Shown here: one piece after another, positions 1 through 64,000 of the stretch
Layout of the letters: each line of letters opens with the position of its first letter
Position numbering within the stretch: position 1 is the stretch's first letter
Source of the DNA: Coprococcus comes ATCC 27758
GTDB lineage: Bacteria; Bacillota; Clostridia; Lachnospirales; Lachnospiraceae
Length of the DNA stretch: 64,000 nt
Assembly: GCF_025149785.1 (NCBI RefSeq)
Contig: NZ_CP102277.1
Location: 1,178,001 to 1,242,000, forward strand
Reading direction: 5' to 3'
The notes under the pieces: model-generated
What the model was told of the DNA's origin: nothing
The model's database searches: none
What the model saw: only the letters and a program-made list of their open reading frames with translations
Translations under genes and position numbers: made by a program

Positions 1-29
1 GGGCGCGCTTTCGCTCCGCAAAAAACGCA

Positions 30-94
30 GCGGTACTAAGTTCGGTGATACCGCAAGCGTTATCCCCTCACTAAGTGCCGGCGTTTTTTGAGGG
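30..94 (+). repeat. Left arm of 65-nt imperfect inverted repeat
   Basis: Reads GCGG-TACTAAGTTCG at its start and CTCACTAAGT-CCG-CGTTT near its end. The same two blocks with the same spacing occur on the minus strand at 433-497. Confidence 0.6.
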
Positions 95-432
95 CCCGCC
101 AGCAGAATTATCGTTCTGCCCCGGGCTGTGCTATGACACCAGAACCGCATCGGCGAAGGGGGGAAGACGGCACCATAATACTAAGCGCACAAAAAACTAA
201 TACCAGGGGGGACGGCATCCGCTGCGCATCGCCTGGATGTGGTGTCTGACGGGAAGTGGTGGCAATGGATTTGCAGAAGTACTGGAGGTATATTGATAAG
301 GTATAAAGTTTACGTTCCTGAGCAACCTATCCCACTGAAATTAAAATAGTATTTTCCCAGTGCGGCAGCGAAGCGCCTCCGTACAACTTGTACTGGAGCG
401 ACAAACGCAAGCACCCATGCATTCGGAATGAA

Positions 433-497
433 CCCCATCGGAAACGTCGGTACTTAGTGAGAGGACGTCGTCAGACATCATCGAACTTAGTATCCGC
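433..497 (-). repeat. Right arm of 65-nt imperfect inverted repeat
   Basis: Read on the minus strand it starts GCGGATACTAAGTTCG and carries CTCACTAAGTACCG further on, matching the arm at 30-94. The conserved blocks are the CTAAG motifs; the sequence between them has diverged. Confidence 0.6.
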
Positions 498-564
498 TAC
501 GTTTGCGGACTAAGCGCGAGCGGGGGTGAATCCGAATCCATGGGTGTGTAACTTTGCCAACCAC

Positions 565-2355
565 CTACAACTTACAAACCTCCCTGTCGTAAGTTATCAG
601 CCCGTTTATTTCATCTTCGATGTCGGAGAGTTGTGTATATACTGCTCCGCACAATCCCTGTTCTTTGAGGGGGTCGATTTCTTCAGACATAAGTTTATGA
701 TAGGCTGCCTGGAATTCTTCCTGTGAAGAGCAGATTTTATATCCGTATGTCTTGCCGGAGCAGGTATGTCCTTTGACCTGGCAGGTGTAGCCTCCGTATT
801 CGGAAATGACGAAAGCGCGGTCAGATGGAGTTACGAACTGCTTTGCAAAGTAGTTATGTTCACTTTTGAAATCTCCCTGCCGTCTGTCAAACCATCCACT
901 GGCGGAATCGATGAGCCGGGTGTCATCCAGTTCGCGGAATAAGGCAGTGAGCTTTTTTGAATCAAACTGTCCCCAGCCTTCATTGAAGATTACCCAGGTG
1001 CTGATGCATGGGAATGCTTTTAGGGCAGTGACAGTTTCTTTGCATTCACGGATGAATTCTTCTCTGCCATGTACATTTTTCCTGCCGAAGAGAGGATGAA
1101 TCCGGTCACTGGTGTGAAGCTTGAATTTTGGAAAGAGTGCAGGCAGCCAGGTCATGAACGGAGCATTGTAGGTGCCACCGTTTACCATGTCCTGCCAGAC
1201 GATCATTCCAAGACGGTCGCAATGATAATACCATCTTGCAGTCTCGACTTTTACATGCTTACGGATCATGTTGAAGCCGAGATTTTTCATGGTCTGGATA
1301 TCATAGATCAGCGCTTCATCAGATGGTGCAGTGTAAAGCCCGTCCGGCCAGTATCCCTGATCCAGGACTCCATTCAGAAAAAGTGGTTCATGGTTCAGGC
1401 AGAAGCGGGGAAGTCCTTTTTTATCCGGTTCGATGGTAAAGGTACGCATTGCAAAATAGCCGGTGACTTTATCTTCGCCTGCTTGTATCTCAATTGTATA
1501 AAGATAAGGATCATCAGGATTCCAGGGATGCATATTGTTGACGTCACAGTAGCAGGAGTAACAGCAAAGAGAGTCAGACTGATTGGTGCAGATCCCTTTG
1601 GAAATCAGGCGACCGTCCATGTCTCTGACGTGACAGACAACCGCTTCGGCATCGCTGCATCCGGAAATCGGATGATTTAAAAGAAGGGATACATGTACCG
1701 TCTCTTTTTCATATAAAGGGGTGAGTTCCAGTTTTTTGACATAGACAGCCGGAACCCATTCCATCCATACTGTCTGCCAGATTCCACTCTGGGCAGTGTA
1801 GAACATTCCGCCACGCTTTAATTTCTGTTTTCCAACACTGTGATAAGAAGTGTCGGAACGGTCTTCAATGTGTACAGTCAGAGTGTTGCAACCCTCCTGC
1901 AGAGCATCTGTGATATCAGCAGAAAATGGAAGATATCCGCCGATATGTGAGACAACTACTTTTCCATTTACCAGAACTTTCGCATACTGATCGACTGCAC
2001 CAAAATGCAAGATGCACCGGGATCCGTCGGAAGGAAGGCACTTGACTGACAGCAGGCGCTCACAGAGCATTTTTTCGTGCGGCTTTAACTGGAAACCGGC
2101 ACCGGAAAGAGGGGCTTCCGGAGAAAAAGGAACGAGAAGAGTTCCTTCTTTGGTTATGGTATTTTTTTCTGAAAGAACTGTGTAATTCCATTCTCCATTC
2201 AGGTTGATATATTGATCGCGGATCATTTGCGGACGTGGATATTCTTCCAGTATGTGCTGCGGATCAAGAGCTTTTCCCCAACGGGTAGTCAGTGTCTGAT
2301 GGGAAACTTTTCTGGGAAAGATCCGTACACTTGCAAGTGCTGCTAAAAGATTCAT
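565..2355 (-). CDS. Glycoside hydrolase family 2 protein (beta-galactosidase/beta-glucuronidase type)
   Basis: A 596-aa cytoplasmic enzyme without a signal peptide. The order is typical of GH2: an N-terminal jelly-roll sugar-binding domain (about 30-200), an immunoglobulin-like domain (about 205-310) and a TIM barrel (about 315-590). The acid/base residue is E459 in the FNEGWGQ motif and the nucleophile is E519 in SEYGGY. These are the family's catalytic positions; the actual sugar (galactoside, glucuronide or other) cannot be read from the sequence. The start at 2355 is backed by GAAAGAGG eight bases upstream. The gene ends close to the repeat-rich segment at the window edge, and its C-terminus (YDREVCKL) is about where GH2 proteins of this subgroup stop. 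Confidence 0.85.
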   Translation of the reverse strand: MNLLAALASVRIFPRKVSHQTLTTRWGKALDPQHILEEYPRPQMIRDQYINLNGEWNYTVLSEKNTITKEGTLLVPFSPEAPLSGAGFQLKPHEKMLCERLLSVKCLPSDGSRCILHFGAVDQYAKVLVNGKVVVSHIGGYLPFSADITDALQEGCNTLTVHIEDRSDTSYHSVGKQKLKRGGMFYTAQSGIWQTVWMEWVPAVYVKKLELTPLYEKETVHVSLLLNHPISGCSDAEAVVCHVRDMDGRLISKGICTNQSDSLCCYSCYCDVNNMHPWNPDDPYLYTIEIQAGEDKVTGYFAMRTFTIEPDKKGLPRFCLNHEPLFLNGVLDQGYWPDGLYTAPSDEALIYDIQTMKNLGFNMIRKHVKVETARWYYHCDRLGMIVWQDMVNGGTYNAPFMTWLPALFPKFKLHTSDRIHPLFGRKNVHGREEFIRECKETVTALKAFPCISTWVIFNEGWGQFDSKKLTALFRELDDTRLIDSASGWFDRRQGDFKSEHNYFAKQFVTPSDRAFVISEYGGYTCQVKGHTCSGKTYGYKICSSQEEFQAAYHKLMSEEIDPLKEQGLCGAVYTQLSDIEDEINGLITYDREVCKL

Positions 2356-2390
2356 AAAAAAACCTCTTTCGTTAAATATTCTTATAGTCT

Positions 2391-2396
2391 ATTGTA
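2391..2396 (-). promoter_or_regulatory. Extended -10 promoter element of the GH2 gene
   Basis: Minus-strand TGG-TACAAT lies about 36 bases upstream of the start codon. No good -35 box is visible, so this would be an extended -10 promoter. Confidence 0.35.
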
Positions 2397-2556
2397 CCAT
2401 GTGACAACAAAAACACTGCACATTTTATAGAAATTTTAGAAATGAAAACAGTGGGGAAAAACGGATTGTAAAAAAGAAAGAATCAGTTTATCATAAGAAT
2501 ATAAGAAAAGATGAGCTGTGAGAACACAGACAAAGAGCAGGCAGGAGGAAAGACCG

Positions 2557-3306
2557 ATGAAAATAGTTTTAGATACACATGCACATACCATTGTCAGCGG
2601 ACATGCATACAATACGATACGTGAGATGGCACAGATGGCGAAAGAGAAAGGACTGGAGGCATTTGCACTGACTGAACATGCACCGCAGATGCCGGGAACC
2701 TGTCATGAGTTCTATTTCCAGAATCTGCATATCGTACCGCGTGAAATGTACGGCGTGAGACTGTTCATGGGTGTGGAACTGAATATTATGAATGAAAAGG
2801 GAGAGGTTGACCTTCCGGAGAGCACACTTTGTCAGATGGATATTGCAATTGCAAGTATTCATGGACCTTGTTATAAAGGCGAGCGGACGGAAGAGGCAAT
2901 CACGGCGGCATACCTTGCGGCAATGGAGAATCCGCTGATTCACATTATTGGACATCCGGATGACGGAAGATATCCGGTGGATTATGAACAGCTGGCCAAA
3001 AAAGCAAAAGAGACAGGAACCGTTCTGGAGGTAAATAACGGTTCGTTAAGACCTGGCGGATTCCGCGTGGATACCAGGAAAAATGATTTAAAAATGCTGG
3101 AATACTGTAAGAAATACGAAGTTCCGGTTACGATGGGAAGCGACGCACATATGGATGTAGATCTTGCAGATTACAGTTATGCGCTTCCGGTGATCGAGGA
3201 GAGTCATTTTCCGGAAGAACTGATCGTTAATACTTCTGCAGAGCTTCTGAAATCATGTATTCAGTATAAACGGAATATGTGGAAACAGAAAAAAGTGAAT
3301 TGTTAA
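2557..3306 (+). CDS. PHP-domain phosphatase (YcdX-like)
   Basis: A 249-aa member of the PHP (polymerase and histidinol phosphatase) family of metal-dependent phosphoesterases. Metal ligands are visible in THAHT near the N-terminus, in ALTEHAP around residue 45, in the GVELN and SIHGP segments, in IGHPDD and in the C-terminal MGSDAH. The set is complete, so an active YcdX-type phosphatase is likely; the substrate is unknown. The ATG at 2557 was chosen because GGAGG lies just before it; a GTG at 2518 in the same frame lacks this. It stands alone between a divergent GH2 gene and the DUF1836 gene. Confidence 0.85.
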   Translation: MKIVLDTHAHTIVSGHAYNTIREMAQMAKEKGLEAFALTEHAPQMPGTCHEFYFQNLHIVPREMYGVRLFMGVELNIMNEKGEVDLPESTLCQMDIAIASIHGPCYKGERTEEAITAAYLAAMENPLIHIIGHPDDGRYPVDYEQLAKKAKETGTVLEVNNGSLRPGGFRVDTRKNDLKMLEYCKKYEVPVTMGSDAHMDVDLADYSYALPVIEESHFPEELIVNTSAELLKSCIQYKRNMWKQKKVNC

Positions 3307-3353
3307 TACGTCATTTACGTTAAAAAAGTCTGTATGAAAGATAGAGAAAAGAC

Positions 3354-3382
3354 TTGATATCTAGTTTTTAATACTATATAAT
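3354..3382 (+). promoter_or_regulatory. Sigma-A type promoter of the DUF1836 gene
   Basis: TTGATA, a 17-nt spacer, then TATAAT, ending 22 bases before the start codon of the next gene. Confidence 0.7.
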
Positions 3383-3404
3383 ATCTATATTGAGGTGAAA
3401 AAGA

Positions 3405-4007
3405 ATGACGATAAATACGGAAGATTTATTAAACAGTATCCTGGAAAGTGTCGGCAGAATTGATTATATTCATCCGGTAGATATTCCGAATATAGATTTA
3501 TATATGGATCAGGTAACAACTTTTATGGAGGAACAGCTCAGTTCGACGAAGCGTTATGAGGATGATAAGATCCTGACGAAAACGATGATCAATAATTATG
3601 CGAAAAACAATCTGCTTCCGCCTCCGAATAAGAAAAAGTATTCCAAAGAGCACCTTCTGGTTTTAATTTTTGTCTATTATTTTAAGAACCTGCTCTCAAT
3701 CAAAGATATTGAGATTTTGTTAAAGCCACTGACAGACAAATATTTTGCTGTGGATTCGGAATTTGACATGGAAAGTATCTATGAAGAAGTCTGTAAGATG
3801 GAAAAAAGCAGGATCGGAGAGTTGCAGGATAGTATTCGTAAGGCGTATGAGACTGCTGAGCATTCTTTTGTATGTGTGGATGATGAAGAAAGAGAACAGC
3901 TTCAGAAGTTTGCCTTTATCTGTAATCTCAGTTTTGATGTGTATGTGAAAAAGCAACTGATTGAAAAAATGGTGGACGAACTTCCAAAGCCGAATAAGAA
4001 AAAATAA
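3405..4007 (+). CDS. DUF1836 domain-containing protein
   Basis: A 200-aa soluble protein. The central part (about 60-165) matches the DUF1836 family: TKTMINNYAK followed by a proline-rich turn and the YSKEHLLVLIFVYYFKNLLS helix, a layout that resembles a MerR-like winged helix-turn-helix with a C-terminal helical region. Members are common in Clostridia and are usually thought to be regulators, but no function is established. It is monocistronic, with a clear promoter upstream and a terminator downstream. The start has a GAGG site eight bases upstream. Confidence 0.8.
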   Translation: MTINTEDLLNSILESVGRIDYIHPVDIPNIDLYMDQVTTFMEEQLSSTKRYEDDKILTKTMINNYAKNNLLPPPNKKKYSKEHLLVLIFVYYFKNLLSIKDIEILLKPLTDKYFAVDSEFDMESIYEEVCKMEKSRIGELQDSIRKAYETAEHSFVCVDDEEREQLQKFAFICNLSFDVYVKKQLIEKMVDELPKPNKKK

Positions 4008-4034
4008 AAGCGTTAGCTTTTTTAAGAAGAATAA

Positions 4035-4076
4035 AAAAAGGAACGGATTTCAGATTTTGAAATTCGTTCCTTTTTG
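4035..4076 (+). terminator. Rho-independent terminator after DUF1836 gene
   Basis: An A-run, a GGAACG-ATTTCA stem with its complement TGAAATTCGTTCC, then a T-run. The flanking A and T runs would let it work for the convergent yerC-like gene as well. Confidence 0.8.
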
Positions 4077-4131
4077 CTATTATGTGTTTGGCAATAGCTG
4101 TTACTACCAACTCCTGCCGGTGTCTGTAAAA

Positions 4132-4440
4132 TTAAGATTCGGATTCTTCAGCCCCTGCCTGAAGTCTCTCAAATACCATATCGTATCCATCATTACCATA
4201 ATTAAGAGAGCGGTTTACGCGGCTGATTGTTGCTGTGGAAGCACCAGTCTTTTCTGCAATCTCCAGGTATGTTTTCTGATCACGTAGCATCTTAGCTACT
4301 TCAAAACGCTGTGAAAGCGATAAAAGCTCATTGATCGTGCAGACATCTTCAAAGAATGTGTAGCATTCTTCTCTGCTTTTCAGACTGAGAACGGCATCAA
4401 ATAAAGAATCGACCGCTTCTGTTCTGATTTTTCTACTCAT
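4132..4440 (-). CDS. TrpR-like protein YerC/YecD
   Basis: A 102-aa protein of the TrpR/YerC/YecD family. The helix-turn-helix is visible around residues 40-80: LSQRFEVAKML, then TYLEIAEKTGASTATISRVNR. The family is related to the tryptophan repressor, but no ligand is known for this branch. The start at 4440 is preceded by GGAGGG six bases away. An upstream in-frame ATG (4521) would add 27 residues with no homologous character. It is divergent from pcrA, a neighbourhood common in Lachnospiraceae. The C-terminus is short and acidic. Confidence 0.85.
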   Translation of the reverse strand: MSRKIRTEAVDSLFDAVLSLKSREECYTFFEDVCTINELLSLSQRFEVAKMLRDQKTYLEIAEKTGASTATISRVNRSLNYGNDGYDMVFERLQAGAEESES

Positions 4441-4623
4441 TATATTATCCCTCCATGACAAATAATCAATAAGAGTGTGACATAAACTGCCCCACTCATT
4501 CATACAATGACATATTAGCACATTAAAATTTTAAAGTCCAGATATTTTGCAAAATTTTACAGATAAGAAAAAAGGAGCTGGATTTTTCTATTTTTACGAC
4601 GAAAAATAGGGACGAGAGATTCT

Positions 4624-4652
4624 TTGACACCCCACTTTTTTTATAATATAAT
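4624..4652 (+). promoter_or_regulatory. Sigma-A promoter of pcrA
   Basis: Consensus TTGACA, exactly 17 nt, then consensus TATAAT. It ends 45 bases before the pcrA start. Confidence 0.8.
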
Positions 4653-4697
4653 GATGCAATAGAGCCTCGAGAGAGGAGAAGAAAGAGGAACAAAAAT

Positions 4698-6935
4698 ATG
4701 AGTATTTATGATACATTAAATGACAGACAGCAGGAGGCCGTTTTCTATACAGAGGGCCCGCTTCTGATCCTTGCCGGAGCAGGATCCGGTAAGACACGTG
4801 TCCTTACACACAGGATTGCCTGGTTGATCGATCAGATAGGTGTGAACCCATGGAATATCTTGGCGATCACATTTACGAACAAGGCAGCCGGGGAGATGCG
4901 TGAGAGAGTGGATCAGATTGTTGGATTCGGTTCGGAGAGTATCTGGGTGAGCACCTTCCATTCAATGTGTGTGCGGATCCTGCGCAGATATATTGACCGG
5001 CTTGGGTATGATACAAATTTTACGATTTATGATGCAGATGATCAGAAGACACTGATCAAGGATGTGTGTAAATATTTGCAGATTGATACGAAAATGTTTA
5101 AGGAACGGTCGCTTCTTAGTGCGATTTCTTCTGCAAAAGATGAGCTTGTCACACCGGAAGAGATGACACTTCGTGCGGAAGGGGATTGGGCGAAAAAGAA
5201 GATTGCACAGGTTTATACCGAGTATGAAAAGCAGCTGAAAGCTAACAATGCACTCGATTTTGACGATCTGCTTTTAAAGACAGTACAGCTTCTTCAGACA
5301 CAGCCGGACGTGTTGGAGTATTATCAGGAAAGATTCCGTTATATCATGGTGGATGAGTATCAGGATACGAATACGGTACAGTTTAAGCTGGTAAGCCTTC
5401 TTGCCGGTAAGTATCAGAATCTGTGTGTAGTTGGTGATGACGACCAGTCGATCTACAAATTCAGGGGTGCGAATATCATGAATATCCTGAATTTTGAAAA
5501 AGAATATCCGAATGCGAAAGTGATCAAGCTGGAACAGAATTACCGTTCCACATCCACAATCCTGAACGCCGCAAATGAAGTGATCCGTCACAATACAGGA
5601 CGAAAAGAGAAGTCGCTCTGGACCGAGAATGGTGAGGGTGAGAAGATTCAGTTCCGTCAGTTTGATTCTGCTTACGATGAGGCGGATTATATTGTCAGTG
5701 ATATCAAAGACAAGGTGAACAGTGGAAAAAGAGAATATAAGGATTTCGCTATTTTATACAGAACCAATGCGCAGTCACGTATATTCGAGGAAAAGATGGT
5801 GGTATCCAATGTTCCGTATAAGATCGTTGGTGGAGTAAACTTCTATGCAAGACGCGAAATAAAGGATCTGCTGGCATATTTAAAAACAGTAGATAATGGA
5901 AAAGATGATCTGGCAGTACGGAGGATCATCAATGTACCGAAGAGGGGAATCGGACTGACAACTATCGGAAGGGTGCAGGATTATGCAACGGAACGGGAGA
6001 TCAGTTTCTATGAAGCAATCCTGGCTGCAGGATCGGTTCCGGGAATCGGACGTGCGCTTGGCAAAATCGAATCCTTTGCAGCCCTGATTGAGCATTTTAA
6101 AGCCGAAGGCGAACGCATGAGTGTAGCGGAATTGATGGATGAGATTATCGATGCAACTGGATATGTAGAAGAACTGCAGGCAGATTCTGATGAAGAAGCA
6201 GAAAGCCGTCTGGAAAATATTGAAGAGCTTCGGAATAAAATTGTTGCATACGAGGAGTCCTGTGAAGCAGAAGATGAAAAATCGACACTTTCCGGTTTTT
6301 TGGAGCAAGTGGCATTGGTTGCAGATATCGACAGTCTTGATGAGGAGACGGACTATGTGGTGCTGATGACTTTACATAGTGCGAAAGGCCTGGAATTTCC
6401 ACATGTCTATCTCGCCGGCCTGGAAGATGGGATTTTCCCAAGCTATATGACGATCACGGCAGATGATCCGGCAGAGCTGGAAGAAGAGAGAAGACTCTGT
6501 TATGTGGGAATTACCCGTGCAAAGGAGAATCTGACGCTGACCTGTGCAAGACGACGGATGGTACATGGTGAGACACAGTATAATAAGATGTCCAGATTCT
6601 TAAAAGAGATTCCGCTGAGTCTGCTTTCTACCGGTGCCCTGTTCAAAAAAGAGCAGACAGAGGAGGAACCAAAGGTATCTACTTACCGTCAGGCAAAGCA
6701 GGCATTTGCGACAAAAGCGTTCGCAGCGACAAAGCCTGCACAGCAGTTTACTGTGACCAAGGGAAAAGGTCCGGGATATGATGTGGGGGACAGAGTGCGT
6801 CATATTAAGTTTGGGGAAGGTCTGGTGACACAGATCACAGAAGGCGGACGAGACTATGAAGTGACTGTGGACTTTGATACGGCGGGCACGAAGAAGATGT
6901 TTGCCATGTTTGCAAAACTGCAGAAAATTGACTAA
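4698..6935 (+). CDS. pcrA: ATP-dependent DNA helicase PcrA (UvrD/Rep superfamily 1A)
   Basis: A 745-aa 3'-5' helicase used in repair, plasmid rolling-circle replication and removal of proteins from DNA. All SF1A motifs are present: Q motif LNDRQQEAV, Walker A GAGSGKT (about residue 28), motif Ia TFTNKAAGEM, motif II VDEYQDTN, motif III GDDDQSIYKFRGA, motif IV YRS, motif V TLHSAKGLEF and motif VI YVGITRAKE. The C-terminal 70 residues (GYDVGDRVRHIKFGEG) form the Tudor-like domain typical of PcrA, which binds RNA polymerase. Length and domain order are normal. AGAGGAGAAG and GAGG sites lie upstream of the ATG at 4698. Confidence 0.97.
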   Translation: MSIYDTLNDRQQEAVFYTEGPLLILAGAGSGKTRVLTHRIAWLIDQIGVNPWNILAITFTNKAAGEMRERVDQIVGFGSESIWVSTFHSMCVRILRRYIDRLGYDTNFTIYDADDQKTLIKDVCKYLQIDTKMFKERSLLSAISSAKDELVTPEEMTLRAEGDWAKKKIAQVYTEYEKQLKANNALDFDDLLLKTVQLLQTQPDVLEYYQERFRYIMVDEYQDTNTVQFKLVSLLAGKYQNLCVVGDDDQSIYKFRGANIMNILNFEKEYPNAKVIKLEQNYRSTSTILNAANEVIRHNTGRKEKSLWTENGEGEKIQFRQFDSAYDEADYIVSDIKDKVNSGKREYKDFAILYRTNAQSRIFEEKMVVSNVPYKIVGGVNFYARREIKDLLAYLKTVDNGKDDLAVRRIINVPKRGIGLTTIGRVQDYATEREISFYEAILAAGSVPGIGRALGKIESFAALIEHFKAEGERMSVAELMDEIIDATGYVEELQADSDEEAESRLENIEELRNKIVAYEESCEAEDEKSTLSGFLEQVALVADIDSLDEETDYVVLMTLHSAKGLEFPHVYLAGLEDGIFPSYMTITADDPAELEEERRLCYVGITRAKENLTLTCARRRMVHGETQYNKMSRFLKEIPLSLLSTGALFKKEQTEEEPKVSTYRQAKQAFATKAFAATKPAQQFTVTKGKGPGYDVGDRVRHIKFGEGLVTQITEGGRDYEVTVDFDTAGTKKMFAMFAKLQKID

Positions 6936-7015
6936 AATTGCACTATGTGCCTAAGAAACACATTCTTTTTCGGAAAATCTGTGCAATATGGTGGAAATTA
7001 TGCATGGATTTGTGG

Positions 7016-7021
7016 TATACT
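7016..7021 (+). promoter_or_regulatory. Extended -10 element before the small membrane protein
   Basis: TGG-TATACT, an extended -10 hexamer, lies 53 bases before the preferred start codon. The -35 side is weak. Confidence 0.45.
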
Positions 7022-7074
7022 AGCTATAAACAATGAGTGAGCCGAAGCAGAGAGTGACGGCAGAAAGGGCGTGT

Positions 7075-7323
7075 ATGGAGATGAACAGAATCGAAGAATT
7101 ACTTGCAACAACGAAACTCAACGATATGATGCATAAGAAAGATGATGATCAGAAGACAACTGTTCTCTGGATTCTTGCAATTATCGGTGCGGTAGCAGCA
7201 GTTGCAGCAATTGCATATGCAGTATATTGTTTCTTTACTCCGGATTATCTGGAAGACTTTGAAGAAGATTTTGACGATGATTTCGACAATGATTTCTTCA
7301 GTGATGAAGATGAAGTACAGTAA
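7075..7323 (+). CDS. Small single-pass membrane protein with acidic tail
   Basis: An 82-aa protein: a short basic/charged N-terminus, one hydrophobic segment (about 29-54, VLWILAIIGAVAAVAAIAYA), and a tail almost entirely Asp, Glu and Phe. I do not recognise a function. Start 7075 has AAAGGG six bases upstream; an in-frame ATG at 7033 is only 12 bases from the promoter -10 and lacks a ribosome site. The gene lies between pcrA and the rRNA methyltransferase and has its own promoter and terminator. Confidence 0.65.
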   Translation: MEMNRIEELLATTKLNDMMHKKDDDQKTTVLWILAIIGAVAAVAAIAYAVYCFFTPDYLEDFEEDFDDDFDNDFFSDEDEVQ

Positions 7324-7339
7324 TATTAAGAAAGCAGCG

Positions 7340-7373
7340 AAGGCAGGAATTGTCAAAGATTCCTGCCTTTTCT
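7340..7373 (+). terminator. Rho-independent terminator
   Basis: AAGGCAGGAA, an 8-nt loop, TTCCTGCCTT and a T-run. Confidence 0.8.
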
Positions 7374-7393
7374 ATGTGAGGGTATATAGATAG

Positions 7394-8761
7394 ATGAAAA
7401 AAGGACAGATATTAGAAGGATATATAGAAAGGGTAGATTTCCCGAATAAAGGATTTGCCGTGGTAGAGGACGAAGAAAAAAAAGTGATCGTGAAGAATAC
7501 CGTTCCGGAACAAAAGGTGCGTTTCGCGGTGAATAAGATACGAAAAGGTCAGGCAGAGGGACGGCTTCTGGAAATTCTGGAGCATTCACCGGAAGAATGT
7601 CAGCCGGCATGTCCGCATTTTGGAGTTTGTGGCGGATGCACTTATCAGAATCTGCCGTATGAAAAGCAGGTGGAGATGAAGGAAGCGCAGATCCATGCAA
7701 TGATGGATGCGGCGGTTGATGGTGATTATATCTGGGAGGGTGTTAAAGAAAGCCCGGTCAGAGAGGCATATCGCAATAAAATGGAATTTTCTTTTGGAGA
7801 CGAATATAAGGACGGACCTCTTGCACTTGGCATGCATAAAAGAGGCAGCTTTCACGATATTGTAAATGTTACAGAATGCAAGATTGTGGATGAGGATTTC
7901 AGACGAATTATAAAGGCTGTTCTGGAGTTTGCGACAGATACAGGTCTTCCGTATTATCACAGAATGCGCCATACTGGATTTTTCCGTCATCTTCTTGTGA
8001 GAAAGGCAGTTCGCACCGGAGAAATTCTGATTGATCTGGTAACAACATCGGAGGCACAGCTAGATGAAGCCAGACTGGTGGAAAAGCTTACCGGTCTTTC
8101 TTATGATGGGAAGCTTGCCGGAATTCTTCATACAACCAACAACAGCCTTGCGGATGTGGTAAAAGATGAAGGAACCAAAATTTTATATGGACAGGATTAT
8201 TTCTATGAGGAACTTCTGGGACTGAAGTTCAAGATCACACCATTTTCTTTCTTCCAGACTAATTCCCTTGGCGCGGAAGTGCTTTATGAGGCAGCAAGAT
8301 CTTATATCGGTGAGACGAAAGATAAGGTAATCTTTGATCTCTACAGTGGAACCGGAACGATTGCACAGATCCTTGCACCAGTGGCAAAAAAAGTAGTAGG
8401 TGTGGAGATCGTTGAAGAGGCTGTAGAGGCTGCAAAAGAAAATGCTGCTTTAAATGGACTCGATAACTGTACCTTCTGGGCTGGAGATGTGTTGAAAGTA
8501 ATCGATGATCTGGGTGAAGTACCGGATCTGATCGTATTGGATCCACCAAGAGACGGTGTGCATCCGAAAGCACTGGAAAAGATCATTGATTTTGGTGTGG
8601 AAAGAATGGTTTATATTGCCTGCAAGCCGACCAGCCTGGCAAGAGATCTGGAGCTTCTGCAGGGAAGAGGATATCAGGTAGAACGGATTGGGTGTGTGGA
8701 TCTTTTTCCGAGCACTTATCACGTCGAGACGGTCTGTTTGCTGTCAAGAAAAGATAAATAA
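7394..8761 (+). CDS. 23S rRNA (uracil-5-)-methyltransferase, RumA/RlmD-RlmCD type
   Basis: A 455-aa SAM-dependent RNA methyltransferase that makes 5-methyluridine in 23S rRNA. Order: TRAM RNA-binding domain (1-60), 4Fe-4S site (C-x5-C-x2-C in ACPHFGVCGGC plus a fourth Cys in TECKIVD), then the catalytic Rossmann domain with FDLYSGTGTI, LDPPRDGVHP and the nucleophilic Cys in YIACKP. In Gram-positive bacteria one such enzyme (RlmCD) can modify two uridines; which site this one uses cannot be read here. A paralogue without TRAM lies at 30968-32143. A modest ribosome site (GTGAGGG) precedes the start. Confidence 0.92.
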   Translation: MKKGQILEGYIERVDFPNKGFAVVEDEEKKVIVKNTVPEQKVRFAVNKIRKGQAEGRLLEILEHSPEECQPACPHFGVCGGCTYQNLPYEKQVEMKEAQIHAMMDAAVDGDYIWEGVKESPVREAYRNKMEFSFGDEYKDGPLALGMHKRGSFHDIVNVTECKIVDEDFRRIIKAVLEFATDTGLPYYHRMRHTGFFRHLLVRKAVRTGEILIDLVTTSEAQLDEARLVEKLTGLSYDGKLAGILHTTNNSLADVVKDEGTKILYGQDYFYEELLGLKFKITPFSFFQTNSLGAEVLYEAARSYIGETKDKVIFDLYSGTGTIAQILAPVAKKVVGVEIVEEAVEAAKENAALNGLDNCTFWAGDVLKVIDDLGEVPDLIVLDPPRDGVHPKALEKIIDFGVERMVYIACKPTSLARDLELLQGRGYQVERIGCVDLFPSTYHVETVCLLSRKDK

Positions 8762-9010
8762 AGGCTGAAAAGTGGCGTATTTCCGGGCTTTTTGTAAGGT
8801 TAGTATCATCAGAGAAGCCTTGCGGAAAGCTCGGTTTTCTTGTATGGAAACATATCTACTGCAAAATGTATGTCAGGTTGTAACCTCGGATTAGATGTCA
8901 GGCATTTTGGGATGATTTTTGGAAAATGAAAAAGGGTGACAACCAATCCGGCAACTCGACCATTTTGGGTGGTTGTAGGCAGTGGAATAGATGTAAGGGG
9001 GATAGATGTT

Positions 9011-9880
9011 TTGGGGCAGATATTTGATTTTAGCGGTATTGAAAAAAGTGAAAAATCAATTAAGAAGACGTGGCAAGAGTTTAGAGATGCACTTTCAAAA
9101 GGAGATTTTTCTTTTGATGATATTGCTTCAGCAAAGAAGAATACGTTCTTGAGAGTTTATGATGACTTGTTTAATAAGAATGCTGGAATAGAATATAATA
9201 CAGTCTTAATATCTGAGATTGAGAAATATTGTGTCGGCAGAGGTACTATTCTTGGAGAAGATGAGAATCCTGATTTTGAACGTTTTATTCCGAAGACAGA
9301 ATTTATAAAGGAAGATAACAGATTTAGTCCTTCAGGGGTAGAATGGTTGTATTTAGCAATAGGCAAAGAGGCGGCGATACATGAATGTGCACAGGCCGAA
9401 TGTCGAGTTAAACAAAATGATAGATTTGGTTTTTGTCATTTTCAATTTGCCGCTGATAGCACAGCACTTAAGGTAGTAGATTTAACAATAGCGGATGAAA
9501 TGACATATAAAGCTCTGAATGATGGCTTGGAGACTTATGGTCAAGAACAGGTTAAGAAAAGTATAAAAAAATCTAAAGTATTAGGTTTTATTCTAAGGAA
9601 CAACGTGAATGTAGAAGAATTTAAGAAGCTATTTACTAAATGGGGAGTATATACGTATTCAAAATTACTTTCAGAACAGATATTTGAACCGCTTGATGAA
9701 AAGGATAATAAAAGTTTAATGTATGCACCTTTTCAAACTATGGCGCAGTATTATATTTCGTTAGGATACGCGGGAATAATTTATGGTAGTACAGTATCTA
9801 AGACTGGTAAGAATATAGTTTTGTTTGATAAAACAACAGCTCATCCAGTGGGGGCAATTGAAGATTACAGAATTCTATAA
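9011..9880 (+). CDS. RES-domain protein (putative NAD+-consuming enzyme)
   Basis: An approximately 289-aa protein with a C-terminal RES fold. The three name-giving residues can be placed: Arg in NRFSPSG, Glu in EAAIHE, and Ser in GIIYGSTVS. RES proteins are ADP-ribosyltransferase-like; several act as toxins by degrading NAD+. The N-terminal approximately 110 residues are helical and unrecognised. I chose a TTG start at 9011 because AAGGGGG lies nine bases upstream; a GTG at 8936 in frame would add 25 residues but has no ribosome site. The gene is distinctly AT-rich. A membrane-anchored protein follows, so the pair may form one unit. No Xre-type antitoxin, the usual RES partner, is adjacent. 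Confidence 0.65.
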   Translation: MGQIFDFSGIEKSEKSIKKTWQEFRDALSKGDFSFDDIASAKKNTFLRVYDDLFNKNAGIEYNTVLISEIEKYCVGRGTILGEDENPDFERFIPKTEFIKEDNRFSPSGVEWLYLAIGKEAAIHECAQAECRVKQNDRFGFCHFQFAADSTALKVVDLTIADEMTYKALNDGLETYGQEQVKKSIKKSKVLGFILRNNVNVEEFKKLFTKWGVYTYSKLLSEQIFEPLDEKDNKSLMYAPFQTMAQYYISLGYAGIIYGSTVSKTGKNIVLFDKTTAHPVGAIEDYRIL

Positions 9881-9934
9881 TTCGCGAAAATAGCAAAGCC
9901 TTTTATGAATAAACGATAGGAGGTATTACGATAA

Positions 9935-11200
9935 ATGGAATATGTAATAATTGGCGCGTGCATTGTGGTTGCAATAGCAGGAGGTATTGTGCTATACGTA
10001 AAAAACAAACGAACCAAAAATGAGCTGGGTAATACAGCAGTTGTTGTAAGTAAAACATCAAGCAGTAAATTGCAAGCATCTGAAGTTGCAAATGATCCGG
10101 TTATTCAGATAGGAATACTTCCTGCAGATGCGATTTCGGATGAAACTAAACTTGTTGAGATTACGGATAGTAAGGTGCTTGCCCATATAAATAATCTTGT
10201 TCCGGGACTGGCACAGGCTGGAAATGCGGCCAATAATGCCACACAGGCTGTCAAGGCAAATGGTGAGGTTTTGTATCGAGCCATAATTCCAGCGGGTGCT
10301 AAGTTAACAGATTCCAAAGCGATGGAAGGAGCAGTTCGAGGTTTTTATCATGGAGCTGATGGAATTAGAGGTCACGCAAATCTTGTAGCTGTTGAAGCAC
10401 AAAAAGGAACAGCAGTAGCAGCAATGGGTGTAGCATCAATGATTGTCGGGCAGTATTACATGACGCAGATTAATGCAGAGCTTGGAGTAATCAGTGATGG
10501 TATCTCTCAGATACAGAATTTTCAGGATAATGAATATCGAAGTAGGGTATTTTCGCTGGTAGCTCATGTTAAAAAGATTGCTGATTTTCAGACGGAGATT
10601 TTGGAAAATGATGAGCTTCGACTTTCGAAGATTGCTCAGCTTGATAGCTTAGAGGAAGAGTGTACTAAGCTTCTAGGACAAGCTAATCTTACTTTGGCTG
10701 GATTTGCAAAGAAATCAGGCCTTAATTACGATGGTTATGAAAAAGCTTTAGGAAATGCACAAAATTGGTTTATGTATCAACAATCGCTTCTGGAAATCTT
10801 ATATAAGATTTCTGATTTGAGATATACTTTGCATCTTGGCACAGTTTCGAGAGAACAGTGTATGGCATTATTACCTACATACTCGAAACAGGTATCAGAT
10901 ACACAGACACGACTTACTGCTTGGCATGAAGGTACTGCTGACCGATTAGGAATAGAGGCTGATGAGTCACGAAGAAAGAGAGCAGGCTTTGATGGAGTAA
11001 TTCATTTTATTCCAGGATTGTTTAATGATAATTTAAACTTCCGAGGAATAGAAGAAAAAACTGCAAGTATGATCACAGCACAGAAGGCAGGTCATGTTTG
11101 TACACATAAAATAGATAAATCTGAGTTGTATGCAGAGGATGTACAGCTCATTTCAAAAGATGGAAAGATTTATTATTTACCTGTGAGTAAAGCAGAATAA
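9935..11200 (+). CDS. Membrane-anchored protein of unknown function, paired with RES protein
   Basis: A 421-aa protein with one N-terminal transmembrane helix (about 3-24) and a large soluble part. A glycine/alanine-rich hydrophobic stretch (KGTAVAAMGVASMIVG, about 150-170) may form a second membrane contact, followed by a helical region (about 175-330). I do not recognise the family. It has a strong GGAGG site and starts 54 nt after the RES gene; a strong terminator follows. This suggests co-transcription with the RES gene. It could be an immunity, delivery or sensor partner, but that is inference only. Confidence 0.6.
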   Translation: MEYVIIGACIVVAIAGGIVLYVKNKRTKNELGNTAVVVSKTSSSKLQASEVANDPVIQIGILPADAISDETKLVEITDSKVLAHINNLVPGLAQAGNAANNATQAVKANGEVLYRAIIPAGAKLTDSKAMEGAVRGFYHGADGIRGHANLVAVEAQKGTAVAAMGVASMIVGQYYMTQINAELGVISDGISQIQNFQDNEYRSRVFSLVAHVKKIADFQTEILENDELRLSKIAQLDSLEEECTKLLGQANLTLAGFAKKSGLNYDGYEKALGNAQNWFMYQQSLLEILYKISDLRYTLHLGTVSREQCMALLPTYSKQVSDTQTRLTAWHEGTADRLGIEADESRRKRAGFDGVIHFIPGLFNDNLNFRGIEEKTASMITAQKAGHVCTHKIDKSELYAEDVQLISKDGKIYYLPVSKAE

Positions 11201-11205
11201 CAAAC

Positions 11206-11240
11206 AACCCTCCCGGCCATCATGGTCGAGAGGGTTTCGT
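11206..11240 (+). terminator. Rho-independent terminator closing the RES locus
   Basis: AACCCTC plus CGGCCAT pair with ATGGTCG plus GAGGGTT: a 14-bp stem with one bulge, followed by a short T-rich tail. Confidence 0.7.
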
Positions 11241-11252
11241 GCGTCTAGGGGA

Positions 11253-11846
11253 TTATCCTTCAATATCAATTTTCAGTCCGGACTTAAGTTCCACAGTGAA
11301 GTGGTCCTCCCGGACGATGATTCGCTCAAGCCAGCGTTTTACCAGGGCCTCGTCGAAGGCGTCCAGGTGTGCGGACTGCTGCTTGATGAAGTCCTGCAGT
11401 TCGTTGATGCGGGAAATCTGTGCGTCTCTGGCGGCAGTGTCAACCGTACATTTTTCTCACTGTTCCCGGAGTTTGAAGATCTCGTCGGCAATCTCATCAT
11501 AGGCCTCTTTGTTATTGGCTTTTTTGAGAAGCTCTTTCTGAAGCTCCTGCAGTCTTTCGTCAATGCCATCAGCGGTTTTTTGCTGAGCACTACGGATCAC
11601 CTTTGCGATGTTCTGCTGGAGCTGTGCCTGGTAGGTGGACGTATCACCAAGGAGCGTGTTGATGGCCTGAACTACCACATTCTCCAATACTGTCTCATTG
11701 ACAGTTCTTGCGTGGCATTCCTGCCCGGTTGGCTCCAGTCTACTGATGCAGCGCCAGACGATGGATTTGCAGCCGCGATTGTTCCAGTGAATTCTGCGGA
11801 ACATTTCACCGCATGCGCTACGAGGATGAAAATATATAGCTGACAC
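11253..11846 (-). pseudogene. C-terminal remnant of a large serine recombinase, with in-frame TGA
   Basis: Reading the minus strand gives the end of the zinc-ribbon region (GEMFRRIHW, a later C-x-A-R-T) and then the long coiled-coil of large serine recombinases (QAINTLL to KLREQ). A TGA at 11457-11459 interrupts it, and the same frame continues for 67 codons with clear family sequence (ISRINELQDFIKQQSAHLDAF, RWLERIIVRED) to a TAA at 11253. The stop is probably a CGA-to-TGA change. The catalytic N-terminal domain and the first zinc cysteines are missing, so the gene is dead. It would have been the integrase of the prophage whose remains follow. Confidence 0.8.
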
Positions 11847-12906
11847 TAGAGACGATGAATATAAAAATATCCGTCAGGTAGACTGGACTCATAATGGAGA
11901 ATGGCCACATCCAGGTCAGGCTGTAATGAAAACTTTAACAGATATTACTTCATACACTGATTATGTAGAAAAGCTCAATTCTTTATTTGAAGATGAAACA
12001 GAAGAAGATGCTGAAGATGTGGAGAAAACATATCCACCATACACAAAGGAAGATTTCCTGTCTGAAGTCTTTATGCCTGAAGAGGAATATGAAAAGCTTT
12101 CTGGAATCCTTCGTATAAAGAAAAACATTATCCTTCAGGGTGCTCCCGGTGTTGGTAAGACTTTTGCTGCCAAGAGAATCGCATTTTCTATGATGGGAGT
12201 AAAAGATGTAGAAAGAGTTATGATGGTTCAGTTCCATCAAAGCTATTCGTATGAAGACTTCATCATGGGATTTAGACCTTCGACGGATGGATTCGAACTG
12301 AAGCGAGGTGCTTTCTATAACTTCTGTAAGAAGGCTGAAATCGATGGAGATAATGATTACTTCTTTATCATTGATGAAATCAACAGAGGTAACTTAAGTA
12401 AAATATTCGGTGAGCTGTTTATGCTTATTGAAAATGACAAAAGAGGCGTTTCGTTACAGCTTCTATATTCTGATGAGAAGTTCTCTGTACCTAAGAATAT
12501 ATATATCATTGGAATGATGAATACAGCTGACCGTAGCTTGGCTATGTTGGATTATGCGCTCAGAAGAAGATTTGCTTTCTTTGAAATCAAGCCGGGCTTT
12601 ACAACGGATGGATTCAGAGAATATAGAATGAGCTTAGAAAATGAGAAATTTGATAAACTGATTGCCTGTGTGGAGAGTCTGAATAATGTGATATCTAATG
12701 ATGAATCATTAGGCGATGGCTTCTGTATAGGACATAGCTATTTCTGCAATCTGCTACCGGACACGATTGATGACCAAGTATTGTCTGGAATTGTTGAGTA
12801 TGAGCTGATTCCGCTTTTGAAGGAATATTGGTTTGATGAGCCTACAAAGGTGAAAGATTGGAGCAGTAATTTAAGGAGTGAGAGGCGGTGCTACAGTGCA
12901 TCTTGA
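11845..12906 (+). pseudogene. 5'-truncated McrB-type GTPase (AAA+), also fused out of frame at its 3' end
   Basis: An AAA+ GTPase of the McrB family, the motor of McrBC-type modified-DNA restriction. Walker A GAPGVGKT, the FHQSYSYEDF motif, Walker B FFIIDEINRGN and the McrB signature MMNTADRS, plus sensor ALRRRF, are all present. Coding sequence begins without a start codon at the junction with the recombinase remnant (about 11840): TRDDEYKNIRQVDW is normally internal, so the N-terminal target-recognition domain is lost. An internal ATG at 11926 could start a 326-aa protein. At the 3' end the natural C-terminus (WSSNLRS) runs into foreign sequence (ERRCYSAS). No mcrC is present. Probably non-functional. 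Confidence 0.75.
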
Positions 12907-13408
12907 TTGCATTTTTGATGGCCGTATCAAAGTCCCACCAGAGAGCTACGATATTTGGATTGGACTGCCTCCAGGCGTCTACCAGCGGTTGGAGCTCATC
13001 TTCGGTAAGCCCCATTTCGAGGGCACCCATTGCCTTCAGTGCGCCGACACTGCCGCCGTAGCCAAGAGCCAGATCCGCAATCTTACCTTTTTGACGAAGG
13101 TGACCGTTGATGCCATGTTTCTCAACCGGTACATGGAACATCTGACTGGCACTCGTACAGTAAATGTCACCACCATTTTTGAATACCTCTGCACGCCATG
13201 ATTCTCTGGCAAGGTGAGCAATGACACGATTGTCACCTGTCCTTTCATTGCCATCAGCGTTCTGCTGATTTTTCTTTTCCTTATGTGCTTTGACTTTCTT
13301 TTTGATAAAGTAGACAGCTTCATGGATCATCATTCCGAGTCCAAAGAGAAGGTATCCCATTGTGGCGCCAAAGCAAACCGATAACATTAATTCTTGATAA
13401 GTTGTCAT
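12842..13408 (-). pseudogene. Chimeric prophage remnant: small membrane protein fused to a phage DNA polymerase A fragment
   Basis: The first about 58 residues are a small phage membrane protein (one transmembrane helix at 9-33, then KKKVKAHKEKK). From about residue 60 the sequence is the middle of a phage family-A DNA polymerase: a vestige of the metal-motif strand (VIAHLARESWRAEVF), the fingers helix RQKGKIADLALGYGGSVGA, and LTEDELQPLVDAWR. The polymerase ends abruptly near 12890, and the last residues read into the back of the McrB fragment. In-frame deletion has joined two phage genes; no active site is complete. Confidence 0.7.
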
Positions 13409-13479
13409 TTTTCACCTCGTTTTTCTAAGATGACTGGCAGCAGTTGTGCTACTGCCAGCCGGATTTATTATGTTGCAGA

Positions 13480-14043
13480 TTAGCTTAAGAAATCGTCATC
13501 CTCTTCAGTAGCGAAATCATCCTCAGTTCTAGACTTCCCGCCAAGAGGTTCACCATCACGAATCTTCTGAAGGTTGTTAAGTCCGCATGCGATTCCACGA
13601 TTACCGTTGGAAGTGAAAGCGTAAAGGTTGATAGAAGCACGACCGTACACGCCGCTGTAAACTTCGGAGCGATCAATGATCTGCTGACGATCTGCATCTA
13701 CAATACCAGGGGCAGTAGCAGAGTTGGCGTTGATGAAGTAGCTGTCCTTGTAAGCTTCATCACCAGGACGCTCCTTGTCTCCGTCACGAAGAGGAGTCTT
13801 GATAACATCAAGTGCAGGACAAACCTTAGCGGTTCCCTTAAGCTTGGATTCACCTTCCTCGTAGGCTGCCTGGATTGCGGCTTTAATTTTGTTTACGGTT
13901 ACGGTATCTGACTTTGGAATGATAAGAGAAACGCTGTACTTTGGTGCGGCTCCATTGATTGACTTAGGGTCCCACACGTTAGCGTATGACCGTCTTGTGT
14001 TTACTCCTGTAATAACTTTTGTAGGGTTTGCGATCTTAGACAT
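13480..14043 (-). CDS. DUF2815 phage protein (probable ssDNA-binding)
   Basis: A 187-aa protein of the DUF2815 family, found next to phage polymerase and DUF2800 genes and predicted to bind single-stranded DNA in place of SSB. Family landmarks are VITGVNTRRSYANVW near the N-terminus, YSVSLIIPKSD, the GVYGRASINLYAF strand and an acidic C-terminal tail (EEDDDFLS) like that of SSB proteins. AGGAGG lies upstream of the start. It is intact, although its neighbours are damaged. Confidence 0.85.
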   Translation of the reverse strand: MSKIANPTKVITGVNTRRSYANVWDPKSINGAAPKYSVSLIIPKSDTVTVNKIKAAIQAAYEEGESKLKGTAKVCPALDVIKTPLRDGDKERPGDEAYKDSYFINANSATAPGIVDADRQQIIDRSEVYSGVYGRASINLYAFTSNGNRGIACGLNNLQKIRDGEPLGGKSRTEDDFATEEDDDFLS

Positions 14044-14058
14044 AATATTTTCCTCCTG

Positions 14059-15180
14059 TTAATTGTCATTAAAATCATCTGCTGCAGTGTTCATTGCTGA
14101 TCTTTTATCAGACTCAGGAACAAGAGCAGGTTTGCCTGGTGGCTTATAAACAAGCCCACCTAAAATCTCATCAAACTGCTTCTTTCCAAGCAGTGAGCTC
14201 ATGGCAGTAATACCAAGAAGCTTCTTTTCATATGGATCGTATCCAGCGGTGGTTACCGCTTCTGCGACAGCGTCGTCGTCAGTGTATTTACGGTTGCTTC
14301 TGCCTTCTACGATTTTGAAACCATCATAGTGGGTTCCAGATTGTGCTTGTGTCAGTGTGTAATTTTTGATGTCATTTCCCCAGGTAATCAACTGGTCAAT
14401 TCTTGGAAGAATTGCAGCAATCTCGAAATCATCAAGGGTAGCAGGCATCTCGAAATTGTACTTTACAAGTTCCAGGTTGGTTTCTGCGCGTTTTCTACAA
14501 GTAGCTTTTACTTTGCAGAACTGGCAGTGGTCACCAGCCTTAAATTCACCTTTGCCTTCATAAGCGAGGGCAGCGGTAGGTTTCAATACATCCTCAGCCC
14601 ATTTAAGAAGATCATCTTTTCTGATGGAGCTGGTAGATACGTTTTCTCTTCGCTGCTGGAAGATTGTCATTTCGATAGTGCTGATGTCATACAAGTCATC
14701 GAATGCCTCTAAAGCACCGAGCGCATAGCACATCATCTGACTGTTACCTTCGGATTCCACAAGGACTCCAAGACCATGCTTGTAATCAATAATGTGGAGA
14801 ACTTCATCTGCAATGATGACGCAGTCGCCAGTTCCGAATCCGTTCTCAACCCATCGAGAGAAGTCCAGTCTCTGCTCAATGAATACCATAGGGTCACTGC
14901 AGAACTTCTTGGAACGTTCGAATTGCTCCAGAACATAATCTCTGTATTCTTCCGCACAGTTTTGCATCTCACCACTGTAATAAGTAAGGTTTTCAGTTGG
15001 ATCTTCTACATCACGTCCCAGCGCCATTTCTACTAAGTAGGCACAAAGCTCATGACAGTCGGTACCTTCCTGCGCATAATGAGAGGACTCATCTTTGATT
15101 CCTTCGCAGAGCTTTGCAGAAGGTGGACAGTTGATCCATCGATGCGAAGCTGATGCGGAGAGGAATGCGTGCTTAGCCAT
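14059..15180 (-). CDS. DUF2800 phage protein (PD-(D/E)XK nuclease-like, Cas4/RecB type)
   Basis: A 373-aa protein of the DUF2800 family. Landmarks: AFLSASASHRWINCPPS at the N-terminus, GTDCHELCAYLV, the nuclease core with GDCVIIADEVLHIIDYKHG (D...DYK), QMMCYALGALEAF, and a C-x2-C-x5-C cluster (FCKVKATC) near 220 that could hold an Fe-S cluster as in Cas4/AddB. It probably processes DNA ends for phage recombination or replication. It starts at ATG 15180 (a second ATG two codons earlier is possible) and overlaps the upstream gene by 8 nt. Confidence 0.85.
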   Translation of the reverse strand: MAKHAFLSASASHRWINCPPSAKLCEGIKDESSHYAQEGTDCHELCAYLVEMALGRDVEDPTENLTYYSGEMQNCAEEYRDYVLEQFERSKKFCSDPMVFIEQRLDFSRWVENGFGTGDCVIIADEVLHIIDYKHGLGVLVESEGNSQMMCYALGALEAFDDLYDISTIEMTIFQQRRENVSTSSIRKDDLLKWAEDVLKPTAALAYEGKGEFKAGDHCQFCKVKATCRKRAETNLELVKYNFEMPATLDDFEIAAILPRIDQLITWGNDIKNYTLTQAQSGTHYDGFKIVEGRSNRKYTDDDAVAEAVTTAGYDPYEKKLLGITAMSSLLGKKQFDEILGGLVYKPPGKPALVPESDKRSAMNTAADDFNDN

Positions 15181-15520
15181 TTGCAAGTACCTCGGCCTCA
15201 GCCACTAAAGCAGGATAATCTTCCTCTTTCACATCACTCAGGCGACTAGCACCATATTTTGTTAAGAGGGCCTTTGCTTCAGTTTTCTTACCCTTACCAG
15301 CAAGTGAAGCCGTGATTCCACGTACTTCCTGGAAGGAGTATTTCTTAACTTCAGCTTCCTGTGCAGGTGCTTCTTTCTTTTTGGTTTTTGTTTCAACCTT
15401 GCTCATTTCAGGAGCAGTTTCTGAGAACATTTCTTTTAATGCAGTAGCTGCATCAATCATTTTCTGTCCAGTGGTGATCATCTCATCAAGGACAAGATCT
15501 AAATTCGACATCTTACTCAT
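15173..15520 (-). CDS. Phage protein of the type annotated rRNA biogenesis protein Rrp5-like
   Basis: A 115-aa protein. N-terminal MSKMSNLDLVLDEMITTG helix, a charged linker, then a C-terminal helical motif (SFQEVRGITASLAGKGK..., KALLTKYGASRLSDVKEEDY) resembling the small domain common in phage replication modules of Firmicutes. The Rrp5 label seen in databases is historical and gives no real function. Start 15520 has GAGGAAA upstream. It sits between the 52-aa gene (8-nt overlap) and the DUF2800 gene, so all are co-transcribed. Confidence 0.65.
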   Translation of the reverse strand: MSKMSNLDLVLDEMITTGQKMIDAATALKEMFSETAPEMSKVETKTKKKEAPAQEAEVKKYSFQEVRGITASLAGKGKKTEAKALLTKYGASRLSDVKEEDYPALVAEAEVLANG

Positions 15521-15671
15521 TTTCAGTTTCCTCACTTTCTCTTTGATTTTCAGTAGATTGTCTTAGTTTGGCTGCCAGTCTTTTTGCTACGACGCTGATG
15601 GCAATGAGCGTGTCAATAAGCTCTTCATTAACTGCATCAATAGGACTGGCAGAATCTCTTGTGTTTGTCAT
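15513..15671 (-). CDS. Small phage protein, 52 aa, unknown function
   Basis: A short gene with ATG at 15671, a GAGG site ten bases upstream and stop at 15513. The product starts MTNTRDSASPIDAVNEEL, has one helix rich in Ala/Val/Leu (DTLIAISVVAKRLAAKL) and an acidic Glu/Asn tail. Its stop overlaps the start of the next gene, which supports translation coupling. It heads the leftward replication operon of the prophage remnant. Confidence 0.6.
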   Translation of the reverse strand: MTNTRDSASPIDAVNEELIDTLIAISVVAKRLAAKLRQSTENQRESEETENE

Positions 15672-15704
15672 CGTCTTAACCTCGCTTTCCGATTGGCTTT
15701 CTGC

Positions 15705-15725
15705 CTTTCTAACTTCCTAAGGGGA
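15705..15725 (+). repeat. Operator-like repeat copy 1
   Basis: Reads CTTTCTAACTTCCTAAGGGGA. Copy 2 (15792-15812) is a direct repeat; copy 3 (15943-15966) is inverted. Confidence 0.6.
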
Positions 15726-15791
15726 TTCGAGGGAGTGGATTCCGGATTTTTTGAAAACTTTTTAAATTTTCTTTTTGACTGGTGCCTCATG

Positions 15792-15812
15792 CCCTTCTAA
15801 CTACCTAAGGGA
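15792..15812 (+). repeat. Operator-like repeat copy 2
   Basis: CCTTCTAACTACCTAAGGGA, the same orientation as copy 1, start points 87 nt apart. Confidence 0.6.
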
Positions 15813-15942
15813 AAGTGCGAGATGAAATTCTGGGTTTTGTGAAAATAAAAATGTCAGGCTGTTTCGCTTATATAAGGAAGCGATTCGTGCCGACATATTT
15901 TTTTTGGAATTTTATGAAATGGGCCGGAATCTGGGTGGCCAA

Positions 15943-15966
15943 TTCCCCTTAGGAAGTTGAAGAAGG
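15943..15966 (-). repeat. Operator-like repeat copy 3 (inverted)
   Basis: On the minus strand it reads CTTCTTCAACTTCCTAAGGG and on. It lies 39 nt before the rightward gene start, placing copies near both divergent starts. Confidence 0.6.
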
Positions 15967-16004
15967 TAAAACTTCTAACTTTTAACGAAAGGAGAGTGAG
16001 AGCC

Positions 16005-16448
16005 ATGAGCGTATTTGGACGTAATCAAGAAGGTTATCCTGATCCGACTGCAGCTGAAGCAATCGTGAAGGCAAGTAAGAAGAAGTATCTGTCGCTTGTC
16101 TACATCTGCTCTAAGTATTCCGGTGATGTTGTTACCAATACAGAAGCAGCAAAACGGTACAGCCGATTCGCAGTGGGCCAGGATGCCATACCACTCGCGC
16201 CGCATTTACTGCTTCCTCTTTATATGAAAGAAGAGTCAGAACGAGAGTTGGCCATGTTTATGGATATGGTGCTGCTTGGAAGGTGTGACGAGCTGTGGGT
16301 ATTTGGTGGAGAAGCTAGTGCAGGCATGTGCGCTGAGATAGCAAAAGCCAAGAGACACGGGAAGAAAATCAGATATTTCGATAGTTTGTGTAACGAAACA
16401 AACAGAGCTCTGGAGATTGGGCCAGAGAGATTGCAGGAGGAACGTTAA
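16005..16448 (+). CDS. DUF7768-like phage protein (nucleoside deoxyribosyltransferase-like fold)
   Basis: A 147-aa protein. Landmarks: LVYICSKYSGDVVTN, RFAVGQDAIPLAPHLLLP, CDELWVFGGEASAGMCAEI and GKKIRYF. These match a family of short phage proteins with a Rossmann-like fold resembling nucleoside 2-deoxyribosyltransferases (DUF4406/DUF7768). Its role in phages is unknown. AAAGGAGAG precedes the start chosen; an in-frame ATG at 15957 lies inside the operator repeat. The primase gene follows after 2 nt. Confidence 0.7.
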   Translation: MSVFGRNQEGYPDPTAAEAIVKASKKKYLSLVYICSKYSGDVVTNTEAAKRYSRFAVGQDAIPLAPHLLLPLYMKEESERELAMFMDMVLLGRCDELWVFGGEASAGMCAEIAKAKRHGKKIRYFDSLCNETNRALEIGPERLQEER

Positions 16449-16450
16449 AT

Positions 16451-17128
16451 ATGAATTTTGTTATTTACACAGCCGACTGCACCGGGAATAAAGCTAACTG
16501 CGACTACCCACACAGGGTGGAAGTAGATAGTGCTGATGTTCTCCAGGAAGCAGTCAAAAAAGATCATGTTTGCGCTGAGTATAAAGGTAACTACAGAAGC
16601 AAGGACAATTTCGTGACTTCGAATGCCATCGTCATGGATGTGGATAACGATCACACGGATGAACCATTGGAGTTCATTACAGAAGCCAAGATGGATGAGA
16701 TGTTTCCAGACATCGATTATTGTCTGGTACCGAGTCGACATCACATGTTGCCAAAGGGATCACATCCAGCAGCACCTAGATTCCATGTGATTTTTCCAGT
16801 GGAAGCAATTAATAACGCAGATGAGTATGCAAAGGTAAAGGAAGTTCTTTATAAGAAGTACCCGTTCTTCGATGGAAATGTACTGGACGCTGCAAAATTC
16901 TTATTTGGTTGCGATGTATCGGAAGTTACGTGGCATGAAGGTTGGATGAGCATTATGGACGATTTGTCTGACGGAGACTTGGTAATGGGTGCTCCGGAGG
17001 AGGACGAGGAGTTTGATGCTCCGGCACATTCGGGTCCAATTTTAGAAGGAAGTCGTAATAAGACACTGAACCATTACGCATATAGAGACTTGTGTTTTAT
17101 TGTCCAAACTAGGATAAAAGCTGGCTGA
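16451..17128 (+). pseudogene. N-terminal fragment of a phage primase/VapE-like replication protein
   Basis: 225 residues remain. The N-terminal part resembles an archaeo-eukaryotic primase-like domain: SNAIVMDVDNDHTD (D-x-D metal motif), YCLVPSRHHM and APRFHVIFP. In relatives a helicase (VapE/SF3-type) domain follows the GSRNKTLNHYA linker; here the sequence departs at about 17075 and stops after an unrelated tail. So the primase domain may be complete but the helicase is lost. It marks the right border of the prophage remnant. Confidence 0.65.
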
Positions 17129-17239
17129 TTGGTAAATGGTATTCGTAATATTGCAGAAGAGATTGTGTTAAAAGAATTGGTGTATATCTAAAGCGTGGAA
17201 AGCTCCTTCGGGAATTTTTGGCTGTTTATAAGATAAATT

Positions 17240-18436
17240 TTGTTGGAGATTTATTATAAAACATTACTTTACAAGAAGAATAAAAAAGCATATAATTCTT
17301 TTATAATATATTTAATAAAAGAGGGTAAGAAAACGGAAAATAAAGATAAAAAAAATATAACAAGAAAAAAAATAATTAATTATGTGCTAAACAATCATGT
17401 TACATCCAAGGCGGGAATCGCAAAAGAGTTAAACTTGAGTATGCCGACTGTGTTAGCAAATGTGAATGACTTGTTAGAAAAAAGGGTGTTGGAAGAAACT
17501 GGGGAATATGCTTCAACCGGTGGAAGGAAGGCAAAAAGTATAGGGATTAATAAGTCATACTGTCATGCAATGGGAATTTTGATTACAGCGAATCATATAG
17601 AAATGGTATTAGTAAATCTTGGAGATGAGATTATAAAAAAAGATCGCATCCGTTTAAAATTTACGGCAGAATTATCCTATTGTACAGAGGTGGCACAAAA
17701 GGTCAAAACTTTTCTTGAAGGCGAATTAGCGAAGGATACGCTACTTGGGATTGGAGTGGCGATTCCAGGAATTATTGATCAGAAAGAACGGATCGTTTTA
17801 AAATCCCATGCTTTAGGTATAGAGAATTATAGTCTGCGCTTTTTAGAGCAGGCTCTGGAAATTCCAGTATATTTTGAAAACGATGCTAATGCTGCAATGC
17901 TTGCAGAAAAAAAGCAAAAGTATCCAAATGCGATATATCTGTCTTTAAACCACACCTTAGGAGGTGCATTCTGCATAGATGGAAAGCTGTTTCGAGGGCA
18001 AAACCAGAAAGCAGGGGAGTTTGGTCACATGATACTCGTTCCCGGTGGAAGAAAGTGTTATTGTGGTAAATCAGGATGTGCAGATGCATATTGTGCTGCA
18101 AGTGTACTGACACAAGATAACAGGCAGTCACTGGATGCATTTATGGAAAAAATTGAAAGTGGTGATGAAAAAAATTTGCAGATATGGAATGAGTATCTGG
18201 ATCATCTTGCTGTTTTGATATCAAATCTGCGGATGGCATATGATATGGATATCATACTAGGAGGTGATGTGGGAGGTGTATTGTCAGATTATATGATACC
18301 ACTGGGAGAAAAAGTGATGGCATATAATGGCTTTGAGCATGATGTTTCATACTTGAAAAATTGTTCGTATAAGAAAGAAGCGTCGGCTGTTGGAGCCGCG
18401 AAATACTTTTTTACAAAACATATGGTAGAATTGTAA
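17240..18436 (+). CDS. ROK-family transcriptional regulator (NagC/XylR type)
   Basis: The winged HTH (KIINYVLNNHVTSKAGIAKELNLSMPTVLANV) is followed by a ROK sugar-kinase-like domain with VAIPGIID, ENDANAAML, the zinc motif GRKCYCGKSGCADAY and IILGGDVGG. The phosphate-1 DxGxT site is absent, as expected for a repressor rather than a kinase. The start is a puzzle: homologs begin near the codon at 17333, which here is ACG, preceded at the right distance by GAGGG. The only canonical upstream start in frame is a TTG at 17240 with no ribosome site. It precedes the polyol operon and probably regulates it. Confidence 0.8.
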   Translation: MLEIYYKTLLYKKNKKAYNSFIIYLIKEGKKTENKDKKNITRKKIINYVLNNHVTSKAGIAKELNLSMPTVLANVNDLLEKRVLEETGEYASTGGRKAKSIGINKSYCHAMGILITANHIEMVLVNLGDEIIKKDRIRLKFTAELSYCTEVAQKVKTFLEGELAKDTLLGIGVAIPGIIDQKERIVLKSHALGIENYSLRFLEQALEIPVYFENDANAAMLAEKKQKYPNAIYLSLNHTLGGAFCIDGKLFRGQNQKAGEFGHMILVPGGRKCYCGKSGCADAYCAASVLTQDNRQSLDAFMEKIESGDEKNLQIWNEYLDHLAVLISNLRMAYDMDIILGGDVGGVLSDYMIPLGEKVMAYNGFEHDVSYLKNCSYKKEASAVGAAKYFFTKHMVEL

Positions 18437-18608
18437 ATTTTTTGAACGAAGATAAGCAGTACACCGCATCTGGTGCGTAGGGTAAGGGGATGTTTAGTCT
18501 GTTGGAGTTAAAAGCGCCCACTGACAGGTTGCAAAGCGAATCCGGATGTCCGCTTTATATGTGTGAAAAACGAGAAGTTGTGTAAAATTAAAAAAAGATA
18601 TTATAGTA

Positions 18609-18653
18609 AAAAACGGAAAGAAAACAGTAACTACGGTTTCCTTTCCGTTTTTT
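18609..18653 (+). terminator. Rho-independent terminator
   Basis: AAACGGAAAGAAAAC pairs with GGTTTCCTTTCCGTTT, then TTTTC. It lies about 170 nt after the ROK gene and separates it from the dehydrogenase promoter. Confidence 0.8.
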
Positions 18654-18728
18654 CGCGTGTTAATTGTGAAAAATATACAAAAAATATATTTTGAAATTAT
18701 GAAATATATAAAAATATGAAAAAACATA

Positions 18729-18757
18729 TTGACAAATTGTGTTTACATGGTGATAAT
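18729..18757 (+). promoter_or_regulatory. Sigma-A promoter of the polyol operon
   Basis: TTGACA, a 17-nt spacer, GATAAT. It ends 66 nt before the dehydrogenase start, leaving an A-rich leader. Confidence 0.7.
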
Positions 18758-18823
18758 ATAATTACTTTGATAAAACATTTTATAAAACATAAAACAAAAC
18801 AACATAAAAAGGAGGAAACAATT

Positions 18824-19852
18824 ATGTTACAGCAGGTAATGACAAATCCAGGAGAAATTATTTTCAGAGAGGTTCCGGTTCCGGAGGTAAAGGAAAATCA
18901 GGTGTTGGTAAAGATTATGAATATTGGTGTTTGTGGATCAGATATTCATGTTTATCATGGAAAACATCCGTTTACAAAATATCCGGTAACACAGGGACAT
19001 GAGGTTTCCGGTGAGATTACAGAACTTGGAAAAAATGTCACAGAGTTTCATGTGGGACAGAAGGTGACGATAGAGCCTCAGGTATATTGTGGACATTGCT
19101 ATCCATGTCGTCATGGAAAGTATAATCTCTGTGAGGAATTAAAAGTAATGGGATTTCAGACGACAGGAACAGCATCTGAGTATTTTGCAGTGGATGCATC
19201 TAAAGTAACACCGATTCCAGAAGATATGTCCTATGAAGAAGGAGCTATGATCGAACCTCTTGCCGTGGCAGTTCATGGTGTAAAACAGATGGGCGATGTG
19301 GCTGGCATGAATATTGCAGTCCTTGGCGCAGGACCGATCGGAAATCTCGTGGCACAGGCAGCAAAAGGAATGGGGGCAGCGAAAGTGATGATCACAGATA
19401 TCAGTGATCTTAGACTGGCAAAGGCAAAAGAATGTGGAATTGATGTGTGTGTGAATACCAAAAATAAAGACTTCGGTGCGGCAATGCTCGAAGCATTTGG
19501 ACCGGACAAGGCGGATGTGATCTACGACTGTGCCGGAAACAATATCACAATGGGACAGGCAATTAAATATGCAAGAAAAGGAAGCACGATTGTACTGGTG
19601 GCTGTTTTTGCAGGAATGGCAGAAGTAGATCTTGCAGTGGCAAATGACCACGAACTTGACATTAAGAGCACGATGATGTACCGCCATGATGATTACATAG
19701 ATGGAATCAGACTGGTAAATGAGGGCAAAGTTCATTTGAAACCGCTCATCTCAAAGACATTTGCTTTTAAAGATTATCTGAAAGCATACCAGTATATTGA
19801 TGATAACCGCGAGACAACGATGAAAGTAATTATCAACGTCAGTGAAAAGTAA
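18824..19852 (+). CDS. Zinc-dependent polyol dehydrogenase (sorbitol/L-iditol 2-dehydrogenase type)
   Basis: A 342-aa medium-chain dehydrogenase. Catalytic zinc ligands are Cys37 (VCGSDIH) and His59-Glu60 (QGHEVSG); the structural zinc site is the four-Cys loop CGHCYPCRHGKYNLC. The NAD-binding motif is VLGAGPIG near 165. It should oxidise a sugar alcohol at C2 to a ketose in the cytoplasm. The start at 18824 has AAAGGAGG upstream; an earlier in-frame ATG overlaps the promoter. It is the first gene of an operon with a VOC protein, symporter and PfkB kinase, which suits a sorbitol-like substrate. Confidence 0.85.
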   Translation: MLQQVMTNPGEIIFREVPVPEVKENQVLVKIMNIGVCGSDIHVYHGKHPFTKYPVTQGHEVSGEITELGKNVTEFHVGQKVTIEPQVYCGHCYPCRHGKYNLCEELKVMGFQTTGTASEYFAVDASKVTPIPEDMSYEEGAMIEPLAVAVHGVKQMGDVAGMNIAVLGAGPIGNLVAQAAKGMGAAKVMITDISDLRLAKAKECGIDVCVNTKNKDFGAAMLEAFGPDKADVIYDCAGNNITMGQAIKYARKGSTIVLVAVFAGMAEVDLAVANDHELDIKSTMMYRHDDYIDGIRLVNEGKVHLKPLISKTFAFKDYLKAYQYIDDNRETTMKVIINVSEK

Positions 19853-19861
19853 GGAGTTCGT

Positions 19862-20254
19862 ATGGAAAATAAATATGGAATTGTCGGAGTTGCCCATGTC
19901 GGGCTTCCGACAAACGATTTACAGAAAACAGTTGAGTTTTATAAGAGTCTTGGATTTGAAGTGATTATGCAGTCTTATAATGAAAAAGCAGGGGAAAAAG
20001 TGGCATTTTTACAGATAAAAAATTACTGTATAGAGACTTTTGAAAATGGGCAGGCGGCAATGTCAGACGGTGCATACCAACATGTTGCACTTGATGTGGA
20101 AGACATTGAAAGTATGTATCAGAAAATCTGCAATGAAAAATACACAATTATTACAGACGGAATCGAAGAACTACCATTTTGGGAAAATGGTGTGAAGTTT
20201 TTTATGATTAAGGGACCAAATGAGGAAAGGATAGAGTTCTGTCAGAAACTCTGA
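19862..20254 (+). CDS. VOC (glyoxalase/bleomycin-resistance fold) family protein
   Basis: A 130-aa protein with two beta-alpha-beta-beta-beta modules. HVGLPTNDLQKTVEFYKSLGF starts the first and YQHVALDVEDIESMY the second; potential metal ligands are His at the start of each and Glu in the final NEERIEFCQ. Members include glyoxalases, isomerases and dioxygenases, so the reaction is open. In this operon it could be an epimerase or isomerase on the sugar. AAGGAG site seven bases before the start; 9 nt after the dehydrogenase. Confidence 0.75.
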   Translation: MENKYGIVGVAHVGLPTNDLQKTVEFYKSLGFEVIMQSYNEKAGEKVAFLQIKNYCIETFENGQAAMSDGAYQHVALDVEDIESMYQKICNEKYTIITDGIEELPFWENGVKFFMIKGPNEERIEFCQKL

Positions 20255-20272
20255 TAAAAATAGGAGGAACAT

Positions 20273-21637
20273 ATGGGAAGCGAAAACAAAAATGGAAAAG
20301 TACCGCTGATCAGTAAGATTGCATATGGGTTTGGTGATGTTGGATGTAATTTCAGCTGGATGTTCGTCAGTAATTTTCTGATGATATTTTATACAGACGT
20401 GTTCGGAATCAGTATGGCGGCTGTGTCAGCACTTATGCTTTTTTCAAGATTCTGGGATGCAATCAATGATCCAATCGTCGGGGGACTTACGGATAAAACA
20501 AAATCGAGATGGGGACGGTACCGTCCATGGCTGTTAGTAGCGGCACCAATTACAGCGATTCTTCTTGTTATGACATTCTGGGCAAGACCCGACTGGCCGC
20601 AGAATGGAAAGATCATTTATATGGTAATTACATATTGTCTGCTGGTTTTGGGATATACCTGTGTGAATATTCCATATGGAACCTTGTGTGGTGCTATGAC
20701 ACAGGATATTGATGAACGTGCAAAAATAAATACATCCCGTTCGGTTGCAGCGATGATTGCAATTGGTGTGTTAAATATTATTACAGTTCCACTGCTCAGC
20801 AAATTCGGCAGTCATAGTGCAAAGACAGGATATCTGACGGTTGCGGTTATATATGGATGTATTTTTACAGCCTGTCATTTCTTCTGCTTTGCGAAGACGA
20901 AAGAGGCAGTGATTACTCCGGAAAAAGAAAAAATTTCTGTAAAGATACAGTTGAAAGCAGTCATGCAGAACAGACCATATCTTCTTGCATTGGCAGGACA
21001 GATATTATTTGGATTTACATTGTATGGTAGAAACGCAGATATTCTGTATTACTTTACATATGTGGAAGGGAATGCCTCCTACTACACAACTTATTCGATG
21101 TGCATCATTATTCCTTCTATCATCGGGGCAGCCTGTTTTCAACCATTATTCCGCAAGTTGAATAACAAAGAAAGAACAGCATCTCTCTTTGCTTTATTTA
21201 CAGGAATTTCCATGTTGTCTATGTTTTTCTTCAATGCCAAAGAATCACCGGCTATTTTTTATGCATTATCTGGTCTCACACAGTTTTTTTTCTCTGGATT
21301 TAATACCGCAATCTATGCAATTATTCCAGACTGTGTGGAATATGGGGAGTGGAAAACCGGACTTAGAAATGATGGTTTTCAGTATGCATTTATTTCACTT
21401 GGAAATAAAATCGGAATGGCAGTTGGAACAGCACTTTTAGCAGGATTACTTGGAAAATATGGTTATATTGCAAATCAGACACAAAATGCAATTGTACTTT
21501 CAATTATGAAACATGCATTTACAACGATTCCAGGTGTACTGTGGATTGTGACTGCGGTTGTATTATTTTTCTACCGGTTAAATAAAAAACGTTATAACGA
21601 GATTGTGGAGGAACTGAAAAATGGAAGAAAAAGTTGA
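20273..21637 (+). CDS. GPH-family sugar:cation symporter (MelB-like)
   Basis: A 454-aa membrane protein with about 12 transmembrane helices. GPH hallmarks: KIAYGFGDVGCNFSW at the N-terminus, ISMAAVSALMLFSRFWDAINDPIVGG with the cation-site acids, DKTKSRWGRYRPW loop, and a later EYGEWKTGLRNDGF. It imports glycosides or polyols with Na+ or H+. It has a GGAGG site and lies between the VOC and kinase genes, overlapping the kinase by 17 nt. Confidence 0.9.
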   Translation: MGSENKNGKVPLISKIAYGFGDVGCNFSWMFVSNFLMIFYTDVFGISMAAVSALMLFSRFWDAINDPIVGGLTDKTKSRWGRYRPWLLVAAPITAILLVMTFWARPDWPQNGKIIYMVITYCLLVLGYTCVNIPYGTLCGAMTQDIDERAKINTSRSVAAMIAIGVLNIITVPLLSKFGSHSAKTGYLTVAVIYGCIFTACHFFCFAKTKEAVITPEKEKISVKIQLKAVMQNRPYLLALAGQILFGFTLYGRNADILYYFTYVEGNASYYTTYSMCIIIPSIIGAACFQPLFRKLNNKERTASLFALFTGISMLSMFFFNAKESPAIFYALSGLTQFFFSGFNTAIYAIIPDCVEYGEWKTGLRNDGFQYAFISLGNKIGMAVGTALLAGLLGKYGYIANQTQNAIVLSIMKHAFTTIPGVLWIVTAVVLFFYRLNKKRYNEIVEELKNGRKS

Positions 21638-22601
21638 TATCGTGGCATTGGGTGAATTGTTGATTGATTTTACGGAAGCAGGACACAGTCAGGATGGGAG
21701 AAAATTGTTCGAACAGAATCCCGGCGGTGCTCCGGCAAATCTTCTAACCGTTGCAAGCCACTTTGGGTATCGCACATCTTTTATTGGAAAAGTTGGAAAC
21801 GATATGCATGGTAAATTTTTAAAGAAGACATTGCAAAAGGAAGGAATCAATACAGATGCTATTGTCGAAGACCCGGGTTATTTTACAACGTTGGCATTTG
21901 TGGAAATTGGTGAAAATGGAGAACGGAATTTTTCTTTTGCAAGAAAACCGGGTGCAGATACACAGTTAAAAAAAGAAGAACTGGATCAGACATTAATTTC
22001 AGGTTGTAGAATTTTTCATTTTGGATCATTATCGCTGACAGATGAACCGGCAGAAAGTACAACGATTGAAGCGGTAAAAATGGCAAAAGCAGCGGGTGCA
22101 CTTATTTCCTATGATCCAAATTATCGCCCGTCTCTTTGGAAGAGCAAAGAGCATGCAGTGAAAAAAATGAGATCTGTCATAGAATTGGTAGATGTCATGA
22201 AGGTATCGGATGAAGAGAGTACTCTGTTGGCAGAAGCGAAAAGTTATGAGCAGGCTGCAGATCAACTCCTTGCCATGGGACCAAAGCTGGTTGCCATTAC
22301 ATTGGGAGAACAGGGCGTTCTTATGGCAACAAAAAGCAGAAAAGAAATCATCAAAGCATTTCAGATACATGCGGTCGACACGACTGGGGCAGGTGATTCA
22401 TTTTGGGGAGGCGTATTATGCAGTCTCCTTTCTATGAATAAGAATGTTGAAAAAATGGAATGGGAAGAAATCAAAAAGTGTGCTGTTTTGGGAAATGCAG
22501 TTGCTGGATTGTGTGTGCAAAAGAGAGGTGGAATCCCTGCGATTCCGACGAAAGAGACAGTGTTTGAATTTATGCTCAAAAAGCTTATCAGATGTTTGTA
22601 G
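21621..22601 (+). CDS. PfkB-family sugar kinase (fructokinase type)
   Basis: A 326-aa ribokinase-like kinase. Motifs: GELLIDF, the PfkB N-terminal GG in NPGGAPANLL, YDPNYRPSLW typical of fructokinases, and the C-terminal DTTGAGDSFWGG with its catalytic Asp. After dehydrogenation of a polyol to fructose this enzyme would give fructose 6-phosphate. The start overlaps the symporter's end, with GGAGG inside that gene, suggesting coupled translation. Confidence 0.88.
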   Translation: MEEKVDIVALGELLIDFTEAGHSQDGRKLFEQNPGGAPANLLTVASHFGYRTSFIGKVGNDMHGKFLKKTLQKEGINTDAIVEDPGYFTTLAFVEIGENGERNFSFARKPGADTQLKKEELDQTLISGCRIFHFGSLSLTDEPAESTTIEAVKMAKAAGALISYDPNYRPSLWKSKEHAVKKMRSVIELVDVMKVSDEESTLLAEAKSYEQAADQLLAMGPKLVAITLGEQGVLMATKSRKEIIKAFQIHAVDTTGAGDSFWGGVLCSLLSMNKNVEKMEWEEIKKCAVLGNAVAGLCVQKRGGIPAIPTKETVFEFMLKKLIRCL

Positions 22602-22744
22602 ACAATCTGAAGAAAAGTGCAACAACAAGAGCGTGCATATTTGCAAGCTTTTTTGAAAACTGTCGTTTGGTAAAATTTATTCTATTTTTAAAAGGTTTGC
22701 GATAAAATATGTTCTGTGAATCATTCACAGTATTGTATTTTGAG

Positions 22745-22782
22745 GAGGCTTCATTCATGGTGAGTGAAGTCTCTTTTATTTT
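22745..22782 (+). terminator. Terminator of the polyol operon
   Basis: GAGGCTTCATTCA and TGAGTGAAGTCTC form a hairpin with a TGG loop, followed by TTTTATTTT. It is about 145 nt past the kinase stop. Confidence 0.75.
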
Positions 22783-22864
22783 GCACTGTATAATGGAAAA
22801 AGTTTTGGTTGAACAGCAGTTGGAATAGTGAACGCATGCGTTCACATTTTATAACTAAGAAGTA

Positions 22865-23038
22865 ATGGATTGGAAAGAAAATAATCAAGAACTTATTGTA
22901 GTATTATTAACCTTTGATACAGACGAAAAAGGTGGAGATGGTGGGTTCAATCCTAATGCTACATATACCAACTGGCAGTGGCATTTAGTGAAAACAAAAG
23001 ATAAAAAGAATTGGGAAATAATCAGTTGGGGTTATTAA
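22865..23038 (+). pseudogene. C-terminal fragment of an unidentified protein
   Basis: A 57-codon open frame ending in NWQWHLVKTKDKKNWEIISWGY resembles the end of secreted or lipoprotein domains (the DUF4829 kind) whose last strand reads W-x-I-x-x-W-G. It has an ATG but no ribosome site and no upstream coding continuation, so it is probably a gene remnant. The rest of 22602-23256 holds the terminator above and AT-rich sequence without further genes. Confidence 0.4.
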
Positions 23039-23256
23039 TCGATTCCGGTTTGATGAATTCATGTGGCTTTTGAAATGGTAAAGTGATTTTATTTTACTTA
23101 TTCCGGAGCGTGGTATATACTAATAGGTAAAGTAAGTAACGCACAGATGTGACAAAATTGTCTTTTTAAATATAGACAGCCTTGTGAGGGGAACGCTGTA
23201 CGGTTAGGATACTGCATAAAAAGCAGGAAAGAATAACGAAAAACGGAGGAATTAAA

Positions 23257-24255
23257 ATGAAATTTCAAAAGCTTGGCAATACGGACATCGATGTTTCTGT
23301 GGTTGCATTAGGTACTTGGGGGCTTGGCGGCGGAAGTGTCTGGACAGACGGAGATTCTACAGTTGAGGACGCGAAGCGCCTGCTTGATATTTGTCATGAA
23401 CATGGCGTGAATTACATCGATACCGCACCGGTGTATGGCACAGGAGTAAGTGAGGAACTGCTTGGTAAGGCACTGAAGGGCAGAAGAAATGATTTTGTTT
23501 TGCAGACCAAATGCTCACTGAACTGGAGAAATGAGGGTGGTAATTTTCATTATGAACGAGACGGTTATACTGTTAACAATGACACCCGCGCATCAGCAGT
23601 GAAAAAGGACGTGGAAGACTCTCTGCGCAGAATGGGAACCGATTATCTGGATTCTGTTATCGTACATTATGTCTGCGGCAGCTTTCCGGTGGAGGAAACG
23701 GTTGGAGCTTTGGAAAATCTGGTTCGTGAAGGAAAGATCCGCACCTATGGACTTTCTAACAGTCAGCCGGCAGATCTGTCTGCATATCAGTCAGCCGGCG
23801 GAAACGTATCTGTTGTACAGGAATTTTTCAGTATTCTCTCTCCTTTCCATGGCAGAGAATATTTTGATCTGTGTAAAAAGTATAACACGGTATTTCAGAC
23901 CTATGGTGTGCTGGAGGAAGGATTTTTAACTTCTCCTGCCTTTATGGACCGTGAATTTGCAAAAACCGATATCCGATCCAGAATACCTTGGACAGATCCG
24001 GAGAAAAAAGAAGGACTTCGCAAGGCTTTTGAAATCTGGAAACCGCTTTGTGAGGAATATCATTGCAGTTTTGCAACGCTGGTAGAAGCTTGGGCACTAT
24101 CTCAGTATGACCGAATGAGTCTTCTGGTTGGAATGCGAAAAGCTTCCAGTGTGGAAGATACTGTAAAGTGTCTGGATATTAAGTTGCGTGCCGAGGACAT
24201 CAAATGTATGGAGGAAGCAGTAAAGACAATTCAGGTTGCGGTTTTGGACAAATAG
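23257..24255 (+). CDS. Aldo/keto reductase
   Basis: A 332-aa TIM-barrel NAD(P)H oxidoreductase. Tetrad residues are visible: Asp and Tyr in YIDTAPVYG (about 51-59), Lys in LQTKC (about 85) and His in VIVHYV (about 130). The LVGMRKASSVEDT segment near the C-terminus is the cofactor-phosphate loop. N-terminus MKFQKLGNTDIDVSVVALGTW is the AKR signature. Substrate unknown. AACGGAGG precedes the start. It appears monocistronic, with a terminator downstream. Confidence 0.9.
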   Translation: MKFQKLGNTDIDVSVVALGTWGLGGGSVWTDGDSTVEDAKRLLDICHEHGVNYIDTAPVYGTGVSEELLGKALKGRRNDFVLQTKCSLNWRNEGGNFHYERDGYTVNNDTRASAVKKDVEDSLRRMGTDYLDSVIVHYVCGSFPVEETVGALENLVREGKIRTYGLSNSQPADLSAYQSAGGNVSVVQEFFSILSPFHGREYFDLCKKYNTVFQTYGVLEEGFLTSPAFMDREFAKTDIRSRIPWTDPEKKEGLRKAFEIWKPLCEEYHCSFATLVEAWALSQYDRMSLLVGMRKASSVEDTVKCLDIKLRAEDIKCMEEAVKTIQVAVLDK

Positions 24256-24268
24256 AAAACTGAAAAGG

Positions 24269-24306
24269 TGGAAAGGATCGGGAGCGTGTATCCGATCCTT
24301 TCTTTA
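24269..24306 (+). terminator. Rho-independent terminator
   Basis: GAAAGGATCGG, loop, TCCGATCCTTTC, then TTT. Confidence 0.8.
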
Positions 24307-24339
24307 TCCGAGAATAGATAGCATGAAAGGAAAATAAGT

Positions 24340-25287
24340 ATGAAAGAACCTATGATGGCAGACAGCCATGAAATCACAGTTAGAAACTATAAGCAACCGA
24401 TGCGAAATCGTCTGATCATGATGCTGATTTGCATTGGGATTGCTCTTACATCATTTTTTGTTGTTTCCAAATGGGCAACTTCTGTCGAATCGTACCATTG
24501 GGTTATCAAAACGCTGAATGGATTGCAGAAAAAAGCACTTGGACTTTCCGGAACAGCAACCGCTCTTGCAACAGGTGCTGCAGCAATACCGGGAGAAGCC
24601 GCAACTCCGATCGCGAATAAGCTGGCAGATGTCGCAGGCTATATGGTGATCGTTTATGCAGTGATCATTGTTGAAAAATATTTACTGACTATCACCGGGT
24701 ATATTGCATTTAAAATCTTATTTCCTATTGGATGCGTGCTTCTGGCAACAGGCAACTTTTTGAAAAACGGATGGAAAGAATTTATCTACAGAATCGGAAT
24801 CAAGAGTATCATTCTGGGTGTTCTTTTGTGGGGACTGGTTCCTACCAGTGCATGGGTGACGAATATGGTAAATGAAACCTATGCAAAGTCCTATGAAGCT
24901 GATTTTACACTGGAAGATACGGAAGAATTATTAGATGAGGGAGATACCTCTGCAAACGCAGACAAGAAGGATGAAGCACAAGAAACGAAAGATAAAAAGT
25001 TTTCTTTCAGTGGATTTCTTAATAATGCGAAGGATAAGGTTGATGATGCGATTGATGCGGTAGGTGAAGTCGCTACAGAAAAACTCTCTGCTTTTGAGGA
25101 TGGATTAAACAGAATTATAGAGGGCGTGGCAGTGCTGCTTGTGACAACCTGTGCCATTCCGGTTCTGGTCATGTTATCATTTACCTGGATTCTGAAGGGA
25201 ATAATGGGTTTAAAAATTCCATCTATTACTCTTCAGTCAGTGCCAAGGGTTTCTGAAAGAAAAAGAAAGAAAACGGAAGAGAATTAA
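24340..25287 (+). CDS. Multi-pass membrane protein of unknown function
   Basis: A 315-aa protein with about four to five predicted transmembrane helices: 28-45, 100-122, 125-140, 150-172 and 258-282. An acidic, Lys-rich soluble loop (about 190-250, with EDTEELLDEGDTSANADKKDE) lies before the last helix; it contains an alternating amphipathic stretch (NAKDKVDDAIDAVGE). I do not recognise the family. It starts after the terminator of the reductase gene, with AAAGGAAAA upstream, and is followed by the MATE gene after 30 nt, so the two are likely co-transcribed. Confidence 0.6.
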   Translation: MKEPMMADSHEITVRNYKQPMRNRLIMMLICIGIALTSFFVVSKWATSVESYHWVIKTLNGLQKKALGLSGTATALATGAAAIPGEAATPIANKLADVAGYMVIVYAVIIVEKYLLTITGYIAFKILFPIGCVLLATGNFLKNGWKEFIYRIGIKSIILGVLLWGLVPTSAWVTNMVNETYAKSYEADFTLEDTEELLDEGDTSANADKKDEAQETKDKKFSFSGFLNNAKDKVDDAIDAVGEVATEKLSAFEDGLNRIIEGVAVLLVTTCAIPVLVMLSFTWILKGIMGLKIPSITLQSVPRVSERKRKKTEEN

Positions 25288-25317
25288 TTTTAAATTTTAC
25301 CGAAGGAGAGGAATGAG

Positions 25318-26640
25318 ATGACAAAAGATCTGACAACCGGGAAAATCATGCCGATTCTTGTGAATTTCACTGTGCCGCTTGTTTTGGGAAATCTGTTTCA
25401 GCTGACTTATAATGCGATGGACAGCATCATCGTAGGGCATTTTGTGGGGAAAGAAGCGCTGGCGGCAGTTGGTATCTGTAATCCGATCAGTACGCTTATG
25501 ATACTGTTTTTAAATGGATTATGTATGGGGGCAAGTATCCTCATGGGAATTCAGTATGGGGCAAAGGATTATAAGACTTTGCACAGGCAGATCAGTACAA
25601 CCATGTTGTCGGGAGTAGTTTTTTCATTTTTTCTGACTTTACTTTGCGTGGTATTTGCTGTACCGATCCTGCATCTGCTGCAGGTAGATGCATCGATTAT
25701 GGAGATGACGCGGCAGTATTTACGGATTATTTTTCTGGGACTAATGTTCACCTTTTTGTATAACTTTTTTTCCAGTACCTTAAGAGCTTTGGGAGACAGT
25801 GCATCGCCTTTGTATTTCTTAATTATCAGTGCAGTCCTGAATATATTCGGAGATCTGTTTTTTGTCATTGTACTAAAGGCAGGAAGCAATGGATGCGCCA
25901 TTTCAACAGTGCTTAGTGAGGCACTGTGCTGCCTGTTCTGTATTATTTATATACAGAAAAAAGTACCGATTCTTCGTCTGGGTAAGAAATGGCTGGTATT
26001 CGATTCACGTTTGCTGAAGAAAACAATTGCTTACGGATGGGCATCCGCCATGCAGCAGGCCACCGTGCAAATGGGAAAAATTGCGATCCAGGCGCTGGTT
26101 AATACGATGGGAGTTTCCGTGGCTGCAGCTTTTGCGGTGGTCAATCGGATTGATGACTTTGCAATTACACCGGAACAGAATATTGCCCATGCCATGACGG
26201 CACTTATGGCGCAGAATAAGGGAGCCGGAAAAAATGACCGCATGCGGGAGGGATTTCGTTGTGGGATGATTCTGGAAATTGTTTATGGAGCAGCTGTTAT
26301 GGTGATCTGCCAGGTATTTGCCGGAGAACTAATGGCACTTTTCGTAAAAGATGAGGAAGTAATAGGACATGGTGTCATTTATCTGCATCTGATTGCTGTG
26401 ATGTATATTCTTCCGGCCGTTACGAATGCAATTCAAGGATTCTTCCGTGGAATCGGAGACCTGAAGGTGACACTGATGAGTAGTTTTACCAATATGGCAG
26501 TCCGAGTCATTGCAGCAGCACCTATGATTTTGTTGTGGAACTTTGGAATTGAAGCGTTGCCATATTCCTATCTGGCAGGCTGGGGTGCCATGCTTTTGGT
26601 AGAAACGCCTTTGATGATTCGGATTTATCGTAAAAAATAA
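25318..26640 (+). CDS. MATE-family efflux transporter
   Basis: A 440-aa protein with 12 transmembrane helices in two MatE repeats. The start TTGKIMPILVNFTVPLVLGNLFQ, followed by YNAMDSIIVG, is typical of the DinF/NorM-like branch in Clostridia; the second repeat starts near 240 (YGWASAMQQATVQMG). It exports cationic drugs or metabolites against Na+ or H+. The start has GGAGAGGAA upstream. Confidence 0.92.
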   Translation: MTKDLTTGKIMPILVNFTVPLVLGNLFQLTYNAMDSIIVGHFVGKEALAAVGICNPISTLMILFLNGLCMGASILMGIQYGAKDYKTLHRQISTTMLSGVVFSFFLTLLCVVFAVPILHLLQVDASIMEMTRQYLRIIFLGLMFTFLYNFFSSTLRALGDSASPLYFLIISAVLNIFGDLFFVIVLKAGSNGCAISTVLSEALCCLFCIIYIQKKVPILRLGKKWLVFDSRLLKKTIAYGWASAMQQATVQMGKIAIQALVNTMGVSVAAAFAVVNRIDDFAITPEQNIAHAMTALMAQNKGAGKNDRMREGFRCGMILEIVYGAAVMVICQVFAGELMALFVKDEEVIGHGVIYLHLIAVMYILPAVTNAIQGFFRGIGDLKVTLMSSFTNMAVRVIAAAPMILLWNFGIEALPYSYLAGWGAMLLVETPLMIRIYRKK

Positions 26641-26680
26641 CAGGATTTAAAGAAAATATAAAATCGCTCAGGGAATGAGC

Positions 26681-27571
26681 TTATACAGAATCCAGTTCTA
26701 ATCTTTTTATAAAAGCCAGCGGTGTCATATGGTATTTTGCTTTGAATGCTCTGTAAAAATAAGAAAGATTATGAAAGCCAACAGATAAAGACACCTCTAA
26801 TATGGAGGTGTTACCGTGTTCAAATAACTCTACCGCTTTTTCCAGTCTGATATTGTTAATATACTGAATGCAGGTCATATTCATGTGTTTTTTGAAAAAG
26901 CGCATAAAATGATACTCGCTGAAATAACATAGCTTTGCAAGTTCAGAAACCGACAGAGCTTCTGCATAATGCAGATCAATATGATCAAGTACAATTTTTA
27001 ATTTGTCGGAAGAGTCTGATTCCGTGGAGAATCTTGTGCTACTGTACTGGAGCAGAAGAAAAAGTGTCTGCAGCAGATAAGATTTTATGGCGAGTTCATA
27101 TCCAAACATCCGGGTATCGTAAAGGGAGGCAAGCTGTGCAAAAGACTTGCAAAGAGAATCATATGCAGGATGATCCGCGGTAATGAGACAGGGTAAAGAT
27201 AATTCGTGGTTTACCATGGGCGTAAGGTAGCGGGTAGAACAGATATCTGCAGTATTTCCTCCCAAAAGATTCATATGGAATACATAGGTTTCCGAACAGA
27301 AGTCCTGACTGCTTTTCAGGATAATGGAATGCAGCAGCAGGGGGGGAATAAACAGGATATCCCCGGTACTTGCCTCATATTCAACTAAATCGATCTGGTA
27401 GACACAGGAACCTTTTGTTATAAGGGTAAGCTCTGCTTCCTCGTGCCAGTGCATTGTTATGACAGGTGCTTCTTTTGTCAGCTTTGTAATATACTTCTGG
27501 ATTGGAAAATAAACTTCTCCATGTTTGATATTTTCTTTTTGCTCCGGTATAAGTGAATGTGGCGTTTTCAT
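26681..27571 (-). CDS. AraC-family transcriptional regulator
   Basis: A 296-aa protein with an N-terminal cupin sensor domain (about 30-110; MHWHEEAELTLI is the metal/sugar-pocket motif) and a C-terminal double HTH (about 190-290: SVSELAKLCYFSEYHFMRFFKKHMNMT, then TSILEVSLSVGFHNLSYFYRAFK). It is divergent from the oligo-glucosidase gene, and two identical 14-bp direct repeats in the shared intergenic region are its probable binding sites. Expected role: sugar-dependent control of that glucosidase. Confidence 0.88.
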   Translation of the reverse strand: MKTPHSLIPEQKENIKHGEVYFPIQKYITKLTKEAPVITMHWHEEAELTLITKGSCVYQIDLVEYEASTGDILFIPPLLLHSIILKSSQDFCSETYVFHMNLLGGNTADICSTRYLTPMVNHELSLPCLITADHPAYDSLCKSFAQLASLYDTRMFGYELAIKSYLLQTLFLLLQYSSTRFSTESDSSDKLKIVLDHIDLHYAEALSVSELAKLCYFSEYHFMRFFKKHMNMTCIQYINNIRLEKAVELFEHGNTSILEVSLSVGFHNLSYFYRAFKAKYHMTPLAFIKRLELDSV

Positions 27572-27584
27572 TTTTTGTCCTCTC

Positions 27585-27598
27585 TATAATAGCAGTAT
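27585..27598 (+). repeat. Probable AraC-regulator binding site, copy 1
   Basis: TATAATAGCAGTAT, identical to the copy at 27648-27661; start points 63 nt apart, close to six helical turns. This copy is next to the regulator's own start. Confidence 0.6.
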
Positions 27599-27647
27599 TG
27601 TGTTATATAATGAAAAAATAATGCAAGATTTGTCAAAAATAAGATCT

Positions 27648-27661
27648 TATAATAGCAGTAT
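27648..27661 (+). repeat. Probable AraC-regulator binding site, copy 2
   Basis: Second copy of TATAATAGCAGTAT, 68 nt before the glucosidase start. Confidence 0.6.
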
Positions 27662-27729
27662 AATACAGCTAAAGCAATAACGCAATGGCGAACAAATACT
27701 ATGATTATATATGAAAGAGGTTGATAAAA

Positions 27730-29415
27730 ATGGGAAAAAAGTGGTGGCATGACAAAGTAGCGTATCAGATTTACCCAAAGAGTTTTCTGGATACAAATGG
27801 AGACGGAATCGGAGATCTGAGAGGAATTATTTCTAAACTGGATTATCTGAAAAAATTAGGAATCGATATTATTTGGTTATCACCTATTTATAAATCACCA
27901 TTTGTAGACCAGGGATATGATATTGCGGATTACTATGCAATTGCAGAAGAATTCGGAACAATGGAAGAATTTGATGAACTGCTGGCAGAAGCAAAAAAAC
28001 GAGACATGCATATTATTATGGATTTGGTTATTAATCATTGCTCCGATAAACATGAGTGGTTTCAGAAAGCACTTGCTGATCCAGATGGAGCGTTTGCGGA
28101 TTATTTTTATTTCCGCAAGGGAAAAAACGGCAATCCACCGAGCAATTACCGTTCCTATTTTGGAGGAAGCTGTTGGGAAAAGGTACCGGGAACGGACAAA
28201 TATTATTTTCACATGTTTGCAAAGGAACAGCCGGATCTGAATTGGGAAAATCCGAAGTTACGGCAGGAACTGTACAAAATGATCAACTGGTGGCTGGAAA
28301 AAGGTCTCTCCGGTTTTCGAATCGATGCGATCATAAACATTAAGAAGGATCTGAATTTTCCTGATTTTGCACCGGATGGGAAAGATGGTCTGGCAAGCTG
28401 CTGGAAGATGGTTGAAAGTGTAGACGGAGTAGGAGAGCTGTTGGAAGATCTGAAAAAATCAACTTTTGAAAAGTATGATGCCTTTACAGTCGGAGAAGTA
28501 TTTAACATGAAACCGGATGAATTACCGGAATTTATTGGAGAAACCGGTCATTTTTCAACGATATTTGATTTTAGCGCCCATACGCTCACTGACGGAGAAC
28601 ATGGATGGTATGATGCTCCGAAGCTGGAATTTGCGAAATGGAGAGCTGCGATCATTCAGGCACAATTAGAAACACAGAAGTATGGCTTTAAGGCGAATAT
28701 CATTGAAAATCACGATGAGCCAAGAGGGGCATCCAGATTTTTGCCATCTTATGCTCAGACACCGGACGGAATCAAGATGCTTGGTACCATAAGCCTTCTC
28801 CTCAGAGGAATTCCTTTCATTTACCAGGGGCAGGAAATCGGTATGAAAAATGCCAAATGGAACAGCATGGAGGAATTTGATGATATCAGTACAAAAGACC
28901 AGTATCATACTGCCCGTGAAGCGGGATTATCGGATCAGGAAGCCTTGGAAGTATGCAGCCGTATGAGCCGTGACAATGCAAGAACACCAATGCAATGGAC
29001 GAGCGGGGAAAATGGCGGTTTTACAAAAGGAACTCCATGGTTAAAGGTAAATCCTTTATTTAAAGACGTGAATGTGGAAGCTCAGGAACAGGATCCAGAT
29101 TCAGTTTTGAATTATTATCGCAAACTGGTTGCACTGCGTAAATCGGATGAACTGAAAGAAGTATTTACCTATGGAGAATTTCTTCCGGAATATGAAAATG
29201 TGGACGGAGTCATGGCATTTTACCGTAAAGATGAATCCAAGTGCATTCTTGTGGCTGCTAATTTCGGAAAGGATGCTGCAACAATCAAACTGAAGAGCGA
29301 AATAGAAAAAGTATGGTTATCGAACCGTATAGATGGAACGGTAGATTGTGAAAAGGATTCATTGAATTTACGGAGCTGTGAAGTGGTTGTTCTGGAGCTG
29401 GAAAACCACAAGTAA
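27730..29415 (+). CDS. GH13 alpha-glucosidase (oligo-1,6-glucosidase type, subfamily 31-like)
   Basis: A 561-aa cytoplasmic enzyme that cuts non-reducing alpha-glucosidic bonds of small oligosaccharides. Domain A starts WWHDKVAYQIYPKSF. Catalytic residues are Asp199 (GFRIDAI), Glu256 (VGEVF) and Asp329 (ENHDEPRG); the QPDLNWENP motif marks the oligo-1,6-glucosidase/sucrase/trehalose-6-phosphate group. No signal peptide is present. Start 27730 has GAAAGAGG nine bases upstream; a TTG nine bases earlier is less likely. It is controlled, by position, by the divergent AraC regulator. Confidence 0.92.
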   Translation: MGKKWWHDKVAYQIYPKSFLDTNGDGIGDLRGIISKLDYLKKLGIDIIWLSPIYKSPFVDQGYDIADYYAIAEEFGTMEEFDELLAEAKKRDMHIIMDLVINHCSDKHEWFQKALADPDGAFADYFYFRKGKNGNPPSNYRSYFGGSCWEKVPGTDKYYFHMFAKEQPDLNWENPKLRQELYKMINWWLEKGLSGFRIDAIINIKKDLNFPDFAPDGKDGLASCWKMVESVDGVGELLEDLKKSTFEKYDAFTVGEVFNMKPDELPEFIGETGHFSTIFDFSAHTLTDGEHGWYDAPKLEFAKWRAAIIQAQLETQKYGFKANIIENHDEPRGASRFLPSYAQTPDGIKMLGTISLLLRGIPFIYQGQEIGMKNAKWNSMEEFDDISTKDQYHTAREAGLSDQEALEVCSRMSRDNARTPMQWTSGENGGFTKGTPWLKVNPLFKDVNVEAQEQDPDSVLNYYRKLVALRKSDELKEVFTYGEFLPEYENVDGVMAFYRKDESKCILVAANFGKDAATIKLKSEIEKVWLSNRIDGTVDCEKDSLNLRSCEVVVLELENHK

Positions 29416-29577
29416 CTAACTATATAACTCCCGGACCTCTTTTTGAATCAGACGTCTTTTGCGAAGCACTCTTACCTCTGCTGCAGTATCCTTGATGGCA
29501 GCATGTTCTTCGTAAGCAGATCCGAAAGGAGCATTTGATGTCGGATATTTGATTTTTGATTTGATTGCCGCCATCAT
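29416..29577 (-). CDS. Possible small basic protein, 53 aa, or gene remnant
   Basis: A minus-strand frame begins with tandem ATGs (29577), has AAAGGAA at a good distance and encodes MMAAIKSKIKYPTSNAPFG followed by a long basic helix (AAEVRVLRKRRLIQKEVREL). I do not recognise it. It overlaps a plus-strand membrane-like fragment (29528-29707); only one of the two is likely to be real. Confidence 0.35.
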   Translation of the reverse strand: MMAAIKSKIKYPTSNAPFGSAYEEHAAIKDTAAEVRVLRKRRLIQKEVRELYS

Positions 29578-29707
29578 TATTTCCTTTGGATGCTACACTC
29601 CGGTAACACTATTCAGTAAAACAAAACCAAAAGTCAGATTACTGATGATTCTGAAGACATGTGCGTATATGTGGATCATTGCTATGGGGCTTCAGCTTTT
29701 ATTTTAG
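29528..29707 (+). pseudogene. C-terminal fragment of a membrane protein
   Basis: The frame reads GYLIFDLIAAIIISFGCYTP, a basic turn (SKTKPKVR) and a second hydrophobic helix to a stop. No start codon with a ribosome site exists, and a terminator follows, as for a former gene end. Confidence 0.35.
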
Positions 29708-29720
29708 AAATATGATAAAT

Positions 29721-29773
29721 CAGGGATTGACCTTGCTGGATTATATGCAGCAGATCAATCCCTGCTTCTATTT
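29721..29773 (+). terminator. Rho-independent terminator
   Basis: CAGGGATTGA pairs with TCAATCCCTG, with an inner TGCTG/CAGCA extension, followed by a T-rich tail. Confidence 0.65.
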
Positions 29774-29845
29774 AACAAAACGGTATCCAATCCAGCCAGA
29801 TTCTGCTATACTGTATAAGAAAATCAAATAGAAAGGGTGGAACGT

Positions 29846-30835
29846 ATGATCACATTAAATGACTATTTATATTCAGGTGATACGATTTTTCGGATTTTAA
29901 GAAATTATACAGTGGATCTGAAGAAAGAAGCAAAGAAGAATCACAATGAAATAGATCTCATCCATTCCAATTTCCTGATCCAGTTCAGGGAACTGCTTGA
30001 ACACAATGATTTCCTTACTGCACAGTCGCAGAAAATCAGGGATTTTTATAAATACATGGTACAGGAATATCCTCTGCTTGCTTTTACTTTCAAAGGAAGG
30101 ATCAAGTCCCTGATCCGCGCAGAGGAAAAATTCAACGGGTATATTGTAGAATATATTTATGATTATTATGAAAAACATCATACCTATCCGCCGGTGCCTG
30201 ACCTAAGGGAAAAACTGAGCTGCTTTCGGGATATTATCGCATACCGTCTGGTAATTTCTCTTCCAAAATGCCATATCAAGGATGACAAACTGCGAGAAGA
30301 AGAGGAAATCAAGTATTTATACAGGATCGCGAATGTTCTTCCGGGATTTCTGGAGGAAAGAGGATTTACGGCAGAACCTGCAAAAGGGGTGCTTGAAAGT
30401 ACATCTCCTTTTATGGATGAGGCGGTGAAACCTTATTATCGGGATTATATTTCCAATGGAAGCGGAGGCAGCTATCAATCACTCCACATCACGTTTTATG
30501 ATAACTGTTCGAGAAGTTACATGGAAGTACAACTGCGGACAAAGAAGATGGATGATATAGCGGAGATTGGAGCGGCAAATCACCAGGCCTACGAGAAGGA
30601 ACAGGAAAGAGTCAGGGCAAGAAGAGAAGCTATTCCGGAAGGAGAATGCATTTATTTTGATGAGGCATACGAAAGAGGAATGCGGCTTCTGGGGTTGGAA
30701 CTGAAGGATCTGGAAGTCAATATGTTTGCTGCGGCAAATAATAGTCTCATCAATGACGGATGTGGATTATACAGGGGGAGACTGATCCTGCCGTATGAAC
30801 ATTTATCAAGATTCCAGACGGATCTGAACGATTAA
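29846..30835 (+). CDS. RelA/SpoT-domain protein (small alarmone synthetase-like)
   Basis: A 329-aa protein without HD hydrolase, TGS or ACT domains. The synthetase core (about 75-245) keeps the key motifs: FKGRIKS, a D-x2-AYR strand (FRDIIAYRLV), the YQSLH motif and EVQLRTKKMDDIAEIGAANH. The pattern points to an active (p)ppGpp or related alarmone synthetase. The 75-residue N-terminal helical region and the 80-residue C-terminal part are not recognised and make it longer than RelP/RelQ (about 210-230 aa). ATG 29846 is preceded by AAAGGGTGG; a GTG nine bases earlier falls inside that site. Confidence 0.75.
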   Translation: MITLNDYLYSGDTIFRILRNYTVDLKKEAKKNHNEIDLIHSNFLIQFRELLEHNDFLTAQSQKIRDFYKYMVQEYPLLAFTFKGRIKSLIRAEEKFNGYIVEYIYDYYEKHHTYPPVPDLREKLSCFRDIIAYRLVISLPKCHIKDDKLREEEEIKYLYRIANVLPGFLEERGFTAEPAKGVLESTSPFMDEAVKPYYRDYISNGSGGSYQSLHITFYDNCSRSYMEVQLRTKKMDDIAEIGAANHQAYEKEQERVRARREAIPEGECIYFDEAYERGMRLLGLELKDLEVNMFAAANNSLINDGCGLYRGRLILPYEHLSRFQTDLND

Positions 30836-30848
30836 AAGGGTTATAAGA

Positions 30849-30935
30849 ATGAATACATCAGATACAAAAAAAGCATATTACCATCTCCAGGTCAGAGAAG
30901 AGTTGTATCTGGATAATATGCCGGATCTCTTTTGA
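30849..30935 (+). CDS. Possible 28-aa peptide
   Basis: A short frame (MNTSDTKKAYYHLQVREEL and on) with AAAGGG nine bases upstream, 13 nt after the RelA/SpoT-like gene. It may be a real small protein, a translation leader for the methyltransferase gene 30 nt downstream, or the stub of a lost gene. Confidence 0.3.
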   Translation: MNTSDTKKAYYHLQVREELYLDNMPDLF

Positions 30936-30967
30936 GAAAAGAATGAAAAAAGAAGAGAGGGTAAAAA

Positions 30968-32143
30968 ATGGAAGAAAAGAAAAAACAGACAGAACCGGAA
31001 GCCTGTAAAGTGGCAAAAAAATGCGGAGGATGCCAGTATCAGGGAGTGCCATATAAGGAGCAGCTGAAAAAGAAGCAGAAAATGGTGAACGCTCTGTTGT
31101 CAAAATACGGAAAAGTAGAACCGATCATCGGAATGGAGAATCCGTATTATTACAGAAATAAAGTACACGCCGTATTCGACAGGGACCGAAAGGGAAATAT
31201 CGTATCCGGAACCTATGAAGCGAAGACACACCGGGTCGTTCCTGTTGAAAACTGTCTGATCGAAGACAAAAAGAGTCAGGAGATCATCCGGACGATCCGG
31301 GGACTTTTGAAATCTTTTAAGATCAAAACCTATGATGAAGATACAGGATATGGCCTGTTCCGTCATGTGCTGATCAGAAGAGGGTTTAAAAGCGGAGAGA
31401 TTATGGTGGTTCTGGTGCTTGGATCACCAATCCTTCCATCGTCTAATAATTTCGTAAAAGCACTCAGAAAAGAGCATCCGGAGATTACAACGGTTGTCCT
31501 TAATATCAACGACAGAAAGACCAGTATGATCCTTGGGGAGAGAGAAAAAGTGTTATATGGGAAAGGATTTATCCGGGATGAACTCTGCGGGTGTACTTTC
31601 CGGATTTCACCAAAGTCCTTCTATCAGGTAAATCCGGTGCAGACGGAGATCCTTTATCAGAAAGCGATTGAATTTGCACATCTGACAGGGAAAGAAAGCG
31701 TGATCGATGCCTATTGCGGAATCGGAACGATCGGTCTGATCGCATCGGGACATGCAAAAGAAGTAGTCGGTGTAGAACTTAATAAGGATGCCGTGAAGGA
31801 TGCAATATTAAATGCAAAAGAGAATCAGATCCGGAATGTGAGATTTTTCCAGGGAGATGCCGGGGAGTTTATGGAGGCGATGGCGGCAGAGGGAAATAGT
31901 ATGGATGTGCTGTTTATGGATCCGCCGAGAGCCGGAAGTGATGAAAAATTTATGGCATCTGCAGTGAAGATGGGACCGGAGAAGATCGTGTACATTTCCT
32001 GCAATCCGGAGACACTGGCAAGAGATCTGAAGTATCTGACAAAAAAAGGATATCAGGTAAAAAAGATACAGCCGGTGGAAATGTTTGCGTTTACGGAACA
32101 CGTTGAAACAGTTTGTCTCCTTTCAAAGAAATGCCCAGTTTAA
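30968..32143 (+). CDS. RumA-like 23S rRNA (uracil-5-)-methyltransferase without TRAM domain
   Basis: A 391-aa paralogue of the enzyme at 7394. The N-terminal TRAM domain is absent; the protein begins directly with the 4Fe-4S motif (C-x5-C-x2-C in ACKVAKKCGGC, fourth Cys in VENCLIED). The Rossmann SAM site (DAYCGIGTIGL), MDPPRAGSDE and the catalytic Cys in YISCNPETLARDL are present. So it should be active on RNA, perhaps a different uridine than the TRAM-containing enzyme. AGAGAGGG precedes the start. Confidence 0.88.
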   Translation: MEEKKKQTEPEACKVAKKCGGCQYQGVPYKEQLKKKQKMVNALLSKYGKVEPIIGMENPYYYRNKVHAVFDRDRKGNIVSGTYEAKTHRVVPVENCLIEDKKSQEIIRTIRGLLKSFKIKTYDEDTGYGLFRHVLIRRGFKSGEIMVVLVLGSPILPSSNNFVKALRKEHPEITTVVLNINDRKTSMILGEREKVLYGKGFIRDELCGCTFRISPKSFYQVNPVQTEILYQKAIEFAHLTGKESVIDAYCGIGTIGLIASGHAKEVVGVELNKDAVKDAILNAKENQIRNVRFFQGDAGEFMEAMAAEGNSMDVLFMDPPRAGSDEKFMASAVKMGPEKIVYISCNPETLARDLKYLTKKGYQVKKIQPVEMFAFTEHVETVCLLSKKCPV

Positions 32144-32240
32144 GCGGGTTTGAAGGCACTATTTTAATAAACATATCCACAAAATAGTGCGGAAAAATAT
32201 GTGCGTGTGATGAAAAATTGAAAATGATTTAACACCAGAA

Positions 32241-32288
32241 AACCTTTTGGCGTACTTGTTCCAGTGGTACGCTAGAAGGTTATTTTTG
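32241..32288 (+). terminator. Rho-independent terminator
   Basis: AACCTT...GGCGTAC pairs with GTACGC...AAGGTT, followed by ATTTTTG. Separates the methyltransferase from the XRE-PIN-ankyrin locus. Confidence 0.7.
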
Positions 32289-32457
32289 TTAGGCCAAGGG
32301 TCTGGTTTCATTGTGGAGTTTTTCGTTGATCCGAAAAACGGAACTTTGAAAAAAACCACATTTGTGTTGTTGCAAGTAGCTTCATTTAGTTGCATATATT
32401 AAGTAAATGAAGTGATGAGTTGCGCCTTTTGAATATTTGTTGCAAAAACACACCTTT

Positions 32458-32488
32458 TCGTTGTGAAAAATGCAACGATGTATATAAT
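32458..32488 (+). promoter_or_regulatory. Promoter with overlapping inverted repeat (operator) of the three-gene locus
   Basis: TTGTGA (32461-32466), 16 nt, TATAAT (32483-32488). The inverted repeat TCGTTG (32458) / CAACGA (32473) lies across the -35 box and spacer, as an operator for the HTH-bearing first gene product would. GTTGC motifs recur upstream at about 32370, 32390, 32418 and 32439, and TTGTTGCAACAA occurs just after the last gene at 36363. Confidence 0.6.
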
Positions 32489-32549
32489 GAGAGTATGAGA
32501 TAAAGCCAATAATCAAATTACATACATACCTGTGAAAGGGGCGTTACTT

Positions 32550-33857
32550 ATGGCAAATGATAATCAGATAGCTTTCCTTTGTTCGAGATTGAAGGAGCTT
32601 CGTGAAAAGAATGGCTGTACCATGGATGACATGGCAAAGAAGATTGATGTATTAGAGGGCTTGAAACCAGGAACTGGTATGAACAAGTCGTCTATTTCAC
32701 GTGTTGAAGGTGGAAAAACTGCAGAAAAAACTCTATTGGAAATGGCAAGAAAATATTGTAAGGTTTTTGGAATGTCAGAATCACAGACCGAACAATTTTT
32801 AAGAGGGGAGAAGGTTGCAGTTCCAGATACTTCAGCGTTACTTAAGAATTCACAGTTAATTGATGAACTGAACAAGGAATATAGCAAGGTAGTTATTCCA
32901 AAGGTAGTTGTTGATGAATTAGATAATATAAAGAATAAGAATTCAGGTTCTCTTGGGAGAAAGGCTTGGGAAGTTATTCGTGGTATTAGCTATGGTTCTC
33001 GTACAATTCTTATGGAATATAATGGCGATGCTGATGAAGATAACGAAGATTGCAAAATAATATATATTGCACAGGAGGCTTCTGATACATATCACTGCAA
33101 AATAGATATCATAACAGAGGACACCGATTATTCAGCATATCTTAAAGGGCATGAATCCGTTTCAGCATTACATCTTAGAGAATATATGGCTACTAAGCAG
33201 GATCTTATCAATATGACTAAATTGGCTAGAATTGACGCTTATTACGCAGATTCATATGAGGAATGCGAAGAACCGACAGCAGACGAAGTTAATGCATATC
33301 TTCAGGATGGAAATACCCTTATTATTTCTGCTGTAAGAAATAATAGGGCCACAATTGAGCAAAGAAAAGAAAAAATCAAATGGCTCATTCAGCTTGGTGC
33401 AGATGTGAATAAGCGTGATTGCAGTCGTAGATATTTCCCTGCTCTATCGCATGCAGTGCAGATGAAGGATTATGAGATGTTTATGTTTTTGCTTTTAGAA
33501 TGTAAGGCAAATCCTAATGTTGGAAGTAGAAATCCTTTTGATGCCGGAAAAGTACGCCAGAAGAATGAGGGCAATATGCCATTAATGATTGCTGCCTGGG
33601 AGGGAAAGAAGGATTTTGTAATTGCTTTATGTGAGGATGAAAGAACCAGTATTAACCAGCAGGACGCTAATGGATTTACTGCGCTCATGAAGGCCTGCAT
33701 GAATGGTCACTTTGAAAATAATAAGGAAAAGCATACTTGGGATATTCGAAAGATACTCATTGATGCAGGAGCTGATCAGAAGATCGTTGACATTGATGGT
33801 AAAACAGCTGCTGATTGGGTTAGTGAGTATCATGAATCTGGTCCTACAAGAAAGTAG
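32550..33857 (+). CDS. XRE HTH - PIN nuclease - ankyrin repeat fusion protein
   Basis: A 435-aa three-part protein. Residues 1-86: XRE-type helix-turn-helix (LKELREKNGCTMDDMAKK, SSISRVEGGK). Residues 89-225: PIN domain of the PhoH-associated kind, with the four acidic metal positions visible as D93 (PDTSAL), E123 (VVVDELDN), an Asp in DNEDCKI and DTDYSAYL. Residues 255-430: ankyrin repeats (GNTLIISAVRNN, LIQLGADVNKRD, NMPLMIAAWEGKK, NGFTALMKACMNGHF, ILIDAGADQKI). PIN proteins are RNases; ankyrins bind proteins. The fusion suggests a DNA-binding, protein-sensing nuclease that could also autoregulate. ATG 32550 has AAAGGGG eight bases before it. Confidence 0.85.
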   Translation: MANDNQIAFLCSRLKELREKNGCTMDDMAKKIDVLEGLKPGTGMNKSSISRVEGGKTAEKTLLEMARKYCKVFGMSESQTEQFLRGEKVAVPDTSALLKNSQLIDELNKEYSKVVIPKVVVDELDNIKNKNSGSLGRKAWEVIRGISYGSRTILMEYNGDADEDNEDCKIIYIAQEASDTYHCKIDIITEDTDYSAYLKGHESVSALHLREYMATKQDLINMTKLARIDAYYADSYEECEEPTADEVNAYLQDGNTLIISAVRNNRATIEQRKEKIKWLIQLGADVNKRDCSRRYFPALSHAVQMKDYEMFMFLLLECKANPNVGSRNPFDAGKVRQKNEGNMPLMIAAWEGKKDFVIALCEDERTSINQQDANGFTALMKACMNGHFENNKEKHTWDIRKILIDAGADQKIVDIDGKTAADWVSEYHESGPTRK

Positions 33858-33904
33858 TTTAATAGAGGTAACAATACGAATAGTCAGAAGAGGGGGAATA
33901 GAAG

Positions 33905-34738
33905 ATGGTAACACGAGCTTGTATATCGATAAATAATCGATGCAATCTCAATTGTACTTATTGCCATTTTCATGAGAAGAAGGATTACATTCAAGAGGAC
34001 AATATGGATGTAATTACTATCCTTGATATTATTGCTTCACATATTGAAGACAACGATATTGATTTGTTTAAGTTAGGGTTCGTGGGTAATGGAGAACCAA
34101 TGTTAGATTATGAGAAACTTAAGCAGTATATCGCTCATATTGGAGATTATTTGAAATCAGGAAGAATTGCTGCATACACCATTACAAACGGTCTTTTAGT
34201 TGATCGTGAGAAGTTAGAATTCTTCAAAGAATACAATGTAAATGTTGGCTTTTCAGTAGATGGAATCTCTGCTATTCACGACAAGTATAGATGTGGAACT
34301 CATGAGCGAGTGATGGCAAATATAGCTTTATACAAAGAAGTGAATGGAAAGTATCCTTCTATGAATTGTACTGTTGGAAAAGAGATAATTGATAATCCGG
34401 AAGCGACCATAGGGTTCTTTGAACAATTTGGTAATAGGATCACGTTTTCTAGGATGATTGGAAAACAGGGGATATCGTTACCTGATTTTAATGCGTTCTT
34501 GAATAAGGCGATGGAACGATTGAATGTTAGAACTGGTGGCTACGACTGTACCATGTATGGTGGTATGTGTGGTGCAGGAATGGATAATATTTTTTACGCA
34601 AATGGAAAGATATTCATATGTGGTAATTGTATCGATTTACCTTTTTCAATGCCTTACGACACACCTCTAAATGAGGTCAGTTTTGACGTTATCGATTTTG
34701 ACAGAAGCTGTTGTTTCAAGGAGGTGTTTACTGGTTGA
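33905..34738 (+). CDS. Radical SAM protein with C-terminal Cys cluster
   Basis: A 277-aa enzyme. The canonical C-x3-C-x2-C is RCNLNCTYC (Cys13, 17, 20); GFVGNGEPML is the SAM-binding GGE-like motif. The C-terminal part has cysteines in GGMCGAGMDN, FICGNC and DRSCC, the pattern of a SPASM or twitch auxiliary Fe-S cluster, which is typical of enzymes that modify peptides or proteins. Substrate unknown. AGAGGGGG precedes the start; it lies 47 nt after the PIN-ankyrin gene and its stop overlaps the next start (TTGA). Confidence 0.85.
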   Translation: MVTRACISINNRCNLNCTYCHFHEKKDYIQEDNMDVITILDIIASHIEDNDIDLFKLGFVGNGEPMLDYEKLKQYIAHIGDYLKSGRIAAYTITNGLLVDREKLEFFKEYNVNVGFSVDGISAIHDKYRCGTHERVMANIALYKEVNGKYPSMNCTVGKEIIDNPEATIGFFEQFGNRITFSRMIGKQGISLPDFNAFLNKAMERLNVRTGGYDCTMYGGMCGAGMDNIFYANGKIFICGNCIDLPFSMPYDTPLNEVSFDVIDFDRSCCFKEVFTG

Positions 34739-36354
34739 AGATAGCATTATATGGAATGCCTTGTGCAGGCAAAAGTACATTGATGGATAGAATCACTGAT
34801 GCAAAGGTTATTAATGGCAGCCAGGAGTTGAGACGTATTTGCGGTGGTTCCTTTTTGGAACTATCAGAAGAAGAGAAACATCAAGTTAGAATTAAATACA
34901 CAGAATATATTAATGGTTTGAATGATGAAGTAATTGTTTCAGATGGACACTATTCATTTATGGAAACTGTTGCATTTACTGAGGCTGACGGAGAGTTGTA
35001 CGATATCTTTATTTATCTGTATTGTTCTCCGGAAAATCTTAAGGAAAGATATGCTTTGTCAGAGAAAAATGGTAAGTTTGCTGGCGAGTCCATTGAGTCG
35101 TTAAGACAATGGCAGGAATTTGAAATAAATAATCTTAGAGAGGAATGTCATAGGCGAAATAAGGACTTTTACGTTGTAAGTGATAATGAAGAAGAACAGA
35201 ATAAGTTTTTTGATTTCTTATCTTTACTTCGAGAAGGTTTCAGCTCCTACGATTTAGCGACAGATATCTGTAATCAAATAATGGAGCAGTTCAACAAGCA
35301 GGATATCTTGTATATGGTTGACGGAGATAAAACCATTATTATTCAAGATTCATATAGGTTCTGTTGTAATGGCAAGACAAAGATCTTCGATGGAGATTTT
35401 TATACTGGCTATCAATCATTTCTTTTTGAAAAGGAATTACAAACCGCGTCTATTGACAAATCTAAAATTGCAGAGATAACAATTAATAATGAAGTGTATG
35501 ACATAGTTGCATCGAATAATTATGTTGTACTTTCTTCTGGAATAAAAGATTTGTGGAGCGATATTGCTAATGCTAAGAATCTTGGAACTATATTTGCTAG
35601 TCCATACATAAGTGCAGATGTTAAGTATTATGTTGTAAAGCAATTGCGAGAACATGGATACACTATTTTTGCCTATGGAGATAGCAAGATTGATTTATAT
35701 ATGTTACGCGAGGCTGATAAAGGATTTCTGTATATTGGTAAGCGAATAAGCAGATCATTGAAGAATGAAAGCTTATCAGGCTTGGTGCCGATTTACGATC
35801 ATTCTTTGGTGATATTGGCTGATGAGGACGAAGAAGTACAAGCTGATATTGCTATCTGCAAATCGAATTCAGGAATAAGTGGAAGTAGGCTGGCAGCAGC
35901 ACATGTGCGTTTAGGAGAAAAAATAGGAAGGCACATTGCTGCCGTATTCCCAGAGAAAAATACATCAATCTTAGTTTTGGAACGAGGTGGCAGGTTTTTT
36001 GGTGACGGAGTATATATGGGAGCAGGCGGCATTTTTTATTCGATGAACCCGAAGCAAGATGATGCTCCTGTGATTAATACAGAGAGAGTAGTTATTGTTG
36101 ATAGTGTGATTAATACTGGAAAATCAATAATGAGGATTATTGATGAGTTAAAGAATCATAATCCAGGCATTGACGTTATTATCGCTGCAAATGTTATTCA
36201 GAATGAAGCTGTCGAGTTGTTTAAGGATTATCTTGTGTTTGCAACAAGGCTTTCGAAGAATTCATTTGTAGGAGTTAATCAATCAAAGCAAACTGGCAAA
36301 ACAGGACCGGATACTGCAGATAGACTTTTTAATTTAATAAAAAAACGATATTGA
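34735..36354 (+). CDS. P-loop kinase - HAD phosphatase - phosphoribosyltransferase fusion
   Basis: A 539-aa three-domain protein. Residues 1-165: adenylate-kinase-like P-loop domain with Walker A GMPCAGKST and a lid-like segment. Residues about 190-350: HAD-like phosphatase with motif I DGDKT and motif IV YGDSKIDLYML. Residues about 370-539: type I phosphoribosyltransferase with the PRPP loop VVIVDSVINTGKS and a preceding LVLERGGRFFGDG. The set kinase, phosphatase and PRTase implies handling of a nucleotide or sugar phosphate. A TTG start at 34735 fits AAGGAGGT nine bases upstream and overlaps the radical SAM stop by 4 nt, so translation is coupled. Confidence 0.8.
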   Translation: MKIALYGMPCAGKSTLMDRITDAKVINGSQELRRICGGSFLELSEEEKHQVRIKYTEYINGLNDEVIVSDGHYSFMETVAFTEADGELYDIFIYLYCSPENLKERYALSEKNGKFAGESIESLRQWQEFEINNLREECHRRNKDFYVVSDNEEEQNKFFDFLSLLREGFSSYDLATDICNQIMEQFNKQDILYMVDGDKTIIIQDSYRFCCNGKTKIFDGDFYTGYQSFLFEKELQTASIDKSKIAEITINNEVYDIVASNNYVVLSSGIKDLWSDIANAKNLGTIFASPYISADVKYYVVKQLREHGYTIFAYGDSKIDLYMLREADKGFLYIGKRISRSLKNESLSGLVPIYDHSLVILADEDEEVQADIAICKSNSGISGSRLAAAHVRLGEKIGRHIAAVFPEKNTSILVLERGGRFFGDGVYMGAGGIFYSMNPKQDDAPVINTERVVIVDSVINTGKSIMRIIDELKNHNPGIDVIIAANVIQNEAVELFKDYLVFATRLSKNSFVGVNQSKQTGKTGPDTADRLFNLIKKRY

Positions 36355-36602
36355 AATGATTTTGTTGCAACAAGATTTTTTTGTTTTTAGTCAAATGTCA
36401 ACATTTAACAATTTGTTAAAAATGCACAAATTGTAGACTGTTAACAATCTGAATGTGTGTGAATGAAAAACAGATATCGTTCATATATGTAGTAAAATCC
36501 GTCCACGAAAGACTTGTTTTTTTGTATACAATAAAAATACGTCGTATTCCACAAAAATGCACAAAAACGAAAACGATAATAGATGTTTAATTGGTAAAAT
36601 GT

Positions 36603-36608
36603 TATAAT
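36603..36608 (+). promoter_or_regulatory. Extended -10 promoter of the opp-type operon
   Basis: TGT-TATAAT, 39 nt before the start codon. The preceding 240 nt (36355-36600) are AT-rich, with repeats of ATGCACAAA (about 36422 and 36557) and TTAACA motifs that may be regulatory; no gene is present there. Confidence 0.5.
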
Positions 36609-36647
36609 TGTCTTAACACAAAGTTTACATTTATGGAGGAATGCAAA

Positions 36648-38570
36648 ATGAAAAAGAGAATGATAGCCCTCATGCTGGCTGGTATCATGGTACTCTCGGT
36701 CACAGCCTGTGGCGGTGGAGGAGCTTCCAGCAAGAACCAGAATAATCAGGATGATGGTGAAAGCAAACAGGTTGGAGTTGAGGTAACCGAGGACATGCAG
36801 AGTGCACCGCCGGAAGATGCACCTGTAGGAGGACAGGTTGTAGTTGCGATCTCACCAGGTACCTTATCACCGGATATGTACGGCGGATGGTCAAACAATG
36901 CAACAAACTCCGGATTCATTGGATTGATGAGTGGTTACGCCCTCGCTGATTACAATCGTGATTATGTTCTTGATTGGGACCCGGTTGTTGTTAAAGATCA
37001 CGAAGTAATCGAAAACGATGACGGAAGCAAGACATACCGTTTTGAAATCAATGATAACCTGAAATGGAGTGACGGTTCTCCGATTACAGCAAAAGATTAT
37101 GTATTCAGTCTTCTGCTTCATTCTTCTCCGGAATTTGCAGCCTGTGAAGGTGATGCAACATACGGATGGGCTTTAGTTGGATACAACGATCATGTACAGG
37201 GAACAACAAAAGAATTCGCAGGTGTTAACCTTCTTGGGGATTACGAATTTTCTATGACAATCAATGCAGATCAGCTTCCGAACTATTATGAGATGGCAAA
37301 TGTTGCCTATGGACCGGAACCGCTTGCAGCAATCGCTCCTGGATGCGACGTGAAAGATGATGGAAACGGAGCATACCTTACAGACGGATTTACAGAAGAT
37401 CTCATCAGAGAAACCTTGCTTGATCCGGATAAAGGATTCCGTTACAAAGCACCGGTTGTATGCGGACCTTACAAATTAAAGAGTGTTGACCTTACAACTG
37501 AAACTGTTGAACTTGAAATCAACGAAGAATACCTTGGAACATATGATGGAACAAAACCACATATCCAGACAATTATTTCCAAACCGGTTGCAGATGAAAC
37601 AATCCGTGACGAATTTGAAAAAGGAACAATTGATTTCTACTCAGCAGGTACAGGAGAAAAGATCGAAGCTGCTTTAACAAAAGTAGAAGAAGGAAAATTA
37701 GATGCAAACTATGGTCTTGTACCGGGAACACGTATCAACGAGATGCGTTATATGTGTGACTTTGGACCGACACAGTTTGAAGAAGTAAGACGTGCAATCG
37801 CTTATATCGTAGACCGTGATGAAATCAACAAACAGTTAACAGGCGGATACGGTACAGTGGTAGACTGTTATGCAACAGATGCTACAACAGATTTTGCAGC
37901 AATCAAAGATGATATTGAATCTGAACTGATTCACTACTCATATGACCTTGATAAAGCAAAACAGGAACTCATCGATGGTGGTTGGACACTGAACGAAAAA
38001 GGTGAAGAGTACAAAGAAGGTACAGACAAATACCGTTATAAAGAAGTAGATGGTGAATTGATGAAATTAAAAGTTGAAGTAGCATGCTGTGAAGATGACT
38101 ACTCAAAACTTTACAACACAGTAATCCCACCGGAAGCAGAAAAGATCGGTATGGAATACAAATACACATCTATGGACTTTGCACTTATGATCAACCATTT
38201 GAATCGCCAGGGTATCGATGAACCAGAATATAACATTTTCTACAGTAGTATCGGAATTCCGGAAATTCTCTTCTACTGGAACTGCTTCGATGACGATCCG
38301 AGTTTAATGGGAAGCTGGAATGTTAACTACATTTCCGATCCGGAATTAAAAGCAATCGGTAAAGAGATGCAGAAAGTTGATCCTGAAGACATTGACGGAT
38401 TTAGAAAATTATATGGAGAATTCCAGCTGGCATACAACAAAAAACTTCCAAGTCTTCCAATGGGATCAGGAGTTTCTTATATGTTCTTCAATCCGAAGCT
38501 TAAGAATTTCGTTCCTAGAGCTCATGTGGGATGGGGAGCAATGGTATTAGATGCATACTTTGAAGAATAA
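36648..38570 (+). CDS. Oligopeptide-type ABC transporter substrate-binding lipoprotein (SBP_bac_5 family)
   Basis: A 640-aa extracytoplasmic lipoprotein. Signal peptide with lipobox: MKKRMIALMLAGIM then VTAC, so Cys20 is lipidated. The mature part starts with a Gly/Ser/Asn-rich linker and then the SBP_bac_5 fold (YRFEINDNLKWSDGSPITAKDYVFSL is the family signature). It captures peptides or similar solutes for the downstream permeases. Start 36648 has GGAGG; an in-frame ATG at 36591 is upstream of the promoter. It is larger than classical OppA (about 540 aa). Confidence 0.9.
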   Translation: MKKRMIALMLAGIMVLSVTACGGGGASSKNQNNQDDGESKQVGVEVTEDMQSAPPEDAPVGGQVVVAISPGTLSPDMYGGWSNNATNSGFIGLMSGYALADYNRDYVLDWDPVVVKDHEVIENDDGSKTYRFEINDNLKWSDGSPITAKDYVFSLLLHSSPEFAACEGDATYGWALVGYNDHVQGTTKEFAGVNLLGDYEFSMTINADQLPNYYEMANVAYGPEPLAAIAPGCDVKDDGNGAYLTDGFTEDLIRETLLDPDKGFRYKAPVVCGPYKLKSVDLTTETVELEINEEYLGTYDGTKPHIQTIISKPVADETIRDEFEKGTIDFYSAGTGEKIEAALTKVEEGKLDANYGLVPGTRINEMRYMCDFGPTQFEEVRRAIAYIVDRDEINKQLTGGYGTVVDCYATDATTDFAAIKDDIESELIHYSYDLDKAKQELIDGGWTLNEKGEEYKEGTDKYRYKEVDGELMKLKVEVACCEDDYSKLYNTVIPPEAEKIGMEYKYTSMDFALMINHLNRQGIDEPEYNIFYSSIGIPEILFYWNCFDDDPSLMGSWNVNYISDPELKAIGKEMQKVDPEDIDGFRKLYGEFQLAYNKKLPSLPMGSGVSYMFFNPKLKNFVPRAHVGWGAMVLDAYFEE

Positions 38571-38630
38571 GCATAAAGGATTCATCAGAATAGATCAATT
38601 CTATTAACTTTTGATATGCATGACAAAACA

Positions 38631-38672
38631 GGGAGGACAGAACAAAGGAAAATGTTCTGTCTTCCCGTATCT
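38631..38672 (+). terminator. Attenuating terminator between binding protein and permease genes
   Basis: GGGAGGACAGAAC pairs with GTTCTGTCTTCCC over an A-rich loop, followed by a T-rich tail. Such a site after the binding-protein gene commonly reduces transporter transcripts relative to the binding protein. Confidence 0.75.
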
Positions 38673-38774
38673 TTTCTTTATACGAAAACAAAATTATGGT
38701 AATGGTTCGGACAGAATCACATGTCATGAATAATTCAGGAATAACTATTTCATCCAGAAGGAGAAAACTACATT

Positions 38775-39755
38775 ATGGCAAAATACATATTGAAAAGACT
38801 TGGTTATATTATTATAGTATTCTTCCTGCTTTCCATCTTACTGTTTGGTATTTTCAAAATGGTACCTGGTGACCCTGCCAGACTTATGGTCGAGGGACAA
38901 AAGCAGAGTGTTTCACCGGAACAGTATGAGATGCTTTATCAACAGGCAAGAGTACGTCTCGGACTTGATAAACCGATTCCGGTTCAGTATTTAAGCTGGA
39001 TGGGAAATATCTTACAGGGAGATTTCGGTTACTCTACCGTATATCGTATTCCGGTTAAAGAACTGATCGGACCTCCGATGAAAAATACAATCGCCCTGAA
39101 CGTTGTATATTATATTTTCCTTTTCGCAATCGGAATTCCGCTGGGAATCAAATGTGCGGTAAAAAAAGACACGGTGTTTGATACATCACTCCAGGTAGCA
39201 ACTATGATCGGTATCAGTATTCCTTCATTTATTTCGGCGCTGATCTTTATCTACCTGTTTGCAATTAAAATTCCGATCTTTCCAATCAGTGGAATGGTCA
39301 CAACGGGTGCAAATTTTACAGGCTTCCGTGCATTCTTAGATTATTTATATCATATGGCACTTCCTATTATTGTATGTCTGACAGGTATCGGTGGTCTGAT
39401 CCGTTATGTCAGAGGAGCTCTTCTTGATGCATTATCTATGGATTATGTAAGAACAGCCCGTGCCAAAGGTCTGAAAGAAAAAACTGTTATTTACAAACAT
39501 GCGTTCCGTAACGCGATGATCCCGATCACAGGCTGGATCGTAGGCTCTATCGTAGGTATCTTTGGTGGAGCGGTTATCATTGAGACTCTGTTCTCATGGA
39601 AAGGTGTCGGAAAACTTCTGATCGATTCCTTGAACCAGCATGACTATACAGTCGCACTGTCCATGCAGATGTTTTACATTTTGTTAGGACTTGCTGCAAA
39701 CCTGATCACAGACTTATGTTACTGTATCGTTGATCCAAGAATTAAACTCGATTAG
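38775..39755 (+). CDS. ABC transporter permease, OppB/DppB type
   Basis: A 326-aa inner-membrane permease with six transmembrane helices. N-terminal KYILKRLGYIIIVFFLLSILLF and GDPARLM motif, the EAA loop (DYVRTARAKGLKEKTVIYKHAFRNAMIPI) that docks the ATPases, and the C-terminal CYCIVDPRIK end are all standard. AGAAGGAG precedes the start. Confidence 0.93.
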   Translation: MAKYILKRLGYIIIVFFLLSILLFGIFKMVPGDPARLMVEGQKQSVSPEQYEMLYQQARVRLGLDKPIPVQYLSWMGNILQGDFGYSTVYRIPVKELIGPPMKNTIALNVVYYIFLFAIGIPLGIKCAVKKDTVFDTSLQVATMIGISIPSFISALIFIYLFAIKIPIFPISGMVTTGANFTGFRAFLDYLYHMALPIIVCLTGIGGLIRYVRGALLDALSMDYVRTARAKGLKEKTVIYKHAFRNAMIPITGWIVGSIVGIFGGAVIIETLFSWKGVGKLLIDSLNQHDYTVALSMQMFYILLGLAANLITDLCYCIVDPRIKLD

Positions 39756-39766
39756 GAGGAAGACAA

Positions 39767-41524
39767 ATGTTATTTGGAAAGAAGAAAGAAAAAGAGCAGC
39801 GTTCCGTTCTTGAAGAAGAACAGATGCAAAGTCCTTTTCGTACGATTATAAAAAATCTGCTGGAAAACAAACTGGCTATGGGAGGATTGATTGTATTTGT
39901 ATCAATTTTTGCAATGTGCTTCATCCTTCCGATCTGGTTTCACCAGGATTTAAACTATCAGGATCCAACACAGAAAAATATCGCACCGGGATTTTCATTC
40001 CTTTCGGTTCCGTCAGATTTAAAAGACAATGCCGAAGTGATTGAATTTGGTCCGACATATGGTGTAGGAGTAGACAAAGACGGTTACGTTTATGAGTGGG
40101 GACAGTTAACGAAAAACCTGAAAAAAATTCCGGCTGATATGGGAAAAGTTGTTGATATCGCAGTTGGTCAGGACCACGTGCTGGCAATCAACGATAAAGG
40201 TACCTTATACACCTGGGGCTTCAACCGAATGGGTCTTAATGTGATTCCGCCGGAACTGAAAGGCAAAAAGATTGCTGACATTGAAGCAGGATATCAGGTA
40301 TCCGTTGTTGTAACAGAAGACGGAAAAGTTGTTTCATGGGGAAATACAAGTGCAGTTGATATTTCTACAGCTAATGTAAAGGATGAAAAAGTCAAAGAAG
40401 TAAAAGCAAATATTCAGACAGCCATTGCCCTTACAAAGGATGGAAAAGTCATCTCGCTTGCAAAGAAAGAAACTGCTTTAGATAATGTACCGGAAGAGAT
40501 TCAGGGAAAAGTAGAAAAAATCGCTTTAACAGATAAAGCAGCAGCAGCTGTATTAAAAGATGGTACTGTAAAAGTCTGGGGAAACAATCACAACCATATT
40601 TTCTCCGTACCGGAAGAAGTGCAGGGCAAAGCAGTGGATATTTCAGGTGGACGTAACCATCTTGTTGTTGTGACAGAAGATGGAAACGCAGTAGCCTGGG
40701 GCGGAAATGAAAATAATCAGGCAAAGGTTCCTGCTAAGGCAACCAATATTGCAAAATTAGCTTCCGGCTATTATCAGAACTGTATTATCAAAGAAGACGG
40801 CTCTGTTGTGACATGGGGACTGAAAGGTTACTTACTTGGAACAGATAATCTTGGAAGAAACGTATTCTACCGTATCTTAAAGGGTGGACAGATGACTATG
40901 ACAGTCGGATTCATCGCTGTTATCATCCAGTTCGCGATCGGTATCTTAGTAGGGGGTATTTCCGGATACTACGGTGGAACTGTGGATATCCTTCTTATGC
41001 GTCTGGCAGAGGTTGTCGGATCCCTTCCGTTTATCCCGCTGGCACTGATCCTTTCTGCTTTGATCGGAAATAAAGTATCTGATGTCGGAAGAATCATCAT
41101 GATCATGTTGATCCTCGGTTTCCTCGGATGGACCGGTATCGCAGGTCTTGTCCGTGCACAGGTGCTTGCAGAACGTAACAAAGAATTCGTTGTCGCTGCA
41201 AAAGCACTGGGTGTAAAAGAAAAGAATATTATTTTCCGTCATATCGTACCGAACGTAATGACGATCATTATCGTACAGGCAACAATCTCATTTGCAACCT
41301 GTATGCTGACAGAATCCGGATTATCATTCTTAGGATTCGGTGTTGCAGAGCCAATTCCTTCATGGGGAAATATGCTGAACAACTGTCGTTCTTCAGAAGT
41401 TATCTCACAGTACTGGTGGAGATGGGTATTCCCGTCAGTTGTATTAGGACTTTGTACTGTAAGTATCAACTTGTTTGGTGACGGACTTCGTAGAGCAGTT
41501 GACCCGAAAGCAAATGAAAGGTAG
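39767..41524 (+). CDS. ABC transporter permease, OppC/DppC type, with RCC1-like beta-propeller insert
   Basis: A 585-aa permease; OppC/DppC proteins are normally about 300 aa. TM1 is at 37-58. Residues about 85-352 are seven consecutive RCC1-like repeats, each with an A-V-L-x-x-D/E-G-x-V-x-x-W-G pattern (YTWGFN, VSWGNT, VKVWGNN, VAWGGNENN, VVTWGLK), facing outside. The permease core resumes with GTDNLGRNVFYRIL (358 on), TM helices and the EAA loop (NKEFVVAAKALGVKEKNIIFRHIVPN), ending in VDPKANER. The extracellular propeller could sense substrate or contact the binding protein. It lies between oppB- and oppD-like genes with a GGAGG site; the reading frame is continuous. Confidence 0.9.
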   Translation: MLFGKKKEKEQRSVLEEEQMQSPFRTIIKNLLENKLAMGGLIVFVSIFAMCFILPIWFHQDLNYQDPTQKNIAPGFSFLSVPSDLKDNAEVIEFGPTYGVGVDKDGYVYEWGQLTKNLKKIPADMGKVVDIAVGQDHVLAINDKGTLYTWGFNRMGLNVIPPELKGKKIADIEAGYQVSVVVTEDGKVVSWGNTSAVDISTANVKDEKVKEVKANIQTAIALTKDGKVISLAKKETALDNVPEEIQGKVEKIALTDKAAAAVLKDGTVKVWGNNHNHIFSVPEEVQGKAVDISGGRNHLVVVTEDGNAVAWGGNENNQAKVPAKATNIAKLASGYYQNCIIKEDGSVVTWGLKGYLLGTDNLGRNVFYRILKGGQMTMTVGFIAVIIQFAIGILVGGISGYYGGTVDILLMRLAEVVGSLPFIPLALILSALIGNKVSDVGRIIMIMLILGFLGWTGIAGLVRAQVLAERNKEFVVAAKALGVKEKNIIFRHIVPNVMTIIIVQATISFATCMLTESGLSFLGFGVAEPIPSWGNMLNNCRSSEVISQYWWRWVFPSVVLGLCTVSINLFGDGLRRAVDPKANER

Positions 41525-41532
41525 GAATAACG

Positions 41533-42528
41533 ATGGCATATTTATTGGAAGTAGATGATCTACATACATTTTTTAAGACAAAAAAAGGAATTGTAAAAGC
41601 GGTCAACGGTGTTTCCTATCGAGTAGAGCCTGGGAAAACATTAGGTATCGTAGGAGAATCCGGAAGTGGAAAGAGTGTATCGGCAATGAGTATCTTAAAA
41701 CTTTTGGATGGAAACGGATATATCGACAGCGGTACAATTACTTTCAAGGGAAGAAATCTTGCGGAGTGTACAATCAATGATATGTACCAGATTCGTGGAA
41801 ATGAGATTTCCGTTATTTTCCAGGAACCGATGACAAGTTTGAACCCGGTATATACGATCGAAAAACAGTTAAATGAAGTTTATTTAACCCATCAGAAAAT
41901 CACAAAAAAAGAAGCAAGTGAGAAATCACTTGAAATGTTAAAAGCTGTTAAGATCCCGAATCCGGAATCTGTTATGAAACAGTTCCCGCATCAGCTGTCA
42001 GGTGGAATGCGTCAGAGAGTTATGATCGCCATGGCTCTTGCCTGCGAACCAAGTCTTCTGATCGCTGACGAACCGACTACTGCTTTGGACGTTACCATTC
42101 AGGCACAGATCTTAAAGCTGATGAATGAACTGAAAAAGGAAAAAGGGACCTCTATTCTGTTCATTACACATGACCTTGGAGTTATCAACCAGATGGCAGA
42201 TGAAGTGGCAGTTATGTATTGTGGTCAGGTTGTGGAAATGTGTAAAGCAAGAACTATCTTTGCAAAAGAGACAACCTGTTCACATCCATATACGGAAGGA
42301 CTTATGACTTCAATTCCACGTCTGGATACACCGGTCGGAGCAAGACTTGAGGCAATTCCGGGAGCAGTACCTCATCCGCTCAATCTTCCGAAGGGATGTA
42401 AATTTGCTCCGCGTTGTAAATATGCAACAGAGAAATGTATGAATGAAGAACCAAAATTAGAGTTGGCAGAAGACAATCACTTGATTCGTTGTTTCTACCC
42501 GGATAAGGAGGCACGCCATGCCAAATAA
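41533..42528 (+). CDS. ABC transporter ATPase, OppD/DppD type
   Basis: A 331-aa nucleotide-binding subunit. Walker A GESGSGKS, Q-loop VIFQEPMTSLNP, signature LSGGMRQRVMIAMAL, Walker B LLIADEPTTALD and the switch His in ITHDLG. The C-terminal oligopeptide-transport tail has the Cys pattern C-x5-C-x6-C (GCKFAPRCKYATEKC), which in relatives binds an Fe-S cluster. Overlaps the next gene by 11 nt. Confidence 0.95.
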   Translation: MAYLLEVDDLHTFFKTKKGIVKAVNGVSYRVEPGKTLGIVGESGSGKSVSAMSILKLLDGNGYIDSGTITFKGRNLAECTINDMYQIRGNEISVIFQEPMTSLNPVYTIEKQLNEVYLTHQKITKKEASEKSLEMLKAVKIPNPESVMKQFPHQLSGGMRQRVMIAMALACEPSLLIADEPTTALDVTIQAQILKLMNELKKEKGTSILFITHDLGVINQMADEVAVMYCGQVVEMCKARTIFAKETTCSHPYTEGLMTSIPRLDTPVGARLEAIPGAVPHPLNLPKGCKFAPRCKYATEKCMNEEPKLELAEDNHLIRCFYPDKEARHAK

Positions 42529-43990
42529 TGATGAAAAGAAAGTGCTTTTGAAGGTCACGGATCTGAAACAGTGGTTTCCACTTAAGAAAACAAAGTTATT
42601 CCAGAAAGAGCAGGAGTATGTAAGAGCCAATGACGGAATTACTTTGAATATTTACGAAGGAGAAACAGTTGGTCTTGTTGGAGAATCCGGATGTGGAAAA
42701 TCAACATTTGGAAGAACTTTACTTCAGATCTACAAACAGACAGAAGGTAAGACAATGTATTACGGCAGAACTCTTACCGATATGGCACCGCTTTATGTAG
42801 ACGAAACAATCAAAAATATTTCTTCTGGTAAAAAGAAAATTGCCGAATTAGAAGCGAAGGTAGAAGCATTAAAAGCGGAATATGAAAAAATGGAAGATTC
42901 TGCGGAAAAATTCCAGAAACAGGCCGAATGTGAAAATATCCAGAAGAAATGTAATATGGAATTCCTGAATCTTGTTCAGATCATTGGTGGATTCTATAGC
43001 TTAGATGACACAAAAGAAGCAGAACAGTTACTGCTTGAAAAATTCAAAGTTGCCAGAGTGATCAGCGGTTTAAATGAAGAAAACCAGATGGAAGGTGTCG
43101 ATAAGACAAAAGAAATCGCAGAGAAGAAAGTGGAACTTGAAAAAGCGGAGAAGAAGTTAGAAGAACTCCGCAGCAAATATAAAAATGATGAAGCTTTTAC
43201 AAAATACGAATCATACCGTGATAATGGAGTAGATCTTGCGAGACTGAAAACACAAGAAATGCGTTTCCTTCGTAAAGATATGCAGATGATCTTCCAGGAT
43301 CCATACTCATCACTGAATCCACGTATGACAGTTGGACAGATCATCGGAGAAGGTCTTCTTGCACATGGCATTTTTAAGAAAAATGATGAAAAAATGCAGG
43401 CGTATGTTATGGAAGTCATGGAAAAATGTGGACTTGCACCATATATGATCCATCGTTATCCACATCAGTTCTCCGGTGGACAGAGACAGAGAATCGGTAT
43501 TGCACGTGCACTTGCATTGAAACCAAGATTCGTAGTCTGCGATGAGGCGGTTTCCGCACTTGACGTTTCCATTCAGTCGCAGATCGTCAACCTTCTGAAA
43601 GATCTCGGAAGCGAAGACAATCTTGCATACTTATTTATTTCACATGGTTTGAGTGTTGTAAAATATATCAGTGACCGAATTGGTGTTATGTACCTTGGAA
43701 ACATCGTAGAGCTTGCAGAGTCACAGGAAATGTTTGATCACCCTACACATCCATATACAGAAGCGCTGTTATCAGCAATTCCGACGACAGACGTAGATTC
43801 AAATAGAGAGATGATTCCACTTGAAGGAGATATCCCAAGTCCGGTTCATCCGCCGAAAGGATGTAAGTTCCATACAAGATGTAAATACTGTACAGAAATC
43901 TGTAAGCATATTACACCGGAACTTGTGGAAATGAGACCGGGACATTTTGTAGCCTGTCATAATCCACTCGGAGTAGAAAAGGATTCATAA
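42518..43990 (+). CDS. ABC transporter ATPase, OppF/DppF type, with coiled-coil insert
   Basis: A 490-aa ATPase, about 165 residues longer than usual. Walker A is GESGCGKS (about 55-62). Residues about 87-240 form an inserted, highly charged coiled coil (SSGKKKIAELEAKVEALK; EKKVELEKAEKKLEELRSKY). The Q-loop resumes at MIFQDPYSSLNP (258), with signature FSGGQRQRIGIARAL, Walker B FVVCDEAVSALD and switch His in ISHGLS (instead of the usual THDL). The C-terminal Cys-rich tail is present. Final gene of the core transporter set. Confidence 0.93.
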   Translation: MPNNDEKKVLLKVTDLKQWFPLKKTKLFQKEQEYVRANDGITLNIYEGETVGLVGESGCGKSTFGRTLLQIYKQTEGKTMYYGRTLTDMAPLYVDETIKNISSGKKKIAELEAKVEALKAEYEKMEDSAEKFQKQAECENIQKKCNMEFLNLVQIIGGFYSLDDTKEAEQLLLEKFKVARVISGLNEENQMEGVDKTKEIAEKKVELEKAEKKLEELRSKYKNDEAFTKYESYRDNGVDLARLKTQEMRFLRKDMQMIFQDPYSSLNPRMTVGQIIGEGLLAHGIFKKNDEKMQAYVMEVMEKCGLAPYMIHRYPHQFSGGQRQRIGIARALALKPRFVVCDEAVSALDVSIQSQIVNLLKDLGSEDNLAYLFISHGLSVVKYISDRIGVMYLGNIVELAESQEMFDHPTHPYTEALLSAIPTTDVDSNREMIPLEGDIPSPVHPPKGCKFHTRCKYCTEICKHITPELVEMRPGHFVACHNPLGVEKDS

Positions 43991-44008
43991 AATCAGAAAG
44001 GAATTAGC

Positions 44009-44221
44009 ATGAGCTTTTTTGGAGGATACAGCAAACGAGGAAGACAGTTGGAAGAACAGGATAAAAAGTTCCTGGAATTTAAAAAGCAGATGAGTGACCA
44101 GAACATTGTTTTTGAAAAGGGAGATTATCTGGCTATGGTTTTGGGGGCATTCTGGGCACTCTGGCCGGCTCTGGCCATTACACTGGCAGTAATTGTGGGG
44201 ATCAGCCTGTTCTTTTTATAA
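44009..44221 (+). CDS. Small membrane protein at the end of the opp operon
   Basis: A 70-aa protein: a charged N-terminal helix (1-40), then one hydrophobic segment (46-69) rich in Ala, Trp and Leu. No family recognised. AAAGGAA precedes the start, 18 nt after the OppF-like gene, so it is probably part of the transporter operon. Confidence 0.6.
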   Translation: MSFFGGYSKRGRQLEEQDKKFLEFKKQMSDQNIVFEKGDYLAMVLGAFWALWPALAITLAVIVGISLFFL

Positions 44222-44251
44222 AAAACTGCAAAAATCTGAAAGGAAGAATGA

Positions 44252-44929
44252 ATGGATTATACCAGGAAGGCATCAATACAAAGAAAAACTCTTTGGCAGC
44301 AAATCGCTGATGTATTAAGAGAAGACATCATTCGGGGGAAGATCAAACCGGGGGAACGAATTGTAGAAGAAGATATTGCGGAGAAGTTTCATGTAAGCCG
44401 GGGACCGGTCAGAGAAGCCCTGCGTCATATTGGGGAGGAAGGATTTGTTGTTTATGAGTCTCATAAAGGCAGTACAGTAAAGACGATTTCCTATGAAGAA
44501 ATGCAGGAAAAATATCTTGTCCGCTCTACCCTGGAAGTTCTGGCAATCAGGATCATTGCCGGAAAACTTCCGGAAGAAATCGAACGGGAAATGGATGAGT
44601 GTCTGGAGCAGATGGAAAAAGCTGCGAAAGAAAAAGATGTGTACCACATTATGTGTTATGATGAACAGTTTCATTCATGCATTGTTCGAGCAGCAAAGTG
44701 CGAAACCTTATATAAAATATGGGCAATGCTCCGGGAAAGCAATTTGTGCGGATATTATACAATGGGTGTTGAATCCATCATCCCCTTTGATGTACTTCGC
44801 TACAATCATGAGATCCTTTTAAAAGGAATAAAAGAATTGCCTGTTGAAAAGACAGCAAAATTGATTGAGGAGCATTATATGATCGTTCCGGAAGTTCTGC
44901 ATGAAAAACAGTGTAAGAAATCCGAATAG
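44252..44929 (+). CDS. GntR-family regulator with FCD domain
   Basis: A 225-aa regulator. N-terminal winged HTH (about 10-75: IIRGKIKPGERIVEEDIAEK, VSRGPVREALRHIGEEGFV) and a C-terminal helical FCD ligand domain (about 90-215) with candidate metal ligands in YDEQFHSCIV and YNHEILLKGI. It is the last gene of the opp-type cluster and may control it in response to the imported solute or a breakdown product. Confidence 0.88.
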   Translation: MDYTRKASIQRKTLWQQIADVLREDIIRGKIKPGERIVEEDIAEKFHVSRGPVREALRHIGEEGFVVYESHKGSTVKTISYEEMQEKYLVRSTLEVLAIRIIAGKLPEEIEREMDECLEQMEKAAKEKDVYHIMCYDEQFHSCIVRAAKCETLYKIWAMLRESNLCGYYTMGVESIIPFDVLRYNHEILLKGIKELPVEKTAKLIEEHYMIVPEVLHEKQCKKSE

Positions 44930-44962
44930 AACGAAGGATAATGTGATTTCAGTTGTTTTAGA

Positions 44963-44987
44963 TCAGGTGGCTAAAAAGACCACCTGA
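44963..44987 (+). terminator. Hairpin after the GntR gene
   Basis: TCAGGTGG, 9-nt loop, CCACCTGA; an 8-bp perfect stem but no T-run, so it is a weak terminator or an RNA end-protecting hairpin. Confidence 0.4.
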
Positions 44988-45037
44988 CAGCGGCGTTCTA
45001 CTTCAAAGCTTCGTCACAAAACAGACTGTGTAAATAC

Positions 45038-45066
45038 TTGCAATTACAAGAAAAAACGAATACAAT
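45038..45066 (+). promoter_or_regulatory. Sigma-A promoter
   Basis: TTGCAA, 17-nt spacer, TACAAT; ends 29 nt before the 80-aa gene. Confidence 0.65.
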
Positions 45067-45095
45067 ATAGAAAAAGAGGCAGGTATCAGGCGAAA

Positions 45096-45338
45096 ATGAG
45101 ACAGATGGAATTTAAAATGGAGCGTCCGGGACTGGTTGAACCCGGACAGATTGTTGATGTGACAGAGGGCGTTGTAGCTGCGTATTTTTATTATACGATT
45201 GAGCCGGCTGTGGCAATGAGCGCCAATTATCGTTCATGGCAGAGACTTAAGTCAGGACAGGGAAAGGTGATTGACGTAAAGCAGACACCGCAGGGGTATT
45301 ATGTGGTGTGTGAATTTGATGAAGAGGATGTGGAATAA
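45096..45338 (+). CDS. Small conserved-looking protein, 80 aa, unknown function
   Basis: A soluble protein predicted to be mostly beta (PGQIVDVTEGVVAAYFYYTI, GQGKVIDVKQTPQGYYVVCEF) with an acidic end. It might be a small barrel. No family recognised. It has its own promoter and a strong terminator, so it is likely a real monocistronic gene. AAAGAGGCAGG precedes the start at slightly long distance. Confidence 0.6.
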   Translation: MRQMEFKMERPGLVEPGQIVDVTEGVVAAYFYYTIEPAVAMSANYRSWQRLKSGQGKVIDVKQTPQGYYVVCEFDEEDVE

Positions 45339-45373
45339 AGAGAAGGAAAAATCCACTGGAAAGAATTCAATAT

Positions 45374-45425
45374 AAAAAGATCAGAGAATGATAAAAAATG
45401 TGATTATCAGACTCTGATCTTTTTA
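45374..45425 (+). terminator. Rho-independent terminator
   Basis: AAAAAGATCAGAG pairs with CTCTGATCTTTTT over a 25-nt loop that itself contains GATAA/TTATC. Confidence 0.75.
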
Positions 45426-45532
45426 TATTGTCATGTGTATGGAAGGAAACTACCGGTGGCAGACTCTGCTGATGCTGAATGATGGAAAAAACTGCTATAT
45501 AATCCTGAACCAGGAACATAAACAGAGAAAAT

Positions 45533-46156
45533 CTACAGTCCAAGAAGAGCAGGAAGTTCCCTGATTGCGCCAATCTGTCTTGGTGGATCCGGAATATCAC
45601 CAAATCCATACGAAGCATAAATAAAAGGCACGTCTGCTTTCTGGCAGGCATCAAAATCACCTGAAGTATCTCCGACATAAACCACATCCTGCAGATGATT
45701 GCGCTCCATCAGAAGACGGATGGATTCATTTTTTGGAACCTGTGTCTGACCAAAGCATAAAAAATCTTTGATATATTTTTCGAGTCCCATCGTTTTTAGA
45801 AAAACTTCGATATATCCACACTGGCAGTTGCTGACGATATAAAGGTCGGTTTTCTGAGAAAGGTTTTCCAGTGTCTGCGCAACATCTGGGTAAAGAACAC
45901 CGTGATCGGTTTCAAGCAGCCGATTTTCATAGTTAAAGCAAAGATAGCCGATTCGGTCACGTTCTTCTTTTGGGCAGGAAGGAAAGAGTGCAAGCGTGAT
46001 CTCATCCATTGTTTTTCCAAAAAGTGACTTAAGCCAATCTGCTGTAAGTGAGAGGGAAAAATCTGTATTCTCCTCTATCGCCTGATTCCAGGATCTGGCA
46101 ACTGCTTCGGTTGAGTCCCAGAGTGTGCCGTCTACGTCAAATATAATACCATCCAT
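45533..46156 (-). CDS. HAD-family phosphatase (phosphoglycolate phosphatase/beta-phosphoglucomutase type)
   Basis: A 207-aa HAD hydrolase. Motif I DVDGTLWDS, motif II IVSNC, motif III Lys in VPKNESI and motif IV VYVGDTSGDFDAC are all present; a helical cap (15-80) puts it in the C1-capped group. Substrate unknown; a small phosphorylated sugar or phosphoglycolate is typical. It is convergent with the 80-aa gene and divergent from the LacI gene. Confidence 0.88.
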   Translation of the reverse strand: MDGIIFDVDGTLWDSTEAVARSWNQAIEENTDFSLSLTADWLKSLFGKTMDEITLALFPSCPKEERDRIGYLCFNYENRLLETDHGVLYPDVAQTLENLSQKTDLYIVSNCQCGYIEVFLKTMGLEKYIKDFLCFGQTQVPKNESIRLLMERNHLQDVVYVGDTSGDFDACQKADVPFIYASYGFGDIPDPPRQIGAIRELPALLGL

Positions 46157-46352
46157 GATTCAATCTCCTGTATCTGAAAAAATATTTAACAGATTAAGGA
46201 TAGCACAAGGTGGATATTCGGGCAATGATCTGTAAAATATTTTATCGAAAAGTTACAGGTGATGTCGAAAAAATGCGAATTAGTAAGAAAGAAGAAAAGA
46301 AGTGTAAGATAGTAGAAACAGAAAAAACAAAAGAAATAAATGGGGGAAAGAA

Positions 46353-47330
46353 ATGGCTGAGGGGAAAATCAGGATCAAAGATATTGCAAAAATAGCCGGA
46401 GTGAGTGCAACAACTGTATCGAATGTGATCCATGGAAGAACGGAAAAAGTATCAAGAAAGACGAGAAAAAGGATAGAGGAGATCCTGGATGAACAGGAAT
46501 ATGCCCCAAGCATGGGAGCACGTATCCTTTCCGGAAAATCTTCCGGGATGATTGCTGTAGTTGTTGGAAAAAGGCAGGAATGGGAGCAGGAGAGTGAAAA
46601 ATTAGAAGAAATACTGCGTGAGATCGAGAAGAGTCTGGATGAGAGGGAATACTATATGTTGCTGCATTTTGTAAAAACAGCAGAAGAATTTGTACGATAT
46701 GCGGCGGTATGGAAACTGGATGGGGTTATCTGTATCTGGCTCAATGAAGAGGCGTGTACAAGAATCCGACAGATGTGTGCAGTTCCGGTGGCTGCGATAT
46801 ACAGAACAGACCGGATTTACGGAAAAGCCGGTGAGGAAGTCGCAAGGTTTCTGTTTAAAAGAGAGAAACAGAGAATCTGGTTTCTGGATGGAACGGAAGA
46901 GTACGGAAAAGTGGTATGGCAGGGAATGCAGAAAATATTTTCAAAAAAAGGCTGCTGTCTTGAAGAAGAACAATATCTGGAAATTCCAAAAGACAGGGAT
47001 CTGCGGAGAATGTTCTATAAAATCCGGCTGGCAGGGCTTGCTTTATCCGCAGATATGCTCGTATTTGCATCTGCCGTACAGGGAGCAGAGGCTGTCGGTT
47101 ATCTGCATGATCTGGAAATCAAGGTGCCGGAGGAAATTGAAGTGATGGCGGTCGGAAAAGAAGAAACAGCACTCATTTGCCGACCGCAGCTGACAACAGT
47201 CGAATTTGACAAAAAACGATTTGTCCGACAGGCAATTGAAGAATTATATGTCCAGATGATAAAAGGATATATTTTGACAAAATCCGGAAAAATCAGTGTG
47301 AAAACGATAATTAGAGGTTCCTGTAATTGA
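46353..47330 (+). CDS. LacI-family transcriptional regulator
   Basis: A 325-aa repressor. The HTH (IRIKDIAKIAGVSATTVSNVIHG) and hinge region (RILSGKSSG) are canonical. The sensor domain is somewhat degenerate relative to LacI/PurR, with a Cys/Glu-rich central part. No sugar operon is adjacent: ilvN follows, but with its own strong promoter. GGGGGAAAG precedes the start. Confidence 0.88.
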   Translation: MAEGKIRIKDIAKIAGVSATTVSNVIHGRTEKVSRKTRKRIEEILDEQEYAPSMGARILSGKSSGMIAVVVGKRQEWEQESEKLEEILREIEKSLDEREYYMLLHFVKTAEEFVRYAAVWKLDGVICIWLNEEACTRIRQMCAVPVAAIYRTDRIYGKAGEEVARFLFKREKQRIWFLDGTEEYGKVVWQGMQKIFSKKGCCLEEEQYLEIPKDRDLRRMFYKIRLAGLALSADMLVFASAVQGAEAVGYLHDLEIKVPEEIEVMAVGKEETALICRPQLTTVEFDKKRFVRQAIEELYVQMIKGYILTKSGKISVKTIIRGSCN

Positions 47331-47368
47331 TAAAATCGAATTAAAGTGATAAAATTTTAGAAAGCTAC

Positions 47369-47397
47369 TTGACAAAGGTGGTGTCAATTGCTACAAT
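47369..47397 (+). promoter_or_regulatory. Sigma-A promoter of ilvN-ilvC
   Basis: TTGACA, exactly 17 nt, TACAAT. A small leader hairpin (AAAACAGA/TCTGTTTT, 47401-47422) follows directly and precedes the ribosome site. No T-box motif was found. Confidence 0.8.
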
Positions 47398-47442
47398 AAA
47401 AAAACAGAACGCACTCTGTTTTGTAAAGTAAAGGAGTATGTT

Positions 47443-47943
47443 ATGAGAAAACAAGCTTATTCAATTTTGGTTTATAACAATCCGGGACTATTAAGCCGTA
47501 TGGCAGGATTGTTCAGCAGACGGGGGTACAATATTGAAAGTATTACCGCAGGTACAACTGCAGATCCGAGATTTACAAGGATCACGATCGTAGCAAGTGG
47601 AGATGAACAGATTCTTTCACAGATCGAGAAGCAGGTTCGCAAGATGGAAGATGTGATCGAGATTAAGCCGTTAAATGACAGCAATTCAGTATGCAGAGAA
47701 CTGGTTATGATCAAGGTTCGTGCAAATGCATCTGAAAGAGCAGAACTTATTTCACTGGCAGATATTTTCCGTGCGAAGATCGTTGATGTTGAAAAAGACT
47801 GTCTGATGATTGAACTGACGGGAACCGAATCAAAGCTGAAAGCGTTTATGGAGCTTCTGGACGGATATGAGATCCTGGAGCTGGCAAGAACCGGTATTAC
47901 CGGACTGAAGCGCGGAAGCGATGATGTGATCATGTTTGATTAA
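47443..47943 (+). CDS. ilvN: Acetolactate synthase small (regulatory) subunit
   Basis: A 166-aa protein with an N-terminal ACT domain (YSILVYNNPGLLSRMAGLFSRRGYNIESI), which binds valine and mediates feedback inhibition, and the C-terminal ALS_ss_C domain (RELVMIKVRA to ELARTGITGL). It activates the catalytic subunit IlvB, which is not in the window. AAAGGAG precedes the start. Co-transcribed with ilvC. Confidence 0.95.
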   Translation: MRKQAYSILVYNNPGLLSRMAGLFSRRGYNIESITAGTTADPRFTRITIVASGDEQILSQIEKQVRKMEDVIEIKPLNDSNSVCRELVMIKVRANASERAELISLADIFRAKIVDVEKDCLMIELTGTESKLKAFMELLDGYEILELARTGITGLKRGSDDVIMFD

Positions 47944-48077
47944 AGCAGAGAGACGTTTTGAAAAGAGCGACGAGCTCGAAAGCGGCACCTTCAGGGATGC
48001 AGCAGTAGTTACCTAAGAAAGCTAGGGGCATGGAGCCTTTAACTCTATAGAATTCAATAAGTCATAGGAGGAAATAA

Positions 48078-49100
<1,023 letters not shown>

Positions 49101-49110
49101 GCGATAGGCA

Positions 49111-49255
49111 ACAAGCCGGTCAGCTAAGCGGAAATAGAAGGAGTCCCGGAAAAACATGCTCGCATGCTTTTCCGGGACTCCTTCTATTTCTGATTAGTTA
49201 GTTGGCGCCGCCAACGGTCGAACAAGCTTTGCTTGTGAGACTCTGACCGGCTTGT
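49111..49255. repeat. Cloverleaf-like palindromic element after ilvC (includes the likely terminator)
   Basis: The outer stem ACAAGCCGGTCAG (49111-49123) pairs with CTGACCGGCTTGT (49243-49255). Inside are three hairpins: a 23-bp perfect stem (49131-49153 with 49168-49190, extended by CATGC/GCATG in the loop), GTTGGCGCCGCCAAC (49201-49215) and ACAAGCTTTGCTTGT (49222-49236). The long hairpin should terminate ilvNC transcription. Confidence 0.75.
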
Positions 49256-49289
49256 ATGTAAATCATTCGACCCACAAACTCACAAACAC

Positions 49290-49353
49290 ATCCAGCGGAA
49301 TCGCGCCCCGCGCCAATTCCGCGTCCCCCAAAAACAGAAGTCCCGTCAAACCA
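49290..49353. repeat. Tandem hairpin repeat, unit 1
   Basis: ATCCAGCGGAAT, a CGCG-CCC-CGCG inner hairpin, ATTCCGC, then GTCCC...AAGTCCCGTCAAACCA. The outer stem is GCGGAAT/ATTCCGC. Confidence 0.7.
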
Positions 49354-49356
49354 CCC

Positions 49357-49421
49357 ATCCAGCCAAACCGCGCTCCCGCGCCAGTTTGGCGTCCCCTCTA
49401 AACAAAAGTCCCGTCAAACCA
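49357..49421. repeat. Tandem hairpin repeat, unit 2
   Basis: Same layout as unit 1, but the outer stem is GCCAAAC/GTTTGGC: three base pairs differ and every change is compensated. Confidence 0.7.
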
Positions 49422-49836
49422 ATAATTTTCATCTCCAGCATCTCACTTACCTAAGTCGAAAAAAATAAGATTATATTACTGTGAGCAGAGTGGATGAAGA
49501 ATGGACAAAAGAAATTGTATGATATTATAAAAGACAGTTGTAAAACAGATTTTTCTGTCATTTTTTAGTGATATTATATAAATGAGGCGTAAAACTATAA
49601 TAAAGTTGCTTGAATTACTGTTTTTAACATTTTTTGCATAAAACTACAATATTGCTCTTTACAAAACGATACGCTTACATTATATAAAATAAAAACCGTT
49701 TTCTATCACAAATGTTCAATGATATATTTTAAATTGATTTGTCAAAAAAATAATAAAACAACAAAAAAGACTGAATATTATTCCTTGTATCGAGTAATAT
49801 ATTGATAATTATCCCATCTGTGATATATTAAAGATA

Positions 49837-49849
49837 ATAGGTGTCTTTA
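49837..49849 (+). repeat. 13-bp inverted repeat, left arm
   Basis: ATAGGTGTCTTTA, perfectly complementary to 50071-50083. It ends two bases before the ribosome site of the small peptide gene. Confidence 0.8.
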
Positions 49850-49866
49850 TTGGAGAGGTGAATGAA

Positions 49867-50024
49867 ATGAAAAATGATAAAAAAATGATATTTTTGAAGT
49901 TATTAAAGATGCACGAACGAACCCGATTCAACAAATAGAAACTATGGCCAGTGAACTGCATAAAACAGAACATATTTCTCCACTAGATGCTTGCAAATGC
50001 ACTGGAAATTGTGGTGCTATGTAA
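49867..50024 (+). pseudogene. Cys-rich bacteriocin/RiPP-type precursor peptide gene, frameshifted in an A7 run
   Basis: A GGAGAGG site precedes ATG 49867. As written, the frame stops after 23 codons. If the A run at 49879-49885 had eight As, the frame would encode a 52-aa peptide: MKNDKKNDIFEVIKD, a leader-like helix (NPIQQIETMASELHK), then a short core ending PLDACKCTGNCGAM. A charged helical leader with a Cys-rich C-terminus and downstream ABC exporters is the layout of a ribosomally made modified peptide. The shift may be real, a phase-variation event or a sequencing error. No modification enzyme is adjacent. Confidence 0.55.
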
Positions 50025-50070
50025 ATTATGCAAATATAAAGCGTATTAAAATGTAGATATTTAGTGCAAG

Positions 50071-50083
50071 TAAAGACACCTAT
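50071..50083 (-). repeat. 13-bp inverted repeat, right arm
   Basis: TAAAGACACCTAT, the exact reverse complement of 49837-49849. It lies between the peptide gene and the 117-aa gene. Confidence 0.8.
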
Positions 50084-50130
50084 CTTGTAAATTACGAATT
50101 TCAGTAAAGATATAATGAGAGGGATTAATT

Positions 50131-50484
50131 ATGAGATTTAGTAGTTATAATATGGAAGGGAGAATTAAAAGTAAAACAAAATTTATAAATGAAGGAGTTG
50201 CTGAATGTTTTAATAGTGTAAAATATAATAATCATTATATGTTAAATAAGCATGACATAGATATTTTTGAAATATGGAATAATTATGATAGTTATGATAG
50301 AAATTATTCTAATTTTATTGCTTGCAAATTTTGCACTAAGTTGTTGGAACAAGGTGGAAAAGATAATTTCTTAAAACTTATTTATGAACAAACTATTTCG
50401 AAAGCTGAAGAAATTTATGGAAGTCTCTTATATGATATAAAAAATGAGGTGGAAAGGGAAATCTTATTAGGAATTGATTGTTAG
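50131..50484 (+). CDS. 117-aa protein of unknown function in the peptide/ABC locus
   Basis: Very AT-rich. No membrane segment. The only suggestive stretch is KFINEGVAECFNS, which resembles the Glu-containing helix found after HExxH in gluzincin metallopeptidases; no HExxH is present, so if related it is a fragment. It also has a C-x2-C (ACKFC). AGAGGGA precedes the start. It is 9 nt upstream of the first ABC gene and probably shares its operon. Confidence 0.5.
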   Translation: MRFSSYNMEGRIKSKTKFINEGVAECFNSVKYNNHYMLNKHDIDIFEIWNNYDSYDRNYSNFIACKFCTKLLEQGGKDNFLKLIYEQTISKAEEIYGSLLYDIKNEVEREILLGIDC

Positions 50485-50493
50485 GACGATGAA

Positions 50494-52185
50494 ATGAGAA
50501 ACGAAAAAAAGTACAATAAAAGTATTTATTTTACAATGGTATTTGTACAGACAATAATACATCTTGTTGTTTTGTCTGAGATATTTTTAAAGCTTTTTTT
50601 AATTGACCATATTGTATATGATGCTTCTTCTAAAATTATTATAATGGATTTTATTTGGATCATTATATTGTTTTTACTAGAAAACATCTTACATATATTT
50701 AAACAGGCTGCGAAAATATGGATTACAAAACAATATAAAGACGTAATGCCGGAAAAGATTATGCATGTCTGTCAAAAACTTTCTCTTCAATTTTTAGAAC
50801 AGCAAAATATACAGGAAATAATAAAACGATCCGATTCATATTTTGAAAAATCATTGGAATATACGGATGCATTAGTCAGTTGGCTCAGACTTGTTTTGTC
50901 TTCTATCGTTTTAGTCTGGTTTATGAGAAATACTTCATTTTTCGCAATACTTGTTATGAGCATACTCGTTTTAGTTGCTTTTGTGATTAATTTACGGACA
51001 ACAAAAAATACCTTTGGTTTTTGGAAACGATATATGGAGACAGCACGTCGGTTTAATTATCTTTCTGATTTACAAATTAAACGGGAATATGCTTATGAGC
51101 GCCGGATTTATGACACATCGAAGGCTATGGATGAACGATTTTCAAAAGAATTTGATCAGGCTGCCAGGATAAATCGAAAGAGTGGTCATACTCGGTTTCG
51201 TGGACAAATATTGCTCGAGAGTATTTTGATAGGAATTACAGTTTTTGTAATGTTTTATTTTGCTTTGCCGAATACAATGGAGTCGATTACACTCGGAACT
51301 TATACCGCAATCACGGAAACCATTGCAAGAATGCTAGAGGAACTTTCACGGTGTGCAGAAAGCGTATTTCCAATTCGGGAGTTTCATGGTCTTCGCACAG
51401 AATTAATCCGATTTGTAGAAAATGATTTTTTGGAAAAAGGGTCAGCGAATAACTTCAGGGCAGAATCACCCAGAGAAAATGTATTGTCTTTGGACAATTT
51501 ACAGTTTCGTTATTATGAAAATAATGAAGATACTTTGAAAGGGATCTGCTTTACTTTTGAAAAGGGAAAACACTATGGTCTTGTTGGAGTAAATGGGGCT
51601 GGAAAGACGACACTTGCAAAACTGTTGCTTGATCTTTATAAACCGACAAATGGCAGAATCTATGATGGAACTGAGAAAAAGACAGCGCTATTTCAGGATT
51701 TTCAGGTTTATCCGGTAACTGTAAGGGAATATCTTTTGATGGGAAATGATTCGAATCTTTCGAATGCCAGAGTGTCAGAGGTACTGGACATGCTAGAATG
51801 TTCAAATCTGAAGCAGGGGCTTGACACACCACTTACACTTTTGACAGAAGAAGGAACATTACTTTCAAAAGGACAATTGCAAAGACTGGCAATTGCCAGA
51901 GCTTTTCTTTCGGAGGCAGATTTCATTCTTTTGGATGAACCGACAGCCAGTCTTGATCCTATTTCTGAACGGGAAGTATATAGATTGAGTGAACATATAT
52001 TTCAAGAAAAGACAACGTTATTTATCACGCACCGTCTCGGCGCTGTCAGTCAGATGGATGAAATTCTTGTATTGGATCATGGTCAGTTGGTAGAGCATGG
52101 GTGTCATGAAGAACTGATGCGCAAAAATGGAGTTTATCGAAAACTTTATCAAACACAGAAGGAGATGTATGTGGATGAAATTTAA
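50494..52185 (+). CDS. ABC transporter, membrane-ATPase half-transporter (first of a pair)
   Basis: A 563-aa type I exporter half: transmembrane domain (about 15-290, five to six helices) and ATPase (about 325-555). Walker A GVNGAGKTT, Q-loop ALFQDFQ, signature LLSKGQLQRLAIARAF (SKGQ instead of SGGQ), Walker B FILLDEPTASLD and switch ITHRLG. No C39 peptidase domain is attached, so leader removal would need another protein. Likely forms a heterodimer with the next gene product. Confidence 0.88.
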   Translation: MRNEKKYNKSIYFTMVFVQTIIHLVVLSEIFLKLFLIDHIVYDASSKIIIMDFIWIIILFLLENILHIFKQAAKIWITKQYKDVMPEKIMHVCQKLSLQFLEQQNIQEIIKRSDSYFEKSLEYTDALVSWLRLVLSSIVLVWFMRNTSFFAILVMSILVLVAFVINLRTTKNTFGFWKRYMETARRFNYLSDLQIKREYAYERRIYDTSKAMDERFSKEFDQAARINRKSGHTRFRGQILLESILIGITVFVMFYFALPNTMESITLGTYTAITETIARMLEELSRCAESVFPIREFHGLRTELIRFVENDFLEKGSANNFRAESPRENVLSLDNLQFRYYENNEDTLKGICFTFEKGKHYGLVGVNGAGKTTLAKLLLDLYKPTNGRIYDGTEKKTALFQDFQVYPVTVREYLLMGNDSNLSNARVSEVLDMLECSNLKQGLDTPLTLLTEEGTLLSKGQLQRLAIARAFLSEADFILLDEPTASLDPISEREVYRLSEHIFQEKTTLFITHRLGAVSQMDEILVLDHGQLVEHGCHEELMRKNGVYRKLYQTQKEMYVDEI

Positions 52186-53893
52186 CTGTAAGCATACGGT
52201 TGTGGCGAAATGTCTCAAACTGGGTGCAGAAATGATGCCAAAACATTTTGCAGGGATGATATTCGTCCACCTATTTCTGGCTGTACTTCCAGTATTTGGC
52301 ATTCAGATCAGTCGCCGAATCTATCAGCTTGCCGAAAAGTCTGTATTGTCAGACTATCAGGTATTAACATTGCTTCTTCCGGTTTTGCTCTATGGAGCGT
52401 ATTTGTTTCTGATGAAAAGCTACACCATTTACTATGAGCGTGTGATTGTTCAGTTCGGAGGATTGCTGGAATTTGAGAAGAAAACAAAATTGATACTTCA
52501 TGAAAAATGTGGAAAAATTGCGATGCGTTATTATGAGATGCCGTCCTTCTATAACAGACTATGGGAAGCGAAAGTTGCAAGTATCAATGTATATCGGGTA
52601 GTCGAATGCGTGATTACTTTATCTGGTGCGGTGCTGTCAATTGTTCTTCTTTCTGGATATGCATCTATTATCCATTCGTCTTTTTTTCTTCTTATTGTAC
52701 TGGCTGCCATTCCAGCACTTTTTGGAAATGTCAGTGAAGCAATTTTAAAAAGTCGCAGGCGTACACAATTAGCGGCTCTTGCAAAAGAAGAAAAGGACCG
52801 AAAAGAATGTACAACTGATATCCGCTACACAAAAGAGCGGATTGTATATGAAAGCAGTGATTTTCTTATTCAGAAATGGAAAACTTCTTCCAGAAAACTG
52901 CGTGAAAAAGAATATGAAGTGGAAATGCAGGTGTTAAAGATTCGTACTTTTTTGATGTTTTTAAATGTTGCTGCAACAGCAGGTGTCTATGTACTGGCCG
53001 GCTATTTGTTTTTCCAGAGAAAAATTGATTATCCAGCGTTCATGGTAGCAGTTTCTGCAACATTTCAGCTTCAGAATCAGTATGCACAGTTGTTTTCAGA
53101 CTTGGGAGCTTTTTCGCAGTTTTGTCTAATGGTAAAACCATTTTTCCTGTTTCTGGATACAGAGAACGAAACACAAAGAATCGCATCAACGGGTAAAATT
53201 GCATTCCATCATGCAGGATTTACGTACCCGACGGGAAAAGAACCGGTGCTTCATAATTTGAATTTTACAATACATGCCGGAGAGAAAATCGCTATAGTGG
53301 GGGTGAATGGTGCTGGGAAAACAACGCTTTCTAAATTACTGGCAGGATTACTGGTAGTTACAGAAGGGAAAAATGAAGGTGTTCTCGCTGATACACCTTC
53401 TGTTATGTTTCAGGAATATCAGCAATATGCATTAACGTTGCTGGAAAATCTTGCTCCCCAGGAATTGGAATTAAAAAATCCAGTACTTGCAGAAGAGCTT
53501 CTTACAGAACTAAACCTCAGTCAGATTGCAAAAAATGAAATTCTTGGACGGGAGTTTGGAAAAGTAGATTTGTCGGGAGGGCAATGGCAGAAATTGGCGA
53601 TGGCGAGAGCATTTTACCACGGAGGGACTTTCTTTTTATTGGACGAACCTACATCAGCCATTGATCCGCTATATGAAAAAGAATTAAATGATCTTATTTT
53701 CAGACGTATAGGAAATGACAGTACGCTTATCATTATTTCACATCGTCTTAGTATTGCAAAAATGGCTGACCGGGTACTGGTGCTGGATCATGGTACAATA
53801 GCAGAGCAGGGAAAACATGAAGAATTGTTAGCAAATTCAGATTCACTTTATCAAAAACTATGGAATGCACAACTAAGTTGGTACGGAGAATAG
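52175..53893 (+). CDS. ABC transporter, membrane-ATPase half-transporter (second of the pair)
   Basis: A 572-aa half-transporter: transmembrane domain (about 20-310) and ATPase (about 335-565). Walker A GVNGAGKTT, Q-loop VMFQEYQQ, signature VDLSGGQWQKLAMARAF, Walker B FFLLDEPTSAID and switch ISHRLS. It overlaps the first ABC gene by 11 nt with AAGGAG inside that gene; an ATG at 52169 is equally possible as start. The pair resembles exporters of peptides or bacteriocins. Confidence 0.88.
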   Translation: MKFNCKHTVVAKCLKLGAEMMPKHFAGMIFVHLFLAVLPVFGIQISRRIYQLAEKSVLSDYQVLTLLLPVLLYGAYLFLMKSYTIYYERVIVQFGGLLEFEKKTKLILHEKCGKIAMRYYEMPSFYNRLWEAKVASINVYRVVECVITLSGAVLSIVLLSGYASIIHSSFFLLIVLAAIPALFGNVSEAILKSRRRTQLAALAKEEKDRKECTTDIRYTKERIVYESSDFLIQKWKTSSRKLREKEYEVEMQVLKIRTFLMFLNVAATAGVYVLAGYLFFQRKIDYPAFMVAVSATFQLQNQYAQLFSDLGAFSQFCLMVKPFFLFLDTENETQRIASTGKIAFHHAGFTYPTGKEPVLHNLNFTIHAGEKIAIVGVNGAGKTTLSKLLAGLLVVTEGKNEGVLADTPSVMFQEYQQYALTLLENLAPQELELKNPVLAEELLTELNLSQIAKNEILGREFGKVDLSGGQWQKLAMARAFYHGGTFFLLDEPTSAIDPLYEKELNDLIFRRIGNDSTLIIISHRLSIAKMADRVLVLDHGTIAEQGKHEELLANSDSLYQKLWNAQLSWYGE

Positions 53894-53946
53894 ATTAGAA
53901 AAATTTTTAACTTGTTTCCTTTTCAAAACCTCACGAAATATACATA

Positions 53947-53975
53947 TTGCACAACCCATCCATCTGTGCTATACT
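53947..53975 (+). promoter_or_regulatory. Sigma-A promoter of the phosphoribosyltransferase gene
   Basis: TTGCAC, 17-nt spacer, TATACT. Confidence 0.65.
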
Positions 53976-54020
53976 AAAACCAGTCAAAACCACCAAAACA
54001 ACTTAAAGGAGGAACTAGAA

Positions 54021-54662
54021 ATGGATGAAAGACTGGAAGACCTTCGCTCCGCTAAAAACCCAAAGGCGCGAATTAAAATTTTAAAAGGACACTTTGCAAC
54101 AAGTCATTCCCACATCAACACCTACATCGACATGTCAACGGTCAAATCCCGTCACAACAACGCCCGTGAAACTGCAAAAGTTCTTGCAGCAGCTTACCTT
54201 TCTAACACAACGGTAGATACCATCGTTTGCATGGAAGAGACAGAAGTGATCGGAACCTTCCTTGCCGAGCAGCTTGCCGATGAGAACCAGTACTCACTCA
54301 GCAAAGGAAACAACATTTCCATTATTACCCCGGAGATGTATCAGGACGGACAGATCCTGTTCCGTGACAACAAACAGAGAATGGTTGAGAACAAACAGGT
54401 TCTGATCCTTGCAGCGTCCATCACAACCGGTAAATCTGTCAAACAAGCAATCGAGTCTGTTCTCTACTACGGTGGAAGAGTCTGCGGAATCAGCGCAATT
54501 TTCAGTTCAGTCAACAAGATTGCAGGAATGGAAGTCAATACGATCTTCACAAGCAGTGATCTTCCACATTACAGAGCATATTCTCCGGAAGATTGCCCGA
54601 AGTGCAGAGAAGGACAGCGGATCGAAGCTATCGTGAACAGCTACGGTTATTCTAAATTATAA
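54021..54662 (+). CDS. Phosphoribosyltransferase (orotate PRTase-like)
   Basis: A 213-aa type I PRTase. The PRPP loop is VLILAASITTGKSV (about 133-146), with Ala-Ala where the classic enzymes have two acidic residues (e.g. VDDV); this loss raises doubt about normal catalysis. A C-x2-C near the end (DCPKCREGQR) is a possible metal or nucleic-acid contact. It could be a salvage enzyme or a PRPP-sensing regulator. AAAGGAGG precedes the start; monocistronic. Confidence 0.8.
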   Translation: MDERLEDLRSAKNPKARIKILKGHFATSHSHINTYIDMSTVKSRHNNARETAKVLAAAYLSNTTVDTIVCMEETEVIGTFLAEQLADENQYSLSKGNNISIITPEMYQDGQILFRDNKQRMVENKQVLILAASITTGKSVKQAIESVLYYGGRVCGISAIFSSVNKIAGMEVNTIFTSSDLPHYRAYSPEDCPKCREGQRIEAIVNSYGYSKL

Positions 54663-54680
54663 GAGAAAATCATAAGACAA

Positions 54681-54729
54681 AAAAAGTCTGTACCGAATAC
54701 AAGCAGTATTTCAGTACAGACTCTTTTTT
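54681..54729 (+). terminator. Rho-independent terminator of the PRTase gene
   Basis: AAAGTCTGTAC pairs with GTACAGACT, followed by CTTTTTT. Confidence 0.85.
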
Positions 54730-54746
54730 GAAAGATTTATGAAAAC

Positions 54747-54784
54747 AAAAAAGACAGCCACTGACGGGATGGCTGCCTTTTTAT
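54747..54784 (-). terminator. Rho-independent terminator of rpsT
   Basis: On the minus strand: GGCAGCCA, 9-nt loop, TGGCTGTC, then TTTTTTG. Confidence 0.85.
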
Positions 54785-54811
54785 CATTCATTATTTATCT
54801 CGAAACCAAAA

Positions 54812-55075
54812 TTAAGCAATTTCGTTAACAGCTTTTGTTAAACGAGAGATCTTTCTTGCGCAAGTATTTTTGTGGTAAACACCCTTGCTTCCTGCTTTGT
54901 TGATTACAGAGATTGCTTCTTTTAATGCAACCTTTGCAGCTTCAACGTCTTTCTTTTCAACAGCAGTTTCAACTTTTTTTACATAAGTTTTCACTTTAGA
55001 TTTGATTGCTTTATTTCTAGCTGTCTTTGTCTCAGTTACTAAAATTCTCTTTTTTGCGGATTTAATATTAGCCAT
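54812..55075 (-). CDS. rpsT: 30S ribosomal protein S20
   Basis: An 87-aa Lys/Ala-rich protein that binds 16S rRNA. N-terminus MANIKSAKKRILVTETKTARNK and the GVYHKNTCARKISRLTKAV end are the family signature. GGAGGTGTCGGAA precedes ATG 55075; an in-frame upstream ATG is non-homologous. The long leader contains a possible switch hairpin (55128-55160). Confidence 0.97.
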   Translation of the reverse strand: MANIKSAKKRILVTETKTARNKAIKSKVKTYVKKVETAVEKKDVEAAKVALKEAISVINKAGSKGVYHKNTCARKISRLTKAVNEIA

Positions 55076-55127
55076 TTCCGACACCTCCAAATTATCATTT
55101 CATAAATTATATAATCATAATATTGAA

Positions 55128-55160
55128 TTCGACGAAAAGTGACACGGAACATCCGTCGAA
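55128..55160 (-). promoter_or_regulatory. Leader hairpin with two mutually exclusive pairings upstream of rpsT
   Basis: TTCGACG (55128) pairs with CGTCGAA (55154); ACGGA (55144) pairs with TCCGT (55152). The two share 55154-55156, so only one can form at a time. It lies in the 5' leader of rpsT, about 55-85 nt before the start. Confidence 0.45.
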
Positions 55161-55171
55161 CACACTTATTT

Positions 55172-55200
55172 ATTTTAGGCGAAGAAAGATTGCTTGTCAA
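55172..55200 (-). promoter_or_regulatory. Sigma-A promoter of rpsT
   Basis: Minus-strand TTGACA (55200-55195), 17 nt, TAAAAT (55177-55172). This gives a leader of about 90 nt. Confidence 0.6.
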
Positions 55201-55268
55201 TACATAATTCCAATTTTTTGCGAAAAACTAAGTGAATAAGACAGAAAATACAGAAATGGGAGAGGACT

Positions 55269-56231
55269 ATGGTTGAAAAGTATAATATCAGGACGGATCT
55301 GGCGCTGGAAGAGAAGGAACGGTTTGAATCTGACCATGTTGAGGTTCAGGGTGTGATCTTGACGGAAGAGTATGATGAGGAAAATGAGATCCGCATCACG
55401 ACCGTGAGGATTGAGACCGAAAACGGAGCAAAAGTGATGGGGAAACCGGTTGGCAGCTATATCACGATCGAGGCACCGGAAATGGCAGCTCCCGATGAAG
55501 GATATCATGAGGAGATTTCACAGCAGCTCCGGAAATTCATTGGAGAACTGCTTCCTAAAAGAAAGATGGAAAAGATCCTGGTGGTCGGTCTTGGCAACCG
55601 GCAGGTGACACCGGATGCACTTGGTCCTTATGTGGTAGACAACCTGCATATCACAAGGCATATCATTGAGGAGTACGGAAAGTATGCAACAGGGGAAGAT
55701 GAGGTCTGGTCGGTCAGCGCGATCGTGCCGGGGGTTATGGGGCAGACCGGAATGGAGACTGTGGAGGTGATCCGGGGGGTGGTGGCAGAGACAAAACCGG
55801 ATATCCTTCTGGTGATCGATGCGTTGGCAGCGAGAAATTCAAAAAGGCTGAACCGGACGATCCAGATTGCGGATACGGGAATCAATCCGGGATCCGGGGT
55901 GGGAAATCACCGAAATGCAATCACGGAAAAGACAGTCGGGATCCCGGTGATTGCAATCGGTGTGCCGACTGTAGTGGATGCGGCAACCATTGTAGGCGAT
56001 ACGATGGATAATCTGCTCAGTGCAGTGGAAGTATCTGAATCTTTAAAAGGCATGGCAAGTGTGATCAAAGGATACAGTCCGGCAGAAAAATATGAGCTGA
56101 TCAAAGAACTGATCGCGCCACATTTAAATGGAATGTTTGTAACACCAAAAGATATTGATGAGACCGTCAGGCGAATCAGTTATACGATTTCGGAGGCACT
56201 GAATATGCTTTTTGCAGCTTCAGCGACATAA
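55269..56231 (+). CDS. gpr: GPR germination protease
   Basis: A 320-aa endopeptidase that degrades small acid-soluble proteins in germinating spores; made as a zymogen with an N-terminal pro-segment (NIRTDLALEE is the conserved processing region). VVGLGNRQVTPDALGP and the DALAAR segment are family signatures, with the Asp residues thought to be catalytic. It proves the host lineage is spore-forming. GGGAGAGGA precedes the start. spoIIP follows. Confidence 0.95.
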   Translation: MVEKYNIRTDLALEEKERFESDHVEVQGVILTEEYDEENEIRITTVRIETENGAKVMGKPVGSYITIEAPEMAAPDEGYHEEISQQLRKFIGELLPKRKMEKILVVGLGNRQVTPDALGPYVVDNLHITRHIIEEYGKYATGEDEVWSVSAIVPGVMGQTGMETVEVIRGVVAETKPDILLVIDALAARNSKRLNRTIQIADTGINPGSGVGNHRNAITEKTVGIPVIAIGVPTVVDAATIVGDTMDNLLSAVEVSESLKGMASVIKGYSPAEKYELIKELIAPHLNGMFVTPKDIDETVRRISYTISEALNMLFAASAT

Positions 56232-56350
56232 TCAGGCAGTGAGCTGCATATATTATGTCAATATGACACAAAAGGTCCGGGGCAGGATCCAGTCTGGAAA
56301 GATATGGTTTTGCTACAGTGATCTTCAGAAACTGGCAGGGAGGCGCGCAG

Positions 56351-57529
56351 ATGAAAAAAGAACAGAGAATTTGTGTGCTTCTTGCCATTATGATTTTGGG
56401 AATCTGGGGACTGGAAGCAAAAAGCAGCGGTTCACTGATCCCGAAGTCCTGGAAGATCAGAATGATCCAGAGCGTTCAGGAGAATGCGGAGCGGCTTTAT
56501 ATGCCGGGAGTTACATATACGGAAAAAAAACAAGGGGAAATCCGGGTGACGGAGGCTGTTGTCCACATGGCATCTGCCCTGATTCCTCTTGGCAATTATG
56601 TGACTGAACGGGAGGCGGCAGAGCTTCTGACAGAAGATGAGGCTACCTATGCGATTCTTGCAAAAAAGCAGGCAGAAGAAGAAAATTCGGTGGATGAAAA
56701 TGGACAGCTTATCGGGAAAGACAAAAGTGAAGAGACAAGGCAGGCGTCCGTACCGACGATGGATCTTTCGATGGAGCGGCTAAATGATTTTGAATATCTT
56801 GTGAGCAATTTTTATACGGTGGACAGCGTGACTTATATCAATCCTTCGGAGTTGAACGCTTCGGAGCTGCTTGGAAAGGATTTGAGGATCGATCTGAGTA
56901 CGGGCGGTTCGAAAATCCTGATCTATCACACCCATTCCCAGGAGACATTTGCAGATTCGGACAATGATCCGTCCACCTCAATTGTAGGGATCGGGCGTTA
57001 TCTGACGGAGATTTTAAATAACAAATACAAGATTCCGACCATGCATCATGAGGGTGTATATGATCTGATCAATGGGAAACTGGATCGGAGCGAGGCCTAT
57101 GAATTTGCCAAACCTGAGGTGGAACAGATCCTTGCGGAAAATCCGAGTATCGAAGTGGTGATCGATCTGCATAGAGACGGCGTGGCGGATACTACGCATC
57201 TGGTGACAGAGATAAATGGGAAACCGACGGCACAGATCATGTTTTTTAACGGACTTAGCCGGACGCGGGTAAACGGAGACCTTGCCGGAATGGCCAATCC
57301 ATATTTGCAGGATAATCTTGCATTTTCCCTGCAGATGAAGATTGCGGCAGAAACAAAATATCCGGGATTTGCAAGGAGAAACTATCTTCGCGGCTATAAA
57401 TACAATATGGATCTGATGCCGCGGATGCTTCTTATTGAGGCGGGCGCGCAGACCAACACGGTAGAGGAAATGCGAAATGCCATGGAGGTGCTGGCAGACC
57501 TTTTAAATAGTGTGCTGACCGGACGATAG
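56351..57529 (+). CDS. spoIIP: Stage II sporulation protein P
   Basis: A 392-aa membrane-anchored peptidoglycan hydrolase (amidase and endopeptidase) needed for engulfment in the mother cell. One N-terminal transmembrane helix (5-25), a variable linker, then the SpoIIP domain (about 190-390): ILIYHTHSQETF with zinc His, VVIDLHRDG, and LLIEAGAQTNTVEEM with the catalytic Glu. Start 56351 has GGGAGG ten bases upstream. Confidence 0.95.
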   Translation: MKKEQRICVLLAIMILGIWGLEAKSSGSLIPKSWKIRMIQSVQENAERLYMPGVTYTEKKQGEIRVTEAVVHMASALIPLGNYVTEREAAELLTEDEATYAILAKKQAEEENSVDENGQLIGKDKSEETRQASVPTMDLSMERLNDFEYLVSNFYTVDSVTYINPSELNASELLGKDLRIDLSTGGSKILIYHTHSQETFADSDNDPSTSIVGIGRYLTEILNNKYKIPTMHHEGVYDLINGKLDRSEAYEFAKPEVEQILAENPSIEVVIDLHRDGVADTTHLVTEINGKPTAQIMFFNGLSRTRVNGDLAGMANPYLQDNLAFSLQMKIAAETKYPGFARRNYLRGYKYNMDLMPRMLLIEAGAQTNTVEEMRNAMEVLADLLNSVLTGR

Positions 57530-57542
57530 AGGGAGGATTCTT

Positions 57543-57617
57543 ATGACAGAATGGAAACTACAGAAGTTTAACGATATAAAATATGTTATAATGGCGGGGG
57601 AGGTCAATTTGGCTTGA
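57543..57617 (+). CDS. Possible 24-aa peptide after spoIIP
   Basis: ATG at 57543 follows GGGAGGA at ideal distance, and the frame runs 24 codons (MTEWKLQKFNDIKYVIMAGE and on). A TGT-TATAAT promoter element (57584-57592) sits inside it and probably serves the topoisomerase operon, so the peptide may be chance. Confidence 0.3.
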   Translation: MTEWKLQKFNDIKYVIMAGEVNLA

Positions 57618-57757
57618 CAAGAGGATTGAAATTGAGATAGAATTTTTCTTACTGAATTGAAGAAACAGATCAGGGAATCCGGGAAATTGTAAGGAGGCTG
57701 CTGCCGCAGGATTTTACCTGGATATTTTAGGATAGATCATAAGAGGAGAGGAAGAAA

Positions 57758-59677
57758 ATGGCAAAAAAGACTACATATGATGCGGAGAGTATTACCATTC
57801 TGGAAGGACTGGAAGCCGTCCGGAAAAGACCGGGAATGTATATTGGAAGCGTCAGTACCAAGGGGCTTAACCACCTGGTGTACGAAATTGTAGATAATGC
57901 GGTAGATGAGCATCTGGCAGGATTTTGTTCACAGATAGAGGTGACACTGGAAAAGGACGGTTCTGCAACGGTAACAGATAATGGACGCGGTGTGCCGGTA
58001 GGTATGCATGCAAAAGGAGTATCGGCGGCCAGAATCGTATATACCACCCTACATGCGGGAGGTAAGTTCGATGATTCGGCATACAAGACAAGTGGCGGTC
58101 TGCACGGAGTAGGTTCTTCGGTTGTTAATGCACTATCTACTTATATGGATGTAAAGATCAGCCGTGACGGTGCGGTCCACCACGACCGTTATGAGAGAGG
58201 AATTCCGGTGGTAGAACTGGAGGATGGGCTTCTTCCGGTGATCGGAAAGACCAAAAAGACCGGAACCTGTGTCAATTTTCTTCCGGATCCGACAATTTTC
58301 GAGAAGACGAGATTTAAAGAGGAAGAGATCAAGAGCCGACTGCATGAGACAGCCTACCTGAATCCGGAACTGACGATTATATTTACAGATAAAAGAAAGA
58401 CACAGGAAGAGAGGATCGAGTATCATGAACCGGATGGGATCATTGGATTTATCAAGGATCTGAATTCCAAAAAAGAAGTGATCCACGATCCGGTTTACTA
58501 TAAAGGAGAAGCAGAAGGTATCGAAGTGGAAGTTGCATTCCAGTATGTGAATGAATTTCATGAAAATGTACTAGGTTTCTGCAACAATATTTATAATGCG
58601 GAAGGGGGAACCCATCTGACCGGGTTCAAGACGACATTTACGACGATCATGAACCAGTATGCCCGTGAAATTGGTGTGTTAAAGGATAAGGATGCCAACT
58701 TTACCGGTGCGGATGTACGGAACGGAATGACGGCGATCGTATCGATCAAGCACCCGGATCCGAGATTTGAGGGACAGACCAAGACAAAGCTGGACAACCA
58801 GGATGCGGCAAAAGCGACCGGAAAGGTGACCAGTGATGAGATCCCGCGTTTCTTTGACCGGAATCTGGAGACACTGAAAAAGGTTCTTTCCTGTGCGGAA
58901 AAAGCAGCAAAGATCCGTAAGACCGAGGAAAAGGCAAAGACGAATCTTCTGACCAGGCAGAAATATTCTTTTGACAGTAACGGTAAGCTTGCCAACTGTG
59001 AGAGCAGGGATGCATCCAAATGTGAAATCTTCATCGTTGAGGGAGATTCTGCGGGAGGAAGCGCAAAGACTGCCCGCGACAGAATGTATCAGGCAATCCT
59101 GCCGATCCGTGGAAAGATCCTGAACGTGGAAAAAGCAAGCATCGATAAGGTTCTGGCAAATGCCGAGATCAAGACCATGATCAATGCATTCGGATGTGGA
59201 TTTTCAGAGGGATACGGTAATGACTTTGATATCACAAAGCTGCGGTATGACAAGATTATCATCATGGCGGATGCGGATGTGGATGGAGCGCATATTTCCA
59301 CACTGTTGCTGACCTTATTCTACCGGTTTATGCCGGAACTGATATACGAAGGTCATGTCTACGTGGCAATGCCGCCGCTTTATAAGGCAATGCCGAAAAA
59401 GGGAGAAGAAGAGTACCTTTACGATGATAAGGCACTGGAGAGATATAGAAAGACACATTCCGACTTTACCCTGCAGCGATACAAAGGTCTGGGTGAAATG
59501 GATGCAGAGCAGCTCTGGGAGACAACCCTCAACCCGGAAACTCGAATGATGAAACGGATCGAGATCGAGGATGCACGTATGGCATCCGGTGTAACAGAGA
59601 TGCTGATGGGAACAGAAGTTCCGCCGCGCCGCGCATTTATTTATGAAAATGCGACAGAGGCAGAACTGGATATTTAA
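57758..59677 (+). CDS. DNA topoisomerase type IIA subunit B (ParE/GyrB)
   Basis: A 639-aa ATPase subunit. GHKL fold: EIVDNAVDEHLAG (N box), TDNGRGVPVG (G1), TSGGLHGVG (G2); QTK loop GQTKTKLDN; Toprim EGDSAGGSAK and DADVDGAHI; C-terminal YKGLGEMDAEQLWETT. Length and pairing with a ParC-like partner fit topoisomerase IV, while databases often call this copy gyrB in Lachnospiraceae. The usual dnaA-linked gyrase neighbours are absent. GAGGAGAGGAA precedes the start. Confidence 0.9.
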   Translation: MAKKTTYDAESITILEGLEAVRKRPGMYIGSVSTKGLNHLVYEIVDNAVDEHLAGFCSQIEVTLEKDGSATVTDNGRGVPVGMHAKGVSAARIVYTTLHAGGKFDDSAYKTSGGLHGVGSSVVNALSTYMDVKISRDGAVHHDRYERGIPVVELEDGLLPVIGKTKKTGTCVNFLPDPTIFEKTRFKEEEIKSRLHETAYLNPELTIIFTDKRKTQEERIEYHEPDGIIGFIKDLNSKKEVIHDPVYYKGEAEGIEVEVAFQYVNEFHENVLGFCNNIYNAEGGTHLTGFKTTFTTIMNQYAREIGVLKDKDANFTGADVRNGMTAIVSIKHPDPRFEGQTKTKLDNQDAAKATGKVTSDEIPRFFDRNLETLKKVLSCAEKAAKIRKTEEKAKTNLLTRQKYSFDSNGKLANCESRDASKCEIFIVEGDSAGGSAKTARDRMYQAILPIRGKILNVEKASIDKVLANAEIKTMINAFGCGFSEGYGNDFDITKLRYDKIIIMADADVDGAHISTLLLTLFYRFMPELIYEGHVYVAMPPLYKAMPKKGEEEYLYDDKALERYRKTHSDFTLQRYKGLGEMDAEQLWETTLNPETRMMKRIEIEDARMASGVTEMLMGTEVPPRRAFIYENATEAELDI

Positions 59678-59757
59678 AAACAGATCGGAAAGGCATGGAT
59701 TTTCAAAAGGGGAAAGTCTGTGCATCAGAAAACATAAACTAGAAGAGGTAAGAGAAA

Positions 59758-61998
59758 ATGGAAGAGTCACAGATCATCCGGACGGAATATTCGGAGCTGA
59801 TGAAAAAATCATATATTGACTATGCCATGAGTGTTATCATTTCCAGAGCCCTCCCGGATGTCAGGGATGGTTTGAAACCGGTACAGAGAAGAACACTCTA
59901 TGACATGTATGAGCTGGGAATCCGTTATGACAGACCATACCGTAAATGCGCGCGTATTGTCGGGGATACCATGGGTAAATATCATCCACATGGAGACAGC
60001 TCGATCTATGAAGCGTTGGTTGTTATGGCACAGGAATTCAAAAAAGGAATGATCCTGGTAGATGGTCATGGAAACTTCGGCTCCATTGAAGGAGACGGGG
60101 CTGCAGCCATGCGTTATACTGAAGCAAGACTGGCGAAAATCACACAGGAGGCATATCTTGCCGATCTGGACAAAGATATCATTGATTTTGTACCGAATTT
60201 TGATGAGACAGAAAAAGAGCCGGCAGTTCTTCCGGTAAGAATTCCGAACCTTCTGCTGAACGGTGCGGAAGGAATCGCAGTTGGTATGGCAACCAGTATT
60301 CCGACACATAACCTGGGTGAGATTGTGGATGCGGTTAAGGCATACATGAAGAACAATGACATCACGACAAAACAGCTGATGAAGTACATCAAAGGACCGG
60401 ATTTCCCGACAGGCGGGATCGTCGTCAATAAAGATGATCTGGCAGAAATTTATGAGACTGGAACCGGAAAGATCAAGATTCGTGGAAAAGTAGATGTGGA
60501 AGAGATAAAAGGCGGACGGAAGAAGATCGTCATTTCCGAAATCCCGTACACCATGATCGGAGCCGGAATCGGTAAATTTCTGAACGATGTCTGCAATCTG
60601 GTGGAGACAAAGAAGACCAGTGACATCGTAGACATTTCCAATCAGTCTTCCAAGGAAGGAATCCGTATTGTAATTGAAGTGAAGCGCGATGCAGATGTGG
60701 ACAATCTGATCAACATGCTTTATAAAAAGACCAGACTGGAGGATACCTTTGGTGTCAATATGCTTGCGGTAGCCGATGGCAGACCGGAAGTACTGGGACT
60801 CAAACGTATCATCGAACATCATGTAGATTTCCAGTTTGAACTTGCAACCAGAAAATACAAGACGCTGCTGAAAAAAGAGCAGGATAAAAAAGAAATCCAG
60901 GAGGGTCTGATCAAGGCGTGTGACGTGATCGACCTGATCATTGAGATCCTGCGTGGAAGCTCGTCCATCAGGGATGCAAAAGAATGTCTGACAACAGGTG
61001 CGACAGAGAAGATCAAGTTTAAGTCGAAAAGATCTGAGAAGATGGCATCCATGCTCCGGTTTACCGACCGGCAGGCACAGGCAATTCTGGAGATGCGTCT
61101 GTACAAGCTGATCGGTCTGGAAATCGAGGCGCTGATGAAGGAGCATGAGACAACGCTTGCAAATATTGCAAAATATGAGGATATTCTGAATAATTATGAT
61201 TCTATGGCGCAGGTGATCATTGATGATCTGGATGCGCTGAAAAAAGAATATGCCGTGAAGCGTAAAACGAAGATCGAGAATGCAGAAGAAGCTGTGTTTG
61301 AGGAAAATAAAGTACAGGAGCAGGAGGTTGTCCTTCTGATGGACCGCTTTGGTTATGCAAAGACGGTGGATGGATCTGTCTATGAACGTAACCGGGAAGC
61401 GGCAGATAAGGAGAATAAGTATATTCTGCGCTGCATGAATACCGGCAAGTTGTGTCTTTTTACATCGGATGGTAAGATGCATCAGATCAAAGTGATGGAT
61501 CTCCCTTATGGAAAGTTCAGGGACAAAGGATTTCCAATCGACAATGTAAGTAATTTTGACAGTACAAAAGAAGAAATCGTATATCTGTGTGATGACAGAG
61601 AACTCTTTTTCTCAAAATTCCTGTTTGTCACGAAGCAGGGAATGATCAAAAAGGTGGCAGGAAGTGAATTCCAGGTAACTAAGCGGACAATCGCGGCAAC
61701 GAAACTGCAGGATGAAGATGCACTGGTAAGTATCCGGCCGATCCGGGATGTGCAGGATGTAGTTCTGATGACGGAGAATGGATTTGTGCTCCGTTTCCCG
61801 GCGGAAGAAGTTTCGGAGAAGAAAAAGGGTGCAGTTGGTGTGCGCGGTATGAAATTACAGAAAAATGACAGCGTGGAAGAGGTATATCTGTTTGAAGAAG
61901 GAACGGAGAGCAAGGTGATCTTCCATGAAAAAGAAGTGACACTGAACCGTTTGAAACGGGCGAAAAGAGATGGAACAGGAACACGAATGAGAAAGTAG
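59758..61998 (+). CDS. DNA topoisomerase type IIA subunit A (ParC/GyrA)
   Basis: A 746-aa DNA-cleaving subunit. The QRDR reads YHPHGDSSIYEA (ParC-like Ser-Ser-Ile), the catalytic Tyr is in MRYTEARL (about 120), and the tower/coiled-coil domain is complete. The C-terminal propeller is present but I see no canonical GyrA box (QRRGGKG), and the protein is about 80 residues shorter than GyrA. Both points favour ParC. Eighty nt after the B subunit with its own AAGAGG site; ends 9 nt before the Hsp70 gene. Confidence 0.9.
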   Translation: MEESQIIRTEYSELMKKSYIDYAMSVIISRALPDVRDGLKPVQRRTLYDMYELGIRYDRPYRKCARIVGDTMGKYHPHGDSSIYEALVVMAQEFKKGMILVDGHGNFGSIEGDGAAAMRYTEARLAKITQEAYLADLDKDIIDFVPNFDETEKEPAVLPVRIPNLLLNGAEGIAVGMATSIPTHNLGEIVDAVKAYMKNNDITTKQLMKYIKGPDFPTGGIVVNKDDLAEIYETGTGKIKIRGKVDVEEIKGGRKKIVISEIPYTMIGAGIGKFLNDVCNLVETKKTSDIVDISNQSSKEGIRIVIEVKRDADVDNLINMLYKKTRLEDTFGVNMLAVADGRPEVLGLKRIIEHHVDFQFELATRKYKTLLKKEQDKKEIQEGLIKACDVIDLIIEILRGSSSIRDAKECLTTGATEKIKFKSKRSEKMASMLRFTDRQAQAILEMRLYKLIGLEIEALMKEHETTLANIAKYEDILNNYDSMAQVIIDDLDALKKEYAVKRKTKIENAEEAVFEENKVQEQEVVLLMDRFGYAKTVDGSVYERNREAADKENKYILRCMNTGKLCLFTSDGKMHQIKVMDLPYGKFRDKGFPIDNVSNFDSTKEEIVYLCDDRELFFSKFLFVTKQGMIKKVAGSEFQVTKRTIAATKLQDEDALVSIRPIRDVQDVVLMTENGFVLRFPAEEVSEKKKGAVGVRGMKLQKNDSVEEVYLFEEGTESKVIFHEKEVTLNRLKRAKRDGTGTRMRK

Positions 61999-62007
61999 GT
62001 CGGTCAT

Positions 62008-63759
62008 ATGGCAACGGTAGGAATTGATCTTGGAACAACAAACAGTCTGGTAAGCGTGTGGCAGGATGATAAATGCACGTTGATTCCAAATAATCTGGGA
62101 GAATATTTAACACCGTCGGTAGTAGGAATTGATGAGAACGGTGAGATGCTGGTAGGGAGAACGGCGAAAGAGCGTCTGATCTCCCATCCGGAAAATACAG
62201 TGGCAAGTTTCAAGCGTTTTATGGGGACGGAGAAGACATTTATGCTTGGAAACAGGCGGTTTACAGCGGCAGATCTGTCGTCCATGGTCCTGCGTCAGCT
62301 GAAAGAAGATGCGGAAAAATACCTGGGTGAGCCGGTTGAAGAGGCAGTCATCAGTGTTCCGGCGTATTTTAATGATTTTCAGAGAAATGCGACGAAGATG
62401 GCAGGAGAGCTTGCCGGACTTACTGTGGAGCGTCTGGTCAATGAGCCGTCGGCGGCAGCACTTGCCTATCGCTTTGGAAAGACTAAGGAGGATCAGACCT
62501 TTCTGGTGTTTGATTTTGGCGGAGGAACTCTGGATATCTCGATCGTAGATGCATTTGACAGTGTGATCGAGATTGTGGCAGTTGCCGGAGACAATCATCT
62601 CGGTGGGGATGATGTGAACCGTGCAATTGCGGAAAAATTCCTAAGTGTCAATCGGATTGATGAAGGAAAGATCACTAATGAAGAAAGAGCCAGCCTGATC
62701 CGGGAGAGTGAGAAGCTGAAACGTACACTGACTGATGCGCCGGAGGGCGAGATGGAGGTTGTGATCGGCGGACAGATTTACCAGATGAAACTGGATGCGA
62801 AAGGACTTCTGGAGGTGTCTGCAAAGCTGCTGGAAGGAATCGGGATTCCGCTGAAACGGGCGATGAACGACAGTGGTTATGGATGGGAGGATATTGACGA
62901 GATCATTATGATCGGTGGATCCGGTAAGATGAAGATCGTGCAGAATTATCTGCAGTTTTTGAGCGGCAAAAGACCGCGGTGTGAGATCGATCCGGATGTT
63001 GCGGTTGCGGTCGGCGCCGGAATGTATGCCGGGATTAAGGAGCGGCAGCAGGCAGTGCGGGATGTACTTCTTACAGATATATGTCCGTTTACACTCGGAA
63101 CCGAGATCATTCACGGGGATCCGAAAGGACCGGCGATCATGTCTCCGATCATTGAGCGAAATTCGGTTCTTCCGATCAGCCGGGTGGAGCGATACTGGAC
63201 GGTACATCAGTTCCAGGAATACTGTGATATCACGATTTTACAGGGCGAGCACCGATATGCAGACCAGAATCTGGAGCTCGGGCGTATCCGTGTGCCGGTG
63301 CCGCTGGCAAGAAGAGAGGATCAGAGGGAAGCGGTGGATGTCCGATTTACCTATGACATTAACGGAATTCTGGAAGTGGATGTGACCGTGGTGAGCACCA
63401 AGGAGCATTTCAGTAAGGTGATCGTCAACAAAGATATCCATCTGACACCAGAGCAGATTGAGGAAAGAAGAAAAGAGCTGCAGAAGATTAAGATCCATCC
63501 GAGAGAGCAGGAAAAGAACCGGCTTCTGCTGGAAAGAGGCGACCGTCTTTACGAAGAAAACACCGGAGAAATCCGAAAATATCTGGACAAGATCCTGGCA
63601 GATTTTTCAGTTGCATTAAATGCACAGGATCTGCGGACGATCGAGAAGGCGTATACAAGGACAAGTGAGCTTCTGGATATTGTGGAGAATACACCGAAGA
63701 GATCGGTGCCGGTCAAGATAGAAGCTTATCTGTATGATGAGTGGAGGAGGCAGCAGTGA
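62008..63759 (+). CDS. HscC-like Hsp70 chaperone
   Basis: A 583-aa Hsp70. ATPase domain: GIDLGTTNSLV, FDFGGGTLDISI, IGGSGKMKIVQNYL and YFNDFQRNAT; substrate domain starts near 370 (LLTDICPFTLGTE). It lacks most of the C-terminal lid of DnaK (about 610-640 aa), as in HscC proteins. The tail (about 480-583) is a charged helical region. The stop overlaps the start of a J-domain gene, mirroring the E. coli HscC/DjlC pairing. No grpE or dnaJ cluster is seen. Confidence 0.85.
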   Translation: MATVGIDLGTTNSLVSVWQDDKCTLIPNNLGEYLTPSVVGIDENGEMLVGRTAKERLISHPENTVASFKRFMGTEKTFMLGNRRFTAADLSSMVLRQLKEDAEKYLGEPVEEAVISVPAYFNDFQRNATKMAGELAGLTVERLVNEPSAAALAYRFGKTKEDQTFLVFDFGGGTLDISIVDAFDSVIEIVAVAGDNHLGGDDVNRAIAEKFLSVNRIDEGKITNEERASLIRESEKLKRTLTDAPEGEMEVVIGGQIYQMKLDAKGLLEVSAKLLEGIGIPLKRAMNDSGYGWEDIDEIIMIGGSGKMKIVQNYLQFLSGKRPRCEIDPDVAVAVGAGMYAGIKERQQAVRDVLLTDICPFTLGTEIIHGDPKGPAIMSPIIERNSVLPISRVERYWTVHQFQEYCDITILQGEHRYADQNLELGRIRVPVPLARREDQREAVDVRFTYDINGILEVDVTVVSTKEHFSKVIVNKDIHLTPEQIEERRKELQKIKIHPREQEKNRLLLERGDRLYEENTGEIRKYLDKILADFSVALNAQDLRTIEKAYTRTSELLDIVENTPKRSVPVKIEAYLYDEWRRQQ

Positions 63760-64000
63760 TGAATTGTTTTACGGTACTTGGGATTGAACCAACAACGGAA
63801 AAGAAAACGATAAAGCGGGCGTATGCGGCGAAGTCCCGGGAGTTCCACCCGGAAGAACACCCGGAGGAATTCCAGAGGATCCACGATGCCTATGAAGAGG
63901 CGCTTGCGTGGGCGGAGCGCAATGCGGGAAGAGAGGAAGAGCCACAGATACCTGAAGAGCCGCGGCGGATGGAGATGGGAGCAGCGGAGCAGGAAAAAGC
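63759..64000 (+). CDS. J-domain protein (partial, runs off the window)
   Basis: Only 80 residues are inside the window. The start MNCFTVLGIEPTTEKKTIKR and RAYAAKSREFHPEEHPEEF form helices I-III of a J domain, the partner of the upstream Hsp70 (TGATG overlap). The HPD tripeptide, normally essential for stimulating Hsp70 ATPase, reads HPE. The following sequence is Glu-rich. The C-terminal domain, probably membrane-linked, is not visible. Confidence 0.7.
   Translation, partial: MNCFTVLGIEPTTEKKTIKRAYAAKSREFHPEEHPEEFQRIHDAYEEALAWAERNAGREEEPQIPEEPRRMEMGAAEQEK

Follow-up and report, generated by a model that had tools for sequence, protein, structure and literature searches.

The 64,000-nucleotide stretch of Coprococcus comes DNA analyzed here (the window) carries a module of four linked genes, predicted to encode an HTH-PIN-ankyrin protein (PIN-Ank), a radical SAM enzyme, a kinase-HAD protein and a uracil phosphoribosyltransferase (UPRTase)-like phosphoribosyltransferase (PRTase), the last two being fused in the window (Table 1). 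As judged from gene content and order, the module is sporadic in Clostridia and also occurs in phage contigs. We tentatively favor the explanation that it is a mobile, phage-associated, self-regulated conflict module, the enzymes of which would act on a pyrimidine-like nucleotide.

Table 1. Features of the module and its surroundings, in window positions.
Feature	Position	Strand	Basis or description
Inserted segment, ends approximate	32113..36375	.	absent from sister species of same genus
Operator-like array: GTTGCA at 32369, 32389 and 32439; inverted TGCAAC at 32471	32369..32476	+	spacings 20, 50 and 32
Predicted promoter TTGTGA-16-TATAAT	32461..32488	+	consensus scan only, 10/12 positions
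PIN-Ank gene (HTH-PIN-ankyrin)	32550..33857	+	435 aa; ORF call, Pfam
PIN domain with D93, E123, D167, D191	32820..33128	+	Pfam PIN_4; residue conservation
Radical SAM gene	33905..34738	+	277 aa; CxxxCxxC and C-terminal Cys C215, C222, C239, C242, C270
Fusion gene: adenylate kinase (AK)-like kinase (residues 1-168), HAD (~187-355), UPRTase-like PRTase (~357-535)	34735..36354	+	539 aa
P-loop kinase domain, adenylate-kinase-like	34735..35238	+	VIA Z 19.1 to OdinAK 7owe_C
HAD domain with DGDKT and GDSxxD motifs	35293..35799	+	VIA Z 13.1 to SerB2 5jjb; motifs
PRTase domain, UPRTase-like, C-terminal GPDTxxRLF	35803..36339	+	VIA Z 19.6 to 3g6w_C

Conservation was counted across 45 loci: the window, 40 clostridial genome contigs and four viral contigs. 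The PIN-Ank gene is upstream of the radical SAM gene in all 44 loci that have upstream sequence, a full-length kinase-HAD gene follows the radical SAM gene in 40 of 43, and the PRTase accompanies kinase-HAD in 39 of 39 (fused in 11, adjacent in 28). Three loci (L022, L025 and L048) keep PIN-Ank without a full-length kinase-HAD gene. This order recurs in tens of genomes, so that the association is far above chance, and the three window genes are also found linked in other genomes, as the original prediction would have it. Seven genome-contig matches at 22-30% identity (L050-L056), taken as distant radical SAM proteins, and seventeen further viral matches at 23-31% (L089-L105) lie outside all counts. 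A kinase-HAD-PRTase profile run over 391 genomes of the class gave three matches, and the only one outside the 45 loci (G629) has the whole module. Among 197 genomes of the G629 family the kinase profile matched G629 alone, and a PIN-Ank profile over 398 genomes of the phylum yielded, beyond the window, only ankyrin-region matches, in four genomes. Genes for a NERD protein (14/45 loci) and a small HNH protein (4/45) are associated with the module.

The three window ORFs were found in the positions expected for XRE-PIN-ankyrin, radical SAM and P-loop/HAD/PRTase fusion proteins, and the fusion gene has a TTG start that overlaps the stop of the radical SAM gene. The 47-nt gap between the PIN-Ank and radical SAM genes, which had been read as a sign of tight linkage, is present here but arises because the PIN-Ank of this copy stops at an in-frame TAG ~20 residues before the ends of its relatives; most of those relatives have an overlap between the genes instead, and one of 4-7 bases is common. 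The codon use of the three genes differs from that of their neighbors, really but modestly (GC3 0.29-0.33 vs 0.34-0.47 in the eight neighbors measured). The predicted promoter, which holds the inverted TGCAAC site inside its spacer, comes from a scan with no overall excess over shuffled sequence (12 sites vs a shuffle mean of 17.5).

The window PIN-Ank protein matches PIN_4 (PF13638; 1.7e-11, 45 bits vs a cut-off of 21.9) and Ank_2 (2.2e-21) in Pfam, and its HTH gives a match under the Pfam cut-off (2.3e-05). Degeneracy of the PIN active site was looked for across homologs, and the acidic residues proved to be conserved in 42-47 of 49 aligned PIN-Ank rows, gaps being scored as misses (D93 and E123, 45 each; D167, 42; D191, 47). 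PIN-Ank is probably an RNA-cutting protein, and its ankyrin part may, as originally proposed, control the RNase.

Phased arrays of a 6-bp motif occur at the module promoter and also precede the NERD-protein gene in 10 of the 11 loci with a downstream NERD gene; the spacing in the window is of the same kind as in related loci. GTTGCA has a density of 4.7-5.1 per kb beside the module vs 0.46-0.54 per kb elsewhere, and of the 44 arrays with three or more sites, 43 adjoin the module. The motif varies with the HTH type of PIN-Ank (GTTGCA or TGTGCA, and TGCCA in one locus): at least two upstream GTTGCA sites are present in 20/24 type A loci and 0/15 type B loci, and at least two TGTGCA sites in 1/24 and 10/15, respectively, while neither motif forms an array in the three type C loci. 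Fewer than two copies of their own motif were found, within the upstream stretch taken, for four type A loci (L018, L021, L041 and L045, the last with a stretch of 180 bp only) and five type B loci (L010, L011, L019, L027 and L057), of which L021 and L027 do carry an array, overlapping an over-long ORF start. Fisher tests of the association (p = 1.5e-7 and 4.4e-5) used motifs found on the same sequences and overstate independence, because most of the association traces back to a single deep split in the HTH tree. Arrays that change with HTH type argue that PIN-Ank, besides being a predicted RNase, binds DNA and regulates itself. It very probably binds the arrays of the module promoter and, in some 10 loci, those before the NERD-protein gene, and would regulate both; the regulator may, however, be another protein than PIN-Ank. 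A predicted RNase that, on the operator evidence, also regulates itself by binding such arrays, and whose HTH and motif change in concert, lends itself to direct testing; the array motif offers a rule for finding the regulon (the NERD-protein gene and small neighbors) in Clostridia and in phages of these bacteria.

In a sister species within the genus (G232), the flanks match at ~94-96% and lie only 57 bp apart, which marks an empty site, and the module recurs at 96.1% DNA identity over 3883 bp on a contig of another species, assigned to a different family; together these indicate recent insertion in the window and movement of the module between gut bacteria. The module directly follows an endolysin gene in 4/45 loci (two from the viral collection), and serine-recombinase genes accompany it in 9/45 (four from that collection). 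Alignment-based scans found the four viral loci and a distant copy (L088; radical SAM 33% identical) lying between phage portal-like and terminase genes, with 41% GC in the module vs 52-54% in those genes. Neither the window fusion protein nor the L088 kinase-HAD protein had a match in the plasmid and phage collections; as single-sequence queries in the viral scan, the former returned nothing and the latter only L088 itself. The L088 radical SAM protein also had matches in 11 phage records (~24-31% identity), which were dropped, because the one inspected (L106) resembles, on visual inspection, a SPASM maturase of 460 aa set among housekeeping genes.

The proposal of a phage-defense module is supported only by this phage and mobile-element context, and draws nothing from defense-gene annotation of the flanks: PADLOC matched 59 families on 112 flanking proteins (including AbiD, BrxH, DpdJ, DruE, PtuA and AbiO among the 25 listed), which is not clearly above the 55 matched in a 39-protein window control, where UvrD was matched as GajB and ABC-type proteins as mad3, and these flank matches were dropped as evidence. 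Within the module, PADLOC matches, given without cut-offs, cover the ankyrin part (PDC-M72A, 1.4e-13) or the radical SAM core (pVip, 1.9e-12), the rest being weak, and none spans the whole module. Invading DNA may be what the module is directed against.

In Pfam, the fusion protein matches AAA_18 (3.4e-09) and UPRTase (PF14681; 2.5e-08, 34.1 vs a cut-off of 27), with the HAD part sub-threshold by sequence (0.018). The domain models align with OdinAK over 163 residues (2.1 Å), with SerB2 over 163 (3.8 Å) and with 3g6w_C over 164 (2.3 Å); SerB is the best HAD match among the VIA rows listed, since these are dominated by kinase and PRTase. A search for degeneracy in the PRTase active site found the C-terminal GPDTxxRLF, which we take to resemble a uracil-site motif, in 39/39 sequences and a strict PRPP-loop pattern in 33/39. 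The PRTase resembles uracil phosphoribosyltransferase in fold and Pfam family, and differs in being fused to or overlapping kinase-HAD and in scoring 15.9 bits against the NCBIfam upp equivalog, below its cut-off of 208.35. Synthesis of a modified nucleotide, as originally proposed, agrees with the modeled kinase, PRTase and HAD folds.

Under the favored explanation, HTH-PIN-Ank would act as the autoregulator described above. Kinase, HAD and PRTase would make up a single pathway that converts a pyrimidine-like base or nucleotide (base + PRPP to NMP, and NMP to NDP, plus a dephosphorylation by HAD); that metabolite or a protein would be modified by the radical SAM enzyme. More speculatively, phage infection or a competing element might trigger derepression, upon which the PIN RNase and the enzyme product might act on the invader or stop the cell. 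A bolder version, which we consider doubtful, is a phage-carried immune module in which the single protein HTH-PIN-ankyrin would combine three roles, those of a repressor bound to the operator, of a sensor and of the RNase that carries out the attack. The radical SAM enzyme would work together with its own uracil-type PRTase, NMP kinase and phosphatase to produce a novel modified pyrimidine nucleotide, either antiviral in itself or a switch read by the ankyrin part.

In an alternative of protein modification, the radical SAM enzyme would oxidize or cross-link a residue in PIN-Ank, or else in a protein of the host or the phage, and thereby switch the RNase or DNA binding, with kinase, HAD and PRTase tuning or reversing this. 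The window enzyme matches Pfam Radical_SAM (1.9e-17). Its CxxxCxxC cysteines (C13, C17 and C20) and its five C-terminal cysteines are invariant in 38 aligned rows, and the distant L088 copy retains four of the five C-terminal positions, in keeping with the predicted SPASM/twitch-like arrangement, the auxiliary cluster being putative. The modeled fold is closest to peptide modifiers, with anSME best (4k38_B, Z 23.5, 263 aligned, 2.8 Å), then ChlB (Z 23.0), and SuiB also among the closest; this favors a protein target and agrees with the earlier suggestion of a modified protein. Among solved structures, the best sequence matches are to anSME and to 5wgg, titled a sactipeptide enzyme in Foldseek, and the best NCBIfam match is sulfatase maturase at 86.8 (cut-off 349.45), the other maturase models listed also falling below their cut-offs. 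However, viperin (Z 19.6) and MoaA (17.3) match the fold well too, no precursor-peptide gene or RRE domain was recognized by eye, and three nucleotide-type enzymes would be left unexplained, such that we regard protein modification as an unlikely account of the whole module.

The intact PIN residues, the autoregulation architecture, and the phage and recombinase context would also suit a toxin-antitoxin-like addiction or prophage-stability module, with a PIN-Ank toxin restrained by the enzymes and by autorepression. This we consider quite unlikely: no small antitoxin partner was recognized, and the three loci that have PIN-Ank without full kinase-HAD are hard to reconcile with an enzyme antitoxin. 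Improbable, too, is auxiliary metabolism, that is, mobile cargo for salvage of an unusual pyrimidine base, with PIN-Ank merely a regulator; the UPRTase-like and AK-like folds and the lack of direct defense evidence in the PADLOC flank counts fit this idea, whereas the maintained PIN acidic residues and the associated NERD and HNH proteins do not. Healing by kinase-HAD of the RNA ends left by the PIN RNase is very improbable: the kinase-then-HAD order is that of T4 polynucleotide kinase-phosphatase, proteins of the polynucleotide-kinase type take the top three places in BFVD and a Pnkp1 complex is among the PDB matches (E 1e-3), but those BFVD matches reach TM-scores of just 0.16-0.21 by query length, the single-domain matches to adenylate kinase (Z 19) and SerB are better, and the fused PRTase and radical SAM enzyme would have no role.

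Consistent with the original view that the combination is not a described system, none was matched in literature text searches, the scope of which left out most subscription papers and all preprints; the operator arrays are a new finding. PIN RNases are required for phage defense in DefensePredictor DS-3 and DS-5, of which one is a single protein and the other includes a second, DUF5830-type protein, and the terms 'radical SAM' and 'ankyrin' are absent from the main text of that report (PMC13092281). The (PIN)-GNAT-EVE operons combine PIN and an AAA_17-type P-loop ATPase in one operon, as the module combines PIN and a P-loop protein, but 'ankyrin' and 'phosphoribosyltransferase' are absent from the text describing them (PMC7641849). 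No GNAT or EVE match was found by Pfam in the three window proteins.

Among other comparable systems, anSME/SPASM peptide maturases share the fold and C-terminal Cys cluster of the module's radical SAM enzyme, and differ in length (~370 vs 277 aa), in the maturase cut-offs that it falls below, and in its gene neighborhood of PIN-Ank and a nucleotide-type fusion. In Ter-dependent nucleoside-metabolite systems, clusters of genes for PRTase and HAD proteins have been suggested to yield a metabolite that resembles a nucleoside; the module fusion scores 16.0 for Pfam PRTase_2, below the cut-off of 28.8, and no Ter proteins were recognized here. Prokaryotic viperins (pVips), which make ddh-nucleotides from NTPs, are likewise small radical SAM enzymes of similar fold, some of them with nucleotide-kinase-like partners (PADLOC class 'Viperins associated with kinases'), whereas the module enzyme scores 46.8 bits against the NCBIfam viperin model (cut-off 180), has a conserved C-terminal Cys cluster and adds PRTase, HAD and PIN-Ank partners. 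If the module enzymes make a new nucleotide, this would be another radical SAM route, beside viperin, to an antiviral or signaling nucleotide.

ORF calls and domain matches bear out the original prediction of a three-gene locus, which encodes an HTH-PIN-ankyrin protein (PIN-Ank), a radical SAM enzyme of 277 aa whose C-terminal Cys cluster is conserved, and a 539-aa fusion of kinase-HAD and PRTase parts. A family-wide search recovered the fusion protein or its component parts from 5 of 397 genomes, the window's among them; kinase-HAD and PRTase are separate genes in three of these five, and the whole constitutes a four-gene module. An alignment of the radical SAM enzyme, scanned against one genome per species (84,980 species), gave 40 close loci (at least 48% identity), with hosts titled as Lachnospiraceae, Oscillospiraceae/Ruminococcus and other Clostridia; seven distant matches were set aside from the counts. 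The module was also identified on four viral contigs, giving 45 loci with the window. PIN-Ank is encoded immediately 5' of the radical SAM gene in all 44 loci with upstream sequence (L017 starts at a contig edge; PIN-Ank is truncated in L037). A full-length kinase-HAD is encoded 3' of the radical SAM gene in 40/43 loci (L039 and L046 are truncated by contig edges), the exceptions being L022 and L048, which lack the gene, and L025, which has a 112-aa remnant. PRTase is fused in 11 loci and adjacent in 28 (39/39; L032 ends at a contig edge). The genes mostly overlap, by 4-10 bases, which in sequence terms is consistent with translational coupling. A kinase-HAD-PRTase profile had three matches among 391 class genomes, only one of them outside the 45 loci (G629, which has all four genes), and a PIN-Ank profile matched, among 398 phylum genomes, only the window and, over the ankyrin part alone, four further sequences. 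Within the genome samples searched, the components of the module were not found apart.

Literature searches for this combination, including term searches inside selected papers, found no matching description in the parts of the literature covered, and no PADLOC, Pfam or NCBIfam model spans the whole module. We regard the module as new in its arrangement of parts; its proposed function is a prediction.

The PIN acids are kept in most of 49 aligned sequences (D93 and E123, 45/49 each; D167, 42/49; D191, 47/49; gaps counted as misses). His replaces the first Asp in three (L010, L011 and L057), each adjoined by a second PIN-Ank gene, although the second copy in L010 is only 67 aa. K21, D78-H80, D204, D206, T208, D324 and D328 (ORF numbering; P-loop, DGH and HAD) are invariant in 40 sequences, and the PRTase C-terminal motif is present in 39/39, with the strict PRPP-loop pattern in 33/39.

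AlphaFold2 models of the fusion (pLDDT 90.5, pTM 0.86) and the radical SAM enzyme (pLDDT 89.9, pTM 0.88) are confident. By fold comparison, the modelled kinase domain of the fusion resembles archaeal-type adenylate kinase (Z 19.1, 2.1 A over 163 aligned positions), the HAD domain a SerB-type phosphatase (Z 13.1, 3.8 A over 163) and the PRTase domain uracil phosphoribosyltransferase (Z 19.6, 2.3 A over 164). Based on these folds, the enzymes, encoded by overlapping or fused genes, most likely act on a single pyrimidine-like nucleotide. The main rival to this proposal is that the radical SAM enzyme modifies a protein, which its predicted fold favors; the nearest fold is anSMEcpe (Z 23.5, 263 aligned, 2.8 A), followed in order by ChlB, SuiB, CteB-type 5why, viperin, MoaA and BlsE. 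In the nucleotide-based scheme, a trigger would cause the predicted RNase and the enzyme product to act; at a guess, the ankyrin repeats probably serve as a sensor of a partner, RNA or metabolite. A defence role for the module is likewise a guess, from context.

The operator-like motif GTTGCA occurs at 79 sites in 16.7 kb upstream of PIN-Ank and 87 sites in 17.1 kb downstream of PRTase, an enrichment over the 85 sites in 157 kb of module sequence and the 214 sites in 462 kb elsewhere. Upstream arrays have spacings of largely 20, 30 or 50 bp; most sites share one orientation, and a final inverted site often lies 31-32 bp further; downstream arrays are more mixed. An inverted GTTGCA site in the window lies within the spacer of the predicted promoter. 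A tree of HTH parts distinguishes three types, A (24 loci having at least 150 bp of upstream sequence), B (15) and C (3); the type test excluded L015, where little upstream sequence was available, and L017 and L037, which are cut by contig edges. Two or more GTTGCA sites were found in 20/24 type A and 0/15 type B loci, and two or more TGTGCA sites in 1/24 and 10/15, respectively; the associated p-values are not independent tests, because these very sequences served to discover the motifs and types A and B are separated by a single deep branch. TGTGCA spacings are often 13, 20 or 33, with the last inverted site at 26. L041 (type A, divergent HTH, fewer than two upstream GTTGCA sites) has its own TGCCA array, ~20 bp apart, with an inverted copy between the apparent -35 and -10; GTTGCG copies in L018 and GGCTGT copies in L010 were noted by eye. 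Arrays of at least three sites number 44 across the 45 loci (29 GTTGCA, 15 TGTGCA), 43 of them within ~650 bp of the module; GTTGCA arrays are absent from type B loci, and TGTGCA arrays from type A loci.

A NERD-domain protein (PF08378), absent from the window, accompanies the module in 14/45 loci, encoded downstream in 11 and within the operon in three, where its gene separates those of the radical SAM enzyme and the fusion. The gap 5' of the downstream NERD gene carries a motif in 10/11 loci: GTTGCA in L015, L016, L021, L030, L033, L043, L058 and L059, TGTGCA in L013 and L060, and neither in L057. The HTH is typed in 10 of these 11 loci, and the motif matches the type in 9. Small genes are found 3' of the NERD gene in several loci, including an HNH-domain one in four. 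It is well supported, at the sequence level, that PIN-Ank would regulate, and probably repress, both its own operon and, in loci that have one, the NERD operon, with predicted cooperative binding to the arrays.

A sister species of the same genus has 57 bp in place of ~4.3 kb of the window, with flanks that are ~94-96% identical. A contig assigned to Inconstantimicrobium porci (a draft contig, with contamination possible) matches the window at 96.1% identity over 3883 bp; Inconstantimicrobium is a genus of Clostridiaceae. Matched genomes in the window's own family, Lachnospiraceae, are Acetatifactor, Anaerobium and Lachnospira. An endolysin gene (PHROGs-checked) is directly 5' of the module in L030, L032, L057 and L059 (the last two from the viral collection), all four with tail-type genes in common before it; in L014, too, a tail-type phage gene precedes the module. 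Serine-recombinase genes are present in 9/45 loci, including four viral-collection loci (L057-L060); PHROGs was used to check eight of them, and only clustering for the short one of L040. The module adjoins housekeeping-type genes in the window, L034, L036, L038 and G629. The most telling case is L088, a viral contig whose module is complete though distant (radical SAM identity 33%) and is flanked by a portal-like gene with a sub-threshold Pfam match (3.2e-07) and a terminase gene whose match exceeds the cut-off; module GC is 41%, versus 52-54% for these flanking genes. We conclude that the module is mobile, and that its four genes form an old unit carried as cargo by phage. One phage-collection record (MT837846.1) looks like bacterial housekeeping genes with a SPASM maturase, and may not be phage.

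Coordinates of module features in the window and in related loci (L-numbers)
Location	Feature	Remarks
Window 32550-36354	Three-gene locus	
Window 32113-36375	Insertion relative to sister species	
Window 32100-32143	Last few codons of upstream gene replaced by insertion, relative to sister species	RlmD/RumA-type rRNA methyltransferase gene (by eye)
Window 32495-36377	Match to I. porci contig	
Window 33855-33910	PIN-Ank stops at in-frame TAG	~20 residues shorter than relatives such as L045; absent tail short, basic, Gly/Asn/Arg-rich, intact in copies elsewhere
L012:7394-10008; L016:7357-9991	Tandem full HTH-PIN-Ank genes 5' of radical SAM gene	
L035:13603-13941; L040:13761-14102; L041; L042	~110-aa protein 3' of fused gene	Ruminococcus-type loci; one predicted membrane stretch (by eye)
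L045:4120-4400	7-site GTTGCA array and NERD-like reading-frame start (by eye), downstream of near-identical module	Window similarity stops just short of array; IS3-type transposase end upstream (by eye)
L057:7100-7470	Short excisionase-like HTH ORF (by eye) 5' of PIN-Ank	Degraded trace in L010
L029:7213-8698; L020; L023:8244-8684	Small putative membrane protein 5' of PIN-Ank	Type C; Xre-type repressor and RNase_T-type exonuclease genes also in L029 (and L020, by clustering)
L026:5960	Array 1.2 kb beyond module	
L043:12759-13835	NERD protein	Also 13 other loci; several then carry ~65-75-aa proteins, one with HNH domain
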